Shown here piece by piece: positions 1 to 64,000 of a DNA stretch of 64,000 nucleotides. Both the position numbers and the translations under genes were made by a program. The notes below the pieces were generated by a model, which worked only from the letters and a program-made list of their open reading frames with translations, was not told the DNA's origin and did not search any database. Location of the stretch: the NCBI GenBank assembly GCA_021838785.1, contig JAKCCV010000005.1, positions 1 to 64,000 of the forward strand. Direction: 5' to 3'. This DNA comes from Acidobacteriota bacterium (GTDB lineage Bacteria > Acidobacteriota > Terriglobia > UBA7540). Within the stretch, counting starts at the first letter, position 1, and the number at the start of each line of letters is the position of its first letter.

Positions 1-495
1 CCGGCTCTTCGCCTCGCAGCCGCTCCTGCGCGTTCGCCGTGCGCTTATAGAGATTCTTCCAGTCCACGTAGAGCGCCTGCGGCACCCCGTAGCGCTCGAT
101 CCACGCCCGCAACGCCCCCGCCGCCGCTCCCGACTCCATAAACCCACTTCCAGCATCCACCGCCGCAGCGTCTCGGCCTCCACCGCCAGCCCCTCCTCCT
201 TCGCCAACTGCTCGGCGGCCAACGTCGGCCCCAGCCGCTCCCCCACCGCCCCACTGTACTTCTCGCGCACTCGCCGCAGCACCTGGCCGCGGAACTCCTC
301 CGCGTACGCACGATGCGACCGCCGCCCCGCGCTGCGATGCTGAAGCCCTTTCGCTCCTTCTTCCCGATACCGCCTCCATCGCCGCTTCGCCTGCCGGTAG
401 CCAACCCCCATCAGCTTCCCGGCGTCTACTAACCGAAACTCATGGCCCTTGACCCGAGCCAGCACTTCCACGCGCCTCAATTCCCCTTCACTCAT
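1..495 (-). pseudogene. Truncated ISNCY/integrase-type transposase
   Basis: Reading leftward from an ATG at 495 there is an N-terminal DNA-binding region (residues start MSEGELRRVEVLARVKG, then a basic helix-turn-helix segment with GYRQAKRRWRRYREEG). Near position 120-130 the frame breaks, and the integrase core resumes in another frame with RAWIERYGVPQALYVDWKNL before the window ends. In intact relatives the early catalytic core lies between these blocks, so part of the DDE domain is missing. The gene is therefore decayed as well as cut by the window edge. Family assignment rests on the characteristic GVPQALYVDWKNLYKR block. It is the first of four transposase remnants packed into 3 kb. Confidence 0.7.
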
Positions 496-537
496 CCCCG
501 TTCTCCCCACTCGAACCTCCTCTCAGAGGTTCCATTA

Positions 538-571
538 GGGGACATTTTTAACGAGCACAAAAGGGGACATT
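538..571. repeat. Short direct repeats at a transposon end
   Basis: GGGGACATT occurs at 538-546 and again at 563-571, just upstream of the start of the truncated transposase. The spacing and position fit repeated transposase-binding sites in the terminal region of an insertion sequence. Where the element ends cannot be fixed from this window alone. Confidence 0.5.
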
Positions 572-623
572 ATCATCGAGGTACAACAGGATGCTGGGAA
601 TCGAGGATGGAGCATAGACTCCT

Positions 624-736
624 CCCTGCTGGCCGCGGGCCAGGGAATGGGGTACGTTGAACGAGGCGGCTTCCACCGTTTGCTGGATGAAGCTCTGACC
701 ATGGGGACGCAAGGTCCCGCGTCATGAGCGGGCCTT
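624..736. other. Structured non-coding end of an IS110-family element
   Basis: The gap between the transposon end at 571 and the stop of the IS110-family transposase at 786 has no credible gene but folds strongly. One hairpin spans 624-645 (CTGGCC-GCG-GGCCAG core). A second spans 711-736, with a 9-bp stem AAGG(T)CCCGC / GCGGGCCTT and one bulged T. IS110/IS1111 elements encode a structured guide (bridge) RNA in a non-coding end, on the 3' side of the transposase in IS1111-type elements. Assigning that role here is inference from position and folding potential only. Confidence 0.35.
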
Positions 737-785
737 CACAGTCCTTAAAACAAAGTCCAATCCAGGTGGAAGATCCGAGCATTAT

Positions 786-2072
786 CTACGAGGTCGAAAT
801 CGCCTCGACGGCCCGCAGCGAAGGGATTCTTCCGCCTGGCATCGTCGCTTCCGGGAAGCGACGATAATCGGTTCCGGTTTTGATGACCGCATAAACGACC
901 CGAGCCATCTTGGCGGCCACAGCGGTGTACGCCTTGCGCCGCAGGTCGGGGTTCAGCGGATCGCGCCGGATATAGTTCTGAAACTTTTGGCAGAAGCTGT
1001 TCTGTCGGGCGCGCACGGCGATAGTTCCAGCCATCCAGAAGGCGTAGCGGAGGCGGGCATTGCCACGCTTGGAGAGCCGGGTCGTCCCACGAAACTGCCC
1101 GGACGGCTCGGTCGACAGATTCAAGCCGCAGTACTTAAGGAACTTCTGGTAATGGCTGAAGCGGCGGAGATCACCCGCCTCGGCCAGGATGATCAGGGCG
1201 AGGATGGGGCCAATGCCGGGAATGGTCTGGAGCCGCCGGAAATCGGCATGATCGGACAGGCGCGCCACGGCCTGCTCCTCCAACTCCTGCCGCACCTGGC
1301 CCAGATGCAGGTATTCGTTGAGAACAAGCCGGAACATGCGGATCGCTTCTGAATCTTCCGCCACGGCCAGGCCAATACTGTTCTGCGCCGCCTGGTAGAA
1401 ATCGGTCAGCCAGCGTGTCTTGTCGATCTTTTGTCCAGGCAGCCGGCGAGTTGCCTGAAGGAAATTCTCCAAGGAGTATTTGGATACCGCCGCCGGACAG
1501 GGCACGAGCAACAGGAGCTGCGTCCATCACTCGGCGCGGGGGGTGTGCAAATAACGCTCGGCCTCCGGGAAGTAGAGCGGCAGGTAATGGGTTACAATGC
1601 TGTGGTAGAGGCGAACCTTCCCCAGGGAGATCTGCTGGTAGGTGTTCGCCAGTTCCTGCAAGTCGTTGGAGTGATTCTCGAGAGGGTCGTAATAGACCTG
1701 GGTGGTCCCCGCCTTGAGCAAATGGAGGATAACCTGGGCGTCCTTGGGGTCGTTCTTGTCCCAGGAGTTGAACAGGGCGTCGCGAGTGCGGGCGACGGCG
1801 ATGGAAGAGACCAGGCAGGGGTCAAGGCCCTGGGCGAGAAGGAAGTGGGCCAAAGGGCGGTGGTAGTCGCCCGTGGCTTCGAAGGCGATGCGGCAAGTAC
1901 AGCCGCTGCCGGCAAGGAAGGTGGCAAGCTTGGTGAAGTCCCCTAGGGTGTTAGCCATGCGGAAATGGCGACGACGCCCGTTGGGAAACTCGACGAGCAC
2001 TTGGTTGTGAACCTTGGCGATGTCGATGGCTACCCACATCGTAGAGCTCGTGGTAGAAGATGGTCGGGTCAT
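786..2072 (-). pseudogene. IS110-family (DEDD) transposase split by one in-frame TGA
   Basis: The start is ATG 2072, chosen because AAAGGAGG lies about 10 nt upstream. The first 181 residues form the RuvC-like DEDD domain: an early Asp in MWVAIDIAKVHNQ, the Glu in AFEATGDYH and the Asp pair in WDKNDPKDAQ. A TGA at 1527-1529 follows ...HTPRAE. Translation in the same frame then continues as WTQLLLLVPCPAA into the C-terminal Transposase_20 domain, with the helix-hairpin-helix-like segment TIPGIGPILALIILAEAG, to the stop at 786. Without the TGA the protein would be about 428 residues, normal for the family. Relatives usually carry Trp in this region, so TGG to TGA is the likely change. The element is probably immobile unless the TGA is read through. 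Confidence 0.85.
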
Positions 2073-2172
2073 GGCTGGCAGAACCTCCTTTGGAATGAGT
2101 GGGGGAAAACCCATTCTATGGAAGCTTCTGTCCAGCTGTGACTCAACCCCGAGGGGCTTCTAACGAAGATGA

Positions 2173-2613
2173 AGGTACTACGGGCCGCAGTTCATCGCCC
2201 GCGACTTCAAGGAGTTCATACGGCTCTGCGGCATGACGCACGTGCGGACGTCGCCGTTTTATCCGCAATCGAACGGCAAGATCGAACGCTGGCACCGCTC
2301 GCTGAAGGGCGAATGTCGGCGTCCGGGCGAGCCGGGATCGGTCGAGGAGGCGCGGAACTTGTTGGCGAGCTACGGGGACCACTACCATCGCGTGCGGTTG
2401 CCCTCGGCGATCGGCTACGTCGCGCCGCTCGATAGGCTGGAAGGGCGGGCGGAGGCGATCTGGGCCGAGCGCGATCGCAAGCTGGAAGAGGCGCGATGGA
2501 AGCGCCAGCTTCGCCGTCAGGAAGCTTCACGGAATTATTTGCTCGAGCCGCTGGCCCTCGCTGGCCCCGAGCCGATTGGGGCTGGCGAAGCGCCGGCGGC
2601 AGGATTACACTGA
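2173..2613 (+). pseudogene. C-terminal fragment of an IS3-like transposase (integrase core)
   Basis: Translation from 2176 gives YYGPQFIARDFKEFIRLCGM, then HVRTSPFYPQSNGKIERWH, the end of an rve integrase core. The Glu in GKIERW is the last residue of the DDE triad. The fragment continues through an NSxxRLHSAIGY-like block (HRVRLPSAIGYVAP) and a charged coiled C-terminus to TGA at 2613. No start codon or first catalytic Asp is present: a TGA stands at 2170, where sequence resembling an IS110 end gives way to this fragment. It is a 5'-truncated remnant, probably cut by the IS110 insertion or a deletion. Confidence 0.75.
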
Positions 2614-2881
2614 ACGCGCCGGGTGAAACGGAAGCCGGCAATGCTGGAGAGCAACCGCGCCCAGGGATAACCCGGTGGGCTCATCGCCTCGATGAGGTCG
2701 GGAGCGTTCGATTTTGCGCAAGCGGAATCCACGTTCCCGCTCCCAATGTTGTTGCCTGGACCTCATCGAACGATAGACCCCGATGCCTTGAAAACTCCCG
2801 CCCCGATGAAATCGGGACGGAACTCTATAGCGGTCGAAAACGCACGACATTCCATTTCCGGCTGAACCAGGACATACCCCT
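2614..2881. other. Gene-free stretch between transposase remnants
   Basis: No reading frame with recognisable protein features was found. A small hairpin-like TCCCG...CGGGA lies near 2800-2820. The stretch looks like decayed mobile-element sequence joining two transposase fragments. Confidence 0.4.
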
Positions 2882-3061
2882 ACCGAGGAGTTCTATGAGG
2901 TCACGCCCTTCTCACTCCCCCTCGCCCAACTCAACCGCGAACTCCTGGCCTGGGAACGAATCTACAACACCGTCCGTCCTCACCAAGCCCTCGGCTACCT
3001 CACCCCCCTGGAGTTTCTCGCTCAATCCTCATCTCAAAGAAAGGACCTCCTGTGTCGCTAA
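2882..3061 (+). pseudogene. Second integrase-type transposase fragment (C-terminal 59 residues)
   Basis: Without a start codon, the frame from 2882 reads TEEFYEVTPFSLPLAQLNRE, then LLAWERIYNTVRPHQALGYL, TPLEFL, and stops at TAA 3059-3061. The block VRPHQALGYLTPLEFL is the hallmark C-terminus of integrase-core transposases such as IS481-type elements. It belongs to a different element from the fragment at 2173-2613, because both are C-terminal ends. It is a remnant only. Confidence 0.7.
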
Positions 3062-3098
3062 TCTACTGGACGAGTACAAAGGGTAGGCGAGGGAAGCA

Positions 3099-3265
3099 GG
3101 TTAGTGTTAAGCTGGCTGGACAAACGTCATGGCCGAACGGAACCTCCTATCAGAGGTCCTGAAGCTTTTCGCCGGCAGTTCCACCGACGCTTTCGATTGC
3201 GGGAACTCATGACCGGCCTGCGGCTGCGCTCGTGTCAAGTGCGGGAGCTGCGGCGCGCGCTACGG
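3099..3265 (+). pseudogene. Broken duplicate of the rnr 5' end
   Basis: This stretch matches 5250-5417, the last 30 bp of the rnr leader plus the first 46 codons of rnr, at high identity. The match includes the leader GTTAGTGTTAAGCTGGCTGG and the block coding for FRLRELMTGLRLRS. One T is missing in the run before CGCCGGCAG, so the copy beginning at ATG 3129 shifts frame and stops after 28 residues at an early TGA. Similarity ends near 3265, with a faint echo (GGACTTGCAGCTCG) further on. The intact copy lies 2.15 kb downstream, beyond two minus-strand secreted-protein genes. Confidence 0.85.
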
Positions 3266-3409
3266 ACATGCACCCTCGGCTATTGAGTCAGGTTTTACCG
3301 GACTTGCAGCTCGTAAGGAACTACGGCGGCAATTCGTGAGGGTGTCCCACGCTTTGTGCCCCGAATGATAAAGGCCCCATCGGCGAGGCCTGACCCGCGA
3401 GTCGAGCGG

Positions 3410-4588
3410 TCATTGCGGGACAAATGTTTGTACCTCGAGGTTCCCATGTTTGGACAGGTTGAGGAAGAGGAACCCGCCTTGCGGGTCTGCGCAGGTCGGC
3501 ATGCCGGCGCCCGGCGGGATCTTGTAAACTCCGGTAACGGCGCCTGTTTCGAGATCGGCCAGTGCCAGCATAAGCGGAGACGCTCCTAGTTGTTTCGACG
3601 GGGTTGTGGTTCCGAACTCAATGAGTACCTGACCGTTCTCCGTCAGGCTCGCTTGCATCGGCCACATCCCCGGTCGGGGCGGGGTGATGGTGACCCTACG
3701 GAACACGGAGCCGCCGGATGAGACCGCATAGAGCCGCACCGGGTCGCTCGCCCGATAAAGATAAACCGTCCCGTCAATCGAACCGAGCATCCCGCCTCGC
3801 TCGATTTCTATCATCCATTCACCCCCTTTTCTGCCTTCCTTCATCCAATTTTTGTCCGGAGGGCCGACGTCGTCGGCGAGCTTCACCGACGTTTCAAACA
3901 CGCCGCTGCGGTTGAAGACCCACGTGAACGGCTTGGTGGGCACCAGCATTTTGGACACGCCGGGCGTGCCCGAAACCAGATTGCCGGTCAGAAGAATGCT
4001 GCCATCCAGGAACGCCGCGAATCCGAACGCCTCCAAGGACGGCCCCGGCGGCGGTTCAAGTTTCGTGACGGAGTCCAAAGTCCCGTCGTCTTTGTACTGT
4101 ACGACCAACACATGGGGAGGGTTCGGACCCGCGTGGTAGCCCAGGGCGTGCTTGTACGCTATGATGAGGGCGTAAACAGCGCCGCGCGGGTCAACGTAGA
4201 AACCCGGTCGGGCATACCCTCGGTAGCCCTCCGGCGAGGCGGGGGCGAACTCGGTTAGCCTTCCGGAATCCGGTTTAATTCTTGTGATTGCCAAGCCGTT
4301 TAGGCCCTGCCGGGCCGCGCTCTCGGCAGCCTGAAGGTTGGCAGCGCCCCAAATGTATATGTTCCCCTCGGCGTCGCACCGGGCCGGTTCAATGATGGCC
4401 GGCCAGCCGTGGATGGGCAATGGAGTCTTCTCCCCGGGATAGAGCTGGCTTGGGACGGGCGCGGTTGGCTGCCCCTTCTTCCCTTTGCTTGCGGCTGCGG
4501 CTTTGGGATGCGAGAAAGCCATCACCGCCAGCGCCAACAGCGGGGCCATGCGAACCCACGCGAACCGTTTTACGCCTCGCACGTCCAT
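3410..4588 (-). CDS. Secreted protein, probably beta-propeller-like, function unknown
   Basis: 392 residues from ATG 4588, chosen over an ATG at 4633 because GGAGGG stands 8 nt upstream. The N-terminus (MDVRGVKRFAWVRMAPLLAL, then AVMAFSHPKAAAASK) is a signal peptide, so the product is exported. The body contains recurring short beta-type segments with motifs such as CDAEGNIYIWG, VDPRGAVYAL, SIDGTVYLY and DPQGGFLFL, the D-x-x-G-x-(I/V)-(Y/W) rhythm of NHL or six-bladed propeller repeats. No catalytic motif was recognised. The gene lies 31 bp after the frameshifted end (4620) of the small upstream Cys-rich gene, so the two were probably co-transcribed. The assignment to a propeller fold is inference. 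Confidence 0.65.
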   Translation of the reverse strand: MDVRGVKRFAWVRMAPLLALAVMAFSHPKAAAASKGKKGQPTAPVPSQLYPGEKTPLPIHGWPAIIEPARCDAEGNIYIWGAANLQAAESAARQGLNGLAITRIKPDSGRLTEFAPASPEGYRGYARPGFYVDPRGAVYALIIAYKHALGYHAGPNPPHVLVVQYKDDGTLDSVTKLEPPPGPSLEAFGFAAFLDGSILLTGNLVSGTPGVSKMLVPTKPFTWVFNRSGVFETSVKLADDVGPPDKNWMKEGRKGGEWMIEIERGGMLGSIDGTVYLYRASDPVRLYAVSSGGSVFRRVTITPPRPGMWPMQASLTENGQVLIEFGTTTPSKQLGASPLMLALADLETGAVTGVYKIPPGAGMPTCADPQGGFLFLNLSKHGNLEVQTFVPQ

Positions 4589-4638
4589 GGCATGAGCCCT
4601 CCATTCCGCCCCGGCTGGGCTAGACCCGAACATGGAGA

Positions 4639-4989
4639 CTAACGACGGAATAATTCCCGTCGCACCCTCGGACCCAGACGTACACTCGAGTGCTCAGCGC
4701 GGCCGTCGCCGCGTGCTTGGCTGGGACGCCCTCGTAGCAATATCCGTCGTAGGTCCAGTTCAGAACCGCACTGGACGCACTCGCTTATGTAGTCCTCGTT
4801 ATATGTGCCGTAGCTTCCGTACGTCGGGACTGTAATCACGCAGCCACCATTGCATACCGACAGCGTTTCAGATGACGTCGCGCACGTCTCATTGTAACAC
4901 CCCTGCTGCGCCCTGGCCCGCCGGAGCGCCCCCGCCAGTCCCAGCACAGCCAGGGCCACGGCCCACAGAATTGGTTTGGGTATCGCCAT
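4639..4989 (-). CDS. Small secreted Cys-rich protein, probably frameshifted at its C-terminus
   Basis: ATG 4989 has AGGAGGTG 8 nt upstream. The N-terminus MAIPKPILWAVALAVLGLAG is a signal peptide, followed by a Cys-rich segment with GCYNETCATSS, SVCNGGCVI and SECVQCGS. As read, the protein is 116 residues and ends in an Arg-rich tail unlike secreted proteins. From about 4775 a different frame gives a much more protein-like end (NWTYDGYCYEGVPAKHAATA, then RVYVWVRGCDGNYSVV) and stops at TAG 4620-4622, just ahead of the next gene. A one-base frameshift, real or from sequencing, is the simplest explanation. Function is unknown. Confidence 0.6.
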   Translation of the reverse strand: MAIPKPILWAVALAVLGLAGALRRARAQQGCYNETCATSSETLSVCNGGCVITVPTYGSYGTYNEDYISECVQCGSELDLRRILLRGRPSQARGDGRAEHSSVRLGPRVRRELFRR

Positions 4990-5010
4990 CGTTGCCACAC
5001 CTCCTCTTGC

Positions 5011-5049
5011 CTTGACACGAAGCTTACCCCCCCAAGCTCTCGTGTCAAG
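5011..5049 (+). terminator. Long inverted repeat followed by T7
   Basis: CTTGACACGAAGCTT (5011-5025) and AAGCTCTCGTGTCAAG (5034-5049) form a 15-bp stem with one bulged base around an ACCCCCCC loop. TGCTTTTTTTC follows on the plus strand. This is the form of a Rho-independent terminator for rightward transcription, and would stop read-through into rnr. Read on the minus strand it sits in the leader of the small Cys-rich gene, just upstream of its ribosome binding site, so it may also fold in that mRNA. Confidence 0.55.
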
Positions 5050-5279
5050 TGCTTTTTTTCTTGGCATGTCGTGCCGTGCATATCGCGGGGATGTATCACG
5101 GTATGGGCTGTGGACATAGGCTGCCGACTTGAAAATTCGGCACGATAGATTTCTTTGAGCCGCAAGCCGGGCAAACGCTCGCCCTTGAGACGGTTTTCTC
5201 TCCGCAAACCGTCGGCGTCTGCCTTGCAGATGATTGGCCGCCGCGTTGCGGTTAGTGTTAAGCTGGCTGGGCAAACGTC

Positions 5280-7724
5280 ATGGCTGAACAGACCCTCCCA
5301 TCAGAAGTCCTGAAGCTTTTTCGTCAGCAGCCCCACCGACGCTTTCGATTGCGGGAACTCATGACCGGCCTGCGGCTCCGCTCGAGTCAAGTGCGGGAAC
5401 TGCGGCGCGCGCTACGGGAACTTGCAGCTGCTCGGCAAATTATCCTTTTACGAGACCACCAATTCCAACTTGCCTCCGCACCGAGGGTCGGCTTAGCGAG
5501 GGACAAGGCCAAAGGAAACGCAGCGAACGTTTCCTCCGCCAAGAATTTGGTGACCGGCAGGCTGATTGGGCATCGCGACGGTTACGGCTTTGTGGTGCCG
5601 GATGCGCCAATGGAGGGAACAGACCAAGACATCTTTGTACCCCGCGACGGCGTGGGATCGGCCTTGCACGGCGACCGCGTTGAGGTTCAGGTGGTGCGGA
5701 CGCGGCCGGATTGGCGCATGCGGCGAAAGGGCGGCGAGCCGCCCAAGCTGCGCGTCGAGGGGCGCGTGGTGAGGGTGCTGGAGCGTGCGCAAAAAACCGT
5801 GGTGGGCGAATTTCGCGCTGGGCCGCGCGGCAACTACGTTCTTCCTTACGACCGGCGAATTCCACACGAGATTTTGATTCCAAGCGGGCAGGAAATTCCG
5901 CCCAACGGCGGCGCCGGTGCCGCGCGCGACCGTCAATTTGGCGGGGAATCCGAAGGGCGACGCCGCCCGACGATGGAAACTCCGGAGGCGCGAGCGCTCG
6001 ACCACATGATGGTGGATGTCGAAATCACTCGCTTTCCAACGCCCAGCGCCCCCGGACGCGGCCGAGTGATTGAGATTCTGGGGCGACGCGACGATTTCGG
6101 CGTGGATGTTGAAATCATCATCCGCAAATACCATTTGCCTCACCGTTTTCCGCCGGAGGTCCTACGCGAGGCCGAAGCCGCGCCCCAGACGCTCGATGAG
6201 CTTCAACGCCAGGGACGCCGGGACTTTCGCCAGCTTCCCATCGTGACGATTGACGGTGAAACCGCAAAAGATTTTGACGATGCCGTGTACGTGGAGCGGC
6301 GCGGACCAGGCTACCTTCTCCACGTCCACATTGCCGACGTGGCGCATTATGTGCGGCCGGGCACGGCGCTCGATCGCGAAGCGCGCTTGCGCGGCACGTC
6401 CGTCTATTTTCCGGATCGCGCCGTTCCCATGTTGCCGCTCGAGCTTTCGAACGGCATTTGCAGCCTCAACCCGCATGAGGACCGGTTGGTCATGTCCGTG
6501 CTGATGGAGATGGACTCGCAGGGCCGGGTGGTGGAAGCCGAACTCGTGCCGGGCCTCATCCACAGCGCCGAGCGCATGACCTACACCGCGGTGCGAGACG
6601 TGTTGGCGGGCCAACCGGCCGCGCTTGAGCGCTACGCTGCGCTGGCGGAAAATTTCCGGTGCATGGCGGAGCTGGCTCAAATCCTCAATCGCCGGCGCTA
6701 CGAGCGCGGCTCGATTGATTTTGATTTGCCGGAGCCTGAAATTGAATTTGACCGCCTGGGCCGCATGATTGGCGTGACGCGCTCGGAGCGGAACATGGCG
6801 CACCGCATCATCGAGGAATTCATGCTGGCCGCCAACGAATGCGTGGCCGGCACCTTGGAAAGCTTGGCTGTGCCCACTCTCTATCGCATCCATGAGAAGC
6901 CGGACCCTCAAAAGGTGCTGGAATTTGAAGAAATTGCGGCGACGTTCGGGTACTCGTTGGGCATCAAGGCTCCTTCCGTCGAGCGGCATCGCGTTCGCGC
7001 GCACGAGGAGCGAGAGCGGCACCCGCGTTTTCACGAGCAATTGCGAAAAGAAGAACTGGAGATCACGCCGCGTCACTATCAACGTTTGACAAAGCGGCTG
7101 GAGGGCAAGCCGGAAGAAAGGATTCTCTCCTACCTGATGCTGCGCTCGCTGAAGCAAGCACGATATTCGGAGGAAAACGAGGGGCACTTTGCGCTCGCCG
7201 CACCCACCTACACGCACTTCACCTCGCCGATCCGCCGCTACCCGGACCTGATTGTGCATCGAATTCTGAAAGCCGTTTTGGAGCAGCAAGGCGGCCGAGC
7301 GCAATATCGGCCAGCGGCCAAAGCCTCGACGCCGCGCCGCGCCCGCCCGTCACCCATCAGCTTGGAGGAGCTTCATGCCTTGGCGGTTGAGACCTCGGAA
7401 GCCGAGCGCCGCGCTCAAGACGCCGAGCGGGAATTGCTGGAACTGAAGAAAATCGCCTTTATGAGCGAACGGCTTGGAGACGAGTTTGACGGCCTTATCA
7501 TCTCCCTCATCAAGCAAGGATTTTTCGTGGAGTTGACGGATTTGTTTGTGGAGGGTTTCGTCCCCTTGGATAGCCTGGGCGACCGCTACGTTTACCGCGA
7601 AAGCCTCCGGGCCATCGTCGGCAAAGATTCCAAGCGGGCGTTCCGATTAGGGCAGCGCGTTCGCGTGCGGTTGGACCGCATTGATCGAATGGGAAACAAA
7701 TTGGAATTTTCAGTTGTGAAGTGA
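5280..7724 (+). CDS. rnr: Ribonuclease R
   Basis: 814 residues, full family length. An N-terminal winged-helix region lies at residues 8-65 (FRQQPHRRFRLRELMTGLRL). A cold-shock RNA-binding domain is at about 83-130 (GYGFVVPDAPMEG, DIFVPRD). The RNB catalytic domain follows, with the metal-binding Asp cluster in TIDGETAKDFDDAVY near residue 325-337. A C-terminal S1 domain spans about 735-812 (FDGLIISLIKQGFFVEL). The enzyme degrades structured RNA 3' to 5' in the cytoplasm. No strong Shine-Dalgarno is visible before ATG 5280. The leader and first 46 codons also exist as a broken copy at 3099-3265. A hairpin with a T-run at 5011-5049 insulates the gene from upstream transcription. Confidence 0.95.
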   Translation: MAEQTLPSEVLKLFRQQPHRRFRLRELMTGLRLRSSQVRELRRALRELAAARQIILLRDHQFQLASAPRVGLARDKAKGNAANVSSAKNLVTGRLIGHRDGYGFVVPDAPMEGTDQDIFVPRDGVGSALHGDRVEVQVVRTRPDWRMRRKGGEPPKLRVEGRVVRVLERAQKTVVGEFRAGPRGNYVLPYDRRIPHEILIPSGQEIPPNGGAGAARDRQFGGESEGRRRPTMETPEARALDHMMVDVEITRFPTPSAPGRGRVIEILGRRDDFGVDVEIIIRKYHLPHRFPPEVLREAEAAPQTLDELQRQGRRDFRQLPIVTIDGETAKDFDDAVYVERRGPGYLLHVHIADVAHYVRPGTALDREARLRGTSVYFPDRAVPMLPLELSNGICSLNPHEDRLVMSVLMEMDSQGRVVEAELVPGLIHSAERMTYTAVRDVLAGQPAALERYAALAENFRCMAELAQILNRRRYERGSIDFDLPEPEIEFDRLGRMIGVTRSERNMAHRIIEEFMLAANECVAGTLESLAVPTLYRIHEKPDPQKVLEFEEIAATFGYSLGIKAPSVERHRVRAHEERERHPRFHEQLRKEELEITPRHYQRLTKRLEGKPEERILSYLMLRSLKQARYSEENEGHFALAAPTYTHFTSPIRRYPDLIVHRILKAVLEQQGGRAQYRPAAKASTPRRARPSPISLEELHALAVETSEAERRAQDAERELLELKKIAFMSERLGDEFDGLIISLIKQGFFVELTDLFVEGFVPLDSLGDRYVYRESLRAIVGKDSKRAFRLGQRVRVRLDRIDRMGNKLEFSVVK

Positions 7725-7823
7725 GGTGGCCGGCGACTTTGCTTCCGAAATGCTGTTGGGTTCTGCCGGCTTCGACAAAACACAAGACGAGAGCCGCAGG
7801 AGCTTCGACTGGGAGGTGAACTG

Positions 7824-8858
7824 ATGATGACGGACAAGGTGGGTTATGCGGTTGTGGGCCTAGGAAGCATCGCCGAACGCGCGGTGCTCCCGGCATTTCG
7901 TCACAGTCGGCGGGCCAAACTCGTGGCGGTCGTGAGCGGCGACGCCAAGAAGGCCGCGCGCTTTGCGGCTCGTTTCGGCGCCCGCCAGGCCTGCACTTAC
8001 GCCGACTACGAAAGCTGCCTGAGCCGTCCCGACGTGGAGGCGGTTTTCATCGCCACCACCAATTCCACTCACGCCGACTTCACCCTTCGCGCCGCCTCAG
8101 CCGGAAAGCACGTCTTGTGCGAAAAGCCTATGGCGACGACGGTGGAGGACGCCGCGCGCATGATGGAAGCCTGCCGCGCGGCCAACGTGCGCCTGATGAT
8201 TGCCTACCGCAAGTACCTTGAGCCCGGCAGTCGAGCGCTCAAAAGCCTGGTTCAAAAGGGAAAGTTGGGGCGGCTAAAAATCATCCACACGGCTTTTACC
8301 ATTATGCTGCCGAGAGCAAGGCCGTCGGCGGCTTGGCACTTGAATCGGCAAGCCGCGGGCGGCGGATCGCTGGTGGACTTGGGCGTTTATTGCGTGAACA
8401 CCAGCCGTTGGCTGGCCGGTACGGAGCCGCTCGAAGCTCGCGCCTACGCCTGGACGGTTGAGCCGGACCGCTTTTCCGAGGTTGAAGAAAGCATCGCCTT
8501 CCAACTTGTTCACCCGGACGGCTTGGTGGTTCAAGGCAGCTCGAGCTTTGCGGCAGCGGGGGCGTCATTCATTCAGGTCCATGGTGAAAAGGGTTGGGCG
8601 GCGCTGGACCCGGCTTTTGCTTACGACCAGGAGCGCCGACTGTTCGGCGCCATCGGCGGGAAGTGGTTTGAGCGACGATTCAAGGTGATGGATGAATTTG
8701 CTCTCGAGCTGGATGAATTCGCCGATTGCATTCGCCGTCATCGCGAGCCGGAAGCGAGCGGCACCGAGGGTCTTCGAGACGTGGTCGTAATGGAGGCCAT
8801 CTACCGCGCCGCGCGCGAAGAGCGTTCTGTCCCTGTCCCTCGCTCGCAGAACCTCTGA
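7824..8858 (+). CDS. Gfo/Idh/MocA-family NAD(P)-dependent oxidoreductase
   Basis: 344 residues. GGAGGTGA is 4 nt before ATG 7824. An N-terminal Rossmann fold begins with VVGLGSIAERAVLPAF, and the family hallmark EKP lies in HVLCEKPMATTVEDA. The C-terminal GFO_IDH_MocA domain contains GGGSLVDLGVYCVNTSRWL, which carries the conserved Asp of the D-x-G-x-Y pattern. Members oxidise or reduce sugars, inositols and related polyols; the substrate cannot be read from sequence. It lies 100 bp downstream of rnr, with no obvious functional link. Confidence 0.85.
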   Translation: MMTDKVGYAVVGLGSIAERAVLPAFRHSRRAKLVAVVSGDAKKAARFAARFGARQACTYADYESCLSRPDVEAVFIATTNSTHADFTLRAASAGKHVLCEKPMATTVEDAARMMEACRAANVRLMIAYRKYLEPGSRALKSLVQKGKLGRLKIIHTAFTIMLPRARPSAAWHLNRQAAGGGSLVDLGVYCVNTSRWLAGTEPLEARAYAWTVEPDRFSEVEESIAFQLVHPDGLVVQGSSSFAAAGASFIQVHGEKGWAALDPAFAYDQERRLFGAIGGKWFERRFKVMDEFALELDEFADCIRRHREPEASGTEGLRDVVVMEAIYRAAREERSVPVPRSQNL

Positions 8859-9129
8859 AGTTGGCCTGCGCAAGATTTCTGGGTTCAAAGTTCAAGTTGG
8901 CGGAAGAAGCTGGGGGAATTTTCTTCCCGTTGATGAAAAATCTTCCCTGGCTAGGCCCCGGAGCCATCTTCCATCATCCTTCCTTAATTTGTTGAAAAAC
9001 AAACCAGTTGCGCGTTTCCTGTGTCTATGGAACGGGGGTTGCGGCCACCGGACCGACAGGAATTGCATCGAATTGCACGACGAGGCGTTTGGAGGGGGAG
9101 CGCCAAGACTCCAAGACGCGAGGTGTACG

Positions 9130-10143
9130 ATGATGGACAGCAATCAGACAGGATCGGTTCTGTTTCGCAACGAAGGTACCGAAGCCCCTCCGCAACAAGA
9201 GGTTTCCGCCGTCCCACTGGACCACGCTGAGCCTTCCATCGCATCTTCTGATGTGCAGGTTGAGAAAGGCGGTTCGCCTGCCATGTGGGCTGCGCTGTTG
9301 GCTTTGGCGGTGGCGCTGGTTGCGCAGGCAGGCTACGATTACTGGTATCTCCGCAAAACAGGATATTCGCTCGCCACGATTCCCAACCTTGTTCAGTCCA
9401 TGAAGGCGCTTGGCGGCCGCGTGGACGGCATCGAGGCGCAAGTGAAGGATTGGGCAACGGAGCGCCAGGCGCTCCTCGACCGGATGACGCAGACCGACGA
9501 GCGCGTTCAGTCGGAGCTGGGCGGCATCCGAAGTGAGACTCGCCACTTGGTCGCAACCGCCGAGGGTCGCCTGCAGGCGCAAATCGCCCAAAGCACGCGT
9601 CCCATCGAAACCCGACTGGATGGCGTTGCGGCAAATCAGCAGCTTGACCATGCGCGGCTGGCGCAACTGTCCGCTGCGGTCGGCACGCTGCGCCAGCGCG
9701 TGGCCGCCGTTCAACATCAGCAGGCGCAGAGCGCCCGTCAGCTTGGCACCCTTGAAAGCCGCGAGAGCCGGACGCGCTCCGCGGTGGACACCCTCGCCCA
9801 GCAACTGCAACGCAAGCAGCTCAGCTTTGAAGCGGGCAAAGGCCGCGATGCTGAAATCGCTCCCGGCATCTCGCTACACGTGACGCACACGAATGTCCTG
9901 CATCAGCGTTACTCAGCATGGATTCGTGACGTTCATACTCATCAGACGCTGTGGGTCAACAACCAAGGCATCGAGCAGCCGGTCATTTTCTTCTCTGCCG
10001 GCGAGCGGCCAATGGAGCTGATCGTAACCCGTGTCAGCAAACAAACGGCCTCCGGCTATCTGCTGGTTCCCGAGACAACCGAGGGGGCGGCCATCCGACC
10101 CGTGACCTCCTCCGCGAGCAACCAGTCGCAGTCCAGGTCGTAA
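9130..10143 (+). CDS. Membrane-anchored coiled-coil protein, paralogue 1
   Basis: 337 residues from ATG 9130, with GAGGTG a few nt upstream. A cytoplasmic N-terminus of about 45 residues is followed by one membrane segment (MWAALLALAVALVAQAGYDY). A long heptad-rich coiled coil comes next (GGRVDGIEAQVKDWATERQA through DTLAQQLQRKQ). The C-terminal roughly 90-residue domain contains GISLHVTHTNVLHQRYSAWI, QPVIFFSAGERPMELIVT and TASGYLLVPE. The next gene repeats this architecture, and the C-terminal domains align, so they are paralogues. The domain should lie outside the cytoplasmic membrane. No function is recognised. A scaffold or envelope-sensing role is only a guess. Confidence 0.7.
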   Translation: MMDSNQTGSVLFRNEGTEAPPQQEVSAVPLDHAEPSIASSDVQVEKGGSPAMWAALLALAVALVAQAGYDYWYLRKTGYSLATIPNLVQSMKALGGRVDGIEAQVKDWATERQALLDRMTQTDERVQSELGGIRSETRHLVATAEGRLQAQIAQSTRPIETRLDGVAANQQLDHARLAQLSAAVGTLRQRVAAVQHQQAQSARQLGTLESRESRTRSAVDTLAQQLQRKQLSFEAGKGRDAEIAPGISLHVTHTNVLHQRYSAWIRDVHTHQTLWVNNQGIEQPVIFFSAGERPMELIVTRVSKQTASGYLLVPETTEGAAIRPVTSSASNQSQSRS

Positions 10144-10378
10144 AATCCGCGTCCGCCACCGCCGAGCCCAACAGCTCGCGCGGTGGGCGGGCGTGGAAAT
10201 TTTTCTCCCTTTGGGAAGGGTAGGCGCGCTGAATCGCGAGGCCAAAATTGACGAGGCTCAACATGCTCTGCGTTATCAATAAGTTGCGGGTAAAGCCAAT
10301 TGGCACGCGACGTGCTTTCCGTTTGGCCGCCAAGCCAACTTGGCGCGGAGGGGCGTTTTTGGGGAGGAGTGTAAGGTC

Positions 10379-11287
10379 ATGGACGAGGAAAAAATTCCGG
10401 AAATTTCGCAGCCATCGCCCCGAGGGTTACAAGTGGCGGTCATCATCCTGATTTGTCTGGTGGTGATTAGCCTGGGTTACGCCATCGCGGAGCATGGGTC
10501 GGTGAGCCAATTGACCGCGCAGAATCAGCAAGCGAACGCCCAGCTTGCCGAAACCGAGACCCAAATTCAGGCGCTGAGCCAGAGGTTGCAGGCGATTCAG
10601 GCCTCGGCCGCCGCCAAAGCCAAGAAGGTGGCCGAAATTCCCCGCCGCCCCGCTCGGGTGATCTATCATCCCGTTGCCAGGGTTTATCGTCGGCGCATGG
10701 AGCAAAGCCACTGGCAAAAAATTCAAGCCGAGCTGGCCGAGCATCAGCGGGAGATTGATATGACCCAAAGAAATTTGCAGCAAACGCGGAATGAACTGCA
10801 AGGCAATCTCCGCTCGACGGCAGATCAGCTCAACGGCGCCATCGCCAAAAATCACACGGAGCTCGTGGCGCTCGAGAAGTTGGGACTGCGAAACTATTAC
10901 GAATTTGATATCGGAAAGACCAAACTGTTCCAGCGGGAAGGCCCCATCAGCCTCAAGTTGCGGAAGGCCAACGTCAAGCATCAATTCGCCAACCTGCAAC
11001 TGGTGGTCAATGACCGAGAACTGACCGAGAACCACGTCAACCTCTATCAGCCGGTGCTCTTCTACCCTGAAAACAGCCGACGGCCGGTTCAGTTGGTCAT
11101 CAACGGGATTTTCAAAAATGAGATTCGCGGCTACGTGAGCGCGCCAAAATACAAGCGCTCGGAGTTGGCGGCGAACGCTGCGGCTACCTCGCCCGCGAAT
11201 GAAAACGACAACCTTGCGAGCAGTTCCACAAGCCCTGTGAAGCCCACGCCAGTCGCCCTCGAACACCGTCCGAGCGTGCAGAATTGA
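10379..11287 (+). CDS. Membrane-anchored coiled-coil protein, paralogue 2
   Basis: 302 residues from ATG 10379, with GGGGAGGAG about 10 nt upstream. One membrane segment (VAVIILICLVVISLGYAIAE) follows about 18 N-terminal residues. Coiled coil then runs from SVSQLTAQNQQANAQLAETE, with a basic break VIYHPVARVYRRRM and a second helical stretch. The C-terminal domain (GPISLKLRKANVKHQFANLQ, QPVLFYPENSRRPVQLVI, IRGYVSAPKYKRSEL) matches the end of the preceding gene's product in order and spacing. The tail is Ala/Ser/Pro-rich. The gene is 235 bp downstream of its paralogue in the same orientation. A weak promoter (TTGACG near 10248) may lie between them. Function unknown. Confidence 0.7.
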   Translation: MDEEKIPEISQPSPRGLQVAVIILICLVVISLGYAIAEHGSVSQLTAQNQQANAQLAETETQIQALSQRLQAIQASAAAKAKKVAEIPRRPARVIYHPVARVYRRRMEQSHWQKIQAELAEHQREIDMTQRNLQQTRNELQGNLRSTADQLNGAIAKNHTELVALEKLGLRNYYEFDIGKTKLFQREGPISLKLRKANVKHQFANLQLVVNDRELTENHVNLYQPVLFYPENSRRPVQLVINGIFKNEIRGYVSAPKYKRSELAANAAATSPANENDNLASSSTSPVKPTPVALEHRPSVQN

Positions 11288-11311
11288 AGGGCGGCTGGTA
11301 CGAAAGTACTG

Positions 11312-11340
11312 TTGACTGCCAGGGCAAGGCATTGTACAGA
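11312..11340 (+). promoter_or_regulatory. Candidate sigma-70-type promoter for the DUF4382 lipoprotein gene
   Basis: TTGACT (11312-11317), a 17-nt spacer and TACAGA (11335-11340). The -35 is good and the -10 weak. It would leave a leader of about 190 nt before the start at 11538, in which no other gene is seen. Confidence 0.35.
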
Positions 11341-11537
11341 TAAAGAAACACAGGCCGGGAGGGGATGAAGCCGCCCCATGCTTCGGCGGAAGGCAAAACG
11401 GGTTTTAACGGCTGGTTCCGTGCGGCGCGAGGAATTCGCAGCACGGTCGAGAAGTACGCGGTCCATAACATCAACTCACGGCGCAGAAACAGGGTTGAAT
11501 TCGCCGTGAAAGTTCGACAGAACGAAAGGAGCTTGCA

Positions 11538-13097
11538 ATGAAGAAATGGCGGCTTGATTCCTATACCGGTTTAGGGTTCTTGGCGGGAGTTTTGTTGACC
11601 GTGGCGGCGCTGGTGAGTTGCGGCGGCGGCAGCGCGTCCGCCCCCATGTCCTCGACGACCGGAACGGTGAACACCTACCTGAGCGACCCTCCCACGTGTA
11701 CATTAGATTTCCAGCATGTTTACGTGACCATTACCAAGGTTCAGGCCAACATTAACCCAAATGCGGGGCCGACCGATAGCGGATGGCAGACGCTCGCGGC
11801 TCCAACCACACCGATCCAGGTTGATTTGATGTCGCTGAACCCAGGGGCCACGACGAACTTCTGCGGCACGCTGTTTCTCCTTGGGAAGGAAACTCTTCCC
11901 ACTGGGACCTATCAGCAGATCCGGTTCATTCTCTTGAGCAATTCCCCGGCCCCCGGCACTGCGACCCCTTCGTCGAACGCTTGTGGGAATGGTAACGGAT
12001 GGAATTGCGTGGTGACCAGCAGCGGGACTTCTGAATTGCAGCTTTCGAGCGAGGCCCAAACCGGCATCAAGATTCCTTCGCCGAACATCACGAGCGGCGG
12101 GCTGACGGTCACGGCAGGCCAGAGCGTGGATCTTAACATCAACTTTGACTCCTGCGCGTCCATCGTTCCGGAGGGCAACGGGCAGTACCGGCTCACACCC
12201 GTACTGCACGCGGGCGAGGTATCGCTGAACACAAACACGATCAGCGGCACGGTCGTCGAGGGTAGTGGCGCCCCCAACCCGGGCGCTCCGATTGCGAACG
12301 CGATCGTGTTGCTCGAACAGGCTCCCACAGGCTCCACGACCGACCAGGTGGTGCCGGGGGGCACAACCACCACGGACGCCAACGGCGCCTTCGCCTTCTG
12401 CCCCATCCCTGCAAGTAGTAGCTCCAGTCCTGCCCCACCTTATGATGTGGTGGTCGCTGGCCAGACGACCCAGACAAGCCTTGGAGTTACGACCATGACC
12501 ACCTACAATCCGAGCGTGGTATTCGGCGTGCCGGTGGGTGGGGGAACCGGCAGCATTCCCTTGTTTGCTGAAACGACCACCGGGTCCACGACAGGACTGG
12601 TCACCACCCGCCCCGCCTCGATTTCGGGGCAAATTACTTCGACGGGCGGCTCGAAGCCGACGCCGGTGCCGGGAGAGGTGCAACTCTCCGCGTTTCAGAC
12701 GGCGACGAACGGGACCTCGACGGTCACCATCACCGTCCCCGTGTTCACAGCATCGGCAGCCCCTTCGAGCGACGTTACCGATTCCCAGCCCCCCATCTAC
12801 TCGACGGATACCGCCAGTGGTGGCTGCGCAACCAGCACGGCGGCATGCGTAGCGTACGCGGTCGCGGTACCGGCGAGCGCAGTGGCCGCGGGCGTGTATA
12901 GCCCCACTTCGGGCAACACGGTAACGGCCCCCAGTTCCACCGAGTCGGCCAGCTACACCATCAATGTTCTGGCAGACGGCTCGGATAGTCTGCTTACGTG
13001 CTCGCCGACTTCCCTAACGAGCAGTTCGCTGACCGTATCTCAGGGCAGCAGCACGACTACCGTGAACTTCAACCTTACCGGCTGTAGTGCGCCGTAG
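11538..13097 (+). CDS. DUF4382 lipoprotein with carboxypeptidase-regulatory-like segment
   Basis: 519 residues, AAAGGAG 8 nt before the ATG. The N-terminus MKKWRLDSYTGLGFLAGVLL ends in lipobox VSC, so it is a predicted lipoprotein. A DUF4382-type domain covers about residues 42-225 (GTVNTYLSDPPTCTLDFQHV, VYVTITKVQANIN, ILLSNSPAPG, VDLNINFDSCASIV, TPVLHAGEVSL). Next is a segment with NTISGTVVEGSGAP and ANAIVLLEQAPTGS that resembles carboxypeptidase-regulatory/CnaB-like beta domains. The rest is Ser/Thr-rich, low-complexity and beta-rich, as in surface-exposed proteins. Such lipoproteins are common in Acidobacteriota, and their function is not established. Confidence 0.75.
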   Translation: MKKWRLDSYTGLGFLAGVLLTVAALVSCGGGSASAPMSSTTGTVNTYLSDPPTCTLDFQHVYVTITKVQANINPNAGPTDSGWQTLAAPTTPIQVDLMSLNPGATTNFCGTLFLLGKETLPTGTYQQIRFILLSNSPAPGTATPSSNACGNGNGWNCVVTSSGTSELQLSSEAQTGIKIPSPNITSGGLTVTAGQSVDLNINFDSCASIVPEGNGQYRLTPVLHAGEVSLNTNTISGTVVEGSGAPNPGAPIANAIVLLEQAPTGSTTDQVVPGGTTTTDANGAFAFCPIPASSSSSPAPPYDVVVAGQTTQTSLGVTTMTTYNPSVVFGVPVGGGTGSIPLFAETTTGSTTGLVTTRPASISGQITSTGGSKPTPVPGEVQLSAFQTATNGTSTVTITVPVFTASAAPSSDVTDSQPPIYSTDTASGGCATSTAACVAYAVAVPASAVAAGVYSPTSGNTVTAPSSTESASYTINVLADGSDSLLTCSPTSLTSSSLTVSQGSSTTTVNFNLTGCSAP

Positions 13098-13248
13098 GTA
13101 TTGAGAGGCTTCCGCTCCGGGCTCCGGGGAGCGGTTGTGGGCCTCGGAAGGAATTTAGTCCCCCCCACCCGACGACACCCGGGCGTGGGGCCGGCCGAAA
13201 GGCTGGCCCCGCGCCCTCCCGCCTTTTTGAATCCACTTCTGTAACATG

Positions 13249-13470
13249 TCCCGTGGGGCACGGGCGTCTCGCCCGTGCCGGAACACGGCCAAGATAGCCG
13301 CGCCACAAGCGCTGCATTTGTGAATCTATTTCCGACGCACCACGCTAGTGCCCTGATTTGCAGGAAGGGTGAAGAATTCCAGGCTGTCCGCCATCCCGAA
13401 GTCCTTTGCGGCCCTTGCGCCTTTGCGTGAAGCAGGCTTTTTGTGGTGCATCGAACTTTTGACTCAGGAC
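13249..13470 (-). repeat. Composite dispersed repeat with twin hairpins (copy 1)
   Basis: The core at 13251-13309 contains CACGGGCG-TCT-CGCCCGTG (13259-13277) and a second imperfect stem around CGGCCAAGATAGCCG. It recurs at 39170-39226 and, as the core alone, at 52836-52895. Beyond the core, the stretch to 13470 (containing CACGCTAGTGCCCTG and a TTGCGCCTTTGCGTGAA segment) resembles 39016-39169 in inverted orientation. The rest of the atpC-proximal gap, 13098-13248, shows no gene. Confidence 0.7.
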
Positions 13471-13471
13471 A

Positions 13472-13903
13472 CTATCGGCGGGTTTGGCCGTGGCGGGCGG
13501 TTTCAATGCGGGCGATGGCACGGCGGAGCGCCTCGCGGGCGCGCTCTTGGTCCACTTGAGGGTCAAAGAGATTTTGCAAGCGTTCCTCGGCGCGCTGCTT
13601 GGCCCGTTCGGCGCGGCTCACGTCAATCTCCGCGGCGCGCTCGGCGGTGTTGGCCAACACGATGACGCGATCCGGCATCACCTCGGCAAAGCCCCAGGTG
13701 ACGGCAAGATATTCCACCTTGGGACCTTCCGCGTAGCTCAGCGGGCCGGGGGCGAGTTCGGTCAACAGCGGCGCATGGCCCGGCAGGATTCCCAGGTAGC
13801 CGGAGCTTCCCGGAATCGAGACCGAGGTCACTTTATCGCGGACGACCTGGCGGTCGGGCGTGACGACCACAAGTTCCAATTCTTTGGGAAGCGATTCCGC
13901 CAT
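13472..13903 (-). CDS. atpC: ATP synthase epsilon subunit
   Basis: 143 residues, normal length. An N-terminal beta-sandwich (LPKELELVVVTPDRQVVRDK, IPGSSGYLGILPGHAPLLTE) is followed by a C-terminal helical hairpin rich in Glu/Arg/Ala (RAEERLQNLFDPQVDQERAR). It is part of the F1 central stalk, where it regulates ATPase activity and links to the c-ring. It starts 4 nt after the atpD stop, so the two are translationally coupled. It is the last gene of the operon. A dispersed repeat begins immediately downstream, and no terminator was seen. Confidence 0.93.
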   Translation of the reverse strand: MAESLPKELELVVVTPDRQVVRDKVTSVSIPGSSGYLGILPGHAPLLTELAPGPLSYAEGPKVEYLAVTWGFAEVMPDRVIVLANTAERAAEIDVSRAERAKQRAEERLQNLFDPQVDQERAREALRRAIARIETARHGQTRR

Positions 13904-13907
13904 CGGC

Positions 13908-16249
<2,342 letters not shown>

Positions 16250-16256
16250 CGGGCTC

Positions 16257-17795
16257 CTAGGCGGCGCTTCGTGCCGCGTCGCGCTCGGCGAGATATTTGA
16301 CCTTGTACTCGTCGAGGGCCTTGCGCATCTCGGCTTGAAGCGCTTCGTCGAGTTCGCGCTTCTCCAGAATCTTGCGGCCCACCTCCGGCCAGGACGCGTC
16401 GAGGAAGGGGTACAGGCCCAGCTCGAAGGCACGGCACTCTTCAACCGCCAAATCGTCCAGATAGCCGCGCGTGGCGGCGAACATGGCAATGATTTGCTTT
16501 TCCACCGGCAGCGGCGCGTATTGGTCCTGCTTCAGGATTTGGGTCAGGCGCAGGCCGCGGTTCAATTGCGCTTGCGTCGCCTTGTCGAGATCGCTGCCAA
16601 ACTGCGCAAAAGCCGCGAGTTCGCGGTACTGGGCCATTTCCAGCCGCAGCGTCCCGGCTATCTGCTTCATCGCCTTGATCTGGGCGTTGCCGCCGACGCG
16701 CGACACGGAGATGCCGGCGTTGATGGCGGGGCGAATCCCGCTGTTGAACAAGTCGGACTCCAAATAGATTTGCCCGTCCGTAATCGAGATGACGTTGGTC
16801 GGAATGTAGGCGGAAACGTCGCCCGCCTGCGTCTCAATGATGGGCAGGGCCGTCAACGAGCCGCCACCCAGCTCCTTGTTCAGTTTGGCGGCGCGTTCCA
16901 GCAAGCGCGAGTGCAGGTAGAAGACGTCGCCCGGATAAGCCTCGCGGCCCGGCGGCCGCCGCAGCAGCAGCGAAATCTCGCGGTAGGCGACGGCGTGCTT
17001 GGAGAGATCGTCATAGATGCACAAGGCGTGCTGGCCGCGGTCGCGGAAATATTCTCCCATCGCGCAGCCGGCATAAGGCGCCAGATATTGCATCGGGGCC
17101 GGATCGGTGGAGCTGGCTTCGACCACAATGCTGTAGTCCATGGCGCCGTATTCCTGGAGCGTCTTAATGACCTGGGCGATGGTCGAGCGCTTTTGGCCAA
17201 TCGCCACGTAGATGCAAATCACGCCCGCGCCGCGCTGATTGATGATGGTGTCGAGGGCGATGGCGGTCTTGCCCGTTTGTCGGTCGCCGATGATGAGTTC
17301 GCGCTGACCGCGGCCAATCGGAATCATGGCGTCAATGGCCTTAATCCCGGTTTGCAGCGGCTCGCGGACGGGCATGCGATCCACCACGCCGGGCGCCAGC
17401 CGCTCCAACGGATTGAAGCCTTCCGAGGCAATGGGGCCCTTCTCATCGGTGGGTCGGCCGAGCCCATCCACCACGCGGCCAACGAGCGCCGGCCCCACCG
17501 GCACGGACATGATCCGCCGGGTGCGTTTGACCATATCGCCTTCTTCAATCTTCGTGTAGTCGCCCAAGAGCACCGCGCTCACTTGGTCTTCTTCCAAGTT
17601 GAGCGCCAGCCCGGCCACGTCGTGGGGAAGCTCCAGCAGCTCGCCCGCCATCACGTTGTCAAGGCCGTGAATCCGCGCCACGCCGTCGCCCACGGACATG
17701 ACGGTGCCCACCTCGCTGACCGTCACGCCGCGGTCGAAGTGCTCAATTTGCTCGCGGATGATTTGAGTGATTTCGTCGGCTCTGATTTGCGGCAT
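16257..17795 (-). CDS. atpA: ATP synthase alpha subunit
   Basis: 512 residues from ATG 17795 ([20 protein letters not shown]). An ATG 9 nt upstream at 17804 is less likely because GGAG would nearly abut it. The Walker A-like P-loop is GDRQTGKT. Other family blocks are [40 protein letters not shown] and [20 protein letters not shown]. It is the non-catalytic nucleotide-binding subunit of F1. The operon order delta-alpha-gamma-beta-epsilon is the classical one. Confidence 0.96.
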
Positions 17796-17900
17796 GAATT
17801 CCATTCTCCAGGTTCATAGGATGCCACGGGTCGGACGCAGAATCTGCCGCCCGCACCCCTCCAGGTTCTTCACCTCTGCTGAAGTGATTCCCCAGCCCTT

Positions 17901-18446
17901 TTATTTCCATCCGGCGGCCAGTTGCTCGCGCAGCCGCTCCAGGCTTCCTTTGACCGAACCGTCATAGGTAACGCTGCCAATTTGCGCGAGCGCGCCGCCC
18001 AACAGCGTTTCGTCGCGGTGGAAGTCGAGCTCCACCTTTTTCCCTGTCAACTCGGCGAACCGCTCGGCGATGGCCTGGCGCTCCTCCGGGGAGATTTCTC
18101 GCGGGTGATAAAATTTCACCTCTACAATGCCCAGGCGTTGGTAGGCGAGCTTACGAAACGCCGGGATGACGGCCTCCAGCAACTTCATGCGGAAGTGCTT
18201 CAAGAGAACCCGCAGGAAGTTGGCCGTGGTTTCGGAGAGGGCCAGCCGCTCGAGAATCGCATCCAAGACTTTTTGTTTGTCGTCCAGGCGCAGAGCCGGA
18301 GATTCGAGCACCTCCCTCAGTTCGGCACTTTCGGCATAGACGGCGCGAAAGTCTTCCAATTCCTTCAGGGTTTCGGTGTAACGCCCTGTCTTGGCGACCA
18401 CGTCCGCCAAGGCCCGCGCGTAACGGTTGGCTACGGCCTCGGACAC
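17901..18446 (-). CDS. atpH: ATP synthase delta subunit
   Basis: 181 residues beginning at GTG 18446, preceded by AAGGAG with 9 nt spacing. The N-terminal helical bundle has VANRYARALADVVAKTGRYT. The C-terminal region has VEVKFYHPREISPEERQAIA, VELDFHRDETLLGGALAQIG and GSVKGSLERLREQLA, matching OSCP/delta. It joins F1 to the peripheral b/b' stalk. It lies 57 bp after the b subunit gene and 105 bp before atpA. Confidence 0.93.
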   Translation of the reverse strand: MSEAVANRYARALADVVAKTGRYTETLKELEDFRAVYAESAELREVLESPALRLDDKQKVLDAILERLALSETTANFLRVLLKHFRMKLLEAVIPAFRKLAYQRLGIVEVKFYHPREISPEERQAIAERFAELTGKKVELDFHRDETLLGGALAQIGSVTYDGSVKGSLERLREQLAAGWK

Positions 18447-18503
18447 GATGCACAGCTCCTTGCTTCGATTTCTCCACCCCTCCGCAGAACCGGCGAGGGG
18501 GCG

Positions 18504-19100
18504 TTAATTAGGGCTGGCTTTCGTTCGCAATTCTGTCAAAAAATCGCGCAGCAGGCGGTGTTGGCCCTCGTCGTCCAAGCGGCGGCGAAGGGCCTCCTGC
18601 GCTTTGGCGACCACTTGCGCCGCCGCATAGGTTCTCAGTTCCGCCTGAGCCGCCCGCAGAGCCGCCGCCACGCGAGCTTGGGCGAGTTGTTGAATTTTGG
18701 CGGCCTCTTGCGCCGCCTCCTGCCGCAGCCGCTCGCCTTCGCGCTCCATCTCTTGCCGGGCCGCGGCGCGCAGATTTTGGATTTCCTGCTCCAGATGGGC
18801 AGCCTTGTCGGCGGCCTCGGCAAGCTTGGCCTTGGATTCCTCGATGGCCCGCCGAGCCTGCTCCAGTTCGCGTCGAATGGCCCCCGAACGATTGGAGAAG
18901 AAGGACGCTGCGGGCTTTCTCAACACGTAAGCCAGCACAATGACCAGAATCAAAAAGTTGACGATGTTGAAGACCAAATCGTGAGGGATTTCACCGCTGG
19001 CGCCGGCGGCCAAGAACAAGCCGCGCGGGGCGTGCGCCGCCACGAAGGCGCCGTGAGCAGGAATCGCGCCGAGCCATGCGCGAAGCATCGTGAACCTCAT
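18504..19100 (-). CDS. atpF: ATP synthase b subunit (stator)
   Basis: 198 residues. The N-terminal stretch is hydrophobic (MRFTMLRAWLGAIPAHGAFV) and may be a cleaved or extra segment. The membrane helix proper is HDLVFNIVNFLILVIVLAYV, followed by the usual conserved FFSNRSGAIRRELEQARRAI. A very long Glu/Arg/Ala-rich coiled coil follows (KLAEAADKAAHLEQEIQNLR) and ends at DFLTELRTKASPN. It overlaps the preceding stator gene by ATGA at 19097-19100, so the two are coupled, as expected for a b/b' heterodimer. Confidence 0.9.
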   Translation of the reverse strand: MRFTMLRAWLGAIPAHGAFVAAHAPRGLFLAAGASGEIPHDLVFNIVNFLILVIVLAYVLRKPAASFFSNRSGAIRRELEQARRAIEESKAKLAEAADKAAHLEQEIQNLRAAARQEMEREGERLRQEAAQEAAKIQQLAQARVAAALRAAQAELRTYAAAQVVAKAQEALRRRLDDEGQHRLLRDFLTELRTKASPN

Positions 19101-19573
19101 CCGCGGCGCTCCTCGACGGGCTTCGCGTCACCGTCGGATTTCAAAACCACGCGGACCATCATCTCCGCCATCTGCCCGATCGCCCCGCCCAACTCGCCTT
19201 TGAGCCGCTCGGCTTGCGACGCCAGTTCAGATTGCGCGGCATGGAACGCCGTTTCCGCTTCGGCGCGCGCCCGCCGCAACAACGCTTCGCGCTCCGCCAG
19301 CGACTGCTGACGAGCCGCCTCCCGTTGGCGGTAGCTTTCAAGCCGCGCCTCCCGGAGCGAATTTTCATAGGCTCGGAGCCGCTCCTCGGCCTCGGCGGCC
19401 AGCTTTCGGGCTTCGCTCAAAACGCCGCGCGTGGCCTTCTCCCGCGCCTGGAGGGTTCGCGTGAGCGGCTTAAAAAACAGACGGTCCAAAATGAAAAGCA
19501 GAAAATAGATCAGAATGATGGTCGGGATGGAGCGCACAAACAGGTGCCCGAGCTGGCTTAGAATCCCTTGCAT
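19097..19573 (-). CDS. ATP synthase b'-type subunit (second stator)
   Basis: 158 residues. The membrane helix is SIPTIILIYFLLFILDRLFF, directly followed by KPLTRTLQAREKATRGVLSE and a charged coiled coil. It is a second, shorter b-type subunit, first gene of the operon. Operons with b and b' form an asymmetric peripheral stalk. A promoter is visible 55-84 bp upstream. No a (atpB) or c (atpE) gene lies upstream; the next gene in that direction is a transcription regulator reading the same way and ending at 19892. Confidence 0.88.
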   Translation of the reverse strand: MQGILSQLGHLFVRSIPTIILIYFLLFILDRLFFKPLTRTLQAREKATRGVLSEARKLAAEAEERLRAYENSLREARLESYRQREAARQQSLAEREALLRRARAEAETAFHAAQSELASQAERLKGELGGAIGQMAEMMVRVVLKSDGDAKPVEERRG

Positions 19574-19891
19574 TGAAAATAGTCAGCCTTCCCTTTCGCA
19601 ATCTCTCCGGGAGCGTTTAAGTAGGGCAATTTAGCATTCTGGCGCGCAAAGTGTCAAGCCGGCGAGCCCTTCAGAGGCGTTAAAAAGCCGCCGGACTCGG
19701 CTCGGCCATGCCTGTTGTTCATTGTTAACATTGAAGATAACGATGATTCGGCCCCGGCTCGGCACATGGGTGGTGCGCAGCTTGCGCCAAAGGGACCGGG
19801 GAAAGTCGAAGAAGGTTCGAAGCCCGCGCCCGCAATGTTTATGAAGCTCGAGAGGTTTCTGTACGGGGAACAAAAGTCGCCGACGGCAGCG
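19574..19891. other. Intergenic region upstream of the ATP synthase operon
   Basis: Apart from the atp promoter (19628-19657), nothing was recognised. A short open frame at 19631-19873 on the minus strand has no protein-like features and no ribosome binding site, so it is not annotated as a gene. Confidence 0.4.
19628..19657 (-). promoter_or_regulatory. Sigma-70-type promoter of the ATP synthase operon
   Basis: On the minus strand TTGACA (19657-19652) is followed by an 18-nt spacer and TAAATT (19633-19628). The -35 is perfect. Transcription would begin near 19621, giving a leader of about 48 nt before ATG 19573. Confidence 0.65.
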
Positions 19892-21265
19892 TCAACTCAC
19901 CGGCTTTTTGATGCCGAATTTTTCCAACCGGTATTGCAAGGTTCGGAACGTCATGCCGAGCAGTTGGGCGGCGCGGGTGATGTTCCAGTTGGTCCGCTCG
20001 AGCGCCTCGGAGATCTTGGCCTTTTCGTGCTCTTCCCAGGAACCCTCCGGGATCACCGGGTCAAGCTGCCGGTCGAGGGCCGCGGTTGCGGTTTCCATCG
20101 CGCCCGCGGGAGGTTTTTCTCCTGCCTTCGAGCCGGAGGAAAGAATTTCCGGCGGCAGGTCGTTCACATCAATCCACGGCGATTCTCCCAAAACGACCGC
20201 CCGTTCGATGGCCATTTCGAGCTGACGGATATTTCCCGGCCATGGGTAGTTCCGAAGAACTTGCAGGGCTTCAGGCCGGATGCCGTTGATTTCGCGCCCG
20301 GCTGTCAAGGCGGCGCGGCGCGTGAAGTGCAGTGCGAGCTCCTCGATATCTTCTTGGCGTTCCCGCAGCGGCGGACAGACGATAGGGATCACTTTCAAGC
20401 GGTAGTAGAGGTCCTCGCGAAACTTGCCTTCGGCCATGAGCTGATCGAGGTTTTTATTGGTGGCGGCGATAATGCGGACGTCCACTTTAATCGGTTCGGT
20501 CCCGCCCACCCGAAGGATTTCTCGCTCCTGCAAGGCCCGCAAAATCTTGGCCTGCATCGCCAAGCTGGTGTCGCCGATTTCATCCAAAAACAGGGTCGAG
20601 TGATGAGCGCGCTCAAACAATCCTTTTTTCTGTTGATGGGCGTCGGTGAAAGCTCCCTTCTCGTGGCCGAACAGCTCGCTCTCCAGCAGGGTATCGGTCA
20701 AGGAAGCGCAGTTGACCGCGAGAAAGGGTTGGTCGCGTCGCGGGCTGTGGTGATGGATTTCGCGGGCCACCAGTTCTTTGCCGGTGCCGCTTTCCCCCAG
20801 AATCAGAACCGTGTGAGAGGTCGGCGCCACCTTCAAAATCAGGCGGACCAATTCTTTGATGGCCGGGGAACTGCCCAGGATGGTGCGGCGCAGCGCCTCC
20901 AGCCGTGCGAAGACGTCATCCACCACTTCGAGCAGCCGCGCCCGATCCACCGGTTTCTCCAGGTATTGATAAACCCCCCGTTTGGTCGCGTCAATCGCCG
21001 ACTCAATCGAAGGATAACCGGTAATCAACACCACGGCGACGGTCGGGTCCGCGCGGAGGATTTCCGTCAGCAACTCGATTCCGGTCATCCCCGTCATGTT
21101 CAAATCGGTTAAAACCAGATCAAAGCGCTTTTGAGCCAGCAGACGAAGCGCGCTTTCGCCGCTCGAGGCGGTCACCGCTTCGTAACCTTCGTCTTGCAAG
21201 ATGTCGCGGTAGATCTCGCGCTGCCGTTCTTCGTCGTCAACGACCAGGATGGAACCGAGGGGCAC
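19892..21265 (-). CDS. Sigma-54-dependent response regulator (NtrC family)
   Basis: 457 residues from GTG 21265, with AAGGGA 8 nt upstream. The receiver domain has the acidic pair in ILVVDDEERQ and phospho-acceptor D54 in LVLTDLNMTGMTG. The AAA+ domain has Walker A GESGTGKE, the sigma-54 contact loop FGHEKGAFTDAHQQKKG (GAFTDA in place of GAFTGA), and Walker B LFLDEIGD. The C-terminal Fis-type helix-turn-helix is NITRAAQLLGMTFRTLQYRL. When phosphorylated it should open sigma-54 promoters. It starts 12 nt after the stop of the kinase gene. Asp for Gly in the GAFTGA loop is a known natural variant. Confidence 0.93.
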   Translation of the reverse strand: MPLGSILVVDDEERQREIYRDILQDEGYEAVTASSGESALRLLAQKRFDLVLTDLNMTGMTGIELLTEILRADPTVAVVLITGYPSIESAIDATKRGVYQYLEKPVDRARLLEVVDDVFARLEALRRTILGSSPAIKELVRLILKVAPTSHTVLILGESGTGKELVAREIHHHSPRRDQPFLAVNCASLTDTLLESELFGHEKGAFTDAHQQKKGLFERAHHSTLFLDEIGDTSLAMQAKILRALQEREILRVGGTEPIKVDVRIIAATNKNLDQLMAEGKFREDLYYRLKVIPIVCPPLRERQEDIEELALHFTRRAALTAGREINGIRPEALQVLRNYPWPGNIRQLEMAIERAVVLGESPWIDVNDLPPEILSSGSKAGEKPPAGAMETATAALDRQLDPVIPEGSWEEHEKAKISEALERTNWNITRAAQLLGMTFRTLQYRLEKFGIKKPVS

Positions 21266-21277
21266 GGGAGGGTTCCC

Positions 21278-22810
21278 TTAAACGGCGGTCGGCGCGGCAA
21301 CCTCGGGAAGGCGCGGGACGCTCGCTGCCGGCAATGGAAGATGAAGGACGATGAGCGCGCCGGGGCCTTCGTGCGTGGCGGCGCTAATCCGCCCGCCGTG
21401 ATCTTCAATAATTTTTCGGGTGATGGCCAGACCCAAGCCGAAGCCGGTGGCTTTGGTGGAGTAATAGGGAGTAAAAATCCGCTCGCGGTCTTCGGCCGGA
21501 ATGCCCGGCCCGGTGTCTTGAAACGACATCTCCACGGACGAGATGCCTTCGTGCCCGCGAACCACCCCGGCTCGGATGATAATCTCACCGCCGTTCGGCA
21601 TGGCTTGCACGGAATTGGTGAGGATGTTCAGAAAACAGGTCTTCAGTTGCCCCGCATCGGCCTGCAAGCCGGGCAGATCCGGCGCAAACTCGAGCCGAAT
21701 CGCAATATCCTGCTGGTGAGCCTGCTTTTCCACCACGGCCACAGCCTGCTCCACGGTGGTTTTGAGGTCGCAGGGGGCGAGCTGCGGCTGGGCTTGACGC
21801 CCAATCACCAAAAAGTCGCTGACCAACCGCTTTAAGCGGCTGATTTCATCCTTCATGTTGTTCAGGTTGCGGGCCAAGTCGCGGCCGGCGGCGTCTTCGC
21901 TGCTGCCGTGCCGGGCTCGAATCTGATCAATGCTCAGGTTGATGAAATTAAGCGAGTTGCGAACCTCGTGAGCGACGGTGGCGGCAAACCGCGCCACCAG
22001 CGAAGCCTTTTCGGCCTCGGACAGCCGCTCTTGCAGTTGCCGATGCTCGCGCAGGCGCTCCACCATCTGGTTGAAGGTTCGTGCCAGACGGCTCATTTCA
22101 TCGGAGCCGCGGATGGGCAACTGAACTTCCAAATTGCCTTCCGCCACCTCGTGAGCCCCTTCAACCAAAAGATCAATCGGTCGCGTGAAGCGGAACGCCA
22201 GATAAACAATCATGAACATGCCGGCCAATAGCGTGCAAATAATCCAAACCGTTCGCACCAGATATATGCGCCGCAGGGTTTGGCCCACTTCGTCGCTGAC
22301 GCCCGCCAAATCCGCGTAGCCGATGACTTTGTTGCTCTGCACAATCGGAAATTGAATCGGAAACGTGCGCTGCGTCGCGCTCGAGTCCATATAAACGGAG
22401 GGAAACTGTGCTGAAATGTGGATCGGCTGTTCCTCCGCCAGACGGCGCCGCTTGATGGGAATTCTTTTACCCAGACGGTGCGGGTCCGTGCTCGCCATCA
22501 CTTCGCCGTTTGGATCCAGCACGGTCACCGACGTGAACCCGGCATTTTGAAACGCTTTTTCGTAGATTTCGAGAATCTGTTTGCGATTGGCGTTGGCGGG
22601 CAGAAGCGTTTGAGTGTGGGTTTGAGTGACGTTGCTAATGGCGACCAAATCCGAGGTCAGGCCGGTCACGTAGCCCTTGATTCGCCGCTCTTGACGGAGA
22701 TACGTCGCCATCAAGATGGCGCTCGTGGCCCCGGTCGTGAGAAACATCACCAGAGCCAACCTCGTCCGGAACCGCAAGTTGAAGCGGCGCAGCTTGGACC
22801 ACGCTCGCAT
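21278..22810 (-). CDS. Membrane sensor histidine kinase
   Basis: 510 residues from ATG 22810 (MRAWSKLRRFNLRFRTRLAL), with AGGA upstream. Two membrane segments bound a periplasmic sensor region of roughly 140 residues: LALVMFLTTGATSAILMATY near the start, and VWIICTLLAGMFMIVYLAFR near 188-207. Then come HAMP (RPIDLLVEGAHEVAEGNLEV), HisKA with H281 in TVAHEVRNSLNFINL, and HATPase_c with N-box NILTNSVQAM, G1 DTGPGIPAEDRE and G2 GFGLGLAI. It is the cognate partner of the downstream NtrC-type regulator. The signal is unknown. Confidence 0.92.
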   Translation of the reverse strand: MRAWSKLRRFNLRFRTRLALVMFLTTGATSAILMATYLRQERRIKGYVTGLTSDLVAISNVTQTHTQTLLPANANRKQILEIYEKAFQNAGFTSVTVLDPNGEVMASTDPHRLGKRIPIKRRRLAEEQPIHISAQFPSVYMDSSATQRTFPIQFPIVQSNKVIGYADLAGVSDEVGQTLRRIYLVRTVWIICTLLAGMFMIVYLAFRFTRPIDLLVEGAHEVAEGNLEVQLPIRGSDEMSRLARTFNQMVERLREHRQLQERLSEAEKASLVARFAATVAHEVRNSLNFINLSIDQIRARHGSSEDAAGRDLARNLNNMKDEISRLKRLVSDFLVIGRQAQPQLAPCDLKTTVEQAVAVVEKQAHQQDIAIRLEFAPDLPGLQADAGQLKTCFLNILTNSVQAMPNGGEIIIRAGVVRGHEGISSVEMSFQDTGPGIPAEDRERIFTPYYSTKATGFGLGLAITRKIIEDHGGRISAATHEGPGALIVLHLPLPAASVPRLPEVAAPTAV

Positions 22811-22844
22811 GGTCTTCCTCGCTTCGGTTCGCTTTCTCCCTACG

Positions 22845-22873
22845 ATTCTAGCGAAAGCTGTCCGGGGAATCAA
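22845..22873 (-). promoter_or_regulatory. Promoter of the kinase-regulator operon
   Basis: On the minus strand TTGATT (22873-22868), a 17-nt spacer and TAGAAT (22850-22845). The start point would fall near 22838, about 28 nt before the chosen start codon at 22810. This excludes the longer open frame beginning at 22873. Confidence 0.6.
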
Positions 22874-23028
22874 ATCTGCGGCGCGCGGCGACGCGCACGC
22901 AAGGGATACGTCGCGGATAGCATTTCAACCGCCCTGCCGCCCATCCGTCGGCCTTCGGAGCAAGAACCGGGTTGCGGAGCATCGCATCTCAGCGGAAGAT
23001 GTCCATGAAAAGGCGAAAGGAAGTTCCG

Positions 23029-23874
23029 ATGATGTCGCATGATTACGCTCGCGTCGAACAAGCAATCCACTATCTTGACCAATCCTTCCCGAGAAAACCT
23101 TCTCTCGAGGAGCTCGCGCAGCACGTCCACCTGAGCCGGTACCATTTCCAGCGGGTGTTTCGCCGGTGGGCGGGGATCAGCCCCAAACGTTTGCTCCAAT
23201 ATCTGTCGTTGGAGGAGGCCAAGCGCGCCCTCGCCGCATCGCCCAACATCTTGGAGGCAGCGGACGCGGCGGGCCTGTCGGGTCCGGGCCGGCTGCACGA
23301 CCTTTTGGTCAGCTTCGAGGCTGTCACCCCGGGCGAGTTCAAGGCCCAAGGAGCCGGGCTTGAAATTGGCTGGGGTTTTCATCCATCTCCTTTCGGCGAG
23401 TGCCTGATGGCGGTGACGGCGCGCGGCATTTCCGACCTCATGTTTGTCCAAAACGGCGGGCGGCGGGAAGCGTTACGCGCGCTGCGGGCGCGTTGGCCGA
23501 AGGCCAGTCTCCGACACGACGCTCAGCGGACGCAATCTTACGCAGAGAAAATCTTCAGCCGGTCGCCTCGCGCGCGCCCGCGCGAACTTCCCTTGCTGCT
23601 GAAGGGCACGAATTTCCAAATCAAGGTGTGGGAAGCGTTGTTGCGGATTCCTCCTGGAGCAGTGACCACTTATGAAAAGGTCGCCGTCGCTGCGGGTCGC
23701 CCCGGGGCCGCGCGAGCCGCCGCCCGCGCCGTGGCCGTCAACCCCATTGCCTTTCTGATTCCTTGCCATCGCGTCATCCGAAAAATCGGCTTGCCGGGCG
23801 GTTACCGATGGGGTCCCACGCGAAAGAGGGCCATGCTCGCCTGGGAAAGAGCGCACTTCAACCCTGCGGCCTGA
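23029..23874 (+). CDS. AraC-type HTH fused to O6-alkylguanine-DNA alkyltransferase (Ada-like, no N-Ada zinc domain)
   Basis: 281 residues from ATG 23029, with AGGAAG 5 nt upstream; earlier in-frame ATGs lack a good site. The N-terminal AraC-type helix-turn-helix pair spans about residues 5-105 (PSLEELAQHVHLSRYHFQRV, then VTPGEFKAQG). A ribonuclease-H-like region comes next. The C-terminal MGMT domain has the acceptor C246 in NPIAFLIPCHRVI and the conserved GTNFQIKVWEALLRIPPG. It transfers alkyl groups from O6-alkylguanine to its own Cys. The N-terminal methylphosphotriester-sensing zinc domain of E. coli Ada is missing, so how the HTH would be switched is unclear. Confidence 0.92.
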   Translation: MMSHDYARVEQAIHYLDQSFPRKPSLEELAQHVHLSRYHFQRVFRRWAGISPKRLLQYLSLEEAKRALAASPNILEAADAAGLSGPGRLHDLLVSFEAVTPGEFKAQGAGLEIGWGFHPSPFGECLMAVTARGISDLMFVQNGGRREALRALRARWPKASLRHDAQRTQSYAEKIFSRSPRARPRELPLLLKGTNFQIKVWEALLRIPPGAVTTYEKVAVAAGRPGAARAAARAVAVNPIAFLIPCHRVIRKIGLPGGYRWGPTRKRAMLAWERAHFNPAA

Positions 23875-23932
23875 CGGGCGAACTCGACACCGCCGGTCAT
23901 CCCTTCGTCGGCCGCATCCAGCCCTCCAGAAA

Positions 23933-24262
23933 TCAATTGAGCTTTTGGCTGGACGGCGGTGGAACCAAGGCTTGAGGCTGCGCCGGCGGCGGAAGCATCC
24001 CGATGACTTGGAGCAGCGCCAAGGTGTTTCGCGCCGGCCCGCGCCAATGGAAACGGCAATCTTCAAACTTCGTGTTGATCCACTCAAAGTCGCCGCCCGA
24101 GTAGAACAGATCGCAATTGCGCAGCGCGCAATTGACAAAGACCACCTGATCGAGAATAAAGCTTTTACCCTCAAAAACCTGGTTTCTGAAAGTTTCCATT
24201 CGCGCTTCTCCCTCGGCCACGGAGCCCGACGCGCATAGGACGGCTCCGGACCTTTCCAACAT
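23933..24262 (-). CDS. Small conserved protein with pentapeptide-like repeats
   Basis: 109 residues from ATG 24262 (GGAGG, spacing 6) or 88 from ATG 24199 (GGGAG, spacing 8); both sites are plausible. The core FEGKSFILDQVVFVNCALRN, then CDLFYSGGDFEWINTKFEDC, shows the every-fifth-residue F/L/C pattern of a short pentapeptide-repeat coil. A hydrophobic helix (NTLALLQVIGMLPPP) and a Pro/Gln tail follow. The function is unknown. It diverges from the riboswitch-controlled threonine gene operon. The upstream gap shared with that operon holds a strong rightward promoter at 24303. Confidence 0.6.
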   Translation of the reverse strand: MLERSGAVLCASGSVAEGEARMETFRNQVFEGKSFILDQVVFVNCALRNCDLFYSGGDFEWINTKFEDCRFHWRGPARNTLALLQVIGMLPPPAQPQALVPPPSSQKLN

Positions 24263-24302
24263 ATCATTCCTCCGACCCCGCGTCCCATTTTCATATTTCA
24301 TA

Positions 24303-24332
24303 TTGACATCCGTTCGGGCTGCGGCTTAAGAT
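24303..24332 (+). promoter_or_regulatory. Promoter driving the SAM riboswitch and thrC operon
   Basis: TTGACA (24303-24308), an 18-nt spacer and TAAGAT (24327-24332). The predicted start point near 24339 lies about 33 nt before the first helix of the riboswitch. Confidence 0.7.
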
Positions 24333-24371
24333 GGACTCCGTCAATTGAATACGTGATTCAGCAAGCCTGAA

Positions 24372-24478
24372 TCTCATCAAGAGTGGCCGAGGGACGGGCC
24401 CGAAGACGCCACGGCAACCGCTCCGACAAACGTCGGGGGGCAGGTGCCAACTCCTGCCCGTATTAGGGGGAGATGAGA
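24372..24478 (+). promoter_or_regulatory. SAM-I (S-box) riboswitch
   Basis: The aptamer is closed by a perfect P1: TCTCATC (24372-24378) with GATGAGA (24472-24478). Between these lie the family hallmarks in order: CAAGAG with GAGGGACGGGCCCGAAGA, the core GGCAACC after CGCCAC, a P3 hairpin (CTCCGACAAACGTCGGG), and GGTGCCAACTCCTGCC. SAM-I riboswitches bind S-adenosylmethionine and switch off methionine and sulfur genes. A Rho-independent terminator follows at 24502-24529, so the switch should act by transcription termination. Here it sits in front of threonine synthase. Confidence 0.9.
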
Positions 24479-24501
24479 GAAGGTTCCATGACCTCCATCC
24501 A

Positions 24502-24529
24502 AACCCCCGGTCGTTCCGGAGGGTTTTTT
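24502..24529 (+). terminator. Riboswitch-associated Rho-independent terminator
   Basis: AACCCCCGG (24502-24510), loop TCGTT, CCGGAGGG pairing back with one bulged A, then six Ts (24524-24529). It lies 24 nt after the aptamer and 72 nt before the thrC start, as expected for SAM-dependent premature termination. Confidence 0.85.
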
Positions 24530-24600
24530 ATTCCGCAGACACCTTCGGCTGACCAGTCTTCCCTCCGCCACTCCCTGATGGAAAGTTATGGGAGGAAAAA

Positions 24601-25848
24601 GTGGGCTATTTGACTCAACTGCGGTGTCGTGAATGCCAGCGAACCTACCCCGTGGGTCCAATCGCAGCCTGCGAGGAGTGTTGGGCGCCCTTGGAAGCTG
24701 TTTATGATTATGACCGTCTGCGGGCCGAGCTGCCGCGCGACGTGATAGCCCAACGGCCCCCGACCATGTGGCGCTATCGCGAACTCCTGCCGCTGAACGG
24801 CGACCCTTGCGTCGGAGGCTCTACAGGCTTCACGCCCTTGGTCCCGGCGCCGCGCCTGGCTCGGGCCTTGGGCGCACGCGAGGTTTATCTGAAAAATGAC
24901 GCGGTGAACTTTCCCACCCTCTCCTTCAAGGACCGCGTCGTGGCCGTCGCGCTTTCCAAAGCGCGTGAATTTGGCTTTGACACCGTGGGATGCTCTTCGA
25001 CCGGCAACCTTGCCAACTCGGTGGCGGCCCAGGCCGCGCGCGGGGGCTTCAAAGCCTATATTTTTGTTCCGGACAATCTTGAGCCGGAAAAAATCACGGC
25101 CACGGAAATTTACGGCGCCACGCTCGTCCGCATTCGCGGCAATTACGACCAAGTCAATCGCCTTTGCTCGGAGATTGCGCAGAAATATTCCTGGGGCATG
25201 GTCAACGTCAATCTGCGCTCTTACTATTCCGAAGGCTCCAAGACCTTCGGCTACGAAGTGGCGGAGCAACTGGGATGGCGCTTGCCTCAAAACATCGTCG
25301 TGCCCATGGCCGGAGGGTCGCTGATTACTAAAATTCACAAGGCCTTCCGCGAACTTCAGCAGTTGGGATGGGTGGAACCGCTTGCCACCAAATTTTTTGG
25401 CGCGCAGGCGACGGGCTGCTCGCCCATCACCACCGCGGCCAAGAAAGGCTCTCCGGAGATTCAGCCTCAGAAGCCTTCCACCCTGGTGAAGTCGCTCGCC
25501 ATCGGAAACCCCGCGGACGGCTATTACGCCGTGAAAACGATTCTGGGGTCCGGCGGCGCCGGCGAAGACGCCTTGGACGAAGAAGTCATCGAAGGGATTC
25601 GGCTGCTGGCAGAGACCGAAGGCGTGTTTGCGGAAACCGCCGGTGGCGTGACGGTCGCCGTCGCCAAAAAGCTCATCGAACAAGGTCGCCTCAACCGCGA
25701 CGAAAGCATCGTTTTGGCCATCACCGGCAACGGACTCAAAACCCTCAGCGCCGTGCGCGACGGTCTGCCGACGACGGCGGCCATTCGTCCCAAGCTCGCC
25801 GAGTTTGAAGAGCATTACCTGGGACTCACCCCGGCGTCGGTCGGATGA
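24601..25848 (+). CDS. thrC: Threonine synthase (PLP-dependent), SAM-riboswitch controlled
   Basis: 415 residues from GTG 24601, with GGAGG 5 nt upstream. The N-terminal zinc ribbon has C9, C12, C24 and C27 (LRCRECQRTYPVGPIAACEECW). The PLP-fold domain has the Schiff-base Lys K110 in NFPTLSFKDRVVAVAL, the phosphate-binding loop STGNLANSVAAQAARGG, and GGSLITKIHKAF. The family converts O-phosphohomoserine to threonine. However, the SAM-I riboswitch and the sulfur-carrier gene immediately downstream raise the possibility that this enzyme, or its operon, makes homocysteine. The same PLP chemistry could accept a thiocarboxylate sulfur. The sequence alone does not decide. Confidence 0.85.
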   Translation: MGYLTQLRCRECQRTYPVGPIAACEECWAPLEAVYDYDRLRAELPRDVIAQRPPTMWRYRELLPLNGDPCVGGSTGFTPLVPAPRLARALGAREVYLKNDAVNFPTLSFKDRVVAVALSKAREFGFDTVGCSSTGNLANSVAAQAARGGFKAYIFVPDNLEPEKITATEIYGATLVRIRGNYDQVNRLCSEIAQKYSWGMVNVNLRSYYSEGSKTFGYEVAEQLGWRLPQNIVVPMAGGSLITKIHKAFRELQQLGWVEPLATKFFGAQATGCSPITTAAKKGSPEIQPQKPSTLVKSLAIGNPADGYYAVKTILGSGGAGEDALDEEVIEGIRLLAETEGVFAETAGGVTVAVAKKLIEQGRLNRDESIVLAITGNGLKTLSAVRDGLPTTAAIRPKLAEFEEHYLGLTPASVG

Positions 25849-25911
25849 CGGCGAACTTCAAAATAACCCCGCGGCCCGCTCGCGCAGGCAAAATTCATTA
25901 AGGAGGCTTCT

Positions 25912-26202
25912 TTGGCGATTACCCTTCGGATTCCACCGCCGCTCAGAAAATTTACGGGCGGAGTTGAGCTCACCGAGATGGAAGCGACCCATCTGCCCGA
26001 CTTATTTGAGAATCTGGAAAAACAATTCCCGGGCATCAAAAAGGTGCTCTGCTCCGAGGACGGAACCCCGCACCGCTTTGTCAATGTTTACGTGAACGAC
26101 GAAGATATTCGCTTTCTGGGCGGAGCCGCGTATAAGTTTCAAGACGGCGACGAGGTGCTGTTGATTCCCGCGATTGCCGGGGGCTGCGGAACCGCGTCCT
26201 GA
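25912..26202 (+). CDS. MoaD/ThiS-family sulfur-carrier protein with C-terminal extension
   Basis: 96 residues from TTG 25912, chosen because AGGAGG is 6 nt upstream and the N-terminus (AITLRIPPPLRKFTGG) matches the beta-grasp fold. The family's C-terminal end is LLIPAIAGG, but the Gly-Gly (residues 90-91) is followed by five more residues, CGTAS. Active sulfur carriers end in Gly-Gly, which is adenylated and thiocarboxylated, so this precursor would need trimming, as in CysO/HcyS-type systems that use a JAMM peptidase. No peptidase or E1-like activating enzyme is in the window. Its place between thrC and thrB suggests a sulfur-transfer role in amino acid synthesis rather than molybdopterin. 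Confidence 0.8.
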   Translation: MAITLRIPPPLRKFTGGVELTEMEATHLPDLFENLEKQFPGIKKVLCSEDGTPHRFVNVYVNDEDIRFLGGAAYKFQDGDEVLLIPAIAGGCGTAS

Positions 26203-26230
26203 CCCGCTGAAGACGCCATCCCTTGCCGCC

Positions 26231-27157
26231 ATGTCCAAAGCTGTTGTTGTCCGCGTTCCCGCCAGCAGCGCCAATTTAGGTTGCGCCTTTGATTGCGCGG
26301 CGCTCGCCCTTCAACTTTACCTCGAAGTGGAGGCCGAGTTGCGCCCGCAGGGCGATCTTTCCATCCGTTACCATGGCGCCACGCCCGAGCGCGTCACGCT
26401 TGACGAAACCAACCTGATAACCCGCATCCTCCGCCAACGGCTCGGCGAGTGGGGCCTGCCGCAGGGCCTTCGTCTCGAGATTCACAACCAAATCCCCATC
26501 GGCGTCGGCCTCGGTTCGAGCGCCGCCGCCATCATCGCGGGCCTGCTCGCCGCCCACCGCCTGGCCGATCGTCCGCCCGCCGATGACGACATTCTCACGC
26601 GAGCGGCGCGCCTGGAAGGCGGCCATCCCGACAACGTGGCCGCGGCATGGCTCGGTGGGTTCACCCTCGCGGTTCAAACGGGTGAGCGCGTCCGGGCATG
26701 GTCATGTCCGGTGTCCAATGCCCTTCAGATGGTGCTCGTGACCCCCGACTACGCCTTGCCGACGGAGAAGGCGCGCGCCGTGTTGCCCGCTCATTACAGC
26801 CGAGCCGAAAGCGTCCACAACCTGCAACGGGCGGCCGTGCTGGCGGCACAGTTTTTCTCCGGCCAGATGAAGCTAGCGCCCTTCCTTTTCGAAGACCAAT
26901 TTCACCAGCCTTATCGTGCCCCGCTCATCCCCGGCCTGATCGAAGTGCTGAGGTTGGAGCATCCTTCGCTCGCCGGCATTTGCTTAAGCGGAGCCGGCCC
27001 TTCCGTTCTTGCCTTCGTCAACGACGACCCGGAGGTTGTGGGTCGCCTGATTTGCGCTACGCTCGATAAGCACGGGGTGCGGGCTGAAGCCCGCGTTTTA
27101 GCCGCGGATAATGCGGGCGCTAAAGGTTGGACCGAAGCGCGCCAGGCCACTCGTTGA
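26231..27157 (+). CDS. thrB: Homoserine kinase (GHMP family)
   Basis: 308 residues from ATG 26231. The frame is open back into the preceding gene, but MSKAVVVRVPASSANLGCAF is the normal family start. Motif 1 is VPASSANLGCAFDCAALAL. The GHMP ATP-binding loop is IPIGVGLGSSAAAIIAGLLA. Motif 3 is LSGAGPSVLAFV. The enzyme phosphorylates homoserine to O-phosphohomoserine, the substrate of the thrC product. It starts 28 nt after the sulfur-carrier gene and has no clear Shine-Dalgarno, so translation may depend on upstream ribosomes. All three genes share the SAM riboswitch. Confidence 0.9.
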   Translation: MSKAVVVRVPASSANLGCAFDCAALALQLYLEVEAELRPQGDLSIRYHGATPERVTLDETNLITRILRQRLGEWGLPQGLRLEIHNQIPIGVGLGSSAAAIIAGLLAAHRLADRPPADDDILTRAARLEGGHPDNVAAAWLGGFTLAVQTGERVRAWSCPVSNALQMVLVTPDYALPTEKARAVLPAHYSRAESVHNLQRAAVLAAQFFSGQMKLAPFLFEDQFHQPYRAPLIPGLIEVLRLEHPSLAGICLSGAGPSVLAFVNDDPEVVGRLICATLDKHGVRAEARVLAADNAGAKGWTEARQATR

Positions 27158-27304
27158 AGGAATCTTCTGGCTTCGAGGCACCGTCGCGCTTTGCCGGCAA
27201 GAGGCCGTTCCGGAGCCCGCGCCGGGCTCGCGCGCAAACTCCCAACGCCGGCGGCCCTTGGCCCAAGGCTGCTCAAGCCCTCCGGTCCGCCATGAGCGTC
27301 CCCG

Positions 27305-28177
27305 TCAGGGGCGAAGGTAGGCGGCGCCGCAAACAAAGCGTCCCTCGGGCGTCTTTTGGCAGTGGATGATTCGAATCGCGCAGAAGATGCTGCCCTGGTG
27401 AGGAAGATAAGGCACCGCCGCTTCCATCAAAGTTCCGACGTCGTAGTGCTTTCGGCTCGTAAAGCCAAACCCGCCGCGGCAGATATCCGTGGTCTCCACC
27501 ACTTCTTCGCCGAATTGAGGATGGCGCAGGCAGGCGTCCATGCGCAGCCGCACCCGCGATTCGCTTCGCTCATCTCGTGTGCGAAGGGTGACGTCGGAGG
27601 TTTTCTCCGCGCCCGCCGCTGGCAGCTCCGTCGAGCCCTGATCGCTCACCAGCGCCGGTCTCCAAACGGTCATATCTCCGCACCGAACGCACTTCAGGGA
27701 AAGTCTTCGGTTGGCTTCAAAAACCTCGGCCTCGGACGACTCCAGGTAGGTGACTTTCCGCGCATGGCACGCCGCGCATTCCAGCAACACCCGAGCCGCC
27801 GCCCGCTCGCTTTCCGTCAGTTCCGGAAATTCAATCTCCCACGGGTTCGCCGCATCATCAAGGAACGCGACCCCGTAGTAATAGCCGTGCTCCAATTTCT
27901 GAACCTGCCCGACAATGCGCGCTGCGGCCTCTTGGCCCGTGGTCTTGCAAAGGAGGGTCACTTCTTGGTTGGGCGGCAAAACGCGATGGAAAAATATTTT
28001 TGCTCCGTGCCGGCTGACGACCACCGTCCGCCCCGGCTCGAAGAAATCAACGCCCCGCGCGTCGGAGCCTCCGACCTCGATTGGCAGCTCCAGCGAAACA
28101 CGGTCGCTCCGTCGCCGCGTGGTGACGGCGTTTTCGGTGGCCCGCGCCATCTCCACCGCCTGTTGCCTGTCTCCCAT
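27305..28177 (-). CDS. Tandem PilZ protein with a CxxC-CxxC zinc-ribbon-like linker
   Basis: 290 residues from ATG 28177, preceded by GGAGGGG. PilZ-1 begins RRRSDRVSLELPIEV (an RxxxR motif), but its DxSxxG position reads VVSRHGAKI, without the Asp. The middle has ECAACHARKV and SLKCVRCGDMT, four Cys spaced as a zinc ribbon. PilZ-2 has ERSESRVRLRMDACLRHP and TTDICRGGFGF, a DxCxxG variant. The frame is open upstream to 28336, but that part is not protein-like. The same three-part layout recurs at 31740. It may be a c-di-GMP effector, although the degenerate motifs make binding uncertain. Confidence 0.75.
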   Translation of the reverse strand: MGDRQQAVEMARATENAVTTRRRSDRVSLELPIEVGGSDARGVDFFEPGRTVVVSRHGAKIFFHRVLPPNQEVTLLCKTTGQEAAARIVGQVQKLEHGYYYGVAFLDDAANPWEIEFPELTESERAAARVLLECAACHARKVTYLESSEAEVFEANRRLSLKCVRCGDMTVWRPALVSDQGSTELPAAGAEKTSDVTLRTRDERSESRVRLRMDACLRHPQFGEEVVETTDICRGGFGFTSRKHYDVGTLMEAAVPYLPHQGSIFCAIRIIHCQKTPEGRFVCGAAYLRP

Positions 28178-28391
28178 TTCCCCTCCGGCGGCAGCCCCGT
28201 CAGCGCACCAAAGCTCCCCATCGCCGGCTGCCGGGGAAAAGACCTTGACCCGACGCTCATTCCGCTTCGCACGCTGCACGCTCGGCGCAGACTTCCGCTC
28301 CTCGCACGAGCCATCTTCTTTAGTGGATTTCGGCAATTAGCCCGGAAAGATGAGGTGGAAGTCAGAGGATGGGGGTTGGGAAAGGCTGGCG

Positions 28392-29291
28392 CTACGGCAA
28401 AGGAGTGTAGCTCGCCGATTGAACATAGAAGTACCGGGTCACGTTCGTGGTCGCCACGCCACCCCAATTCACGTTATCGGTTCCCCAATGGTTGATCATG
28501 AAATGGGCCGGCGCGCTGGGAACGTTGGTGGTGTGCGTGGCCTCCAGCGTGCCGTCAACGTAGTACTGAATTTCCCCCGGCTGCCAGACAAATTTATAAG
28601 CATGAAATCCTCCCGCCACGCTCAGCCCGCTCACGGTGCTGTAAGTTTCTTCGCTGTCGGTTGGCGCGGAGGACGGATTGGGATTGAGCCAGTTCACCAT
28701 ATAGAGCGTGTCGGAAGGGTCGTCCCCGGTCGGCACGTATTCTTCATAACCCGGAAATTCAAAATCAATTTCGGTTTCCGAGTTGTCAACGTAAATGAAG
28801 CCGGCGGAAACGCTGCCCGAAACCGCCGTGCCGGGGCTGGTGGGCGTGCTCGCGGTTGACGACATGCGCATGGTCCATTGATAGGTTCCGTACCCATAAG
28901 TCTTGCGGGTGTAAATTTCCGCGCCGTCAGAAATGATGCCCGTGCAGGTGTCCACCGTTCCCACGCTCTGGGTGAGAACCAGCGTAAGATATCCTCCGCC
29001 CATCAGGACGTGGCTCGGAACAAAGTACCCAATCTGGTCGCAGGGGATGTAACCGGGCGCTCGACCGTTGGCGATAACCCAAAAATGTGTATTGAGCGAA
29101 GCGCCCGTGAAATTGACCGTCCAGCCCGAATTCGAGGACTGAAGCTTGTGGTCTCCACTCGCTCCACGGGCCGCTCCCGCCGCCAGAAGGGAAAGCCCAA
29201 AAAACCAACCCAGATTCCAAACTGTCTTGGGCAGATCAATGTTTTTCGACACAGACCGGTCTTGTGGTATCGCCGTCCAATGAGTCGCCAT
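28392..29291 (-). CDS. Secreted glycoside hydrolase family 16-type protein
   Basis: 299 residues from ATG 29291; GTG 29252 would give a more typical signal peptide (SKNIDLPKTVWNLGWFFGLS, then LLAAGAARGASG). The mature part is a concanavalin-A-like beta-sandwich. The GH16 catalytic signature E-x-D-x-E is present as E174-I-D176-F-E178 in NSETEIDFEFPGYEE. Other family-type blocks are YGYGTYQWTMRMSS and GGFHAYKFVWQPGEIQYYVD. GH16 enzymes cleave beta-1,3/1,4-glucans and related polysaccharides, with E174 as expected nucleophile and E178 as acid/base. The substrate is unknown. It stands alone between a PilZ gene and ggt. Confidence 0.85.
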   Translation of the reverse strand: MATHWTAIPQDRSVSKNIDLPKTVWNLGWFFGLSLLAAGAARGASGDHKLQSSNSGWTVNFTGASLNTHFWVIANGRAPGYIPCDQIGYFVPSHVLMGGGYLTLVLTQSVGTVDTCTGIISDGAEIYTRKTYGYGTYQWTMRMSSTASTPTSPGTAVSGSVSAGFIYVDNSETEIDFEFPGYEEYVPTGDDPSDTLYMVNWLNPNPSSAPTDSEETYSTVSGLSVAGGFHAYKFVWQPGEIQYYVDGTLEATHTTNVPSAPAHFMINHWGTDNVNWGGVATTNVTRYFYVQSASYTPLP

Positions 29292-29443
29292 TGCGCTTAC
29301 CCTGTCTGAGGGCTGGTCCTGCTCTCATTCACCGGCCCCGCTCCCCGTCCATCTGACCCTACGCTGCGAAGGACTTTAAGTCAATCCGTTATCGCCCAGA
29401 GGCTGAACTTTCTGCTTTTTCAACCCGTAAACTGCCCAAGGGG

Positions 29444-29472
29444 TTGTGATTTCTGCGGACTGGGGATATGAT
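29444..29472 (+). promoter_or_regulatory. Promoter of ggt, suggesting a leaderless transcript
   Basis: TTGTGA (29444-29449), a 17-nt spacer and TATGAT (29467-29472). The ATG at 29482 is only 9 nt after the -10 and no ribosome binding site lies between them (GCCCAACCC), so the mRNA probably starts at or next to the ATG. Confidence 0.5.
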
Positions 29473-29481
29473 GCCCAACCC

Positions 29482-31206
29482 ATGCGACGCTCACGGCGGA
29501 TGTGGCTTGTGGTTGGGTCCATCGGTGTCTTTGCTATGTTGGCTAACGCTCAGTCGGGCTTGAAGCAAGACTTATTCAACCGCTCCCAAGCCCGCTCCAT
29601 GGTCATCACGACGCAGGGCATCGTCGCTACGAGCCAAACGCTGGCCTCGCAAGCGGGGGCGCAAATTCTGGCCCGAGGCGGCTCCGCGGTTGACGCTGCC
29701 ATCGCCGCCGACGCCGTGCTGGGCATTGTCGAGCCGATGAACAGCGGCATTGGCGGCGACCTGTTCGCAATCTATTGGAACTCGAAGACGGGCCAACTCA
29801 CCGGCATTAACGCCAGCGGCTGGGCTCCCGAGAAGCTGACTCCTGAACTCCTTCGGCAAAAGGGCTTTTCGCAAATGCCTTCGAGCGGCATTTATACGGT
29901 CACCGTGCCCGGCTGTGTGGACGGCTGGGCCAAGCTGCACGCGCGTTTCGGACGGCTCCCCTGGCGCGACCTCTTCCAGCCCGCGATTTATTACGCTGAG
30001 CACGGCTTTCCGGTCACGGAATGGATTCACGCTTACTGGCAAGCCGAGGAACCGAAGCTCGCGGCCAATGCGAACGCCCGACGGGTTTTCCTTCCCAACG
30101 GTCATGCGCCGGCGGTCGGCCAGATCTTTCGCAATCCGGAGTATGCCCAGGCGCTCGAATTGATCGCCGACCAAGGCGAAAGCGCATTTTATCGAGGTCC
30201 CATCGCCCACGCCATTTTGAAGACCTCGCAAGCCTTGGGCGGCGTGATGACGGCCGCCGATCTGGCCGATTTCCAGTCCGAATGGGTCACGCCGATTTCC
30301 ACCACGTACCGCGGCTGGAAGGTTTACGAGCTGCCACCGAACGGCCAAGGAATGGCCACGCTCGAGATGCTCAACATTTTTGAAAGATTTCCGCTCCCGC
30401 AATGGGGTTTTGCGAGCGCCGACGCCTTTCAGGTGAAGATGGAAGCGCAAAAGCTGGCCTACGCCGATCTGTTTCGCTACAACGGCGATCCGCGATTCGC
30501 CAAAATTCCCGTGCAGGGAATCATCTCCAAGTCCTACGCCGCCGAGCGCGCCGCGACGATTGACCTCAAGCACGCCCACTGCCCGGTCGAGCCGGGCGAC
30601 CCGGCGCGGTTCGGCAACGACACGGTTTATCTTGCCACCGTGGACCAGGATGGCAACATCGTTTCCTTCATTCAAAGTCTCTCGGCCTCCTTCGGGTCCG
30701 GCATCGTGGTGGATGATTATGGCTTTGCGTTGCAAAACCGCGGCGCCGGCTTCGTGCTCGATCCCAACCACCCCGACGTGCTCGCTCCACGCAAGCGGCC
30801 TTTCCACACCATCATCCCGGCGTTCATGGAAAAGGGGAGTCTCCACATCGGTTATGGCATCATGGGCGGGCTCAACCAGCCGCAGGCCCAGGCGCAGTTC
30901 GTCTCCGACATCGTGGACGACGGCATGAACATTCAATCCGCGATGGAGGCGCCACGTTTCACCAACCTCAGTCACGGCGGTTGCACCTTTATGATTGAAG
31001 ACCGTGTGCCGCGTGCTATTCGCCGGGAACTCGAGCGGCGCGGGCAGAAGCTTGAGACGCAAGGCGACTACTGCATGTGGATGGGCGGCGGCCAGGCCGT
31101 TCTGCACGATTCGGCCACGGGCGTGAACTACGGTGCTTCCGACCCCAGGAAAGACGGCGAGGCCATCCCGCAACCTGCCCCCTATTTTGGCAAGCCCAAG
31201 CCCTGA
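29482..31206 (+). CDS. ggt: Gamma-glutamyltransferase
   Basis: 574 residues from ATG 29482, which gives a proper signal peptide (MRRSRRMWLVVGSIGVFAML, ANAQS) and fits the promoter position. The large-subunit region has QAGAQILARGGSAVDAAIAA and MNSGIGGDLFAIYW. The autocleavage and nucleophile Thr is T381 in RFGNDTVYLATVDQDGN. The small subunit has SASFGSGIVVDDYGFALQNR and GYGIMGGLNQPQAQAQFVSD. It acts in the periplasm, hydrolysing or transferring the gamma-glutamyl group of glutathione-like compounds or of other gamma-glutamyl peptides. Since the genome carries bshA, the physiological substrate may not be glutathione. Confidence 0.93.
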   Translation: MRRSRRMWLVVGSIGVFAMLANAQSGLKQDLFNRSQARSMVITTQGIVATSQTLASQAGAQILARGGSAVDAAIAADAVLGIVEPMNSGIGGDLFAIYWNSKTGQLTGINASGWAPEKLTPELLRQKGFSQMPSSGIYTVTVPGCVDGWAKLHARFGRLPWRDLFQPAIYYAEHGFPVTEWIHAYWQAEEPKLAANANARRVFLPNGHAPAVGQIFRNPEYAQALELIADQGESAFYRGPIAHAILKTSQALGGVMTAADLADFQSEWVTPISTTYRGWKVYELPPNGQGMATLEMLNIFERFPLPQWGFASADAFQVKMEAQKLAYADLFRYNGDPRFAKIPVQGIISKSYAAERAATIDLKHAHCPVEPGDPARFGNDTVYLATVDQDGNIVSFIQSLSASFGSGIVVDDYGFALQNRGAGFVLDPNHPDVLAPRKRPFHTIIPAFMEKGSLHIGYGIMGGLNQPQAQAQFVSDIVDDGMNIQSAMEAPRFTNLSHGGCTFMIEDRVPRAIRRELERRGQKLETQGDYCMWMGGGQAVLHDSATGVNYGASDPRKDGEAIPQPAPYFGKPKP

Positions 31207-31290
31207 TCGCGTTGAATGACGCGGATGGACCCCGCGTCGCCTTCCTTTTCCCTTCAACTTTTTTCACCCCGCGCCGATAGTAGAAATAGA

Positions 31291-31590
31291 ATGTCAACGT
31301 CACCCTTTGATTCAACCCGGCGCTCGCAACGGCGTCGCCTTTCGCGGGCCGCCATCCTTATCTTTGAAAACGATGAGGACGCTCCCACATGCTCCGCGAC
31401 CACCGTGGATGTTTCGGATCATGGGGCGCGCATCCAATTGCAGGCCGTTCTGACGCAGGGGCAGGTCCTGGAATTCAAGACGGAGGACAGCGCGCAGCCG
31501 GTTCGCTGCCGTGTCGTGTGGGCCGGTGATATGTCCTCCGACCGGGAGGCGGAGGCTGGGCTGGAGTTCTTGACGCCGCATCAAGTTTGA
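31291..31590 (+). CDS. Single-domain PilZ protein
   Basis: 99 residues from ATG 31291. An Arg-rich start (STRRSQRRRLSRAAILIFEN) provides the R-x-x-x-R part of the c-di-GMP site, and TTVDVSDHGARIQL has an intact DxSxxG. The end (CRVVWAGDMSSDREAEAGLE) is the last part of the PilZ barrel. Both binding motifs are present, so it could bind c-di-GMP. No Shine-Dalgarno is visible ahead of the ATG (GATAGTAGAAATAGA). It lies 84 bp after ggt and 149 bp before the tandem PilZ gene. Confidence 0.8.
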   Translation: MSTSPFDSTRRSQRRRLSRAAILIFENDEDAPTCSATTVDVSDHGARIQLQAVLTQGQVLEFKTEDSAQPVRCRVVWAGDMSSDREAEAGLEFLTPHQV

Positions 31591-31739
31591 GCCCCGCTGG
31601 GAAGCCCGGGTCAAGAAGCTATCGGTCTTATCTAAAGAGTTATTGCGCCCACATCGCGCTTTATTGTAAATAAGGATGGATGACGCAGAGCACGTCGCTA
31701 GCCGCTAGGATTCAAGTGCGAGCGCGGAAATGAGCCATC

Positions 31740-32582
31740 GTGGCGCCTGACCTCAATGTCCCGGAAGCCCAACCGACAGGGAGCGAGTCCCACCCCGAGC
31801 GCCGTCGGTCCGACCGTATTTTAGCCCCCATCCGCATCCGCGTCATTGGCAATGACGCCAATGGCGTTTCCTTCAGCGAGGATACGGTGACGGTCAGCGT
31901 GAATCAGCAGGGAGCTCGCATTAGCCTCACCCATTCGCTGCTGATTGACGACGTGATCCTGATTCTGAACAAGCAGAACAACCTCGAGGAAGAATTCCGC
32001 GTGGTCGGCGCGTTCCAGCAGGTGATGGGCGAGCGACGCGAATGGGGCGTCGAAGCACTCAATCCGGAGAACAATATTTGGGGCATCGAATTCACCCCGC
32101 CCGAGGACGGCGTTCAACCCAAAGCGATTATCGAATGCGGAGCCTGCAAGCGCGTCGTCGAGAGCCCGATGTCGTCCATCGAATATGACGTGCTCTTGGC
32201 CACCGGTCTCATCTCCCGCCATTGCGACCGTTGCAAGGAAACGACGCGTTGGAAACCCAGCGACCAAGTGGCCTTGCCGGAAATGATTAAGATTCCCGCC
32301 GTTCGCGCTCCCTCCAACGAACGTCGCAAGGCCCGCCGCATCCGCCTCGTGATGCGGGTCAGGGTGCGGAACAGTTGGGGTCTGCTCGATATCGCCCAAA
32401 CCCGCGACGTCTCCAAACTCGGCCTCTGTTTTTTCAGCACCAAGGTGTTCAATGTGGGGGATGAGGTTTCCATTGTTTTGCCCTTCGCCTTCAACCAAGT
32501 TCCCGTGGAAACCAAGGGCAAAATTATTTGGTCCGAGTTGAGCGATTCGGGCCGCTATTTCGGCGTTCAATACCTCAAATAA
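31740..32582 (+). CDS. Tandem PilZ protein with zinc-ribbon-like linker (paralogue)
   Basis: 280 residues from GTG 31740; no better start is visible and the site lacks a strong Shine-Dalgarno. PilZ-1 starts HPERRRSDRILAPIRIRVIG but has SVNQQGARISL where DxSxxG is expected, so it is degenerate. The linker has IECGACKRVV and RHCDRCKETTRWKP, again CxxC...CxxC. PilZ-2 has NERRKARRIRLVMRVRVRN and a full DxSxxG in TRDVSKLGLCFF. It shares domain order and spacing with the protein at 27305-28177. The WKP/WRP after the second CxxC is also shared. A c-di-GMP-responsive adaptor is a reasonable guess, with only PilZ-2 likely to bind. Confidence 0.8.
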   Translation: MAPDLNVPEAQPTGSESHPERRRSDRILAPIRIRVIGNDANGVSFSEDTVTVSVNQQGARISLTHSLLIDDVILILNKQNNLEEEFRVVGAFQQVMGERREWGVEALNPENNIWGIEFTPPEDGVQPKAIIECGACKRVVESPMSSIEYDVLLATGLISRHCDRCKETTRWKPSDQVALPEMIKIPAVRAPSNERRKARRIRLVMRVRVRNSWGLLDIAQTRDVSKLGLCFFSTKVFNVGDEVSIVLPFAFNQVPVETKGKIIWSELSDSGRYFGVQYLK

Positions 32583-32800
32583 ATCTCGCCTCACGTCCTG
32601 CCGCAGGATAGATTCGGGCCGACGGCTGTCCCTCACCCCCTGGAGCTTGAATCATTACCTGCCCGGGATGACCCTCCCTTCCTGTACGATTCACCGCCGA
32701 AAAGAGCCTCGCCGCCGCCCGTTACTTTCGTACTATTGCCCACCTACCACTTAATTAGCAGAATAGCTTCCGACATAAGGATTTAACGCTCAGGAGGAGC

Positions 32801-33184
32801 ATGATGATTATCGGCCAGCGGTTGCGTCAATTACGGGAACTGAAGAACATGTCGCAAGGGGATATTGAAAACAAGACCGGGATGCTGCGGTGCTACATTT
32901 CCAGAGTGGAGAATGGCCACACGGTGCCTTCCCTCGAAACCCTGGAAAGGTTTGCCGCGGCGCTCGACCTGCCGGTCTATGAATTCTTTTTCGAGCCGGA
33001 CCGCCAGCCCTCGCTCGAGCACCTCACGCCTCGTCCTACCCTGAAGGAGATCGAGGATCAGACTTTATCGCCGCCTGACCGTGCCTTTCTGCGCAAGTTG
33101 GAGGGATTAATGGGCGGCCTGCGTGAGCATGATCGTCGCCTGTTGTTGGCTTTGGCGGACCGTATGGCGGCCAGTCACACCTAA
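32801..33184 (+). CDS. XRE-family transcription regulator
   Basis: 127 residues; AGGAGGAGC stands directly before ATG 32801. An N-terminal Cro/CI-type helix-turn-helix spans about residues 5-60 (IGQRLRQLRELKNMSQGDIE, NKTGMLRCYISRVENGHTVP, SLETLERFAAALDLPVYEFF). A helical C-terminal tail has LSPPDRAFLRKLEGLMGGLR. It probably works as a dimeric DNA-binding regulator. Target and signal are unknown. It follows the PilZ gene by 218 bp, so a shared transcript is uncertain. Confidence 0.88.
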   Translation: MMIIGQRLRQLRELKNMSQGDIENKTGMLRCYISRVENGHTVPSLETLERFAAALDLPVYEFFFEPDRQPSLEHLTPRPTLKEIEDQTLSPPDRAFLRKLEGLMGGLREHDRRLLLALADRMAASHT

Positions 33185-33778
33185 GCTCCTATTGCGAGGA
33201 AGGGGAAAGCCGATGAGGGCGGGCGCGCATTTTCACTTCGGCCCCGGCAAGTGAGCGCCCGCCCTCCCTGCGCCAACCCCACAACCCATACCGTAAGCAC
33301 GCGCGTTCTTCGCGCCCCTCTTACCCACCCCCGCCCCAAACCTATCGAGCGCAGACCTGCCCGCGCTTTGCACCCATAGGCCGTTCTCGACAACGACGCG
33401 AGCCATTGGCGATTCCAAGATCCAGTGACGCCTGAGACTCTAGCACGGTCTGTGCGGTGCCGCCGGTCTATGACCGGCCGCTTTTGCTTCGTGGGCTGCT
33501 ACAATTTCCCTCGAAGGTAGCCGGCAGCACAGAGGTTACGCGTCGCAACCGCCGCGGTTCGAGCCGGTGCCCCGCCGGAAAGAACCGCAGAGTTTCACAC
33601 TCCGCAACCCCGCGCCACGCGCCGGGCCGTTCAACCCGTGCGACCTTGACCTCATCGCCGTCCATTCGTTGCCAACGCCTGGTTCCCGCGGCCAACGCTA
33701 CAAACGCCGCAGGCGAGCGCCAAAAACGCGCGCCTCTGGGCTACCGGCCATCAGGCGCGAGTGGGAACGCGGCGGGGT
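33185..33778. other. 594-bp intergenic region, no gene seen
   Basis: Open frames here have no protein-like features. A perfect hairpin GCCGGTC-TAT-GACCGGC lies at 33462-33478, followed by CGCTTTTGC, and could be a weak terminator after the XRE gene. One copy of a 39-bp repeat lies at 33706-33744. Confidence 0.5.
33706..33744. repeat. 39-bp direct repeat, copy 1
   Basis: It starts GCCGCAGGCGAGCGCCAAAA and ends GGGCTAC; it matches 34697-34735 in the same orientation with a few mismatches. Its inverted-repeat ends have decayed compared with copy 2. It lies 34 bp past the stop of the isomerase-like gene at 33779. Confidence 0.6.
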
Positions 33779-34615
33779 TTAGAGGCGGACGGTCTTGAGG
33801 TATCTGACATCGGCGGCGATATTCTGCGGCGCCTCGCGGCTTTCATCTTCCACGAAGTAGTGCTGCACACCGATCTTCACGGCCTCGCGCAGAATGGCCC
33901 GCAGGTGGAGAATGCCTTGCCCCAGCACGACGCAGGCTTCGTCCGACGTCCCGACATTGAAGTTCCCGATCGGCGTGCCGCGCCGCATGTCCTTCAGGTG
34001 CATCAGGCGGAACAGTTTTGGATACCGCTTCAGGTAAGCCACCGGATCCTGCCCGCCGCGTTTGTACCAGAAGATGTCCATCTCCTGCACAACATCGGGC
34101 CGCAGCAGGGCGATCAAACGGTCCAGGCCGGGGCGTCCGCCAATGGGGTAAAAGGCGTTCACCTCGGCGTGGAAGGCGAAGCGCAATCCGTGGCGTTCGG
34201 CCTGCGCGGCGAAATGATTGAAGCCGCGCGCCGCGCGCCGCACGTCGGCCATCGTCAAGTGCCGCCCCGCTTGCGGCAGCTCAGGGCAGACCAGGTATTG
34301 CGCGCTCAGGACTTTGGCTTCCCGGATGGTCGTCGGCATGTCGTGGAGATACCGGTCGTAAGCGTTATGCATCCCAATGCACGGCAGCCCGGCGGAATCT
34401 AAAGCGCGGCGGAACTCAAGCGGCGTCAGGCCGTAAAAGCCCGCCATCTCAATCTCCTGGTACCCCATCCGCTTCACGCGCTCAAGCCACATCTTCACGT
34501 GCCCGGGCATTTGATGGCGCAGGCTGTAAAGTTGCAGCCCATACGGTCCGGGAAAATGCTCGCCGGGATCTTCTGTTGAGCCGAGCAGCCAGGTTGCCAG
34601 GTTTCCAAACGACAT
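33779..34615 (-). CDS. Sugar phosphate isomerase/epimerase-like TIM-barrel protein
   Basis: 278 residues from ATG 34615, with GGGAGG 7 nt upstream. AP-endonuclease-2/xylose-isomerase-like barrel features are present: YGLQLYSLRHQMPGHVKMWL, QEIEMAGFYGLTPLEFRRAL, GMHNAYDRYL, RFAFHAEVNAFYPIGG, VVQEMDIFWYKRGG and LMHLKDMRRGT. Metal ligands are likely the Glu and His in these strands (HAE, EMD, HLK) and the late Glu in YFVEDES. It sits in a minus-strand run with an epimerase, a zinc dehydrogenase and a sugar transporter, which suggests carbohydrate breakdown. The exact substrate cannot be read. Confidence 0.82.
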   Translation of the reverse strand: MSFGNLATWLLGSTEDPGEHFPGPYGLQLYSLRHQMPGHVKMWLERVKRMGYQEIEMAGFYGLTPLEFRRALDSAGLPCIGMHNAYDRYLHDMPTTIREAKVLSAQYLVCPELPQAGRHLTMADVRRAARGFNHFAAQAERHGLRFAFHAEVNAFYPIGGRPGLDRLIALLRPDVVQEMDIFWYKRGGQDPVAYLKRYPKLFRLMHLKDMRRGTPIGNFNVGTSDEACVVLGQGILHLRAILREAVKIGVQHYFVEDESREAPQNIAADVRYLKTVRL

Positions 34616-34696
34616 CGTTCGCCTCCCTCGTCGTGATTCGTTGCGCAAGCGTCAGTATAACCCCGACACGCGGTCAGGTCACGCCATCCGGCAAAA

Positions 34697-34735
34697 GCCG
34701 CAGAGGAGCGCCAAAGACGCGCACCTCTGCGCTAC
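34697..34735. repeat. 39-bp direct repeat, copy 2
   Basis: GCCGCAGAGGAGCGCCAAAG... with inverted ends CGCAGAGG / CCTCTGCG, matching 33706-33744. It lies 12 bp past the stop of the transporter gene at 34747, so both copies sit just downstream of a stop codon in a tightly packed operon. Confidence 0.6.
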
Positions 34736-34746
34736 TGAAGCAGCGG

Positions 34747-35763
34747 TTACATGCGGTTGGCGATGCCGAGCAGGGCGCAGGCGAGCAGAAGGACAATGAA
34801 GCCGCCGGCCATGAAGCGTCGGGCTTGGGCGCTTGAGCCTTTCCATTCGCCCGTGATGAAGCCCCAGATGCTGGAGAAGACAATCATGGCGGCCAGGAAA
34901 ACCGGCCAGCCGATGACCGAGCCGATGTCTCCCATGGAGGCAGCGCCGCGGCCGTAAAGCACCACGCCAAAATACCAGAGCGCGCCCATGACGAGTCCGA
35001 TGAGCCAGAAGGGTCCGGTTTTGGGCAGGGTGAAATTCTTCCAGGTTTTATTCCGCGTCATCAGGTAGCAGGTATAGACGGCGTTGGCGAGGAAGCCGCC
35101 GGCTAGCGCAATCATCCAGACGGCGTTAAGTGCGGCGGAGGGCGAAGCGCCAGCGGCGACGGCGGCGTCGGCGACCGGCTTGCTGAAGGCAAAAGCAAGA
35201 TTGAGCATGGAGGAGAAAATGCCGCTCATCACGCAAATCACCAGGCCCGTGGCAAAGCTGCCGGGAATGACGGCCTTGACGGCTCCGGATTGCGAGGCTT
35301 CGCGCTTTTTGCCGGCGACGGCGACCAGCAACACGCCGATGAGCAGCGTAATGACGGAAACGATAATCATCAGGCCCTTCGGCTGAAAGACCAGTTGCGG
35401 GGTTTTGGCAACCAGGGGAACAAAGGAGCCAATGGCGGCGGTGACGCCGAGCAGGATGGCCACGCCCATGGCCAATCCGAGGCGCGCCACGCCCAGGCCG
35501 GAGAGCGTGGAGCCGATGCCCCAGCCGAGGCCGTAGAGGAAAACGCCCCACAGGGCGCCGCTCGGCGATTGAGCCACGGCCTGAGCGAGGTTGGGAACGG
35601 TGGCGGCGGCCATCGCCACGGGCAGCAGGAGCAGCGAGAAAAACGCATAGACCGACCAGATGTTCTCCCACTTCCAGGGTTCAACGTATTTGAGGCCAAG
35701 GTAATACGTGCCTTGCATGGCCCCACCCAGAACGATCAGCAGAAACCCCATCCACGTGCTCAT
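34747..35763 (-). CDS. RhaT/DMT-type sugar transporter
   Basis: 338 residues; AAGGAGG 10 nt before ATG 35763. About ten hydrophobic membrane segments, beginning MSTWMGFLLIVLGGAMQGTY. Family-type blocks include GLKYVEPWKWENIWSVYAFF, GWGIGSTLSGLGVARLGLAM and TGPFWLIGLVMGALWYFGVV, as in L-rhamnose-proton symporter RhaT and relatives. It should import a deoxy-sugar or related compound across the inner membrane. It is encoded between the isomerase-like and dehydrogenase genes, so the substrate is probably what those enzymes process. Confidence 0.85.
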   Translation of the reverse strand: MSTWMGFLLIVLGGAMQGTYYLGLKYVEPWKWENIWSVYAFFSLLLLPVAMAAATVPNLAQAVAQSPSGALWGVFLYGLGWGIGSTLSGLGVARLGLAMGVAILLGVTAAIGSFVPLVAKTPQLVFQPKGLMIIVSVITLLIGVLLVAVAGKKREASQSGAVKAVIPGSFATGLVICVMSGIFSSMLNLAFAFSKPVADAAVAAGASPSAALNAVWMIALAGGFLANAVYTCYLMTRNKTWKNFTLPKTGPFWLIGLVMGALWYFGVVLYGRGAASMGDIGSVIGWPVFLAAMIVFSSIWGFITGEWKGSSAQARRFMAGGFIVLLLACALLGIANRM

Positions 35764-35899
35764 GGAACCGTTGCCTCCTTCTGCAGGTCAAAGCTGAGTT
35801 GCCGGAAATGCGTCTTCACGCCAAGGCGCAAAGTCGAATTCGGCGCGATGCTTTGCGCCGCGGCGGCTTCGCGTAGAACCTGGCGTTCATCGGGCCTTG

Positions 35900-37036
35900 T
35901 CAGACGACGCTCAAAACGCCCTTAATATACTCCGGTTTGGAAAAATCTTCGGCAAAAGCTTGACGAATCGCCTGGAGCGAGCGATAGCGGTGCGTGACAA
36001 ACGGCAGCACCTGAACGGCTTTCGAATGAACCAACTCGCGGGCGCGCCGATAGGTGGTGGGGCGGGCGTCGGGGTCAAAGCTGCCGGAAGCGCCGACGGA
36101 AGCCACCAAGGTCGGCTCAAAAAACAAGATGGTAAACAGCAGGCCGATGTCGCGCCCCTGATGGCCGTGACCATAAAGCAGAACCGTCGCTTGCTTGCGG
36201 ATGAGGCTCGGCATCTGCTCGAAGATGAGGGAATGGCCGGAAGCCTCAATGAGGTAGTGGACCCGCTCGCCCTTGGTCAGCTCCTGAACGGCCTGCGGCA
36301 AGTCCTGCTGGGCCGCATGGATGGGCGTGCCACCGAATTGCCGGACCAATTCGAGATTTTTCTCGCGCACGTCGCTCACCATCAGGAGGCCATCGAAATG
36401 CTTGACGTTGCGGAGATATTGAAGAAAGAGCAGGCCGGCGGGGCCGGCGCCCACAATCAGAATGTTGCGAATCGGCTCGGGGCCGCCGAAGGTGTAACGG
36501 GCGGCGGCGCGCTCCACGCGGTCGCTCGAGTGGAGAATGCAACCGAGCGGCTCAACCAGCGCGGCTTCCTCGGCCGGCATGTCGTCGGGAAGCGGCAGAC
36601 AATTGACTGCGGGCACGGCAATGTATTCGGCCAAAGCGCCTTGAAGGCCGGTGATGCCGTGCTCCTGGTAAAACGCGCATTGATGGGTGTCGCCGGTGGC
36701 GCAATAAGCGCAGAGTGTGGCGCGGCCTTGACTGCGGCAGTTGCGGCCTTGGTCGCACAACACGCGGGCGCCGGGCTTGAGGTCGGTGACGTCGCGGCCC
36801 ACTTCCAGGACTTCGCCGGAAAATTCGTGGCCCAAAATCTGCGGCTGCGCGCGCAGCGGAATGGGACGGCCTTGAGCATCCAAATTGTAGTTGCCGTGTC
36901 CGCGATAAATGTGCAAATCGGTGCCGCAGACGCCGACCGCTTGCACCTTCAACAGCACCTCGCGGGGCGGGACGGTGGGGTCGGGAACGTCGCGCACGAC
37001 GAGTTTTTCAACGTCTTCCAAAACCGCAGCTTTCAT
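35900..37036 (-). CDS. Zinc-dependent medium-chain alcohol/polyol dehydrogenase
   Basis: 378 residues; GGAG 6 nt before ATG 37036. The catalytic zinc site has Cys in VGVCGTDLHIYRGHG and the HE pair in ILGHEFSGEV. The structural zinc region is unusual (CDQGRNCRSQGRATLCAYCA, THQC). The Rossmann domain is NILIVGAGPAGLLFLQYLRN. Such enzymes oxidise sugars or polyols, for example sorbitol, threonine or galactitol dehydrogenases, with NAD(P). The gap to the transporter gene (35764-35899) holds a fragment, TTCACGCCAAGGCGCAAAG (35814-35832), that also occurs in the dispersed repeat at 39016. Confidence 0.87.
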   Translation of the reverse strand: MKAAVLEDVEKLVVRDVPDPTVPPREVLLKVQAVGVCGTDLHIYRGHGNYNLDAQGRPIPLRAQPQILGHEFSGEVLEVGRDVTDLKPGARVLCDQGRNCRSQGRATLCAYCATGDTHQCAFYQEHGITGLQGALAEYIAVPAVNCLPLPDDMPAEEAALVEPLGCILHSSDRVERAAARYTFGGPEPIRNILIVGAGPAGLLFLQYLRNVKHFDGLLMVSDVREKNLELVRQFGGTPIHAAQQDLPQAVQELTKGERVHYLIEASGHSLIFEQMPSLIRKQATVLLYGHGHQGRDIGLLFTILFFEPTLVASVGASGSFDPDARPTTYRRARELVHSKAVQVLPFVTHRYRSLQAIRQAFAEDFSKPEYIKGVLSVV

Positions 37037-37177
37037 GGGCGACTCCGTGGTTTGATGTCACCTCGGGTGACAGAATGAAAAACTACAGCGCGCCGCGTCG
37101 AGCGATGGCGGCAAGGCGGCGCCGCCTCCGAGCCGGCGGCGACCGCGGCCAGCCTCAAGACGGCTTGGCAACGCCGC

Positions 37178-38188
37178 TCAGCTTTCCAGGTCACGGGCAT
37201 CCAGGCGGCCCTCGCGATGGAGACGCTCAAAAATCTCGGCGGTTTCCCGAATGCCTTGCTCGAGCGGCGTGCGCGGCGCCGGGCCGAGATCGCGCACCAG
37301 GGCGCTATCGTCAAAATCATAGGCGATGGGAAGCGGTGGACCTTCGGCGCGAATCAGTTCCTTCGCCTGGGGCAACAGGCGGTAAAGCACCTGAAGGAAT
37401 TCCTCCACCTGAATGACCTCGCCGCGCGGAGTATAAACCTTCGCCCCTTCGAGTTCGGATTCGGCGGAGCGGATGAAAATCTCCGCCGTGTCGCGAACGT
37501 ATTGCATGTCCACGCCGCCCGTGAGCCGGATAGTGTAAGGGCGGCCGAGGATGGCAGCTTTGATGGCCTTGGTGGGGCCGGAGGTGATGCCGCGATCGCG
37601 CCCCACGCCATAGACCGTGCCGGGCCGCAGGCCCACGCTCGAAATGCCGTCGGTCAGGTAATAGACGCGCGCGTTGCCCTCGTTGGCCTGCTTGAAAACG
37701 CCGTAGTGAGTGTTGGGCAAGAGCGGCGCGCCCTCGGGCACGGTGCCGCGGCCGTAAAATTCCTCCGGGCCAAAGACGGCTTGCGAACTGGCATAGACGA
37801 TGCGGCGCACTTGGTCGCGGTGACGCCGCGCGACCTCAAACACGTTGAGCGTCCCCAGAACGTTGACGCGCGCCCCGAGCAGCGGGTCGGCGGCGCAGTA
37901 GGGCACTTGGAGCGCGGCCAGGTGAATCAAATGCGTGATGCCGTGCTCGACGACGGCTCGTTCCAGGTCATCGAGCGAGGTGACGTCGCCCAGCACAAAG
38001 CGCAGCCGCTCGAGCTGCGGCGGGCGGAGCAAGGCTTCCAACCGATGCGCCTCCGTATCGAGGTCGTAAATCCAGGGCGCGTGCCCGCGCTCAACCAAAA
38101 CTTTGACAATCCAGGAGCCGATAAAACCTTTGGCGCCGGTGAGCAGAAATCGCGCGGGGTTGCGCGGCGGAGCTTGAGCGTTTGGCAT
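37178..38188 (-). CDS. NAD-dependent sugar epimerase/dehydratase (SDR family)
   Basis: 336 residues from ATG 38188. The Rossmann motif TGAKGFIGSWIVKVL (GxxGxxG type) and IYDLDTEAHR bind NAD. IHLAALQVPYCAADP and YASSQAVFG precede the catalytic Tyr-Lys in NTHYGVFKQANEGN (YxxxK). RPGTVYGVGRDRGITSGPTK is the substrate-side loop. It acts on a sugar or nucleotide sugar; in the setting of the transporter and dehydrogenase, a catabolic sugar is more likely. It is the first gene of the cluster, with a strong promoter whose -10 lies only 8 nt before the ATG. Confidence 0.87.
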   Translation of the reverse strand: MPNAQAPPRNPARFLLTGAKGFIGSWIVKVLVERGHAPWIYDLDTEAHRLEALLRPPQLERLRFVLGDVTSLDDLERAVVEHGITHLIHLAALQVPYCAADPLLGARVNVLGTLNVFEVARRHRDQVRRIVYASSQAVFGPEEFYGRGTVPEGAPLLPNTHYGVFKQANEGNARVYYLTDGISSVGLRPGTVYGVGRDRGITSGPTKAIKAAILGRPYTIRLTGGVDMQYVRDTAEIFIRSAESELEGAKVYTPRGEVIQVEEFLQVLYRLLPQAKELIRAEGPPLPIAYDFDDSALVRDLGPAPRTPLEQGIRETAEIFERLHREGRLDARDLES

Positions 38189-38196
38189 GGCCCGAA

Positions 38197-38224
38197 ATTA
38201 TATGACCTCTTGGCCCAGAGTCAA
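38197..38224 (-). promoter_or_regulatory. Strong promoter of the sugar cluster, predicted leaderless
   Basis: On the minus strand TTGACT (38224-38219), 16-nt spacer, TATAAT (38202-38197), a perfect -10. Only TTCGGGCC separates it from ATG 38188, and there is no Shine-Dalgarno. Transcription from this promoter would begin at or beside the ATG. Confidence 0.65.
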
Positions 38225-38302
38225 AGCAAAGACGTAGCGCGGCGCGGTTGTGGGGTGGGGGCGGGGATGCTAGCATAGGGAGGTTGAGAGAGCACCAACC
38301 TG

Positions 38303-39010
38303 GTGAGACGGCGGGGCATCTTCATCACGCTGGACGGCATGGACGGCAGCGGCAAGAGCACGCAGGCGCGGCTGCTGGGGGAATTTCTGCGCGCGCGAGG
38401 CTACCGCGTCGTGACGACGCGGGAGCCCGGAGGAACGCCGCTTGGCGAAGCGATTCGGCGCGTGCTGTTGGGGCGGGGGGCGCCGCGCGCCTCGGCGCTG
38501 GCGGAGCTGGCGCTGATGTACGCGGCGCGGGCTCAGCACATTGAGGAGGTGGTGCGGCCGGCGCTCGAGCGAGGCCAGGCGGTGGTGAGCGACCGTTATC
38601 ACGACGCTTCAATGGCGTATCAAGGCTACGGGCGCGGGTTGGGAGCGGCGACGGTTCGAGCATTTGATCGGATCGTTTGCCGCGATTGGCAGCCGGACTT
38701 GACCCTCATCCTTGATCTGGAGCCGGAAGAATCCTTGCGGCGGGTGCGTGGCCGGAAGCAACGGCGCAGCCGGTTTGAGGCGGCGGGGCTGCCGTTTCTG
38801 AAGCGGGTTCGGGCCGGCTATCGCGCCATCGCGCGGAGGGAGCCGAAGCGGGTGATTCTAGTGCGCGCCGGGCGAAGCGTGGCGGAGGTGCAACGCGACA
38901 TCCGAGCCCACGTGGAGCGGTCTCTCCGCGAAGGACGCCGCCGCCGCGCCCCGCGACGCCGCAAGCCGGTACCCTCGGCGACCGTGACGTTGCCGATGGG
39001 AGCGTTCTAG
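38303..39010 (+). CDS. tmk: Thymidylate kinase
   Basis: 235 residues from GTG 38303. The P-loop is LDGMDGSGKSTQARLL (residues 10-25). The DRY motif is D97-R-Y in VVSDRYHDASMAYQGYGRGL. The lid region is RRVRGRKQRRSRFEAAGL. It phosphorylates dTMP to dTDP. The C-terminus has a basic extension (REGRRRRAPRRRKPVPSATV) beyond the usual end. No good Shine-Dalgarno lies at the normal distance; GGAGG is 18 nt upstream. The tmk-holB neighbourhood is conserved in many bacteria. Confidence 0.93.
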   Translation: MRRRGIFITLDGMDGSGKSTQARLLGEFLRARGYRVVTTREPGGTPLGEAIRRVLLGRGAPRASALAELALMYAARAQHIEEVVRPALERGQAVVSDRYHDASMAYQGYGRGLGAATVRAFDRIVCRDWQPDLTLILDLEPEESLRRVRGRKQRRSRFEAAGLPFLKRVRAGYRAIARREPKRVILVRAGRSVAEVQRDIRAHVERSLREGRRRRAPRRRKPVPSATVTLPMGAF

Positions 39011-39015
39011 CGTCC

Positions 39016-39226
39016 TGAATCAGAAGTTCGATGAACAACTCAAAGCCTGTTTCACGCCGAGGCGCAAAGCTCGCCAGGGACTTGCAGGAGCCCGGACGGC
39101 CCGGAATGATTCATCCTTCTTACGACGCAGGGCACTAGCGTGGCGCGACGAACGCTCTTTTACAATGTTCCGTGTGGCACGGGTGCGACTCGTGCCGGAA
39201 CACAGCCAAGATGGCCGTGCCACAAG
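39016..39226 (+). repeat. Composite dispersed repeat with twin hairpins (copy 2)
   Basis: This fills the tmk-holB gap (39011-39272), where no gene was seen. The core at 39170-39226 (CACGGGTGCGACTCGTG, then CAGCCAAGATGGCCGTG) matches 13251-13309 and, inverted, 52836-52895. The preceding part (TTTCACGCCGAGGCGCAAAG near 39053, GGGCACTAGCGTGG near 39130) resembles 13340-13470 inverted. Confidence 0.65.
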
Positions 39227-39272
39227 CTGAGGTCCGATGGCGGCCATCCCGCGGCGGGCGGCAGGAGGGTTG

Positions 39273-40361
39273 ATGGGTTTTGAGGCTTTTATCGGCAACG
39301 CGCAGGCCGTCGAGACGGTGCGAAGGATGCTGGCGCAGGAGCGGGTGCCGGGCGCGCTTCTGTTCACAGGGCCGGAAGGCGTAGGGAAAAAGACGCTGGC
39401 GGTGATGTTGGCGAAGGCCGTCAATTGCGAGCGGCGCTTGCCGGGAGAAAGCGACTTTTGCGGCCAATGCGCCGCTTGCCTGCGGGTGGAAGAGATGTTG
39501 GCGGCCGCGGCCGCTGACGCCGAGCGGCGACGTGAGATGAAAGAGGCGGGCCGGCGCGTGGAGTCTCTGTCCTATTTCGATGTGCAATTCATCGAGCCGC
39601 TGACCCGCTATATTCTGACGGAGCAGGTCCGCGAACTGCGCGCCGTGGCCTATGCGCTGCCCTTCGAGCTTCGGCGTCGCGTCTTCATCGTGGATCCAGC
39701 GTCGGCCCTTCATTGGCAGGCGGTGGATTTTCTGCTGAAGGTGATGGAAGAGCCGCCGGCAACCTCCCTCTTGATTCTGCTCTCGACCCACGCGCCCGAG
39801 GTGCGGGTGACGCTGCGCTCGCGCGCCGTGCAGGTGGCCTTGAAGCCGGTGGAAGAAAATATTTTGCGTCAGGTGGCCGCCGACGAAGGCCGTCGCGCGC
39901 CGGCCGAGTTGAGGCTGGCGCTGCGGGTGGCCGCGGGAAGCGTGGGCCGCCTGAAGACGTTTGATGCGGCCGCTTACACGGCGCAACGGCGGCCGTGGCT
40001 CGAACTGCTGGAGGCTCTGGCTTCCGAAAAAACTTCCGGGGCGCAGAGTGTCGCCTGGGGAAAACTTTTTGAAGCGACGCGGGCACTGGCGGAAAATCGC
40101 GCCCAACTGAAGGCGACGCTGGGGTTGGGCGCGAGTTTGTGCCACGATTTGCTGAGCGTTCTGAACGGCAACCCGGCCCAGGTGGTGAATGTGGACTTGG
40201 AAGGGCGGCTGGCGCGCTGGGCCGAAGGCTTGGGCTACGACGGCATTCGAAAATTGGCCTATGCCCTGGAGGAGACGCATCGCCTGGAAACGCGCAACGT
40301 CAATCCAGCGCTCGGTCTGGAAGCCGTCGCCACCGAAATTGTGACGCGCCCGCGCGCCTGA
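39273..40361 (+). CDS. holB: DNA polymerase III delta' subunit
   Basis: 362 residues from ATG 39273, preceded by GGAGGG. AAA+ clamp-loader fold with Walker A-like FTGPEGVGKKTLAV and a four-Cys zinc module C52, C63, C66, C69 (NCERRLPGESDFCGQCAACL). Sensor-type VDFLLKVMEEPPATSLLILL and the SRC-like RSRAVQVALKPV follow. It is part of the sliding-clamp loader. The in-frame ATG at 39237 lies within repeat-flanking sequence and is unlikely to be the start. Confidence 0.9.
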   Translation: MGFEAFIGNAQAVETVRRMLAQERVPGALLFTGPEGVGKKTLAVMLAKAVNCERRLPGESDFCGQCAACLRVEEMLAAAAADAERRREMKEAGRRVESLSYFDVQFIEPLTRYILTEQVRELRAVAYALPFELRRRVFIVDPASALHWQAVDFLLKVMEEPPATSLLILLSTHAPEVRVTLRSRAVQVALKPVEENILRQVAADEGRRAPAELRLALRVAAGSVGRLKTFDAAAYTAQRRPWLELLEALASEKTSGAQSVAWGKLFEATRALAENRAQLKATLGLGASLCHDLLSVLNGNPAQVVNVDLEGRLARWAEGLGYDGIRKLAYALEETHRLETRNVNPALGLEAVATEIVTRPRA

Positions 40362-40601
40362 GTGCGGCCCAAGCGCCGCAACCGAGGCGACCATGAGAGC
40401 GATGGGTTGCCTGAAAAGCCGGTCCGTGGTATAAGCAGATTAGTTCATTGGCGAAGCACGCCGACGACCCGGCACATTCGAGAGGGAAACCCTGACGCCG
40501 ATTCGGTCATCTACCCTCTCAGGCCTCCAGAAGTGAATGTCTGGAACGCGCGGCAACGCTCGCCAGTGCCTCAAAGGAAGCCGTTAAAGGAGCGTCAACC
40601 T

Positions 40602-40934
40602 GTGAACCGAAAACTCATTCGTCCTTCACTTTCCGAAGTCCAAGACCAGATGGGCAATCGCCCTCTCCGCAAGAAGCCGACTCCGCCGGAGCAGACCAGC
40701 GCGGAGAATTTTTATTACATCAAGCAAATGCAGGCGCGAACGCCCATGGTGGTGGTGCTCGACCAAGGGGAGCAGATCCACGGCGTCATCGAATGGTATG
40801 ACAAAGACTGCATCAAGGTGCATCGCGCCAACGAGCCCAACCTGCTCATCATGAAAAGCTGCATTCGCTACATGTACAAACAAAACGACGGCAAAAACGG
40901 CGGCGACGGAAACTTTTTTGGAGAGGCGAAATAA
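40602..40934 (+). CDS. hfq: Divergent Hfq-like (Sm-fold) RNA-binding protein
   Basis: 110 residues from GTG 40602, with AAAGGAG 9 nt upstream; the frame stays open to 40362 but without protein character. Residues 36-60 contain NFYYIKQMQARTPMVVVLDQ and EQIHG, then VIEWYDKDCIKVHRANEPNL. Together they form the Sm1 pattern, and LLIMKSCIRYMYK stands in for Sm2 (Hfq usually has a YKHAIST-like end). The N-terminus (about 35 residues, basic, Pro-rich) is longer than in E. coli Hfq, and the tail is GGDGNFFGEAK. It probably binds small RNAs. The assignment rests on motif order, so a Hfq-like paralogue is possible. Confidence 0.7.
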   Translation: MNRKLIRPSLSEVQDQMGNRPLRKKPTPPEQTSAENFYYIKQMQARTPMVVVLDQGEQIHGVIEWYDKDCIKVHRANEPNLLIMKSCIRYMYKQNDGKNGGDGNFFGEAK

Positions 40935-41079
40935 GCCTTCGGGCGCGCGGCGCCGGCGGCGCGCAGGCTTGAGCCGGGCGGCGATCAGGAAGAGCCGAGA
41001 CGAAAGTCGGTCGAGGAGAGGCATTCACGGCGGGGAGGCGTCGGCGGGAAGCCGAAATTGAGGACGTTGGAGGGAAACC

Positions 41080-41565
41080 ATGACGACCAGGAAGCGAGTT
41101 GCTTCCACGCGCCGGGACATTTCCACGGGGCGAGGGAGGACCATGCGGAACGGCGGGGGAAGCCGGGCGGGGTGGTCGGCGGTGGGCCTGGTGCTGGCGA
41201 TGGGGCTGTGGTTGATGCCTGCCACGAGCCTGGGCCAAGGGACGCTCGGCAAGTTGCCCGGGCACAACAAGCTGCACGGTTCCCGGCAGCAGGCGTTTAG
41301 CGGCGCGGTGCAATCGCTCAATCGAAAGCTGAAGGTGCTCAACGTCACCACGCATCACGGGCGAGATACGCAGATTTTTCCGATTCGAAGCCGCACGCGC
41401 GTGGAAACGCTCGACGGGAAACGACTCACCTTGAAATCCCTTGTTCCGGGAACGAACGTGCTGATTTACTATTCTGAGCACGGCGGGCAGCGTTCCATCC
41501 AGCAGGTCATCGTGCTGGAAAGCCCGCCGGGCAAAAAGAAGACCCTGGCCAAACGGCGCTCGTAG
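41080..41565 (+). CDS. Small exported protein, function unknown
   Basis: 161 residues from ATG 41080 (GGAGG, spacing 6). An alternative ATG 41143 gives a more typical signal peptide (MRNGGGSRAGWSAVGLVLAM, then GLWLMPATSLGQG). The mature part is about 105 residues and beta-rich: QAFSGAVQSLNRKLKVLNVT, IFPIRSRTRVETLDGKRLTL and KSLVPGTNVLIYYSEHGGQR. The pattern of a short beta-barrel with TLKSLxxGTxVxIxY resembles DUF5666/OB-like periplasmic domains, but this is a fold-level impression only. It lies 145 bp after hfq and 49 bp before bshA. Confidence 0.65.
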   Translation: MTTRKRVASTRRDISTGRGRTMRNGGGSRAGWSAVGLVLAMGLWLMPATSLGQGTLGKLPGHNKLHGSRQQAFSGAVQSLNRKLKVLNVTTHHGRDTQIFPIRSRTRVETLDGKRLTLKSLVPGTNVLIYYSEHGGQRSIQQVIVLESPPGKKKTLAKRRS

Positions 41566-41613
41566 TCGGCGGCGCCAGGCAGTCAGCGTTCGGCGCGGCA
41601 TGAGACCCCACGA

Positions 41614-42738
41614 ATGCGGATCGGAATCACGTGCTATCCCACTTACGGCGGCAGCGGTGTTGTGGCGACGGAGCTGGGTCTCGAGCTGGCGCTGCGCGGG
41701 CACGACATTCATTTCATCAGCACCGCCGTGCCGGTGCGAATGGCGGACACGCACCACCGCCTGCACTTCCACGAAGTGGAAGTGCTGAACTACCCGCTGT
41801 TTGACCATCCCCCTTACACGCTGGCGCTCGCTTCGCAGATGTACAACGTGGCGGTGAACGAGCGGCTCGACCTGCTGCACGTTCACTACGCCATTCCGCA
41901 TTCGGTGAGCGCGTATTTGGCGCGCGCCATGCTGCGCGAGCGGCGCATCCCCATTGTGACCACGCTGCACGGCACCGACATCACGCTGGTGGGAGCGAAC
42001 CGCTCCTACCTTCCCATGACGCGATTCTCCATTGAAGAAAGCGACGGCGTGACGGCCATCTCCGAATACCTGCGGCAAGTGACGATCCGCGAGTTTGGCA
42101 TTCGGCGACCGATCGAGTTGATTCCTAACTTTGTGAACTGCGACGTGTTTAAGCCGGCTGATGGAGCGACGCAGCGGGAGGATTACGCGGCGGGGACGGA
42201 AAAGATTCTGGTCCACCTCTCCAATTTTCGCCCCGTCAAGCGGGTGACGGATGTGATCGAGATTTTTGCGCGGGTGCGGAAGCGATTGCCCGCCAAGCTG
42301 TTCATGATTGGCGACGGGCCCGACCGGGTGGCAACGGAATGGCTGGCGCGCGACCGCGGCGTCGAGCGCGACGTGATTTTTTTCGGCAAGCAGAATCAGG
42401 TGCAAAGCCTGCTCAACTGTGGGGACGTGTTTTTGCTGCCGAGCGAAATGGAGTCGTTTGGGCTGGCGGCGCTCGAGGCCATGGCCTGCGGCGTGCCGGT
42501 GGTGTGCTCGCGCGTGGGCGGCGTTCCCGAAGTGGTGCGCGACGGCGTGGAGGGCTTTTTGGCCCCGGTCCGCGATACGGAGGCCATGGCCGAGCGGGCG
42601 CTGGACATCCTGGAACATCCCGACCTCCAGCGGCGCATGGGCCAGGCGGCGCGCGACCGGGCGCTCGCGGAATTTTGTTCCACCAAAATCATTCCACTTT
42701 ACGAAAATCTTTATCAGAAGGTGTTGGGCAGCGCATGA
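41614..42738 (+). CDS. bshA: BshA, N-acetylglucosaminyl-L-malate synthase (bacillithiol pathway)
   Basis: 374 residues, GT-B fold, GT4 family. The N-terminal signature MRIGITCYPTYGGSGVVATE and the block HVHYAIPHSVSAYLAR are diagnostic of BshA. The C-terminal nucleotide-sugar site includes LVHLSNFRPVKRVTDVIEIF, MIGDGPDRV and the ExxxxGLxxLE motif in EMESFGLAALEAMACGVPVV. It joins UDP-GlcNAc to L-malate, the first step of bacillithiol synthesis. Its stop overlaps the next start (ATGA at 42735-42738). bshB and bshC are not in the window. Confidence 0.93.
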   Translation: MRIGITCYPTYGGSGVVATELGLELALRGHDIHFISTAVPVRMADTHHRLHFHEVEVLNYPLFDHPPYTLALASQMYNVAVNERLDLLHVHYAIPHSVSAYLARAMLRERRIPIVTTLHGTDITLVGANRSYLPMTRFSIEESDGVTAISEYLRQVTIREFGIRRPIELIPNFVNCDVFKPADGATQREDYAAGTEKILVHLSNFRPVKRVTDVIEIFARVRKRLPAKLFMIGDGPDRVATEWLARDRGVERDVIFFGKQNQVQSLLNCGDVFLLPSEMESFGLAALEAMACGVPVVCSRVGGVPEVVRDGVEGFLAPVRDTEAMAERALDILEHPDLQRRMGQAARDRALAEFCSTKIIPLYENLYQKVLGSA

Positions 42739-43700
42739 ACGGCGGGGTGAGTGCGCCACGGAAATTGAGCCTCGAGAGCGCCCGCCGTCGGTGGGGGCGG
42801 CTTGTGGCGTTCGTGGTCCTTGTGGGGGCCCTGGCGCCGGGATTGTCGGCAGCCACCTTGCGGTCGCAAACCCTGCTGGCCTTTGTGCATTACATCCGGC
42901 AAATCGAAACGCGGATGAAAAAGGACCGGCAGCAGCCGGGCAAATTTCTCGCCGTGGATTCTTTTCCTGCGGCCGAGCGCAGCCAAGTCCTGGCGGAAAT
43001 CAAACGCGGCGGCATTTACATTCAGGATATTCACCCGCGCAACGCGGCGGGGCGCTCGCTGCGCGTGCCCGATGGATGGATCCACGATTGGTACGCCATC
43101 ATGGAGATTCCGCACGCCACCCTCGCCCAAACCCTCCAGGTGCTCGAAGATTACCCTCGCTACACACAGCTTTTTCGCCCGGAAATTGTCCGCTCGCAAA
43201 TCCTGAAGCGCACCGGAAATCATTTCCTGGTTTACGCGCGCATCCAGAAAAAGACGCCGTGGGTGACGGTGGCCGAGGATATGGATAGCGACGTTCGCTT
43301 TGTCCAAGACGGGCCGCGGCGGGCGTACATGATTTCCCACTCGACCCGCGTCCAGCAGGTGGAGCACGCCGGACAACCGAACGAGCACGTGGACATGCCC
43401 GGGCAAGGCAGCGGCTATCTGTGGGCGATGGACAGCTATTGGCGTCTCAAGCAGGTGAAAGGCGGCGTGGTGGCGGAATGGGAGTCCGTGGCCCTGAGCC
43501 GCAATGTGCCGTTTGCGCTCGGATGGATTATTCGGCCGTTTGTGCAGAGCGCCATTCGCTCCACCGTCAGCGGCCTGATGCAGCGCACGCGCCAGGCCGT
43601 GGAGGCGCTTGGCCATTCCGCTCAAGAGGAGGCGAACCCTCGCCGACGCGCCGTTTCCCGGATTTTCCTGGCGCGCTCGCGGGAGCCGCTCCGCGCTTAG
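42735..43700 (+). CDS. Exported START/SRPBCC-fold protein
   Basis: 321 residues from ATG 42735, coupled to bshA by a 4-nt overlap. The frame is open upstream inside bshA, but that part is not protein-like. A signal peptide (RLVAFVVLVGALAPGLSAAT) leads into a short helical region (LLAFVHYIRQIETRMKK). An SRPBCC/START-like domain follows with IMEIPHATLAQTLQVLEDYP, YARIQKKTPWVTVAEDMDSD and a DSYWRLKQVKGGVVAEWESV strand pair. The C-terminal helix is FALGWIIRPFVQSAIRSTVS. It should bind a hydrophobic ligand in the periplasm. Any link to bacillithiol rests only on position. Confidence 0.75.
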   Translation: MNGGVSAPRKLSLESARRRWGRLVAFVVLVGALAPGLSAATLRSQTLLAFVHYIRQIETRMKKDRQQPGKFLAVDSFPAAERSQVLAEIKRGGIYIQDIHPRNAAGRSLRVPDGWIHDWYAIMEIPHATLAQTLQVLEDYPRYTQLFRPEIVRSQILKRTGNHFLVYARIQKKTPWVTVAEDMDSDVRFVQDGPRRAYMISHSTRVQQVEHAGQPNEHVDMPGQGSGYLWAMDSYWRLKQVKGGVVAEWESVALSRNVPFALGWIIRPFVQSAIRSTVSGLMQRTRQAVEALGHSAQEEANPRRRAVSRIFLARSREPLRA

Positions 43701-43743
43701 CGCCGCGAGGCTTTCGAGCGGCTTGCGCGAAGCGGCTGCGCGG

Positions 43744-44670
43744 CTAAGGGGACGGTGACAGGCGGGCCAGGAATTTTTGCACCGCCGCCTCATAGGGCGC
43801 GCGCCCGGAATTAAAACCTTCTCCGTGGCGGTAGCCCGGGACAATCACGATCATTTTTTGAGGATTCGTAGCGAGCCCGTACAATTCTTCCGCAATCCAG
43901 GGCGGCATGCGCGGATCGTGCCGCACGGCAACGAAAAGGATGGGGCGCGGGTTGATGCGCCGGACGGCTTTGCGCAAATCGAATTGGGAGGGCTCAAAAT
44001 GCCCCCGCCAAGCCGACCAGGCGATAATCTCATCGGCCACCGGAAAGCTCGGAAGATGGAAGAAGAGACGGACGTGATGGACGATGACGTTACGGAAAGA
44101 GAGGAACGTGCTGTCGGAAATGACGGCCTGGACGGCGGGAGTTTCAGCCGCAGCCATCAGCGCCGCAGCCGCGCCCATGGAGACGCCCCAAAGGATGATG
44201 GGGCGCGGGGCGTGTTCCGTTTGCAAGGCATAGCGGACGGCCGCTTCCACGTCCAGCCGTTCCTGATAACCGAGGGTTGAGATTTTGCCGCCGCTCTTGC
44301 CGGAATGGCGAAAATCAAACAGCAATCCGGCGTAGCCCAAGGAATGTCCAAAAACAGCCATCGGCAACATTTCGACGCGGGAGCGGTTTTTGCCGTGACA
44401 GTAGATGAGGGTGCCGCGCGGCGTGGCCGGCGCGGGAACGTACCACCCGCGCAAAGGAATGCCGTCGGATGAGAAGAATTGAATGTGGCTGAAGGCCATG
44501 CCGAAACTTTCCGGGGTTTTGCCGTCATTGGGGTCGGGGAAATGAAAGCGATAGGTGGTGACGATGTTGGTCCCAAACCAGGGCACGACGACCAGGAAGA
44601 AAATCGCCGCCAACGCCACCAACACCAGAGCCAGAGCCAGCATGACACGAACGATTTTGCGGCGGGTCAC
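43744..44670 (-). CDS. Alpha/beta hydrolase with N-terminal membrane anchor
   Basis: 308 residues from GTG 44670, with GGAG 7 nt upstream. One N-terminal membrane segment (VMLALALVLVALAAIFFLVV) anchors the protein. The hydrolase domain has the oxyanion-side LIYCHGKNRSRVEML and nucleophile S164 in LWGVSMGAAAALMAAAE (GxSxG). The Asp probably lies in AVRHDPRMP and the His in GYRHGEGFNSG. It resembles serine-aminopeptidase-like (S33/BAAT) hydrolases facing the periplasm. The substrate is unknown. It is transcribed after, and 55 bp from, an MFS exporter gene. Confidence 0.82.
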   Translation of the reverse strand: MTRRKIVRVMLALALVLVALAAIFFLVVVPWFGTNIVTTYRFHFPDPNDGKTPESFGMAFSHIQFFSSDGIPLRGWYVPAPATPRGTLIYCHGKNRSRVEMLPMAVFGHSLGYAGLLFDFRHSGKSGGKISTLGYQERLDVEAAVRYALQTEHAPRPIILWGVSMGAAAALMAAAETPAVQAVISDSTFLSFRNVIVHHVRLFFHLPSFPVADEIIAWSAWRGHFEPSQFDLRKAVRRINPRPILFVAVRHDPRMPPWIAEELYGLATNPQKMIVIVPGYRHGEGFNSGRAPYEAAVQKFLARLSPSP

Positions 44671-44725
44671 GGGGTGACTCCTTCGGCCGGCGCCTTTTCA
44701 AGCCCAACGAGTTGGCGCGGCGAAC

Positions 44726-45952
44726 TCATGGATGGGCGCGCGGCTCCATAATGTGGGTCAGCAGAAGCAAAGCCACTAGCGCCGTCATGACGGCTGATAG
44801 CGCGGTGACGGCCCCATAGCCCCGCCACTGGTAGAGCACGCCACCCGCCAGCACCATGACGCCGATGCCGAGTTGCGAGAAGACGTTGCGCAATGCCATG
44901 AAGGCGCCGCGCTCGGCGGACGGGACCAGCTCCGTCATCAGGGCAGTGAGCGGGCCTTGACGAAAAGCCACACCCAGACTGGCGGCTCCGAAAGCAGCCA
45001 AGATTCCAAGACCCCAGGAGAAATCAGGAATGAGCGCGATGGAAAGGGCGAGCAGCAAATCGCCGACAATCGAGACCGGGCGCTTTCCCCAACGATCGGA
45101 GAGCAAGCCGCCGGCGGGCGCGCCCACCACGGCCACCAGACCGCCCAGCATGAACACGGCTCCGAGGGTCGCGGTGTTGACGTGAAACGCCACGCTCAAC
45201 CATTGGCCGAGGTAATAGATGAAGGTGTAAAGCCCGCCTGAAACCAGGAAGGCCACAATCAGCCCGGCGACGGTATCCCGGCGGCGAAGAATGGAGCGGC
45301 AACTGGCGAGCGTTTGATGCAGGCGGCCACGAGGCAGGGCGGGCCGCCGCTGGTCGGCGGGCAGACCCAGCGCAATGGCCATCACCCCAAGGGCCAACAG
45401 CGCAAATACCCCAAACGTGGGTTGCCAGCCCAAGCGCTCCGCCACTTCCGCCGCGAGAGGCACACCCACAATCGGGGCGGCAAAATAGGCGACGGAAATC
45501 AGCCCGAAGGCGCGGCCACGAACCGCGTAAGGAAACCAATCGCCGGCCAGCGCGATCGAGCAGGTGGAAATGGTGCCGGCGGCGAACCCGGTTAACATGC
45601 GGGTCGCCACCAGGCCGGCCAAGCTGTCGGCGCGGGAGGTCAGGCTGGAGGCCACGGCGAACAGGCCGGCTCCGGCCAGCAAAAAGCGGCGACGGCCAAA
45701 ATGATCGGAGAGCGGCCCGGTGAGCAGAGCCGCGGTCGCCGCCGCCAGGGAATAGAAAACCGCCAGCAGCCCGGCCTGTTCCAAACTAAGGTTTAGCGAC
45801 CGGATGAGGAGCGGAAGCACGGCGGGAAGGGTTTGATTGTCGGCCAGACCAAGAAACAACAGCAAGGCCAAGCTCAGGATGACGTATCCGTTGCGGCCTC
45901 GGCCGGGCGGGTGGCTGGCAGGCTCATCGAGCGATGCGGGAGCGTAGGGCAT
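44726..45952 (-). CDS. MFS transporter, probably drug/metabolite exporter
   Basis: 408 residues with about 12 membrane segments, starting NGYVILSLALLLFLGLADNQ. The loop 2-3 signature is GPLSDHFGRRRFLLAGAG. An exporter-type segment in helix 5 is AYFAAPIVGVPLAAEVAERL. The second half repeats the pattern with APAGGLLSDRWGKRPVSIVG. It would move small molecules out in exchange for protons. No Shine-Dalgarno is seen before ATG 45952. It is followed by the hydrolase gene and preceded by an AhpD-like gene in the same direction. Confidence 0.85.
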   Translation of the reverse strand: MPYAPASLDEPASHPPGRGRNGYVILSLALLLFLGLADNQTLPAVLPLLIRSLNLSLEQAGLLAVFYSLAAATAALLTGPLSDHFGRRRFLLAGAGLFAVASSLTSRADSLAGLVATRMLTGFAAGTISTCSIALAGDWFPYAVRGRAFGLISVAYFAAPIVGVPLAAEVAERLGWQPTFGVFALLALGVMAIALGLPADQRRPALPRGRLHQTLASCRSILRRRDTVAGLIVAFLVSGGLYTFIYYLGQWLSVAFHVNTATLGAVFMLGGLVAVVGAPAGGLLSDRWGKRPVSIVGDLLLALSIALIPDFSWGLGILAAFGAASLGVAFRQGPLTALMTELVPSAERGAFMALRNVFSQLGIGVMVLAGGVLYQWRGYGAVTALSAVMTALVALLLLTHIMEPRAHP

Positions 45953-46014
45953 GGAAACCGGTCGAGCGCCGTGGGTCGGCGGAGCGAGGCGCGGCCATCT
46001 CGGCGGAGGCTGGC

Positions 46015-46353
46015 TTACTCAAAGTGGTGCAGGTCCAGCCGAGTCGCCGCTTTGTCGGACATATCCACCACGCTGGCCGCTCCAATGCCCACGGCGATGA
46101 CGATGGCATCGGAGATTTCCTGCTTGGTGGCCCCGACTTCCAGCGCCTTTTTGATGTGACCCTCAAGACAACCTTCGCACCTGGCGACCAGCGAGCAGCC
46201 GATGGCAATCAACTCCTTGGTCTTGAGGTCGAGAGCGGTGGGCGTGAAGTAGCTCTCCTTGTAAAAGGCTTTGTAAATGGCGCGAAACCGAGGCTCGATC
46301 ATGGTCATCGAGTCGGGAGTGAGCTTGGTTTTTTCCTGGTTGTTGTCAGCCAT
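46015..46353 (-). CDS. Carboxymuconolactone decarboxylase/AhpD-like protein
   Basis: 112 residues from ATG 46353 with AAGG upstream. The AhpD-type active-site pattern C-x-x-C-x-x-x-H is present in ARCEGCLEGHIKKALEVGAT. The flanking helices ALDLKTKELIAIGCSLV and EISDAIVIAVGIGAASVVDM match the all-helical CMD fold. The CxxC version is linked with thiol-based peroxide reduction rather than decarboxylation. A lone CMD-domain protein of this size usually forms trimers or hexamers. Partner enzymes are not seen nearby. Confidence 0.87.
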   Translation of the reverse strand: MADNNQEKTKLTPDSMTMIEPRFRAIYKAFYKESYFTPTALDLKTKELIAIGCSLVARCEGCLEGHIKKALEVGATKQEISDAIVIAVGIGAASVVDMSDKAATRLDLHHFE

Positions 46354-46674
46354 AGGCATCCTTACGCGAGCGATTTTTATAATTCCAACCCAGCCTCGCC
46401 AGCCGGCGCCGCGGCCATGCAATACCCGGAAAAAGGCCCCATGCCTCGCTCATCCCCGGCCGCGCGAGGGAGCAAAGCATTTATTTTCAACTCGATGCCG
46501 TGGTGCTTCGCATTGCCCCGCGGGCAGCCTCGGGCCTTTCACTGCCCGATGCGAGGCATCCGCCAAATACTACCATACCTTTGGACGTATCGGAGAGCCT
46601 GGGCGGTTTCTGGTTTTGTTTCGGGATAGAAAGTGAAAATTGCCGGCGCGTAGCGTCGGGTTTCCCGAGACGTA

Positions 46675-46759
46675 GCCGCGACGGAAAATGCACCGGCGGG
46701 GCTGCCAAGGCTTTCGGCACGAACCCGCGACGGAAAATGCACTGTCGCGGCTACCAAGG
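46675..46759. repeat. Tandem 36-bp repeats with 49-bp period
   Basis: GCGACGGAAAATGCAC with flanks occurs at 46675-46710 and 46724-46759. The second copy has perfect inverted ends CCGCGAC / GTCGCGG, so it can form a hairpin. The first has lost its pairing. It is a two-unit array, not a CRISPR. Confidence 0.65.
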
Positions 46760-46785
46760 GGATGAAAAAAGGCCGGCGCATAAAC

Positions 46786-46815
46786 TTGACCTGGGGTTGG
46801 CGGGCACGATAGCAT
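46786..46815 (+). promoter_or_regulatory. Promoter of the ABC exporter gene
   Basis: TTGACC (46786-46791), an 18-nt spacer and TAGCAT (46810-46815), about 54 nt before the start codon at 46869. Confidence 0.55.
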
Positions 46816-46868
46816 GAAAAGGGATCAGGCTGGAGGGCCTGCTTTCACCCAGTCCTCCCAGACACCGA

Positions 46869-48680
46869 ATGAGCCAAACGCGACGTCTTTTATCCTTTCT
46901 TCGGCCGTACAGTTTGCGGTTTGGGGTGGCGATTGTGCTGATGGCGGTGGTAGGGGCCTGCGAAGGGCTGACGGCGCTATTGATTAAGCCGATTTTTGAC
47001 AACGTGCTGAAGCCGGGGGCGCATTCCGCTCGGATTGTGTTGTTCAGCCTCTCGAAGACGGGTCCTAAAGTCTATCTGGACGAATTTTTCCCGCATTATA
47101 TTCACAATCCCTGGACGCTGGTGGCGCTGGCCATCATTTTTGTGACCCTGTTGAAGGGGTTGTCGGAGTTTTTCGCCACCTACACGGTCAATTTTATCGG
47201 GCATTCGGTGGTGCGGGATTTGAGGAATCTGCTGTATTCGAGGATTGTGGTCCAATCCCTCACTTTTTTTAAGGAGCATCCGACGGGCCGGTTGATGTCG
47301 GCGGTGAGCAATGACACGGACCGGATTCAAGACGCGCTTTCGCACGCTGCTGTCAACACGTTGAAGCAGAGTTTCACCTTGATCGGGCTGCTGACGGTTC
47401 TTTTCTACTACGATTGGCGGCTGGGCCTCGCCTCGCTGGCCTTGGCGCCGCTGGTGGTTCTCTCGTCGCGGAATTTTGGGCGAACCATTCGCGCCTCCAG
47501 CCGCACCAGCCAGGACAAAATGGCCGACCTCAATCACATTGTGCAGGAGACCCTGAGCGGCATCCGCATTGTCAAGGCGTTTGTGACGGAGCATTTTGAG
47601 GTGGCCCGGTTTAAGGCGGCCACGCAGCGGCTTTGGAAGAGCAACCTGCGCTGGGTGCGGGCCCAAGCCGCCACTTCCCCGGTGATGGAACTCCTGGGCG
47701 CCATCACGGTTTCGGCGATTCTCCTCTACGAGCGAAATGAAATCTCGCATCATTTGGAGACCACCGGGGCCTTTGTGGGCTTTCTCTATTGTCTCATCAA
47801 GATGTACGAACCCATCAAGCGGCTGACCGGCGTTCACAATTCCTTCCAGCAAGCGACGGGGGCATCGGAGCAGGTGTTTGCGTTTCTGGAGGCTCAGCCG
47901 GAGATTAAGGACCGTCCGGAAGCCGTGGAGTTGCCGCCGTTTGAGCGGGAAGTGGTGTTTGAAGGGGTCAGCTTCGCTTACGACGCCGGCGACTTGGTTC
48001 TCGACAACGTGAATCTGCGGTTAGGCAAAGGAGAAGTGGTGGCGCTGGTGGGGCTGAGCGGCGCGGGAAAGAGCACGCTCGCCAGCCTGCTGCCGCGATT
48101 CTATGACGTGACGAGCGGTCGCATCCTGATTGATGGCCACGACCTTCGAGACGTCACGGTGCGCTCCCTGCGGAGGCAATTGGCGATGGTCACTCAGGAG
48201 ACGATTCTGTTTAATGACACGGTGTACAACAACATATGTTACGGCAGCCGATTTGCTTCGCAGGCGGAAGTGGCGCGGGCCGCGGAGGCGGCGCTGGCGC
48301 ATGAGTTCATCATGGCCATGGCGCAGGGGTATCAAACGGTCATTGGCGAGGGCGGACAGCGGCTTTCCGGTGGGCAGCGGCAGCGGCTGGCCATTGCGCG
48401 GGCGCTGTTGAAGAACGCGCCGATTTTGATTCTGGACGAAGCCACCTCGGAGCTCGACTCGGAGTCGGAGATGTATGTTCAAAAGGCGTTGGCCAATTTG
48501 ATGATGGGGCGCACCGTGCTGGTGATTGCCCACCGGCTGTCCACGGTGCGACGCGCCGACCGCATCATCGTGCTGGACCGTGGGCGCATCTCCGAGGTCG
48601 GCACGCATGAGGACTTGGTGAGCCGAGGGGGAATCTATCAGCGTCTGCACGAACTTCAATTCGCCGACGCGGATGTTTGA
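46869..48680 (+). CDS. MsbA-like ABC exporter (fused permease and ATPase)
   Basis: 603 residues. Six membrane helices lie in the first 330 residues (from LRFGVAIVLMAVVGACEGLT), followed by a nucleotide-binding domain. Walker A is LVGLSGAGKSTLASLLPRFY, the Q-loop TQETILFNDTVYNN, the signature LSGGQRQRLAIARALL, Walker B ILILDEATSELDSESE and the switch His VIAHRLSTV. The half-transporter works as a homodimer. Its likeness to MsbA suggests lipid or lipid A flipping, but drug export is possible. It leads the run of genes through priA, all on the plus strand. Confidence 0.9.
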   Translation: MSQTRRLLSFLRPYSLRFGVAIVLMAVVGACEGLTALLIKPIFDNVLKPGAHSARIVLFSLSKTGPKVYLDEFFPHYIHNPWTLVALAIIFVTLLKGLSEFFATYTVNFIGHSVVRDLRNLLYSRIVVQSLTFFKEHPTGRLMSAVSNDTDRIQDALSHAAVNTLKQSFTLIGLLTVLFYYDWRLGLASLALAPLVVLSSRNFGRTIRASSRTSQDKMADLNHIVQETLSGIRIVKAFVTEHFEVARFKAATQRLWKSNLRWVRAQAATSPVMELLGAITVSAILLYERNEISHHLETTGAFVGFLYCLIKMYEPIKRLTGVHNSFQQATGASEQVFAFLEAQPEIKDRPEAVELPPFEREVVFEGVSFAYDAGDLVLDNVNLRLGKGEVVALVGLSGAGKSTLASLLPRFYDVTSGRILIDGHDLRDVTVRSLRRQLAMVTQETILFNDTVYNNICYGSRFASQAEVARAAEAALAHEFIMAMAQGYQTVIGEGGQRLSGGQRQRLAIARALLKNAPILILDEATSELDSESEMYVQKALANLMMGRTVLVIAHRLSTVRRADRIIVLDRGRISEVGTHEDLVSRGGIYQRLHELQFADADV

Positions 48681-48729
48681 AGCGCGCAGGCCAGGCGCTC
48701 CGCGTTGGCCGGGCACGGACGGCATCGGA

Positions 48730-49626
48730 ATGATTCGCAGCATGACGGGTTACAGCCGGGCGCAGGTGATGGACGGCGAGATAACGGTGAGCGTCGGCAT
48801 CAAGTCCACCAACCATCGCTTTCTGGACGCGCAGGTGCGGCTGCCGAACGCCTTGGAGGCCCTCGAGCCCGCCCTGCGGCGATTAATCAAGGAGCAGGTG
48901 ATTCGGGGTCACGTGGAGGTAGCCGTGAACGCGGAGCACGCCGGGGGCGCGGGGATTCGATGGAATCGTCCGCTGTTGCAGGCTTGCGTCGCGGCGTGGC
49001 GCGAGCTGGCGCAAGAACTGGGCGTGAGTTCGGAGCCGGACCTTGGCGCGCTCGTCTCCTTGCCGGGCATCGTGGCGGCGGAGAACGGCCAGTGGTCGCA
49101 AGAGGAGCTGGCGCGGCTAAGGCCGTTGGTCGAAAAGGCGGCGACGGAGGCCCTGCGACAGTTCAATGAGGCCAGATCCCGCGAGGGAGCGGCGCTCGAA
49201 GCGGATGTGCGCCACCGGCTCGAGCAGGTGCGCGAGGCGACCGCCAAGGTGAAGCAGCTTTCGGGCCGCGCCCCGGAAATGATTCGACGAAGATTGAGCG
49301 CGCGGCTCGATGAGTTGGGCGCGACCGTGGGCCTCGACCCGGCGCGCTTGGCGCAAGAGGTGGCCTATTTGGCCTCGAGGTCCGACATTGCGGAAGAATT
49401 GACCCGCTTGACCAGCCATCTGGAGCAGGCGATGCGCCTTCTGGAAGAAGAGTCGGAAGTCGGCAAGCGGTTGGATTTTCTGCTTCAGGAAATGAACCGC
49501 GAAGCCAACACGCTGATGGCCAAAAGCGTTGAGACGCCCGAGGTGGGGCTCGAAATCTCGCGTTGGGGCATTGAAATCAAGAGCCAAATCGAAAAGTTGC
49601 GCGAGCAGGCGCAAAACATCGAGTGA
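48730..49626 (+). CDS. YicC-family endoribonuclease
   Basis: 298 residues from ATG 48730. The N-terminal signature is MIRSMTGYSRAQVMDGEITV, then SVGIKSTNHRFLDAQVRLPN. The DUF1732 C-terminus is SRSDIAEELTRLTSHLEQAM, KRLDFLLQEMNREANTLMAK, ending IKSQIEKLREQAQNIE. YicC proteins are recently described ribonucleases that act on small and messenger RNAs. Adjacency to gmk is conserved across bacteria and holds here (19 bp apart). Confidence 0.92.
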   Translation: MIRSMTGYSRAQVMDGEITVSVGIKSTNHRFLDAQVRLPNALEALEPALRRLIKEQVIRGHVEVAVNAEHAGGAGIRWNRPLLQACVAAWRELAQELGVSSEPDLGALVSLPGIVAAENGQWSQEELARLRPLVEKAATEALRQFNEARSREGAALEADVRHRLEQVREATAKVKQLSGRAPEMIRRRLSARLDELGATVGLDPARLAQEVAYLASRSDIAEELTRLTSHLEQAMRLLEEESEVGKRLDFLLQEMNREANTLMAKSVETPEVGLEISRWGIEIKSQIEKLREQAQNIE

Positions 49627-49645
49627 GCGGGCGGCAGCGAGCAAC

Positions 49646-50266
49646 ATGAGGAGGCCGGAGGGAAGCATCATCGTGGTTTCGGCGCCTTCGGGCGCCGGCA
49701 AGACCACCCTCATTCGCCGACTTCGGGCTTCCATGCCGGAGTTGGCTTTTTCGATTTCCTATACGACGCGGGCGCGGCGCGTTGGGGAACGGAACGGGCG
49801 CGAATATTTTTTTATCAAGCCGGAGGAGTTCCGTCGCCTGGCGCAACGCGGCGCGTTTGCGGAATGGGCCCAGGTTCATGCGGATCTTTACGGCACGCCG
49901 CTCGCTCCCCTCGAAGCCGCGCGGCGCGCCGGACGGGACATTCTGCTCGATATTGACGTGCAGGGCTACGCACGGCTCAAGCGACGCTTCCCGGAAGCGG
50001 CGGGGATTTTTATTGTGCCGCCCTCGCGGCGCGAGTTGGAGCGACGGCTGAAGGGGCGTCACCAAGACCGCCCGGAAGCCATCCACCGACGTCTGGAGGA
50101 CGCACGCCGAGAAATCGCCCAGTGGAAGAACTACGATTACGTGGTGATGAACGACGATTTGAGGGAAGCCGCGCGCGCTTTGCGCGCCATCGTCACTGCC
50201 ATTCGCCATCGCGCGGCGGCGCGGGGCCGTCAAATGAATCATATCTTGAGAAACTTTGGAGGGTAG
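49646..50266 (+). CDS. gmk: Guanylate kinase
   Basis: 206 residues from ATG 49646. P-loop IIVVSAPSGAGKTTLIRRL. The GMP-binding region is FSISYTTRARRVGERNGREY with FFIKPEEF. DILLDIDVQGYARLKRRFPE and VPPSRRELERRLKGR (lid) follow. It phosphorylates GMP and dGMP. The upstream open frame inside yicC is not protein-like. It ends directly at the rpoZ start. Confidence 0.95.
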   Translation: MRRPEGSIIVVSAPSGAGKTTLIRRLRASMPELAFSISYTTRARRVGERNGREYFFIKPEEFRRLAQRGAFAEWAQVHADLYGTPLAPLEAARRAGRDILLDIDVQGYARLKRRFPEAAGIFIVPPSRRELERRLKGRHQDRPEAIHRRLEDARREIAQWKNYDYVVMNDDLREAARALRAIVTAIRHRAAARGRQMNHILRNFGG

Positions 50267-50491
50267 ATGGATATACCACAGAGAATTGACAGCAAGTTTC
50301 GCTTGATTTTGCTGGTCGCCAAGCGGGCACGCCAGTTGCAGGCCGGGGCCCGGCCGCTGGTTCAATCGCCTTACAAGAAACCGACGAAGATCGCACTGCA
50401 GGAGATTCAGGCGGGCGTGCTCCCTTTTGAAGTGGAGGAGCCGCTGACGGAAGAGGCGGAAAAGGCGGCCAAGATGAAGGCCGCCAAATAG
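50267..50491 (+). CDS. rpoZ: RNA polymerase omega subunit
   Basis: 74 residues. GGAGGG overlaps the gmk end, 4-5 nt before ATG 50267. The omega hallmark SKFRLILLVAKRARQLQAGA is present, with a basic PTKIALQEI segment and an acidic, Lys-rich tail. It assists assembly of the beta' subunit. Zero spacing to gmk implies coupling; the gmk-rpoZ-coaBC order is classic. Confidence 0.93.
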   Translation: MDIPQRIDSKFRLILLVAKRARQLQAGARPLVQSPYKKPTKIALQEIQAGVLPFEVEEPLTEEAEKAAKMKAAK

Positions 50492-50521
50492 CCTCGCAGG
50501 GCGAAAGGAGCGTAACCTCCA

Positions 50522-51796
50522 ATGCGCGTGGCGCTGGGAGTGGCAGGCGGCATTGCGGCTTACAAAGCCGCCGAGTTGGCGCGCCGACTGCAAGAGGGCG
50601 GGCTAGAAGTCCAAGTGGTGATGACGGCGGCAGCGCGCCAATTTGTCACGCCGCTGACGTTCGCGGCGCTGTCGGGCCGCAAGGTTATCACGGAGATGTT
50701 CGCGGAGGACGGCGGCGACGAAGCCAACCTCTCGAGCGCCATCGAGCACGTGGCCGTCGCCCAGGAAATTCACGCTTTGGTGATTGCGCCCGCCACCGCC
50801 AACCTCATCGCCAAGCTGGCCGGCGGCATCGCCGATGACTTTTTGACCACGCTCTACCTGGCCACGCGCGCGCCCACGATTGTAGCGCCCGCCATGAACG
50901 TCAACATGTGGGAGCACCCCGCCACCCGGCGCAACCTCCAAACGCTCGCCGAGCGAGGCGCGCGCATTGTGGAGCCGGAAGAGGGCTATCTGGCCTGCGG
51001 CATGACGGGCGCCGGACGACTGGCGGGGGTCGAGACCATCGCCCAGGCGGTCTTTCAGGCCCTGGGCGCGGCCGGCGACCTGGCGGGCGAAACCCTGCTC
51101 ATCACCGCCGGGCGCACCGAGGAAGCCCTGGACCCTTGCCGCTTTTTGAGCAACCGCTCTTCGGGCAAGATGGGCTACGCGCTGGCGGAAGCGGCGCGGC
51201 GGCGCGGCGGGCAAGTGATTCTGGTGAGTGGCCAAGCCAGCGTGGAACCTCCGACCGGCGTCACGCTCGAGCGTGTCCGCAGCACAGAAGAAATGGCCCA
51301 AGCGGTGGAGAAGCATGGCCAGGCAGCCACGATGATTTTGATGGCGGCGGCCGTGGCGGATTTTCGCCCGGCGCACACGGCGACCACCAAGCTCAAGCGA
51401 GCCTCCGTGCCGCCCGCGCTGAAGCTTGTGCCGACGCGCGACATCCTGGGTGAAATCGCCCGGCGCAAAAAGCCCGGACAACTGTTGGTCGGCTTTGCGG
51501 CTGAAACGGAGAATGTGCTGGCGAACGCGGAGGCGAAACTCCGCGCCAAGGGGCTGGACCTCATGGTGGCGAACGACGTCACGCAGCCCGGCGCCGGCTT
51601 TGAGGTGGACACGAACATTGTCACCTTGCTGTTTCCCGACGGCCGCCAAGTGGCGCTTGAAAAAATGAGTAAGCTGGACGTGGCCCATCGTATTCTGGAC
51701 GCGCTGCTCGAGATCAGGCGAAAAAGCGCCGAGCCAGAAACGGATGCGCCCACCCCGCCCCGCACGAAAGTAAAAAGAGCGGGAAAGCCGCGCTGA
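50522..51796 (+). CDS. coaBC: Bifunctional CoaBC (phosphopantothenoylcysteine decarboxylase/synthetase)
   Basis: 424 residues; AAAGGAG upstream of ATG 50522. The CoaC flavoprotein half has VALGVAGGIAAYKAAELARR, the catalytic-His region SSAIEHVAVAQEIHALVIAP, PAMNVNMW and the Cys in YLACGMTGAGRLA. The CoaB half has LLITAGRTEEALDPCRFLSN, RSSGKMGYALAEAARRRGG and MAAAVADFRPA. It makes 4'-phosphopantetheine in coenzyme A synthesis. The C-terminus has a short basic extension (PTPPRTKVKRAGKPR). Confidence 0.95.
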   Translation: MRVALGVAGGIAAYKAAELARRLQEGGLEVQVVMTAAARQFVTPLTFAALSGRKVITEMFAEDGGDEANLSSAIEHVAVAQEIHALVIAPATANLIAKLAGGIADDFLTTLYLATRAPTIVAPAMNVNMWEHPATRRNLQTLAERGARIVEPEEGYLACGMTGAGRLAGVETIAQAVFQALGAAGDLAGETLLITAGRTEEALDPCRFLSNRSSGKMGYALAEAARRRGGQVILVSGQASVEPPTGVTLERVRSTEEMAQAVEKHGQAATMILMAAAVADFRPAHTATTKLKRASVPPALKLVPTRDILGEIARRKKPGQLLVGFAAETENVLANAEAKLRAKGLDLMVANDVTQPGAGFEVDTNIVTLLFPDGRQVALEKMSKLDVAHRILDALLEIRRKSAEPETDAPTPPRTKVKRAGKPR

Positions 51797-51953
51797 GAGC
51801 AGGCGACGAGATGAAAGGACCTTCGCGGTTGCAGCTCCTCGGCGACATGCTTTGCTCAGCGGGAGAACTTCGAGACCCTTCGGCGATTCGATAGACCGCC
51901 GAGTGGAGCGCGCACCGTGCTCACAAGCCGGAACGACCGGCGAAGGCAGGGCT

Positions 51954-52793
51954 ATGGACGAAGAGTTGCGACAGCGGCTCCGGGAATGGATTGAATTTTA
52001 TCGCGAGCTGGGCGTGGGGGAGTTCTACGCGCGGCGGCCGGCCCTTCCGCTGGAATCCGCCGCTCCTGTGCCGCGCCCGGAGGGTGCAAGCGCCGCCGCG
52101 CCGGTGGCGAGCGCGCCATCTGAAGCAACGCGCGGGATGATGCCTTCTGCGGTTCCCACCACCCGTGCCGCCGCCCCCGAGCCGCGTGCCTTGAGCCTGT
52201 TTGAAGCTCCGCCCGCGGAACGCCGCGCGGGCGAATCGCTCGACGACATTCGCCGCGACCTGGGCGATTGCCATCGTTGCCGCTTGGCGGAAGGGCGCAA
52301 GAAAATTGTGTTTGGCGAGGGCAACCCTCGCGCCGAACTGGTCTTTGTGGGGGAAGGGCCGGGCGCGGATGAAGATGAGCAAGGCTTGCCGTTTGTGGGA
52401 CGCGCTGGGCAGCTTTTGAACCGCATGATCCAGTGGATCGGCATGAGAAGAGAAGACGTTTATATCTGCAACGTGGTGAAGTGCCGCCCGCCGGGCAATC
52501 GCACTCCTTTGCCGGACGAAATAGAAACCTGCTCGCCGTTTCTCTTTCGGCAACTGGAAGCCATCCGGCCACGCCTGATTTGCTGTCTGGGCGCGCCGGC
52601 GGTTCGCACGGTGCTGGGGGTCAAAGAAGGCATCACCAAGATTCGCGGCCGGCTCTACGATTACGGCTCCGCCAAAGCCTTGGCGACGGTGCATCCCGCC
52701 TACATCCTTCGCAACCCGCGCGAGGAAAAACTTTTGCGGGAAGATTTCGAAAAGATCCGGGACTTCCTTGCGGCGGCGCGCCAGAAATCTTGA
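51954..52793 (+). CDS. Family 4 (Fe-S) uracil-DNA glycosylase with long N-terminal region
   Basis: 279 residues from ATG 51954. The catalytic domain begins near residue 95. Cluster ligands are C106, C109 (GDCHRCRLAEGRKKIVFGEG), C177 and C193 (CNVVKCRPPGNRTPLPDEIE). Motif A is FVGEGPGADEDEQGLPFVGR, motif B is ATVHPAYILRNP. It removes uracil from DNA. The first roughly 90 residues hold a helical start (MDEELRQRLREWIEFYRELG) and a Pro/Ala-rich linker, which minimal family 4 enzymes lack. Confidence 0.92.
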   Translation: MDEELRQRLREWIEFYRELGVGEFYARRPALPLESAAPVPRPEGASAAAPVASAPSEATRGMMPSAVPTTRAAAPEPRALSLFEAPPAERRAGESLDDIRRDLGDCHRCRLAEGRKKIVFGEGNPRAELVFVGEGPGADEDEQGLPFVGRAGQLLNRMIQWIGMRREDVYICNVVKCRPPGNRTPLPDEIETCSPFLFRQLEAIRPRLICCLGAPAVRTVLGVKEGITKIRGRLYDYGSAKALATVHPAYILRNPREEKLLREDFEKIRDFLAAARQKS

Positions 52794-52835
52794 ACTTCAG
52801 AATCCGGCGTCAATGAGCCAAGTTTTTGTGCAGGG

Positions 52836-52895
52836 CTTGGGGCACGGCCATCTTGGCCGTGTTCCTGCGCGGGCGGCCCGCCCGCGCCACACGGG
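52836..52895 (-). repeat. Twin-hairpin dispersed repeat, core only (copy 3)
   Basis: Stem 1 is CACGGCC-ATCTT-GGCCGTG (52843-52861), stem 2 GCGCGGGCGG/CCGCCCGCGC-like (52867-52887). It matches 13251-13309 and 39170-39226 in reverse orientation. It lies between the UDG gene and the MTHFR-like gene. A TATGAT hexamer at 52917-52922 could be a -10 box downstream of it. Confidence 0.65.
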
Positions 52896-53008
52896 GAGCG
52901 GCCCGCCGAGGTGTGCTATGATGCGCGAGGAGGCGGTTTTGCGACGCGGCGACACGCTTCTCCATCGCGCGGCGCGCCGCTGCGGTTTGCTCGGCCATTC
53001 AGGATTTC

Positions 53009-53929
53009 ATGGACTTTCAAGCGCGACTGCTCGACCCCAGCCAGCCGGTGATTTTCTTTGAGCTGGTGCCGCCGGCGGAAGGCAAGCCGGAAGCGCAGGA
53101 GTCCGCGCTGGCCGAAGCCAAAAAGATTGCGCCGCGGGTTCAGGCCATCAATCTGCCCGAAATTCGCGACGAGTCTCGCGGCGGCGGGCGAACCTCAAAG
53201 TTCATTCCGCGTGTTTCTCCGCGCGTTTTCGGCAAGCGCATCCGCGAGGAAGCCGGCGCGGAGGTAGTCATCAACCGCGGCGTGGTCTATGAGGCCGGCG
53301 TGGGGGCGTGGTTCCGGGAAACCTCGCAAGCGTTCGGCCTTTACCACGTGGTTTTGGTGGGAGGGGAATCGAGCCAGGTTCGCTATCCGGGCCCGAGCGT
53401 GGTGGAGGCGGCGCGCGAAATTCTGGCCACGGGCTTGCCGACCGTGCTGGGAGGCATCGCGTTGCCCGGCCGAGCCCGGGAAGCGGAGCGAATCCGGCTC
53501 AAGACGGAAGCCGGTCTCTGCTTTTTCACCACGCAGGTGCTTTTTGACTCGAATGACATTGTGTGGCTGATTCAGCGGCTCAATGGGCTGGAAGCGCGAA
53601 TTTTTCTGAGCTTCGCGCCCGTCGCCACGCGGCGGGACATCGAGTTCTTGCGCTGGCTGGGCGTTGATCTGCCAAGCGACCTCGACGCTTATCTGCTTTC
53701 GCGCGAAGACACGCCTTCCTCCGACCTCGCCATGGAGGCTTCGCTGCGGCTGGCGCAGAGCATCCTCATGGACGTGTTTGATAATTTGCCGCCCGACCCA
53801 CCCCCGCTGGGCCTCAACATTGAGCACATCAATCGCCGCAACGTTCCGGGCGCCGTGCGTATGCTGGAGCGCTTGGGCAACCTTTACGCGGATCTGTTGG
53901 CAAGCCGCCGCCCGGCCCAACGCGCCTAA
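53009..53929 (+). CDS. Methylenetetrahydrofolate reductase-like protein
   Basis: 306 residues from ATG 53009 (AGGA, spacing 5). TIM-barrel start QPVIFFELVPPAEGKPEAQE parallels the FEFFPP start of MetF. IAPRVQAINLPEIRDES, HVVLVGGESSQVRYPGPSVV, CFFTTQVLFDSNDIVWLIQR and LSFAPVATRRDIEFLRWLGV follow the MTHFR strand pattern (the FxxTQ region). It is shorter and more divergent than canonical MetF and resembles the atypical MTHFR group known from mycobacteria. It probably reduces methylene-THF or another pterin, which would supply methyl groups for methionine. Confidence 0.7.
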   Translation: MDFQARLLDPSQPVIFFELVPPAEGKPEAQESALAEAKKIAPRVQAINLPEIRDESRGGGRTSKFIPRVSPRVFGKRIREEAGAEVVINRGVVYEAGVGAWFRETSQAFGLYHVVLVGGESSQVRYPGPSVVEAAREILATGLPTVLGGIALPGRAREAERIRLKTEAGLCFFTTQVLFDSNDIVWLIQRLNGLEARIFLSFAPVATRRDIEFLRWLGVDLPSDLDAYLLSREDTPSSDLAMEASLRLAQSILMDVFDNLPPDPPPLGLNIEHINRRNVPGAVRMLERLGNLYADLLASRRPAQRA

Positions 53930-54007
53930 GCCCGAACGTCGCCCGCGAGCCGGATTGGCAAGCGGCGGGACTCGCCAAGCCATTCCACCGACGGATAGAA
54001 TCGCGGC

Positions 54008-56464
54008 ATGACGGTTCCTTCTCCCTCAGCTTCGACGGGCACGGCGCGAGCGGGAACGCGCTGGGTGAGTGTCGCGGTGTTTGCGGCCGTTCCGCGCGCG
54101 CTGACGTATTCCCTGCCCGCCGGGCGCGAGGTTCAGCCGGGCCAGCGCGTGGTTGTGCCGCTGGGGGCGCGGCGCGTCACGGGGGTGGTTTTGGGTCGCG
54201 GGGCGCGGCTCGCGCCCGGCATTCAAACGCGCGACGTGCTGGGCGTGCTGGAGGATGAACCGCTTCTAGCTCCGCCACTCGTCGAGTTGGGACAATGGAT
54301 AGCGGACTATTACCTGGCGCCGGTGGGCGAAGTGTTCCGGGCCATGCTGCCGCTGAGGCCGCCGGAACGCCGAACGCGCGTCGTCACGCTGGCGGAGGCC
54401 GGACGGCAAAGAATCACGGAGCTTTCGGCGGGCTTGCTCGAGGAAGAGCGTCAGAGCGACGAGGCGTCTCTTTTGAATTACCTGGCCGCGCACGCGCCGG
54501 TGACGTGGAACACGCTCTTGCGAAAATTCCCGCGAGCCTCCTCGCCCGCCCTGCGCCAAGCCCTGAAGCACGGCTGGATTCTGCTTCTAGAGCTTGAGCA
54601 GCCGCGCCGGCAGAGAGAAATTTGGGGCGTGCGGCTGGCCGGGCCCGTGCCCGAGCGCGCGGCCCGCCTCTCGCCGGTGGCGCAACGAATCTTGGCGGCG
54701 CTGACGCGCGAGAAGGAGGTTCGCGACCATCGGCCGTTGCTCACGGCGACCGGCGCCTCGCTCGCGCACTTGCGGAAGCTGAAAGCGGAGGGCTTGATTG
54801 ACCTCTTCCCGCCCGAGCGCGAGCCGCAGGCCGAGGAAACCAGGAGCGCTCCCGAACTCTCCGCATCGCAGGGACGCGCCGTCGAAGAACTGACGGAACG
54901 GCTGGAAGCGCGGTGTTTTGCCGTGGCGCTGCTGCACGGCGTGACGGCCAGCGGCAAGACGGAAATCTATCTGCGCCTGATCCGACGCTGTCTGGAGCAG
55001 CAGCGCTCGGCCTTCATGCTGGTTCCGGAGATTGCGCTGACGCCGGCCATGGAATCCTTGTTCGCGTCGCGGTTTGGGGCCTCGGTGGCGGTGCTCCACA
55101 GTGGGCTCGCGCCGGCGGAACGCGACGCCGCGTGGTGGCGCATTTGGCGCGGCGAGGCGCGCGTGGTGCTGGGCACGCGCTCGGCCATTTTTGCCCCGGC
55201 GAAAGAATTGGGATTGATTATTGTGGATGAGGAGCACGAGTCCAGCTACAAGCAGGAGGAAACCCCGCGCTACCACGCCCGCGACGTGGCCGTGGTGCGA
55301 GCGCGTCGGGAAGGCGCCGTGGTGGTGCTGGGCTCGGCCACGCCGTCGCTGGAAAGTTACTGGAACGCCCGGCAAGGAAAATACCACCTGCTGAAGCTGA
55401 CGGAGCGCGTGGCCGGCCGGCCGATGGCCCAGGTGGAAATTGTGGACATGCGGGAGGAGTTTCGCCTCACGCGGAGCCAAGTGCCCATCTCGCGCCGGCT
55501 GCGCGAGGCCATGGAAGAGCAACTGCGCAGCGGCGGACAAATCATGATTCTCCTGAACCGGCGCGGCTATTCGTGGTTTCTGCTTTGCCGAAGCTGCGGC
55601 CAGACGGAGCGCTGCATCCATTGCTCGATTTCCCTGACCTATCACCGCCGGGAAAACCGGCTGCTCTGCCACTATTGCGGCTACGCGCGGACGGTGCCGA
55701 CCCGCTGCACGTCGTGCGGCAGCGAATTCCTTTATTACGTCGGCGAAGGCACGGAACGGGTGGAAGCCAAGCTGACGGAATTGTTCCCGACGGCGCGCGT
55801 GGCTCGGCTGGACCGCGACGCGGCGCGGCGCCCGGCGCAATTCCAGAAAATCCTGGCGGAGTTCCGGGAAGGCAAGATTCAGATTTTAGTGGGAACGCAG
55901 CTCATTGCCAAAGGGCACGACTTTCCGGCCGTGACGCTGATGGGGGTGGTCTCCGCCGACACCTTGCTGGGCCTGCCGGATTTCCGCGCCGCCGAGCGCA
56001 CCTTCCAACTTCTCACGCAGGCGGCGGGACGAGCCGGACGCGGCGAGTTGCCGGGGCGGGTGCTGGTGCAGACATTTTATCCGGAACACTACGCGATTCG
56101 GCTGGCCGCCCAGCAAAACTACGAAGACTTTTTTGCCAAGGAGATTCGTTTTCGCCGGATGATGCGCTATCCGCCGATCGCGGCGCTCGCCCAGGTGACG
56201 GTGCAGGACGCCCAGCTCGAGCGCGCGGCAAAAATTGCAGCCGAGGTGAGCCAGTTTTTTTCCGACACCGAGATTCGAATGCTTGGCCCGGCGCCGGCGC
56301 CGCTTGCCCGGGTGAAGGGGAAGTATCGAATCCAATTCATTTTGAAGTCCGGCTCCCGCGCCCGATTGCACGCCGCCCTCCGCCGAGTGGCCGAGGAATC
56401 GAGCGAGCGGGGATGGCTGCAAAAATCGGTGGTGATGGATATGGACCCGCTCAGCTTGATGTGA
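54008..56464 (+). CDS. priA: Primosomal protein N' (replication restart helicase)
   Basis: 818 residues. The N-terminal 3'-DNA-binding domain has RALTYSLPAGREVQPGQRVV. Walker A is LLHGVTASGKTEIYLRLIRR, DEEH box IIVDEEHESSYKQEETPRYH and a GSATPSLESYWNA motif. The zinc-binding Cys array is CRSCGQTERCIHCSISLTYH, CHYCGY and CTSCGSEF. Helicase end motifs are GTQLIAKGHDFPAVTLMGVV and TQAAGRAGRGELPGRVLVQT. It restarts stalled forks. A -10-like TAGAAT (53996-54001) stands only 6 nt before the ATG and no ribosome site is seen, so the mRNA may be leaderless. Confidence 0.95.
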   Translation: MTVPSPSASTGTARAGTRWVSVAVFAAVPRALTYSLPAGREVQPGQRVVVPLGARRVTGVVLGRGARLAPGIQTRDVLGVLEDEPLLAPPLVELGQWIADYYLAPVGEVFRAMLPLRPPERRTRVVTLAEAGRQRITELSAGLLEEERQSDEASLLNYLAAHAPVTWNTLLRKFPRASSPALRQALKHGWILLLELEQPRRQREIWGVRLAGPVPERAARLSPVAQRILAALTREKEVRDHRPLLTATGASLAHLRKLKAEGLIDLFPPEREPQAEETRSAPELSASQGRAVEELTERLEARCFAVALLHGVTASGKTEIYLRLIRRCLEQQRSAFMLVPEIALTPAMESLFASRFGASVAVLHSGLAPAERDAAWWRIWRGEARVVLGTRSAIFAPAKELGLIIVDEEHESSYKQEETPRYHARDVAVVRARREGAVVVLGSATPSLESYWNARQGKYHLLKLTERVAGRPMAQVEIVDMREEFRLTRSQVPISRRLREAMEEQLRSGGQIMILLNRRGYSWFLLCRSCGQTERCIHCSISLTYHRRENRLLCHYCGYARTVPTRCTSCGSEFLYYVGEGTERVEAKLTELFPTARVARLDRDAARRPAQFQKILAEFREGKIQILVGTQLIAKGHDFPAVTLMGVVSADTLLGLPDFRAAERTFQLLTQAAGRAGRGELPGRVLVQTFYPEHYAIRLAAQQNYEDFFAKEIRFRRMMRYPPIAALAQVTVQDAQLERAAKIAAEVSQFFSDTEIRMLGPAPAPLARVKGKYRIQFILKSGSRARLHAALRRVAEESSERGWLQKSVVMDMDPLSLM

Positions 56465-56500
56465 CGGCGGCAGGCTTAGGGCGACGGGCTGCGAGCCAAC

Positions 56501-56854
56501 CTAGCCGGCGCGCGACCGGCGGACGCGGGACGCTGCTCCGGCGGGAGGCTTGGCGAATCGGGAAGATGAAAAGGGCGGATCTTTTTGGTGGTACAGCCAA
56601 TAGCCCGCGTAGAGAAGCAGCAGCATGGCAATCAGCATACTGATTCCCATGACCAAGCCGGCAATCCATCGGCGGCGCCTGGCGTCGCGACGAGCCTCCG
56701 CCGGCAAAACGTCGGCTGGGGCAGCCTGAGCGGATTGCGAAGGAGCAGCCGGAGAAACTCCCCTCGCTGTCGCCGGCCGATTGCCGTTGCCTCCCACAAG
56801 GCTGCCGCGGGGTTTGACGGGCTCGCTCGGGGTGTGAGGGTCGGCGGGTTCCAT
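56501..56854 (-). CDS. Small single-pass membrane protein, function unknown
   Basis: 117 residues from ATG 56854. A Pro/Ser/Ala-rich N-terminal half (MEPADPHTPSEPVKPRGSLV) leads to a basic stop-transfer patch (ARRDARRRRW). One membrane helix follows (IAGLVMGISMLIAMLLLLYA) and a short basic tail (ASRVRRSRAG). It has no recognised domain. It lies 28 bp after rplS in the same direction, so it is probably the last gene of that operon; no Shine-Dalgarno was found. Confidence 0.55.
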   Translation of the reverse strand: MEPADPHTPSEPVKPRGSLVGGNGNRPATARGVSPAAPSQSAQAAPADVLPAEARRDARRRRWIAGLVMGISMLIAMLLLLYAGYWLYHQKDPPFSSSRFAKPPAGAASRVRRSRAG

Positions 56855-56882
56855 GGCGATCGTTGCGCGCGTCCGGCGAGCT

Positions 56883-57233
56883 TCAGGACTCGGTCCTCGC
56901 CTCGCGCATGCGCGCGGCCTTGCCTTTGAGGTTCCTCAGATAGTAGAGCTTCGAGCGCCGCACGCGCGCGCTGCGCACCACTTCAATCTTGTCAATGGCC
57001 GGGGAGTGAAGCGGAAAGATGCGTTCCACGCCGTGGCCGAAAGAGATTTTCCGCACCGTGATGGTGGAATGGTTGCCGGCGCGGCGGCGGGCGATGAGCG
57101 TGCCCTCAAAGACCTGGATGCGTTCTTTGTCGCCTTCCCGGATTTTCACATGCACGCGCAACGTATCGCCCGGCTTCATGGTCGGCACATCCTTTTTGGT
57201 CTGCTGTTGTTCGATTTTTTCGAGCACGTTCAT
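56883..57233 (-). CDS. rplS: 50S ribosomal protein L19
   Basis: 116 residues from ATG 57233 ([20 protein letters not shown]). Family blocks are [40 protein letters not shown], and [20 protein letters not shown] followed by [18 protein letters not shown]. It sits at the subunit interface of the ribosome. It follows trmD by 83 bp, the standard rpsP-rimM-trmD-rplS order. Confidence 0.96.
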
Positions 57234-57316
57234 AAGCGATTCATCTCCCTTTCTCAAAATAACCGAGCCGCCGGGCGGCAACCTGGGCCGAAGGCGACGG
57301 CTGCCGGCCGCTCGTC

Positions 57317-58078
57317 TTAGCGCGGCGCCGGGGTGACCCTGGCGCGTTCGAGCTCTTCCAGCATGGCGCGCTCCTCGGCGGTCAACGACAAACCCGTCAA
57401 CAGTTCCGGGCGGCGGCGCAAGGTCTTTTCAAGCGACTGCCGACGTCGCCACCGGCCGATCTCCCGGTGATTGCCGGAGAGCAGAACTTCCGGAACCTTA
57501 AGCCCACGAAATTCCGCCGGGCGCGTGTAGTGCGGGCAGTCCAGGAGCGCTCGGCCCTCGCCAAAGGAGTCCTGCTGGGCGCTCTCTTCGTTGCCCAGGA
57601 CGCCGGGCACCAGCCGCGTGACGCATTCCATCACGACCGCCGCGGCCAATTCTCCTCCGCTTAACACGTAATCCCCGATGGAAAGTTCGTCGCTCGTCAG
57701 ATGCGTGGCCACCCGCTCATCCACGCCCTCGTAACGGCCGCAAATGAGAATCAGGCCGCGGTGCCGCGCCAGCTCTTCCGCGACCGCCTGGGTGAGCAGC
57801 CGCCCTTGGGGCGAAAGAAGAATGACCGGCCATGAAGGGTCGGCGCATTCGGCTCGAATCTGCTCGACGGCGCGGAAAATCGGCTCCGGCTTGAACACCA
57901 TTCCCGGGCCGCCGCCAAACGGCCGGTCATCCACCGTGCGATGAGGGTCATCGGTAAACTCGCGCAAGTCATGAATCCGAATCTGAATTTCGCCGGCCGC
58001 AAGCGCCCGCTTGAGCAGACCGTGCTCCAAGATGCTACCGAAGAAATCCGGGAAGATGGTGACAACGTCAAATCTCAT
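57317..58078 (-). CDS. trmD: tRNA (guanine-N1)-methyltransferase TrmD
   Basis: 253 residues, beginning [20 protein letters not shown]. The SPOUT trefoil knot that binds S-adenosylmethionine is [20 protein letters not shown], then [20 protein letters not shown]. Substrate-side blocks are [19 protein letters not shown] and [20 protein letters not shown]. It makes m1G37 in tRNA and prevents frameshifting. It starts 39 bp after rimM. Confidence 0.96.
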
Positions 58079-58117
58079 GGTTGTGTTCGCCGGCGCGCGC
58101 AGTCCCCTCGCGCCGGG

Positions 58118-58714
58118 TTAAAGATTCGGTTCCAGTAATCCCTCGGGCGGTTCAATGACGATTTTTTTGGCCTGCGTATCCACCTGAGTGCAAATCTCCT
58201 GGGCAAGAGGAATCAACGCCTCGCCGTTCGGGGTGGTTACGCAAAGCAAATCCACGCCGCCGGTCGGCTCAACCGCTTCCACCGTCCCGATGATTTGCTC
58301 GCCGCGCGGGGTGCGCCGCACCACGCGACAACCGCAGAGGTCAGGCCAATAGTAGCTGTGCGGCGGCAGTGGCATCCGCTCCTCTCGCGGAATGAGCACG
58401 TGACGACCGCGCCATCGCTCCGCGTCGCCGATGGAATCGCTTCCGCCAAACTTCAGCACGACGCGGCCGTGATGCAGCCGGGCGTGCTCCACCGCGACCG
58501 GCTCGGCGACCCCTTCGACAAAAACTCGGCGGCGCGACTGGAAAAGCTGGGGGAAATCCGTCAGAATTTCCGCCACCACCTCGCCTTTTCGACCCCAAGG
58601 CCGCGCAATGCGCGCAATGACCACCGTGGCCTTGTCCGCAGCGGCACCCAAGGCACGGACGTCAGGCTCGGGTTGGAGGCGGCCTCGCGCCGGTCGTCGC
58701 CCCTGCGCGCTCAA
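58118..58714 (-). CDS. rimM: Ribosome maturation factor RimM
   Basis: 198 residues from TTG 58714. This start is set by GGAG 9 nt upstream, inside the end of khpA (GGAGTAAGTC-TTG), giving coupled translation with a 3-nt gap. The RimM N-domain is VVIARIARPWGRKGEVVAEI. The PRC-barrel C-domain is YYWPDLCGCRVVRRTPRGEQ, then PTGGVDLLCVTTPNGEALIP. It helps 16S rRNA 3'-domain assembly with S19. A 20-residue N-terminal extension is somewhat longer than usual. Confidence 0.93.
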   Translation of the reverse strand: MSAQGRRPARGRLQPEPDVRALGAAADKATVVIARIARPWGRKGEVVAEILTDFPQLFQSRRRVFVEGVAEPVAVEHARLHHGRVVLKFGGSDSIGDAERWRGRHVLIPREERMPLPPHSYYWPDLCGCRVVRRTPRGEQIIGTVEAVEPTGGVDLLCVTTPNGEALIPLAQEICTQVDTQAKKIVIEPPEGLLEPNL

Positions 58715-58717
58715 GAC

Positions 58718-58954
58718 TTACTCCAAAATCTCCAACGTAAAGCGCTTCTTGAGCTTCATCCCTGCGGCGCCGAGAATGGTCCGAATCGAACGGGCGGTCC
58801 GCCCTTGCTTGCCGATGACCTTTCCCAGGTCGGAGGGATGAACACGAAGTTCCAGCACGGTGACTTGCTCTCCTTCCACCGCTCGCACAACCACCTGATC
58901 GGGATAATCCACCAGCGCCTTGGCGATGGCTTCAATCAGCTCCTTGATTTCCAT
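58718..58954 (-). CDS. khpA: KH-domain RNA-binding protein KhpA
   Basis: 78 residues from ATG 58954, with AAGGAG 6 nt upstream. A single KH domain: [40 protein letters not shown] with the GKxGKxGR-type GxxG loop, and [20 protein letters not shown]. It binds RNA, usually with KhpB, which is not in the window. It lies between rpsP and rimM, its normal place. Confidence 0.94.
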
Positions 58955-59050
58955 CGGCCGCTCCTTTGAACGCTCACTCTGAACTTGAAGAGAGTCCCTG
59001 CCAAGCCCACTCGAACAAGCGCGCTCCGCCGGCCGCGGCAAGCCGGTCGC

Positions 59051-59296
59051 TTAGCCTTGCGGGGCCGGAGCTTTTTTGAGAAAGCTCTGGACGGTCTCCG
59101 AAGGCTGCGCTCCTTGCTTCATCCAATACTCGATCCGTTCCCGCTTCAACAGCAGTTCCGGCGGGTGCTTGCGCGGGTTGTAATGGCCGACAATCTCGAC
59201 AAATCGCCCGTCCCGCGCCCTTTCACGGTCAATCACCACCACTCGGTAGCTGACTTTTTTTCTCGCTCCGGTTCGCGCCAATCGAATTCTGAGCAA
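59051..59296 (-). CDS. rpsP: 30S ribosomal protein S16
   Basis: 81 residues from TTG 59296; AAGGAGG is 4-5 nt upstream, which supports the unusual start. The sequence MLRIRLARTGARKKVSYRVV, then FVEIVGHYNPRKHPPELLLK, is typical. The gap to ffh (59297-59386) contains a small stem CGGGCC-AGA-GGCCCG (59324-59338) with a nearby T-run on the minus strand, a possible weak terminator between ffh and rpsP. Confidence 0.96.
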   Translation of the reverse strand: MLRIRLARTGARKKVSYRVVVIDRERARDGRFVEIVGHYNPRKHPPELLLKRERIEYWMKQGAQPSETVQSFLKKAPAPQG

Positions 59297-59386
59297 ACGA
59301 CCTCCTTGGAATTAAAAAGGATGCGGGCCTCTGGCCCGTGAACTTCCACGCCCGGCGCTGCCGGGCCGAGAAAACTCCTTCAAACA

Positions 59387-60748
59387 TCATGAGGCAGCCG
59401 CCTTGCCTTCCGGCCCCGCGCCCGCCGTCAAACGGCTCAGTTGCCGCCCCAACATGCCCACGCTCACGCTCTTCATCATCTTGCGCATCTGGACATACTG
59501 GCGCAGGACTTGATTGACCTGCTGCACCGTGGTGCCGCTGCCTCGCGCGATGCGCTTGCGCCGTTTGCCGTTGATGAGCTCATGGCGGCGACGTTCCTGA
59601 GCGGTCATGGAGTTGATGATGGCTTCAATGCGAATCAATTCCTTTTCGTCCACATGCGCGCGGGCCGCGTCCTTAAAGATGCCGACTTTCGGCAACAGCC
59701 CCATCATTTGCTCCAGCGGGCCGAGAGAACGCATCTGGCGAAGCTGATCGCGGAAGTCGGCCAAGGTGAAAGTGTCCGTTTGCAGCTTGCGATGCATCTC
59801 CAGGGCTTGGTTGCGGTCAATGGCCTGCTCCGCTTTCTCGATGAGCGACAGCAAATCCCCCATTCCCAAGATGCGGGACACAATACGGTCGGGATAAAAG
59901 ACCTCCAGAGCGTCGTATTTCTCGCCCACGCCGATAAACTTGATGGGCTGGCCGGTGACATAGTGGATGGAAAGCGCCGCGCCGCCGCGGGCGTCGCCGT
60001 CGAGTTTGGTCAGAATCACGCCGGTGGTGCCCAGCCGCTCATGAAACTCTTGCGCGCTATGCACGGCATCCTGGCCAATCATGCCGTCGGCCACCAGCAG
60101 GACTTCGCTGGGTCGGAGTTGCGTGCGCAACTCGCTGACTTCGTTCATCAGCTCCTCGTCAATGTGGAGTCGCCCGGCCGTATCCACAATCAGCACGTCA
60201 TGGCCGCGGTCGGCAGCGTCCTTGCGCGCGGCCAGAGCCAAAGCGATGGGCGAATCGAGACCTTGGCCGGAAAAGCACGGCACCCCAATGTCGCGCGCCA
60301 CCACCGCCAATTGCTCCCGCGCGGCAGGCCGGTAAACGTCCGTCGAGACCAGCAGAGGCCGGCGTTTCCGCTGGCTCAGCCAGCGCGCCAGCTTGCCGGA
60401 GGTCGTCGTTTTGCCGGAACCTTGCAGGCCCACCATCAGGAAAACCGTCGGATATTCATTGGAAAAGGCGAGGGGAACCGGCTCGCGCCCTAAAATGTCA
60501 ATCAACTCGTCGCGGACGATGCGCAGCACTTCCTGATCGGGCGTCAGGCTGGCTTGAACCTCCTGGTCGAGCGCCTGCGCTCGAATCCGCTCCAGGAGAT
60601 GCTTGACCACCTCCAGGTTCACGTCGGCTTCGAGCAGCGCCAGACGAACCTCGCGCAGCGTCGCGTCCACGGACTCCGGCGTCAGCTTGGCTTGGCCTCG
60701 CAGCCCTTTGAACGCCTGCTGGATTTTGTCTTGAAGCGAATCAAACAT
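59387..60748 (-). CDS. ffh: Signal recognition particle protein Ffh
   Basis: 453 residues. The N domain begins MFDSLQDKIQQAFKGLRGQA. The GTPase G domain has G1 VGLQGSGKTTTSGKLARWL, DVYRPAAREQL, DTAGRLHIDEELMNEV and TKLDGDARGGAALSI. The C-terminal M domain contains LADFRDQLRQMRSLGPLEQM and RIARGSGTTVQQVNQVLRQY, which binds SRP RNA and signal sequences. It delivers inner-membrane proteins to FtsY and SecYEG. No SRP RNA gene was found nearby. Confidence 0.97.
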   Translation of the reverse strand: MFDSLQDKIQQAFKGLRGQAKLTPESVDATLREVRLALLEADVNLEVVKHLLERIRAQALDQEVQASLTPDQEVLRIVRDELIDILGREPVPLAFSNEYPTVFLMVGLQGSGKTTTSGKLARWLSQRKRRPLLVSTDVYRPAAREQLAVVARDIGVPCFSGQGLDSPIALALAARKDAADRGHDVLIVDTAGRLHIDEELMNEVSELRTQLRPSEVLLVADGMIGQDAVHSAQEFHERLGTTGVILTKLDGDARGGAALSIHYVTGQPIKFIGVGEKYDALEVFYPDRIVSRILGMGDLLSLIEKAEQAIDRNQALEMHRKLQTDTFTLADFRDQLRQMRSLGPLEQMMGLLPKVGIFKDAARAHVDEKELIRIEAIINSMTAQERRRHELINGKRRKRIARGSGTTVQQVNQVLRQYVQMRKMMKSVSVGMLGRQLSRLTAGAGPEGKAAAS

Positions 60749-61086
60749 CGAACTCTAATCTCCCGCCCCGCAACCAGGAATCGAACGAACCCTTTCTCAT
60801 TCTACGCCCGTCCCTGCGCGCAGGAAAAGCCTAAAGCCGCTTCGGGTCACGGCGGTTCCCGCAGAGCCGACATCACCGTGGAGTTGGATGCCGCTTCGCC
60901 GTTGGAGGGTCGCCCGCCCAACGGAAGGCGTGGCGGCCTTGCGCCGCGAGTTTAATGATGAAGGCTCGAAACGAAGGAAAGTGAGTGTCGTTCAACCCCG
61001 CGTGGCTTCGGGAGCGGCGCGGGGGGCTCGCTCCGCGCGGCAGGCTCACGCGGCGAGCTTGGCCCGCCCCTTTTCAGGCGCGGCGG
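60749..61086. other. 338-bp gap between pnp and ffh, nothing recognised
   Basis: No gene-like frame, clear promoter or terminator was found. A tRNA-like GTTCGATTCCTGG string near 60772-60790 (minus strand) does not extend to a cloverleaf. Confidence 0.4.
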
Positions 61087-63234
61087 TTAGCGGGATTCGC
61101 GCGAAGGCTCGCTCTGCGGCTGGGAAGGCGCGCCCGCGGATGCCGCGGCCTTGGCCCGTTGATCGCGCAGGACCGCCTTGCGGCTGAGCCGAATCTTGTT
61201 TCCTTCGATGGAAATCACTTTGACTAAAAGCTGGTCGCCCTGCTTCAGCTCGTCGCGAATGTCCCGGATGCGATGCTCCGCCACTTCGCTGATGTGGAGC
61301 AGGCCGTCGGTGCCGGGGAAAATCTCCACAAAGGCGCCGAAATCCGCCAAGCGCACGACCTTGCCAAGATACGTTTTTCCCAGCTCGGCCTCCGCCATCA
61401 GCTCGTGGATCATTTTAATGGCCTTGTTGGCCGCGCCCTCGTCGGTGGCCGCAATGTTGACGCGCCCATCCTCCTCCACATCAATTTTGGCGCCGGTCTG
61501 CTCGACGATGCCGCGAATCACCTTGCCGCCCGGCCCGATCAACTCTCCAATCTTGGCGCGGTTGATTTGCAGCGTGTAGATGTGCGGCGCGTAGGGCGAA
61601 ATGGAGGGCCGCGGCGAGGGCAAGACCTCCAGCATCTTTTCGAGAACCAACGCGCGCGCCTGCTTGGCTTGCGCCAGCGCCTGCGACATGATTTCGGGGG
61701 TAATGCCCGCAATCTTGATATCCATCTGCAGGGCCGTGATGCCGTTCTTGGTTCCAGCAACCTTAAAGTCCATATCGCCGTAATGGTCTTCGGCGCCGGC
61801 AATGTCCGTCAGAATGGCGAAACGTTCCCCTTCTTTCACCAACCCCATGGCAATGCCGGCGACCGGCGCCTTGATGGGGCATCCGGCGTCCATGAGCGCC
61901 AAGCAGCCGCCGCAAACCGTCGCCATCGAAGAGGAACCGTTCGATTCCAAAATGTCGGACACCACGCGAATCGTGTACGGGAACGCCGTCTCTTCGGGGA
62001 TGACGGCCAAGAGCGCGCGCTCCGCCAGCGCGCCGTGGCCAATTTCCCGGCGGCCCGGCCCGCGCAGAAATGCCACCTCGCCGACGCTGAAGGGAGGGAA
62101 GTTGTAATGCAGCATGAAGCGCTTGAAGGATTCGCCCTCCAGCACGTCCAGCCGTTGCATGTCTTCGGCGGTTCCCAGGGTCGCCGTGACGAGCGATTGG
62201 GTTTCGCCGCGCGTAAACAGCGCCGAGCCGTGGGTGCGCGGCAACAGCCCGACCTCGCACTGAATGGGCCGCACTTGATCGAAGGCGCGCCGGTCGGGCC
62301 GCTGCCGCTTCAGCAGCACGCCTTCCCGGAACAACCTCTCGTACACGAGATCGAAGGCGCCGCCCACCGCGCGTTGCTTCTCTTCGTCGTCCTCGGGATA
62401 CCTCTGGAGCAGGGCTTCACGAATCTCCGCCACTCGGTGTTCACTCTCCAGCTTCGAGCGTTGGGAAGTGTCCATGGCCTCCAGAAGCTCGGCTTCCACC
62501 TTGCTTCGCACTTCCTGGAGCAGCGCGGGGTCGTGAGCCGGCGGGGTCACGTCGCGCTTGCGCAGGCCGAGGCGTTGGAACAGCTCTTTTTCCGCCGTCA
62601 CAATCTTGCGGATTTCGCCGTGAGCGTATTGGATGGCGTCAATGACCGTCTCCTCGGAAACTTCGCTCGCTCCGGCTTCCACCATCATGATGGCGTCTTC
62701 GCTGCCCGCCACCACCATGTTGAGCAAGCTCGACTTGGCTTCGGCGTAGGTGGGATTGGTCACAAAGCGACCGTTGACCAACCCGACGCGCACGGCGCCG
62801 ACGGGCGTGGGAAAAGGAATGTCCGAAAGGTAAAGCGCCGCCGCGCCCGCCACCACGCCCAAAATATCCGGGTTGTTCTCCGTGTCGGCGGAAAGGACCA
62901 TGGCGATCACTTGCGTTTCATCGCGAAATCCTTCCGGAAACATCGGCCGGATGGGCCGGTCAATCAGGCGGCTGGTGAGAATCTCTTTTTCGGTGGGTCG
63001 CCCTTCCCGCTTGAAAAATCCTCCCGGAATCTTTCCCGCCGCGTAGGTGTATTCGCGGTAATCCACGGTGAGGGGAAAAAAGTCAATGCCTTCGCGTGGG
63101 CTGGTGGAGCAGGCCGTCGCCAGAACCACCGTGTCCGCGTAACGGACGTAGGCCGACCCGTTGGCTTGTTTGGCCAGCCGACCCACCTCCAGGGTGAGCG
63201 TGGATTGTCCCAAAGGAATACTGATTTGCTCCAT
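61087..63234 (-). CDS. pnp: Polyribonucleotide nucleotidyltransferase (PNPase)
   Basis: 715 residues. Two RNase PH domains (first FFPLTVDYREYTYAAGKIPG, GGFFKREGRPTEKEILTSRL; second LPRTHGSALFTRGETQSLVT, ISDI-type VVSDILESNGSSSMATVCGG). The KH domain has AKIGELIGPGGKVIRGIVEQ and the S1 domain YLGKVVRLADFGAFVEIFPG. The tail is Ala/Gln/Ser-rich. It degrades RNA 3' to 5' by phosphorolysis and forms the degradosome core in many bacteria. It follows rpsO with a hairpin terminator between. Confidence 0.97.
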   Translation of the reverse strand: MEQISIPLGQSTLTLEVGRLAKQANGSAYVRYADTVVLATACSTSPREGIDFFPLTVDYREYTYAAGKIPGGFFKREGRPTEKEILTSRLIDRPIRPMFPEGFRDETQVIAMVLSADTENNPDILGVVAGAAALYLSDIPFPTPVGAVRVGLVNGRFVTNPTYAEAKSSLLNMVVAGSEDAIMMVEAGASEVSEETVIDAIQYAHGEIRKIVTAEKELFQRLGLRKRDVTPPAHDPALLQEVRSKVEAELLEAMDTSQRSKLESEHRVAEIREALLQRYPEDDEEKQRAVGGAFDLVYERLFREGVLLKRQRPDRRAFDQVRPIQCEVGLLPRTHGSALFTRGETQSLVTATLGTAEDMQRLDVLEGESFKRFMLHYNFPPFSVGEVAFLRGPGRREIGHGALAERALLAVIPEETAFPYTIRVVSDILESNGSSSMATVCGGCLALMDAGCPIKAPVAGIAMGLVKEGERFAILTDIAGAEDHYGDMDFKVAGTKNGITALQMDIKIAGITPEIMSQALAQAKQARALVLEKMLEVLPSPRPSISPYAPHIYTLQINRAKIGELIGPGGKVIRGIVEQTGAKIDVEEDGRVNIAATDEGAANKAIKMIHELMAEAELGKTYLGKVVRLADFGAFVEIFPGTDGLLHISEVAEHRIRDIRDELKQGDQLLVKVISIEGNKIRLSRKAVLRDQRAKAAASAGAPSQPQSEPSRESR

Positions 63235-63370
63235 CGTAATCTCATGCCTCCATTTTCTCGGCCCTCGGCCGATTCCGGGTCGCTCGCGGTTTCGCGTCCC
63301 CGTCCCTGCCTTTCACGCAAGGCGCGCGGTTGGTTTCGGGATGCTCCGGCGCCGCCGCGCCGCGGCGTAA

Positions 63371-63400
63371 ACAAAAAACGGCCTGCCCTCGTAGGCAGAC
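63371..63400 (-). terminator. Rho-independent terminator between rpsO and pnp
   Basis: On the minus strand CGGTCTGCC-TACGAG-GGCAGGCCG (63400-63377), nine pairs with one G-U, then TTTTTT (63376-63371). It lies 62 bp past the rpsO stop and 137 bp before the pnp start. It should end most rpsO transcripts and let some reach pnp, as in E. coli. Confidence 0.8.
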
Positions 63401-63461
63401 CGTGCCCCACCGATGCCCAACTTTTCGCGGAAGAATTCCCTGCGTCCCTGCAATCACTCGG

Positions 63462-63731
63462 TTATTTGCGAATGCCCAATCGTTCGATCAGCTTTTGGTA
63501 TCGCTCCGCATCATGGCGGCGGAGATATTCCAGCAGCCGCTTTCTTTTGCCCACCATCGCCAGCAGGCCGCGGCGCGACGCATGGTCCTTCCGGTGGCTC
63601 CGGAAATGCTCCGTCAAATAGGCGATACGCTCGCTTAAAAGCGCGATCTGGACTTCCGGCGAACCGGTGTCCTTGGGATGGATCCGATAGCGCTCCATCA
63701 ATCCTGTTTTCGACTCACGAGCCAGTGGCAT
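63462..63731 (-). CDS. rpsO: 30S ribosomal protein S15
   Basis: 89 residues, standard length, ATG 63731 with AGGAG just upstream. Blocks [40 protein letters not shown] and [20 protein letters not shown] are all conserved. It is a primary 16S rRNA binder. A promoter sits 45-74 bp upstream. The short leader could hold the S15 autoregulatory site known in other bacteria, but no clear structure was made out. Confidence 0.97.
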
Positions 63732-63775
63732 TCGCTCCTGCTCCTGTTGATCTCTTCACCTGTAATTTCGCTTTC

Positions 63776-63805
63776 AGTGTAGCATGATTTGCCGGCGGGC
63801 GGCAA
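63776..63805 (-). promoter_or_regulatory. Promoter of rpsO
   Basis: On the minus strand TTGCCG (63805-63800), an 18-nt spacer ending in ATGC, then TACACT (63781-63776), about 45 nt before ATG 63731. TGC directly ahead of the -10 resembles an extended -10. Confidence 0.55.
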
Positions 63806-64000
63806 ACGAAAGCCTCCGAAAACCGCAACCCCGGCGTGCGACCGGGCGAAGCGCCCGACTTCCGAGGCTGAAACCCGGAGAAACGGGAAACTTGACGGAA
63901 CCTCCCCGCGCACGTTGTAATGGCGAATTCGGCAGCGGCCATGAAGCTGGAAAGGACCCCGACCGCGCCAACGGCGCGCCAGGCGCTTGGTCCGGTTCAT
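63806..64000. other. Window end, no supported gene
   Basis: Minus-strand frames are open here, but none has protein-like features and all include the rpsO promoter. truB often precedes rpsO, but no TruB C-terminus was recognised. Confidence 0.35.

Follow-up and report, generated by a model that had tools for sequence, protein, structure and literature searches.

A partial rnr duplication around two secreted-protein genes in an acidobacterial genome, and copied gene ends at other loci of the same cassette family

Integrative elements that target dusA, and SXT in prfC, insert where a housekeeping gene begins, at its 5′ end; the gene gains a new promoter and start, and its old start ends up displaced on the far side (PMC8409611). 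For Vibrio T6SS modules, displacement by homology-facilitated illegitimate recombination has been proposed, in which foreign genes are added at a homologous anchor and the displaced remnant is kept downstream (PMC5361080). In addition, transformation can produce partial duplications (PMC3784515). The locus described here, a partial duplication of rnr around two secreted-protein genes, resembles the dusA and SXT cases in its outcome, as a new promoter and start stand in front of a housekeeping gene and the old start is displaced. It is unlike them in that its 2 kb contain no integrase or other recombination gene, and in that the related cassettes appear to enter many genes, at 5′ and 3′ ends, with long repeats of variable length. 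With the displaced T6SS immunity genes it shares the homologous anchor, the added foreign genes and the remnant kept downstream; those remnants are whole immunity genes in fixed clusters, whereas here the loci are scattered and the remnant is a partial gene end from an unrelated neighbour.

The window (the whole stretch of DNA that was analyzed, 64 kb of the genome hereafter called G000) carries an intact gene for ribonuclease R, rnr (positions 5280–7724, + strand), whose product scores 698.6 bits with the equivalog model TIGR02063 (cut-off 597.85). Its putative core promoter or leader (5250–5279, + strand) and first 46 codons form copy 2 of a direct repeat (5250–5417). Copy 1 (3099–3265, + strand) consists of the same putative core promoter, the start and approximately 46 codons; the two are identical at 154 of 167 aligned columns, with copy 1 one base short. 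A direct-repeat search of the window returned the pair as 3099–3169/5250–5320 (92%) and 3166–3265/5318–5417 (93%). A search of the whole genome (3.42 Mb) returned the match with an E-value of 1.6e-63, so that it is not due to chance, and showed no third copy of the rnr start. Only one more direct repeat with a spacing of 0.3–6 kb is present in the window, at 33701–33744 and 34692–34735 (44 nt, 86%), around a sugar-isomerase-like ORF (33779–34648). The layout there is of the kind seen at the cassette loci discussed below, with a different gene enclosed.

Between the rnr repeats lie only the two secreted-protein genes, both on the − strand, and no integrase, recombinase or transposase was found among the ORFs there. 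A short tail (3266–3412) runs from copy 1 to the stop of the second cassette gene (3410–4633), an intact ORF of 407 codons for a beta-propeller-like protein. The first cassette gene (approximately 4621–4989) encodes a small Cys-rich protein and is broken, and a promoter-like site (TTGACA-16 nt-TAAGCT) was recognized by its motif at 5012–5048 (− strand). Secretion of both proteins was predicted by eye from their N-terminal sequences. The tail gave no further clear match in the four genomes G000 to G003, and its origin was looked for and not found, as was that of the DNA between the small Cys-rich gene and copy 2. Left of copy 1, comparison with the congener G002 identifies a remnant of the ancestral left flank (3079–3098), preceded by IS debris (1–3078) in which Pfam matches reveal an IS110 transposase in two pieces and integrase-core fragments; the debris has 12 matches in its own genome including itself, and thus 11 elsewhere. 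These analyses bear out what a first-pass annotation of the window had described: a duplication of about 167 bp (leader plus 46 codons), a one-base deletion that breaks the first copy, two secreted-protein genes bracketed by the copies, and an adjoining transposon graveyard.

The same annotation had regarded the rearrangement as recent and possibly transposon-driven, and neither suggestion holds up against the relatives. G002, in which the rnr protein is 94% identical, is collinear with window positions 3082–6104 at 89.8% DNA identity. It shares the one-base deletion, the position at which copy 1 stops and both secreted genes, so the duplication is older than the divergence of the two species. 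The agreement of two separate genomes that are ~10% different also rules out a misassembly. To the left of position 3082 the two genomes diverge, and G002 has a Rid-like gene (the name reflects a sub-threshold NCBIfam match, 50.8 bits versus a cut-off of 106). Its G000 orthologue lies on a different contig (C14:7323–8388), 183 bases from the contig end, followed by what by eye is IS-like DNA. The IS debris in the window stops ~20 bp short of copy 1, and G002 has none at that place; an IS-driven duplication was rejected on this evidence. Since G002 has the Rid-like gene there and the G000 orthologue sits at the end of another contig, the IS debris inserted after the split from G002, beside a pre-existing duplication. 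The displaced Rid-like protein (L083 7609–8289) has a weak PADLOC match to PD-T4-2_B (4.8e-9).

A recent arrival of the secreted genes had also been proposed. Arrival at rnr is plausible, because rnr in G003 and other members of the taxonomic family stands without these genes beside it, but it would have preceded the G000/G002 split. As to a relative with the same arrangement and a functional upstream copy, G002 provides the arrangement and its upstream copy is broken too. The neighbours of rnr differ in nearly every genome of the taxonomic family, including G003, and the G001 contigs break at the critical place; ancestral rnr neighbours or an empty rnr site were not found. No second rnr start was detected upstream at E < 0.7 in 19 loci of the family, several of which have contigs that are short on that side.

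The 30-base leader in the repeat probably represents the core promoter of rnr: 12 of 19 relatives have the extended −10-like element TGnTAnnnT no more than 50 nt from the start of the gene, versus 1.4% of random 50-mers. In the upstream regions of these 19 relatives the element is often very close to the start codon, and for that reason a near-leaderless rnr mRNA is likely in the family.

Synonymous divergence between G000 and G002 is 0.18–0.19 in both rnr and the propeller gene, with dN/dS values of 0.155 and 0.264, respectively, indicating purifying selection on the propeller gene. Copy 1, at 81.9% identity between the two species, is the least conserved part of the block (intergenic DNA 87.2%, tail 89.8%), and is thus unconstrained. 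A functional small gene derived from copy 1 was considered and rejected, with 28 of 155 aligned sites differing between the species and 12 more bases lost in G002. The small Cys-rich gene carries a 14-nt deletion in G000 and an in-frame stop in G002; it has thus been broken independently in the two species (window 4621–4989; L033 1109–1486), and the downstream propeller gene is intact. The similarity between the two rnr copies is unexpectedly high in G000, with 11 changes private to G000 versus 29 to G002 (p = 0.006). In rnr itself, taking G003 as reference, the rates are similar (50 changes in G000, 56 in G002). A later partial conversion between the copies in the G000 lineage would explain this, but the tests gave p = 0.056 for clustering and p = 0.07 for raised copy-1 divergence, and support for such a conversion is weak.

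The product of the 407-codon gene matches no Pfam, NCBIfam or PADLOC family. Its predicted structure is a beta-propeller (pLDDT 79.9), and the nearest solved folds include CylK, NHL and SMP30-like proteins. It is like NHL/SMP30-type propellers in predicted fold and unlike them in that TM-scores remain below 0.5 by query length. A sequence-profile search of solved structures gave, as its best match, a designed propeller (E = 0.0027, 25 positions). PADLOC returned nothing for the gene pair, and a role in defence was rejected on that ground. Relatives of the propeller gene were found in 11 of 39 genomes of the taxonomic family and in 25 of 399 genomes of the class, and at other loci, too, the small Cys-rich gene directly precedes it. 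The two genes in the window are one member of a dispersed two-gene cassette family of secreted proteins in the Terriglobia (Acidobacteriota).

The promoters of these cassettes share a further feature. In cassettes with at least 400 bases upstream, we scored TTGAC boxes that have a run of seven or more identical bases no more than 14 bases downstream. The combination is present at 13 of the 34 cassettes and, for comparison, in 90 of 4000 random kilobases; when the eight loci inspected first are removed, 7 of 26 cassettes have it (p = 2e-6). The window promoter has seven G in its spacer, and nowhere else in the 64 kb does the combination occur; the spacer measures 16 nt in G000 and 14 nt in G002, and 13–19 nt across the cassette family (with the −10 box placed by eye). 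The site at 5012–5048 also lies in a palindrome, TTGACA...GGGGGGG...TGTCAA, so that a TTGACA box is present on both strands. Phase-variable promoters with homopolymeric spacers occur in pathogens such as Neisseria. The cassette promoters are like these in having a single-base run of 6–12 near or between the −35 and −10 boxes; they are unlike them in standing beside an acidobacterial secreted-protein family. Because long single-base runs between the two boxes are so frequent, expression of the cassettes is probably phase-variable. A literature search found no report of phase-variable promoters in Acidobacteria.

Repeats such as those at rnr are found around other cassettes as well. A self-comparison of the first 14 cassette loci detected them at rnr (in G002), at G003:C135 and at G000:C23. 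We then gathered 36 loci, leaving out the weaker class-genome matches; 32 had enough flank on both sides to be scored for a direct repeat between two 1200-base flanks at E ≤ 1e-4. Such repeats bracket 8 of the 32 loci (7 of them independent). Among 1196 random segments of 1200 bases, compared through flanks of equal size, 23 were positive, one of which is itself a cassette locus (Fisher p = 4e-7; p = 3e-6 when G000 and G002 are counted once). When the four loci that prompted the hypothesis are set aside, a repeat is present at 4 of 28 cassette loci (p = 0.003). The repeat is absent at 24 of the 32 loci. As the control consisted of random segments and not of other accessory genes, bracketing by gene ends may not be special to this cassette family.

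At the positive loci the repeats measure 39–396 nt, and at most of these loci they consist of one end, 5′ or 3′, of an adjacent gene: the start of rnr (G000 and G002), the start of a 1082-aa gene with its leader, the ends of a 663-aa gene and a 669-aa gene, the end of a gene that we take to be quinone-oxidoreductase-like (59 nt, 100%), and the end of a presumably permease-like gene (G000:C23; 39 nt, 85%). At G000:C19 it is a 168-nt, mostly intergenic piece together with the end of another gene. The target genes at the seven independent loci are different, which does not fit one fixed attachment site. Inspection by eye of the eight positive loci showed no common terminal sequence beside the cassettes, and with lengths of 39–396 nt the repeats do not resemble the short, fixed target-site duplication next to terminal repeats that a transposon leaves. 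The cassette at the quinone-oxidoreductase-like gene is common to G000, G002 and G003, and only G003, a low-coverage MAG, has the 59-base repeat there; since one of three sharing genomes has it, a repeat may form or vanish after the arrival of the cassette. In G000 (C17, L262), and not in G002 or G003, the cassette beside this gene lacks the first part of the small gene and has ~700 bases of other DNA instead.

An empty site was found at the permease-like locus, G000:C23, where the gene has orthologues in G002, G003 and G001. In G002 and G003, the end of the gene runs directly into DNA that in G000 lies to the right of the right-hand copy, past the cassette (156 nt at 91% in G002; 143 nt at 82.5% in G003). 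G001 is uninformative in this respect, because its DNA downstream of the gene is unrelated. In G000, the copy on the gene body ends unlike the relatives and the right-hand copy keeps the relatives' end. Ten sites differ between the two G000 copies, and the G002-like base is in the left copy at the first five, in the right copy at the next four and in the left again at the last. Three runs or fewer over ten sites have p = 0.048 with all orders counted, and the last site is out of place. The order of variants lends slight support to the notion that the copies retain the trace of a single crossover with DNA in which the gene end had diverged.

As an explanation for these loci as a whole we tentatively favour, at somewhat less than even confidence, entry of the cassette by homologous recombination at a gene end. 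Incoming DNA would consist of the cassette and a copy of the host gene end, and would be joined to the gene end already present by one homologous crossover or by a one-sided event of the same effect. The gene would persist in one intact copy, and the displaced partial end on the far side of the cassette would then decay. At rnr the target would be the 5′ end, with copy 1 as the displaced partial copy and copy 2 as the working start. We infer that the incoming DNA was circular or one-sided and carried a gene end, and that the rnr case has the same origin; no donor DNA or circle was seen. The excess of repeats over random segments, the variety of targets and the empty site speak for this reading; the 24 loci with no repeat and the quinone-oxidoreductase-like locus speak against it. 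Literature searches found no report of a cassette spreading by single crossover with partial gene copies, and nothing relevant on partial duplications.

The same final structure would result if linear DNA were anchored at a gene end on one side and joined by chance on the other, thereby duplicating the gene end. Such homology-facilitated illegitimate recombination fits the varying repeat lengths (39–396 nt) and is similar to the displacement model for the Vibrio T6SS modules (PMC5361080), but the permease sites resemble, if weakly, the reciprocal exchange that a circle and a single crossover predict, and we consider this route possible but rather unlikely. Less probable still is a transposition-like mechanism that makes long target duplications of about 40–400 nt. 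Direct repeats on both sides, varying in length and target, and the existence of an empty site would agree with it, but there is no common end by eye among the eight positive loci, no transposase between the window repeats, and the sites at which the permease copies differ follow an order instead of being intermixed (p = 0.048). That unrelated local accidents, tandem duplications or deletions, befell an old, vertically inherited gene pair is slightly more doubtful again: the 24 of 32 loci with no repeat, and the repeats that differ between orthologous loci, would be expected, but a higher repeat frequency than in random segments would not, nor would the empty site that two relatives show. An integrative element inserted at a gene end is the least probable of these alternatives: the rnr outcome of a new start and a displaced old one does match the dusA- and prfC-targeting kind (PMC8409611), but no integrase lies between the window repeats and the cassettes use many unrelated target genes instead of a single site, which places the rnr case outside this type.

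Entry by homologous recombination at a gene end may be taken one step further, to a mobile cassette that has no recombinase of its own. Phase-variable secreted pairs would be excised as circles when the two gene-end copies recombine, and one crossover would insert them at the corresponding gene of another genome, sometimes with capture of a new gene end. We regard this extension as speculative and on balance improbable; if true, it would amount to a recombinase-free dispersal route for contingency genes, for which host recombination alone is needed.

More generally, the secreted-gene cassettes form a family that recurs between copied gene ends, often with slippery promoters. If entry by homologous recombination at gene ends is right, a secreted-protein family of soil Acidobacteriota would spread by copying pieces of host genes, probably switched by slippage. 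It would also account for one type of partial gene duplication, and gene-end copies around a cassette with a homopolymer promoter would be a signature that can be searched for in other genomes.
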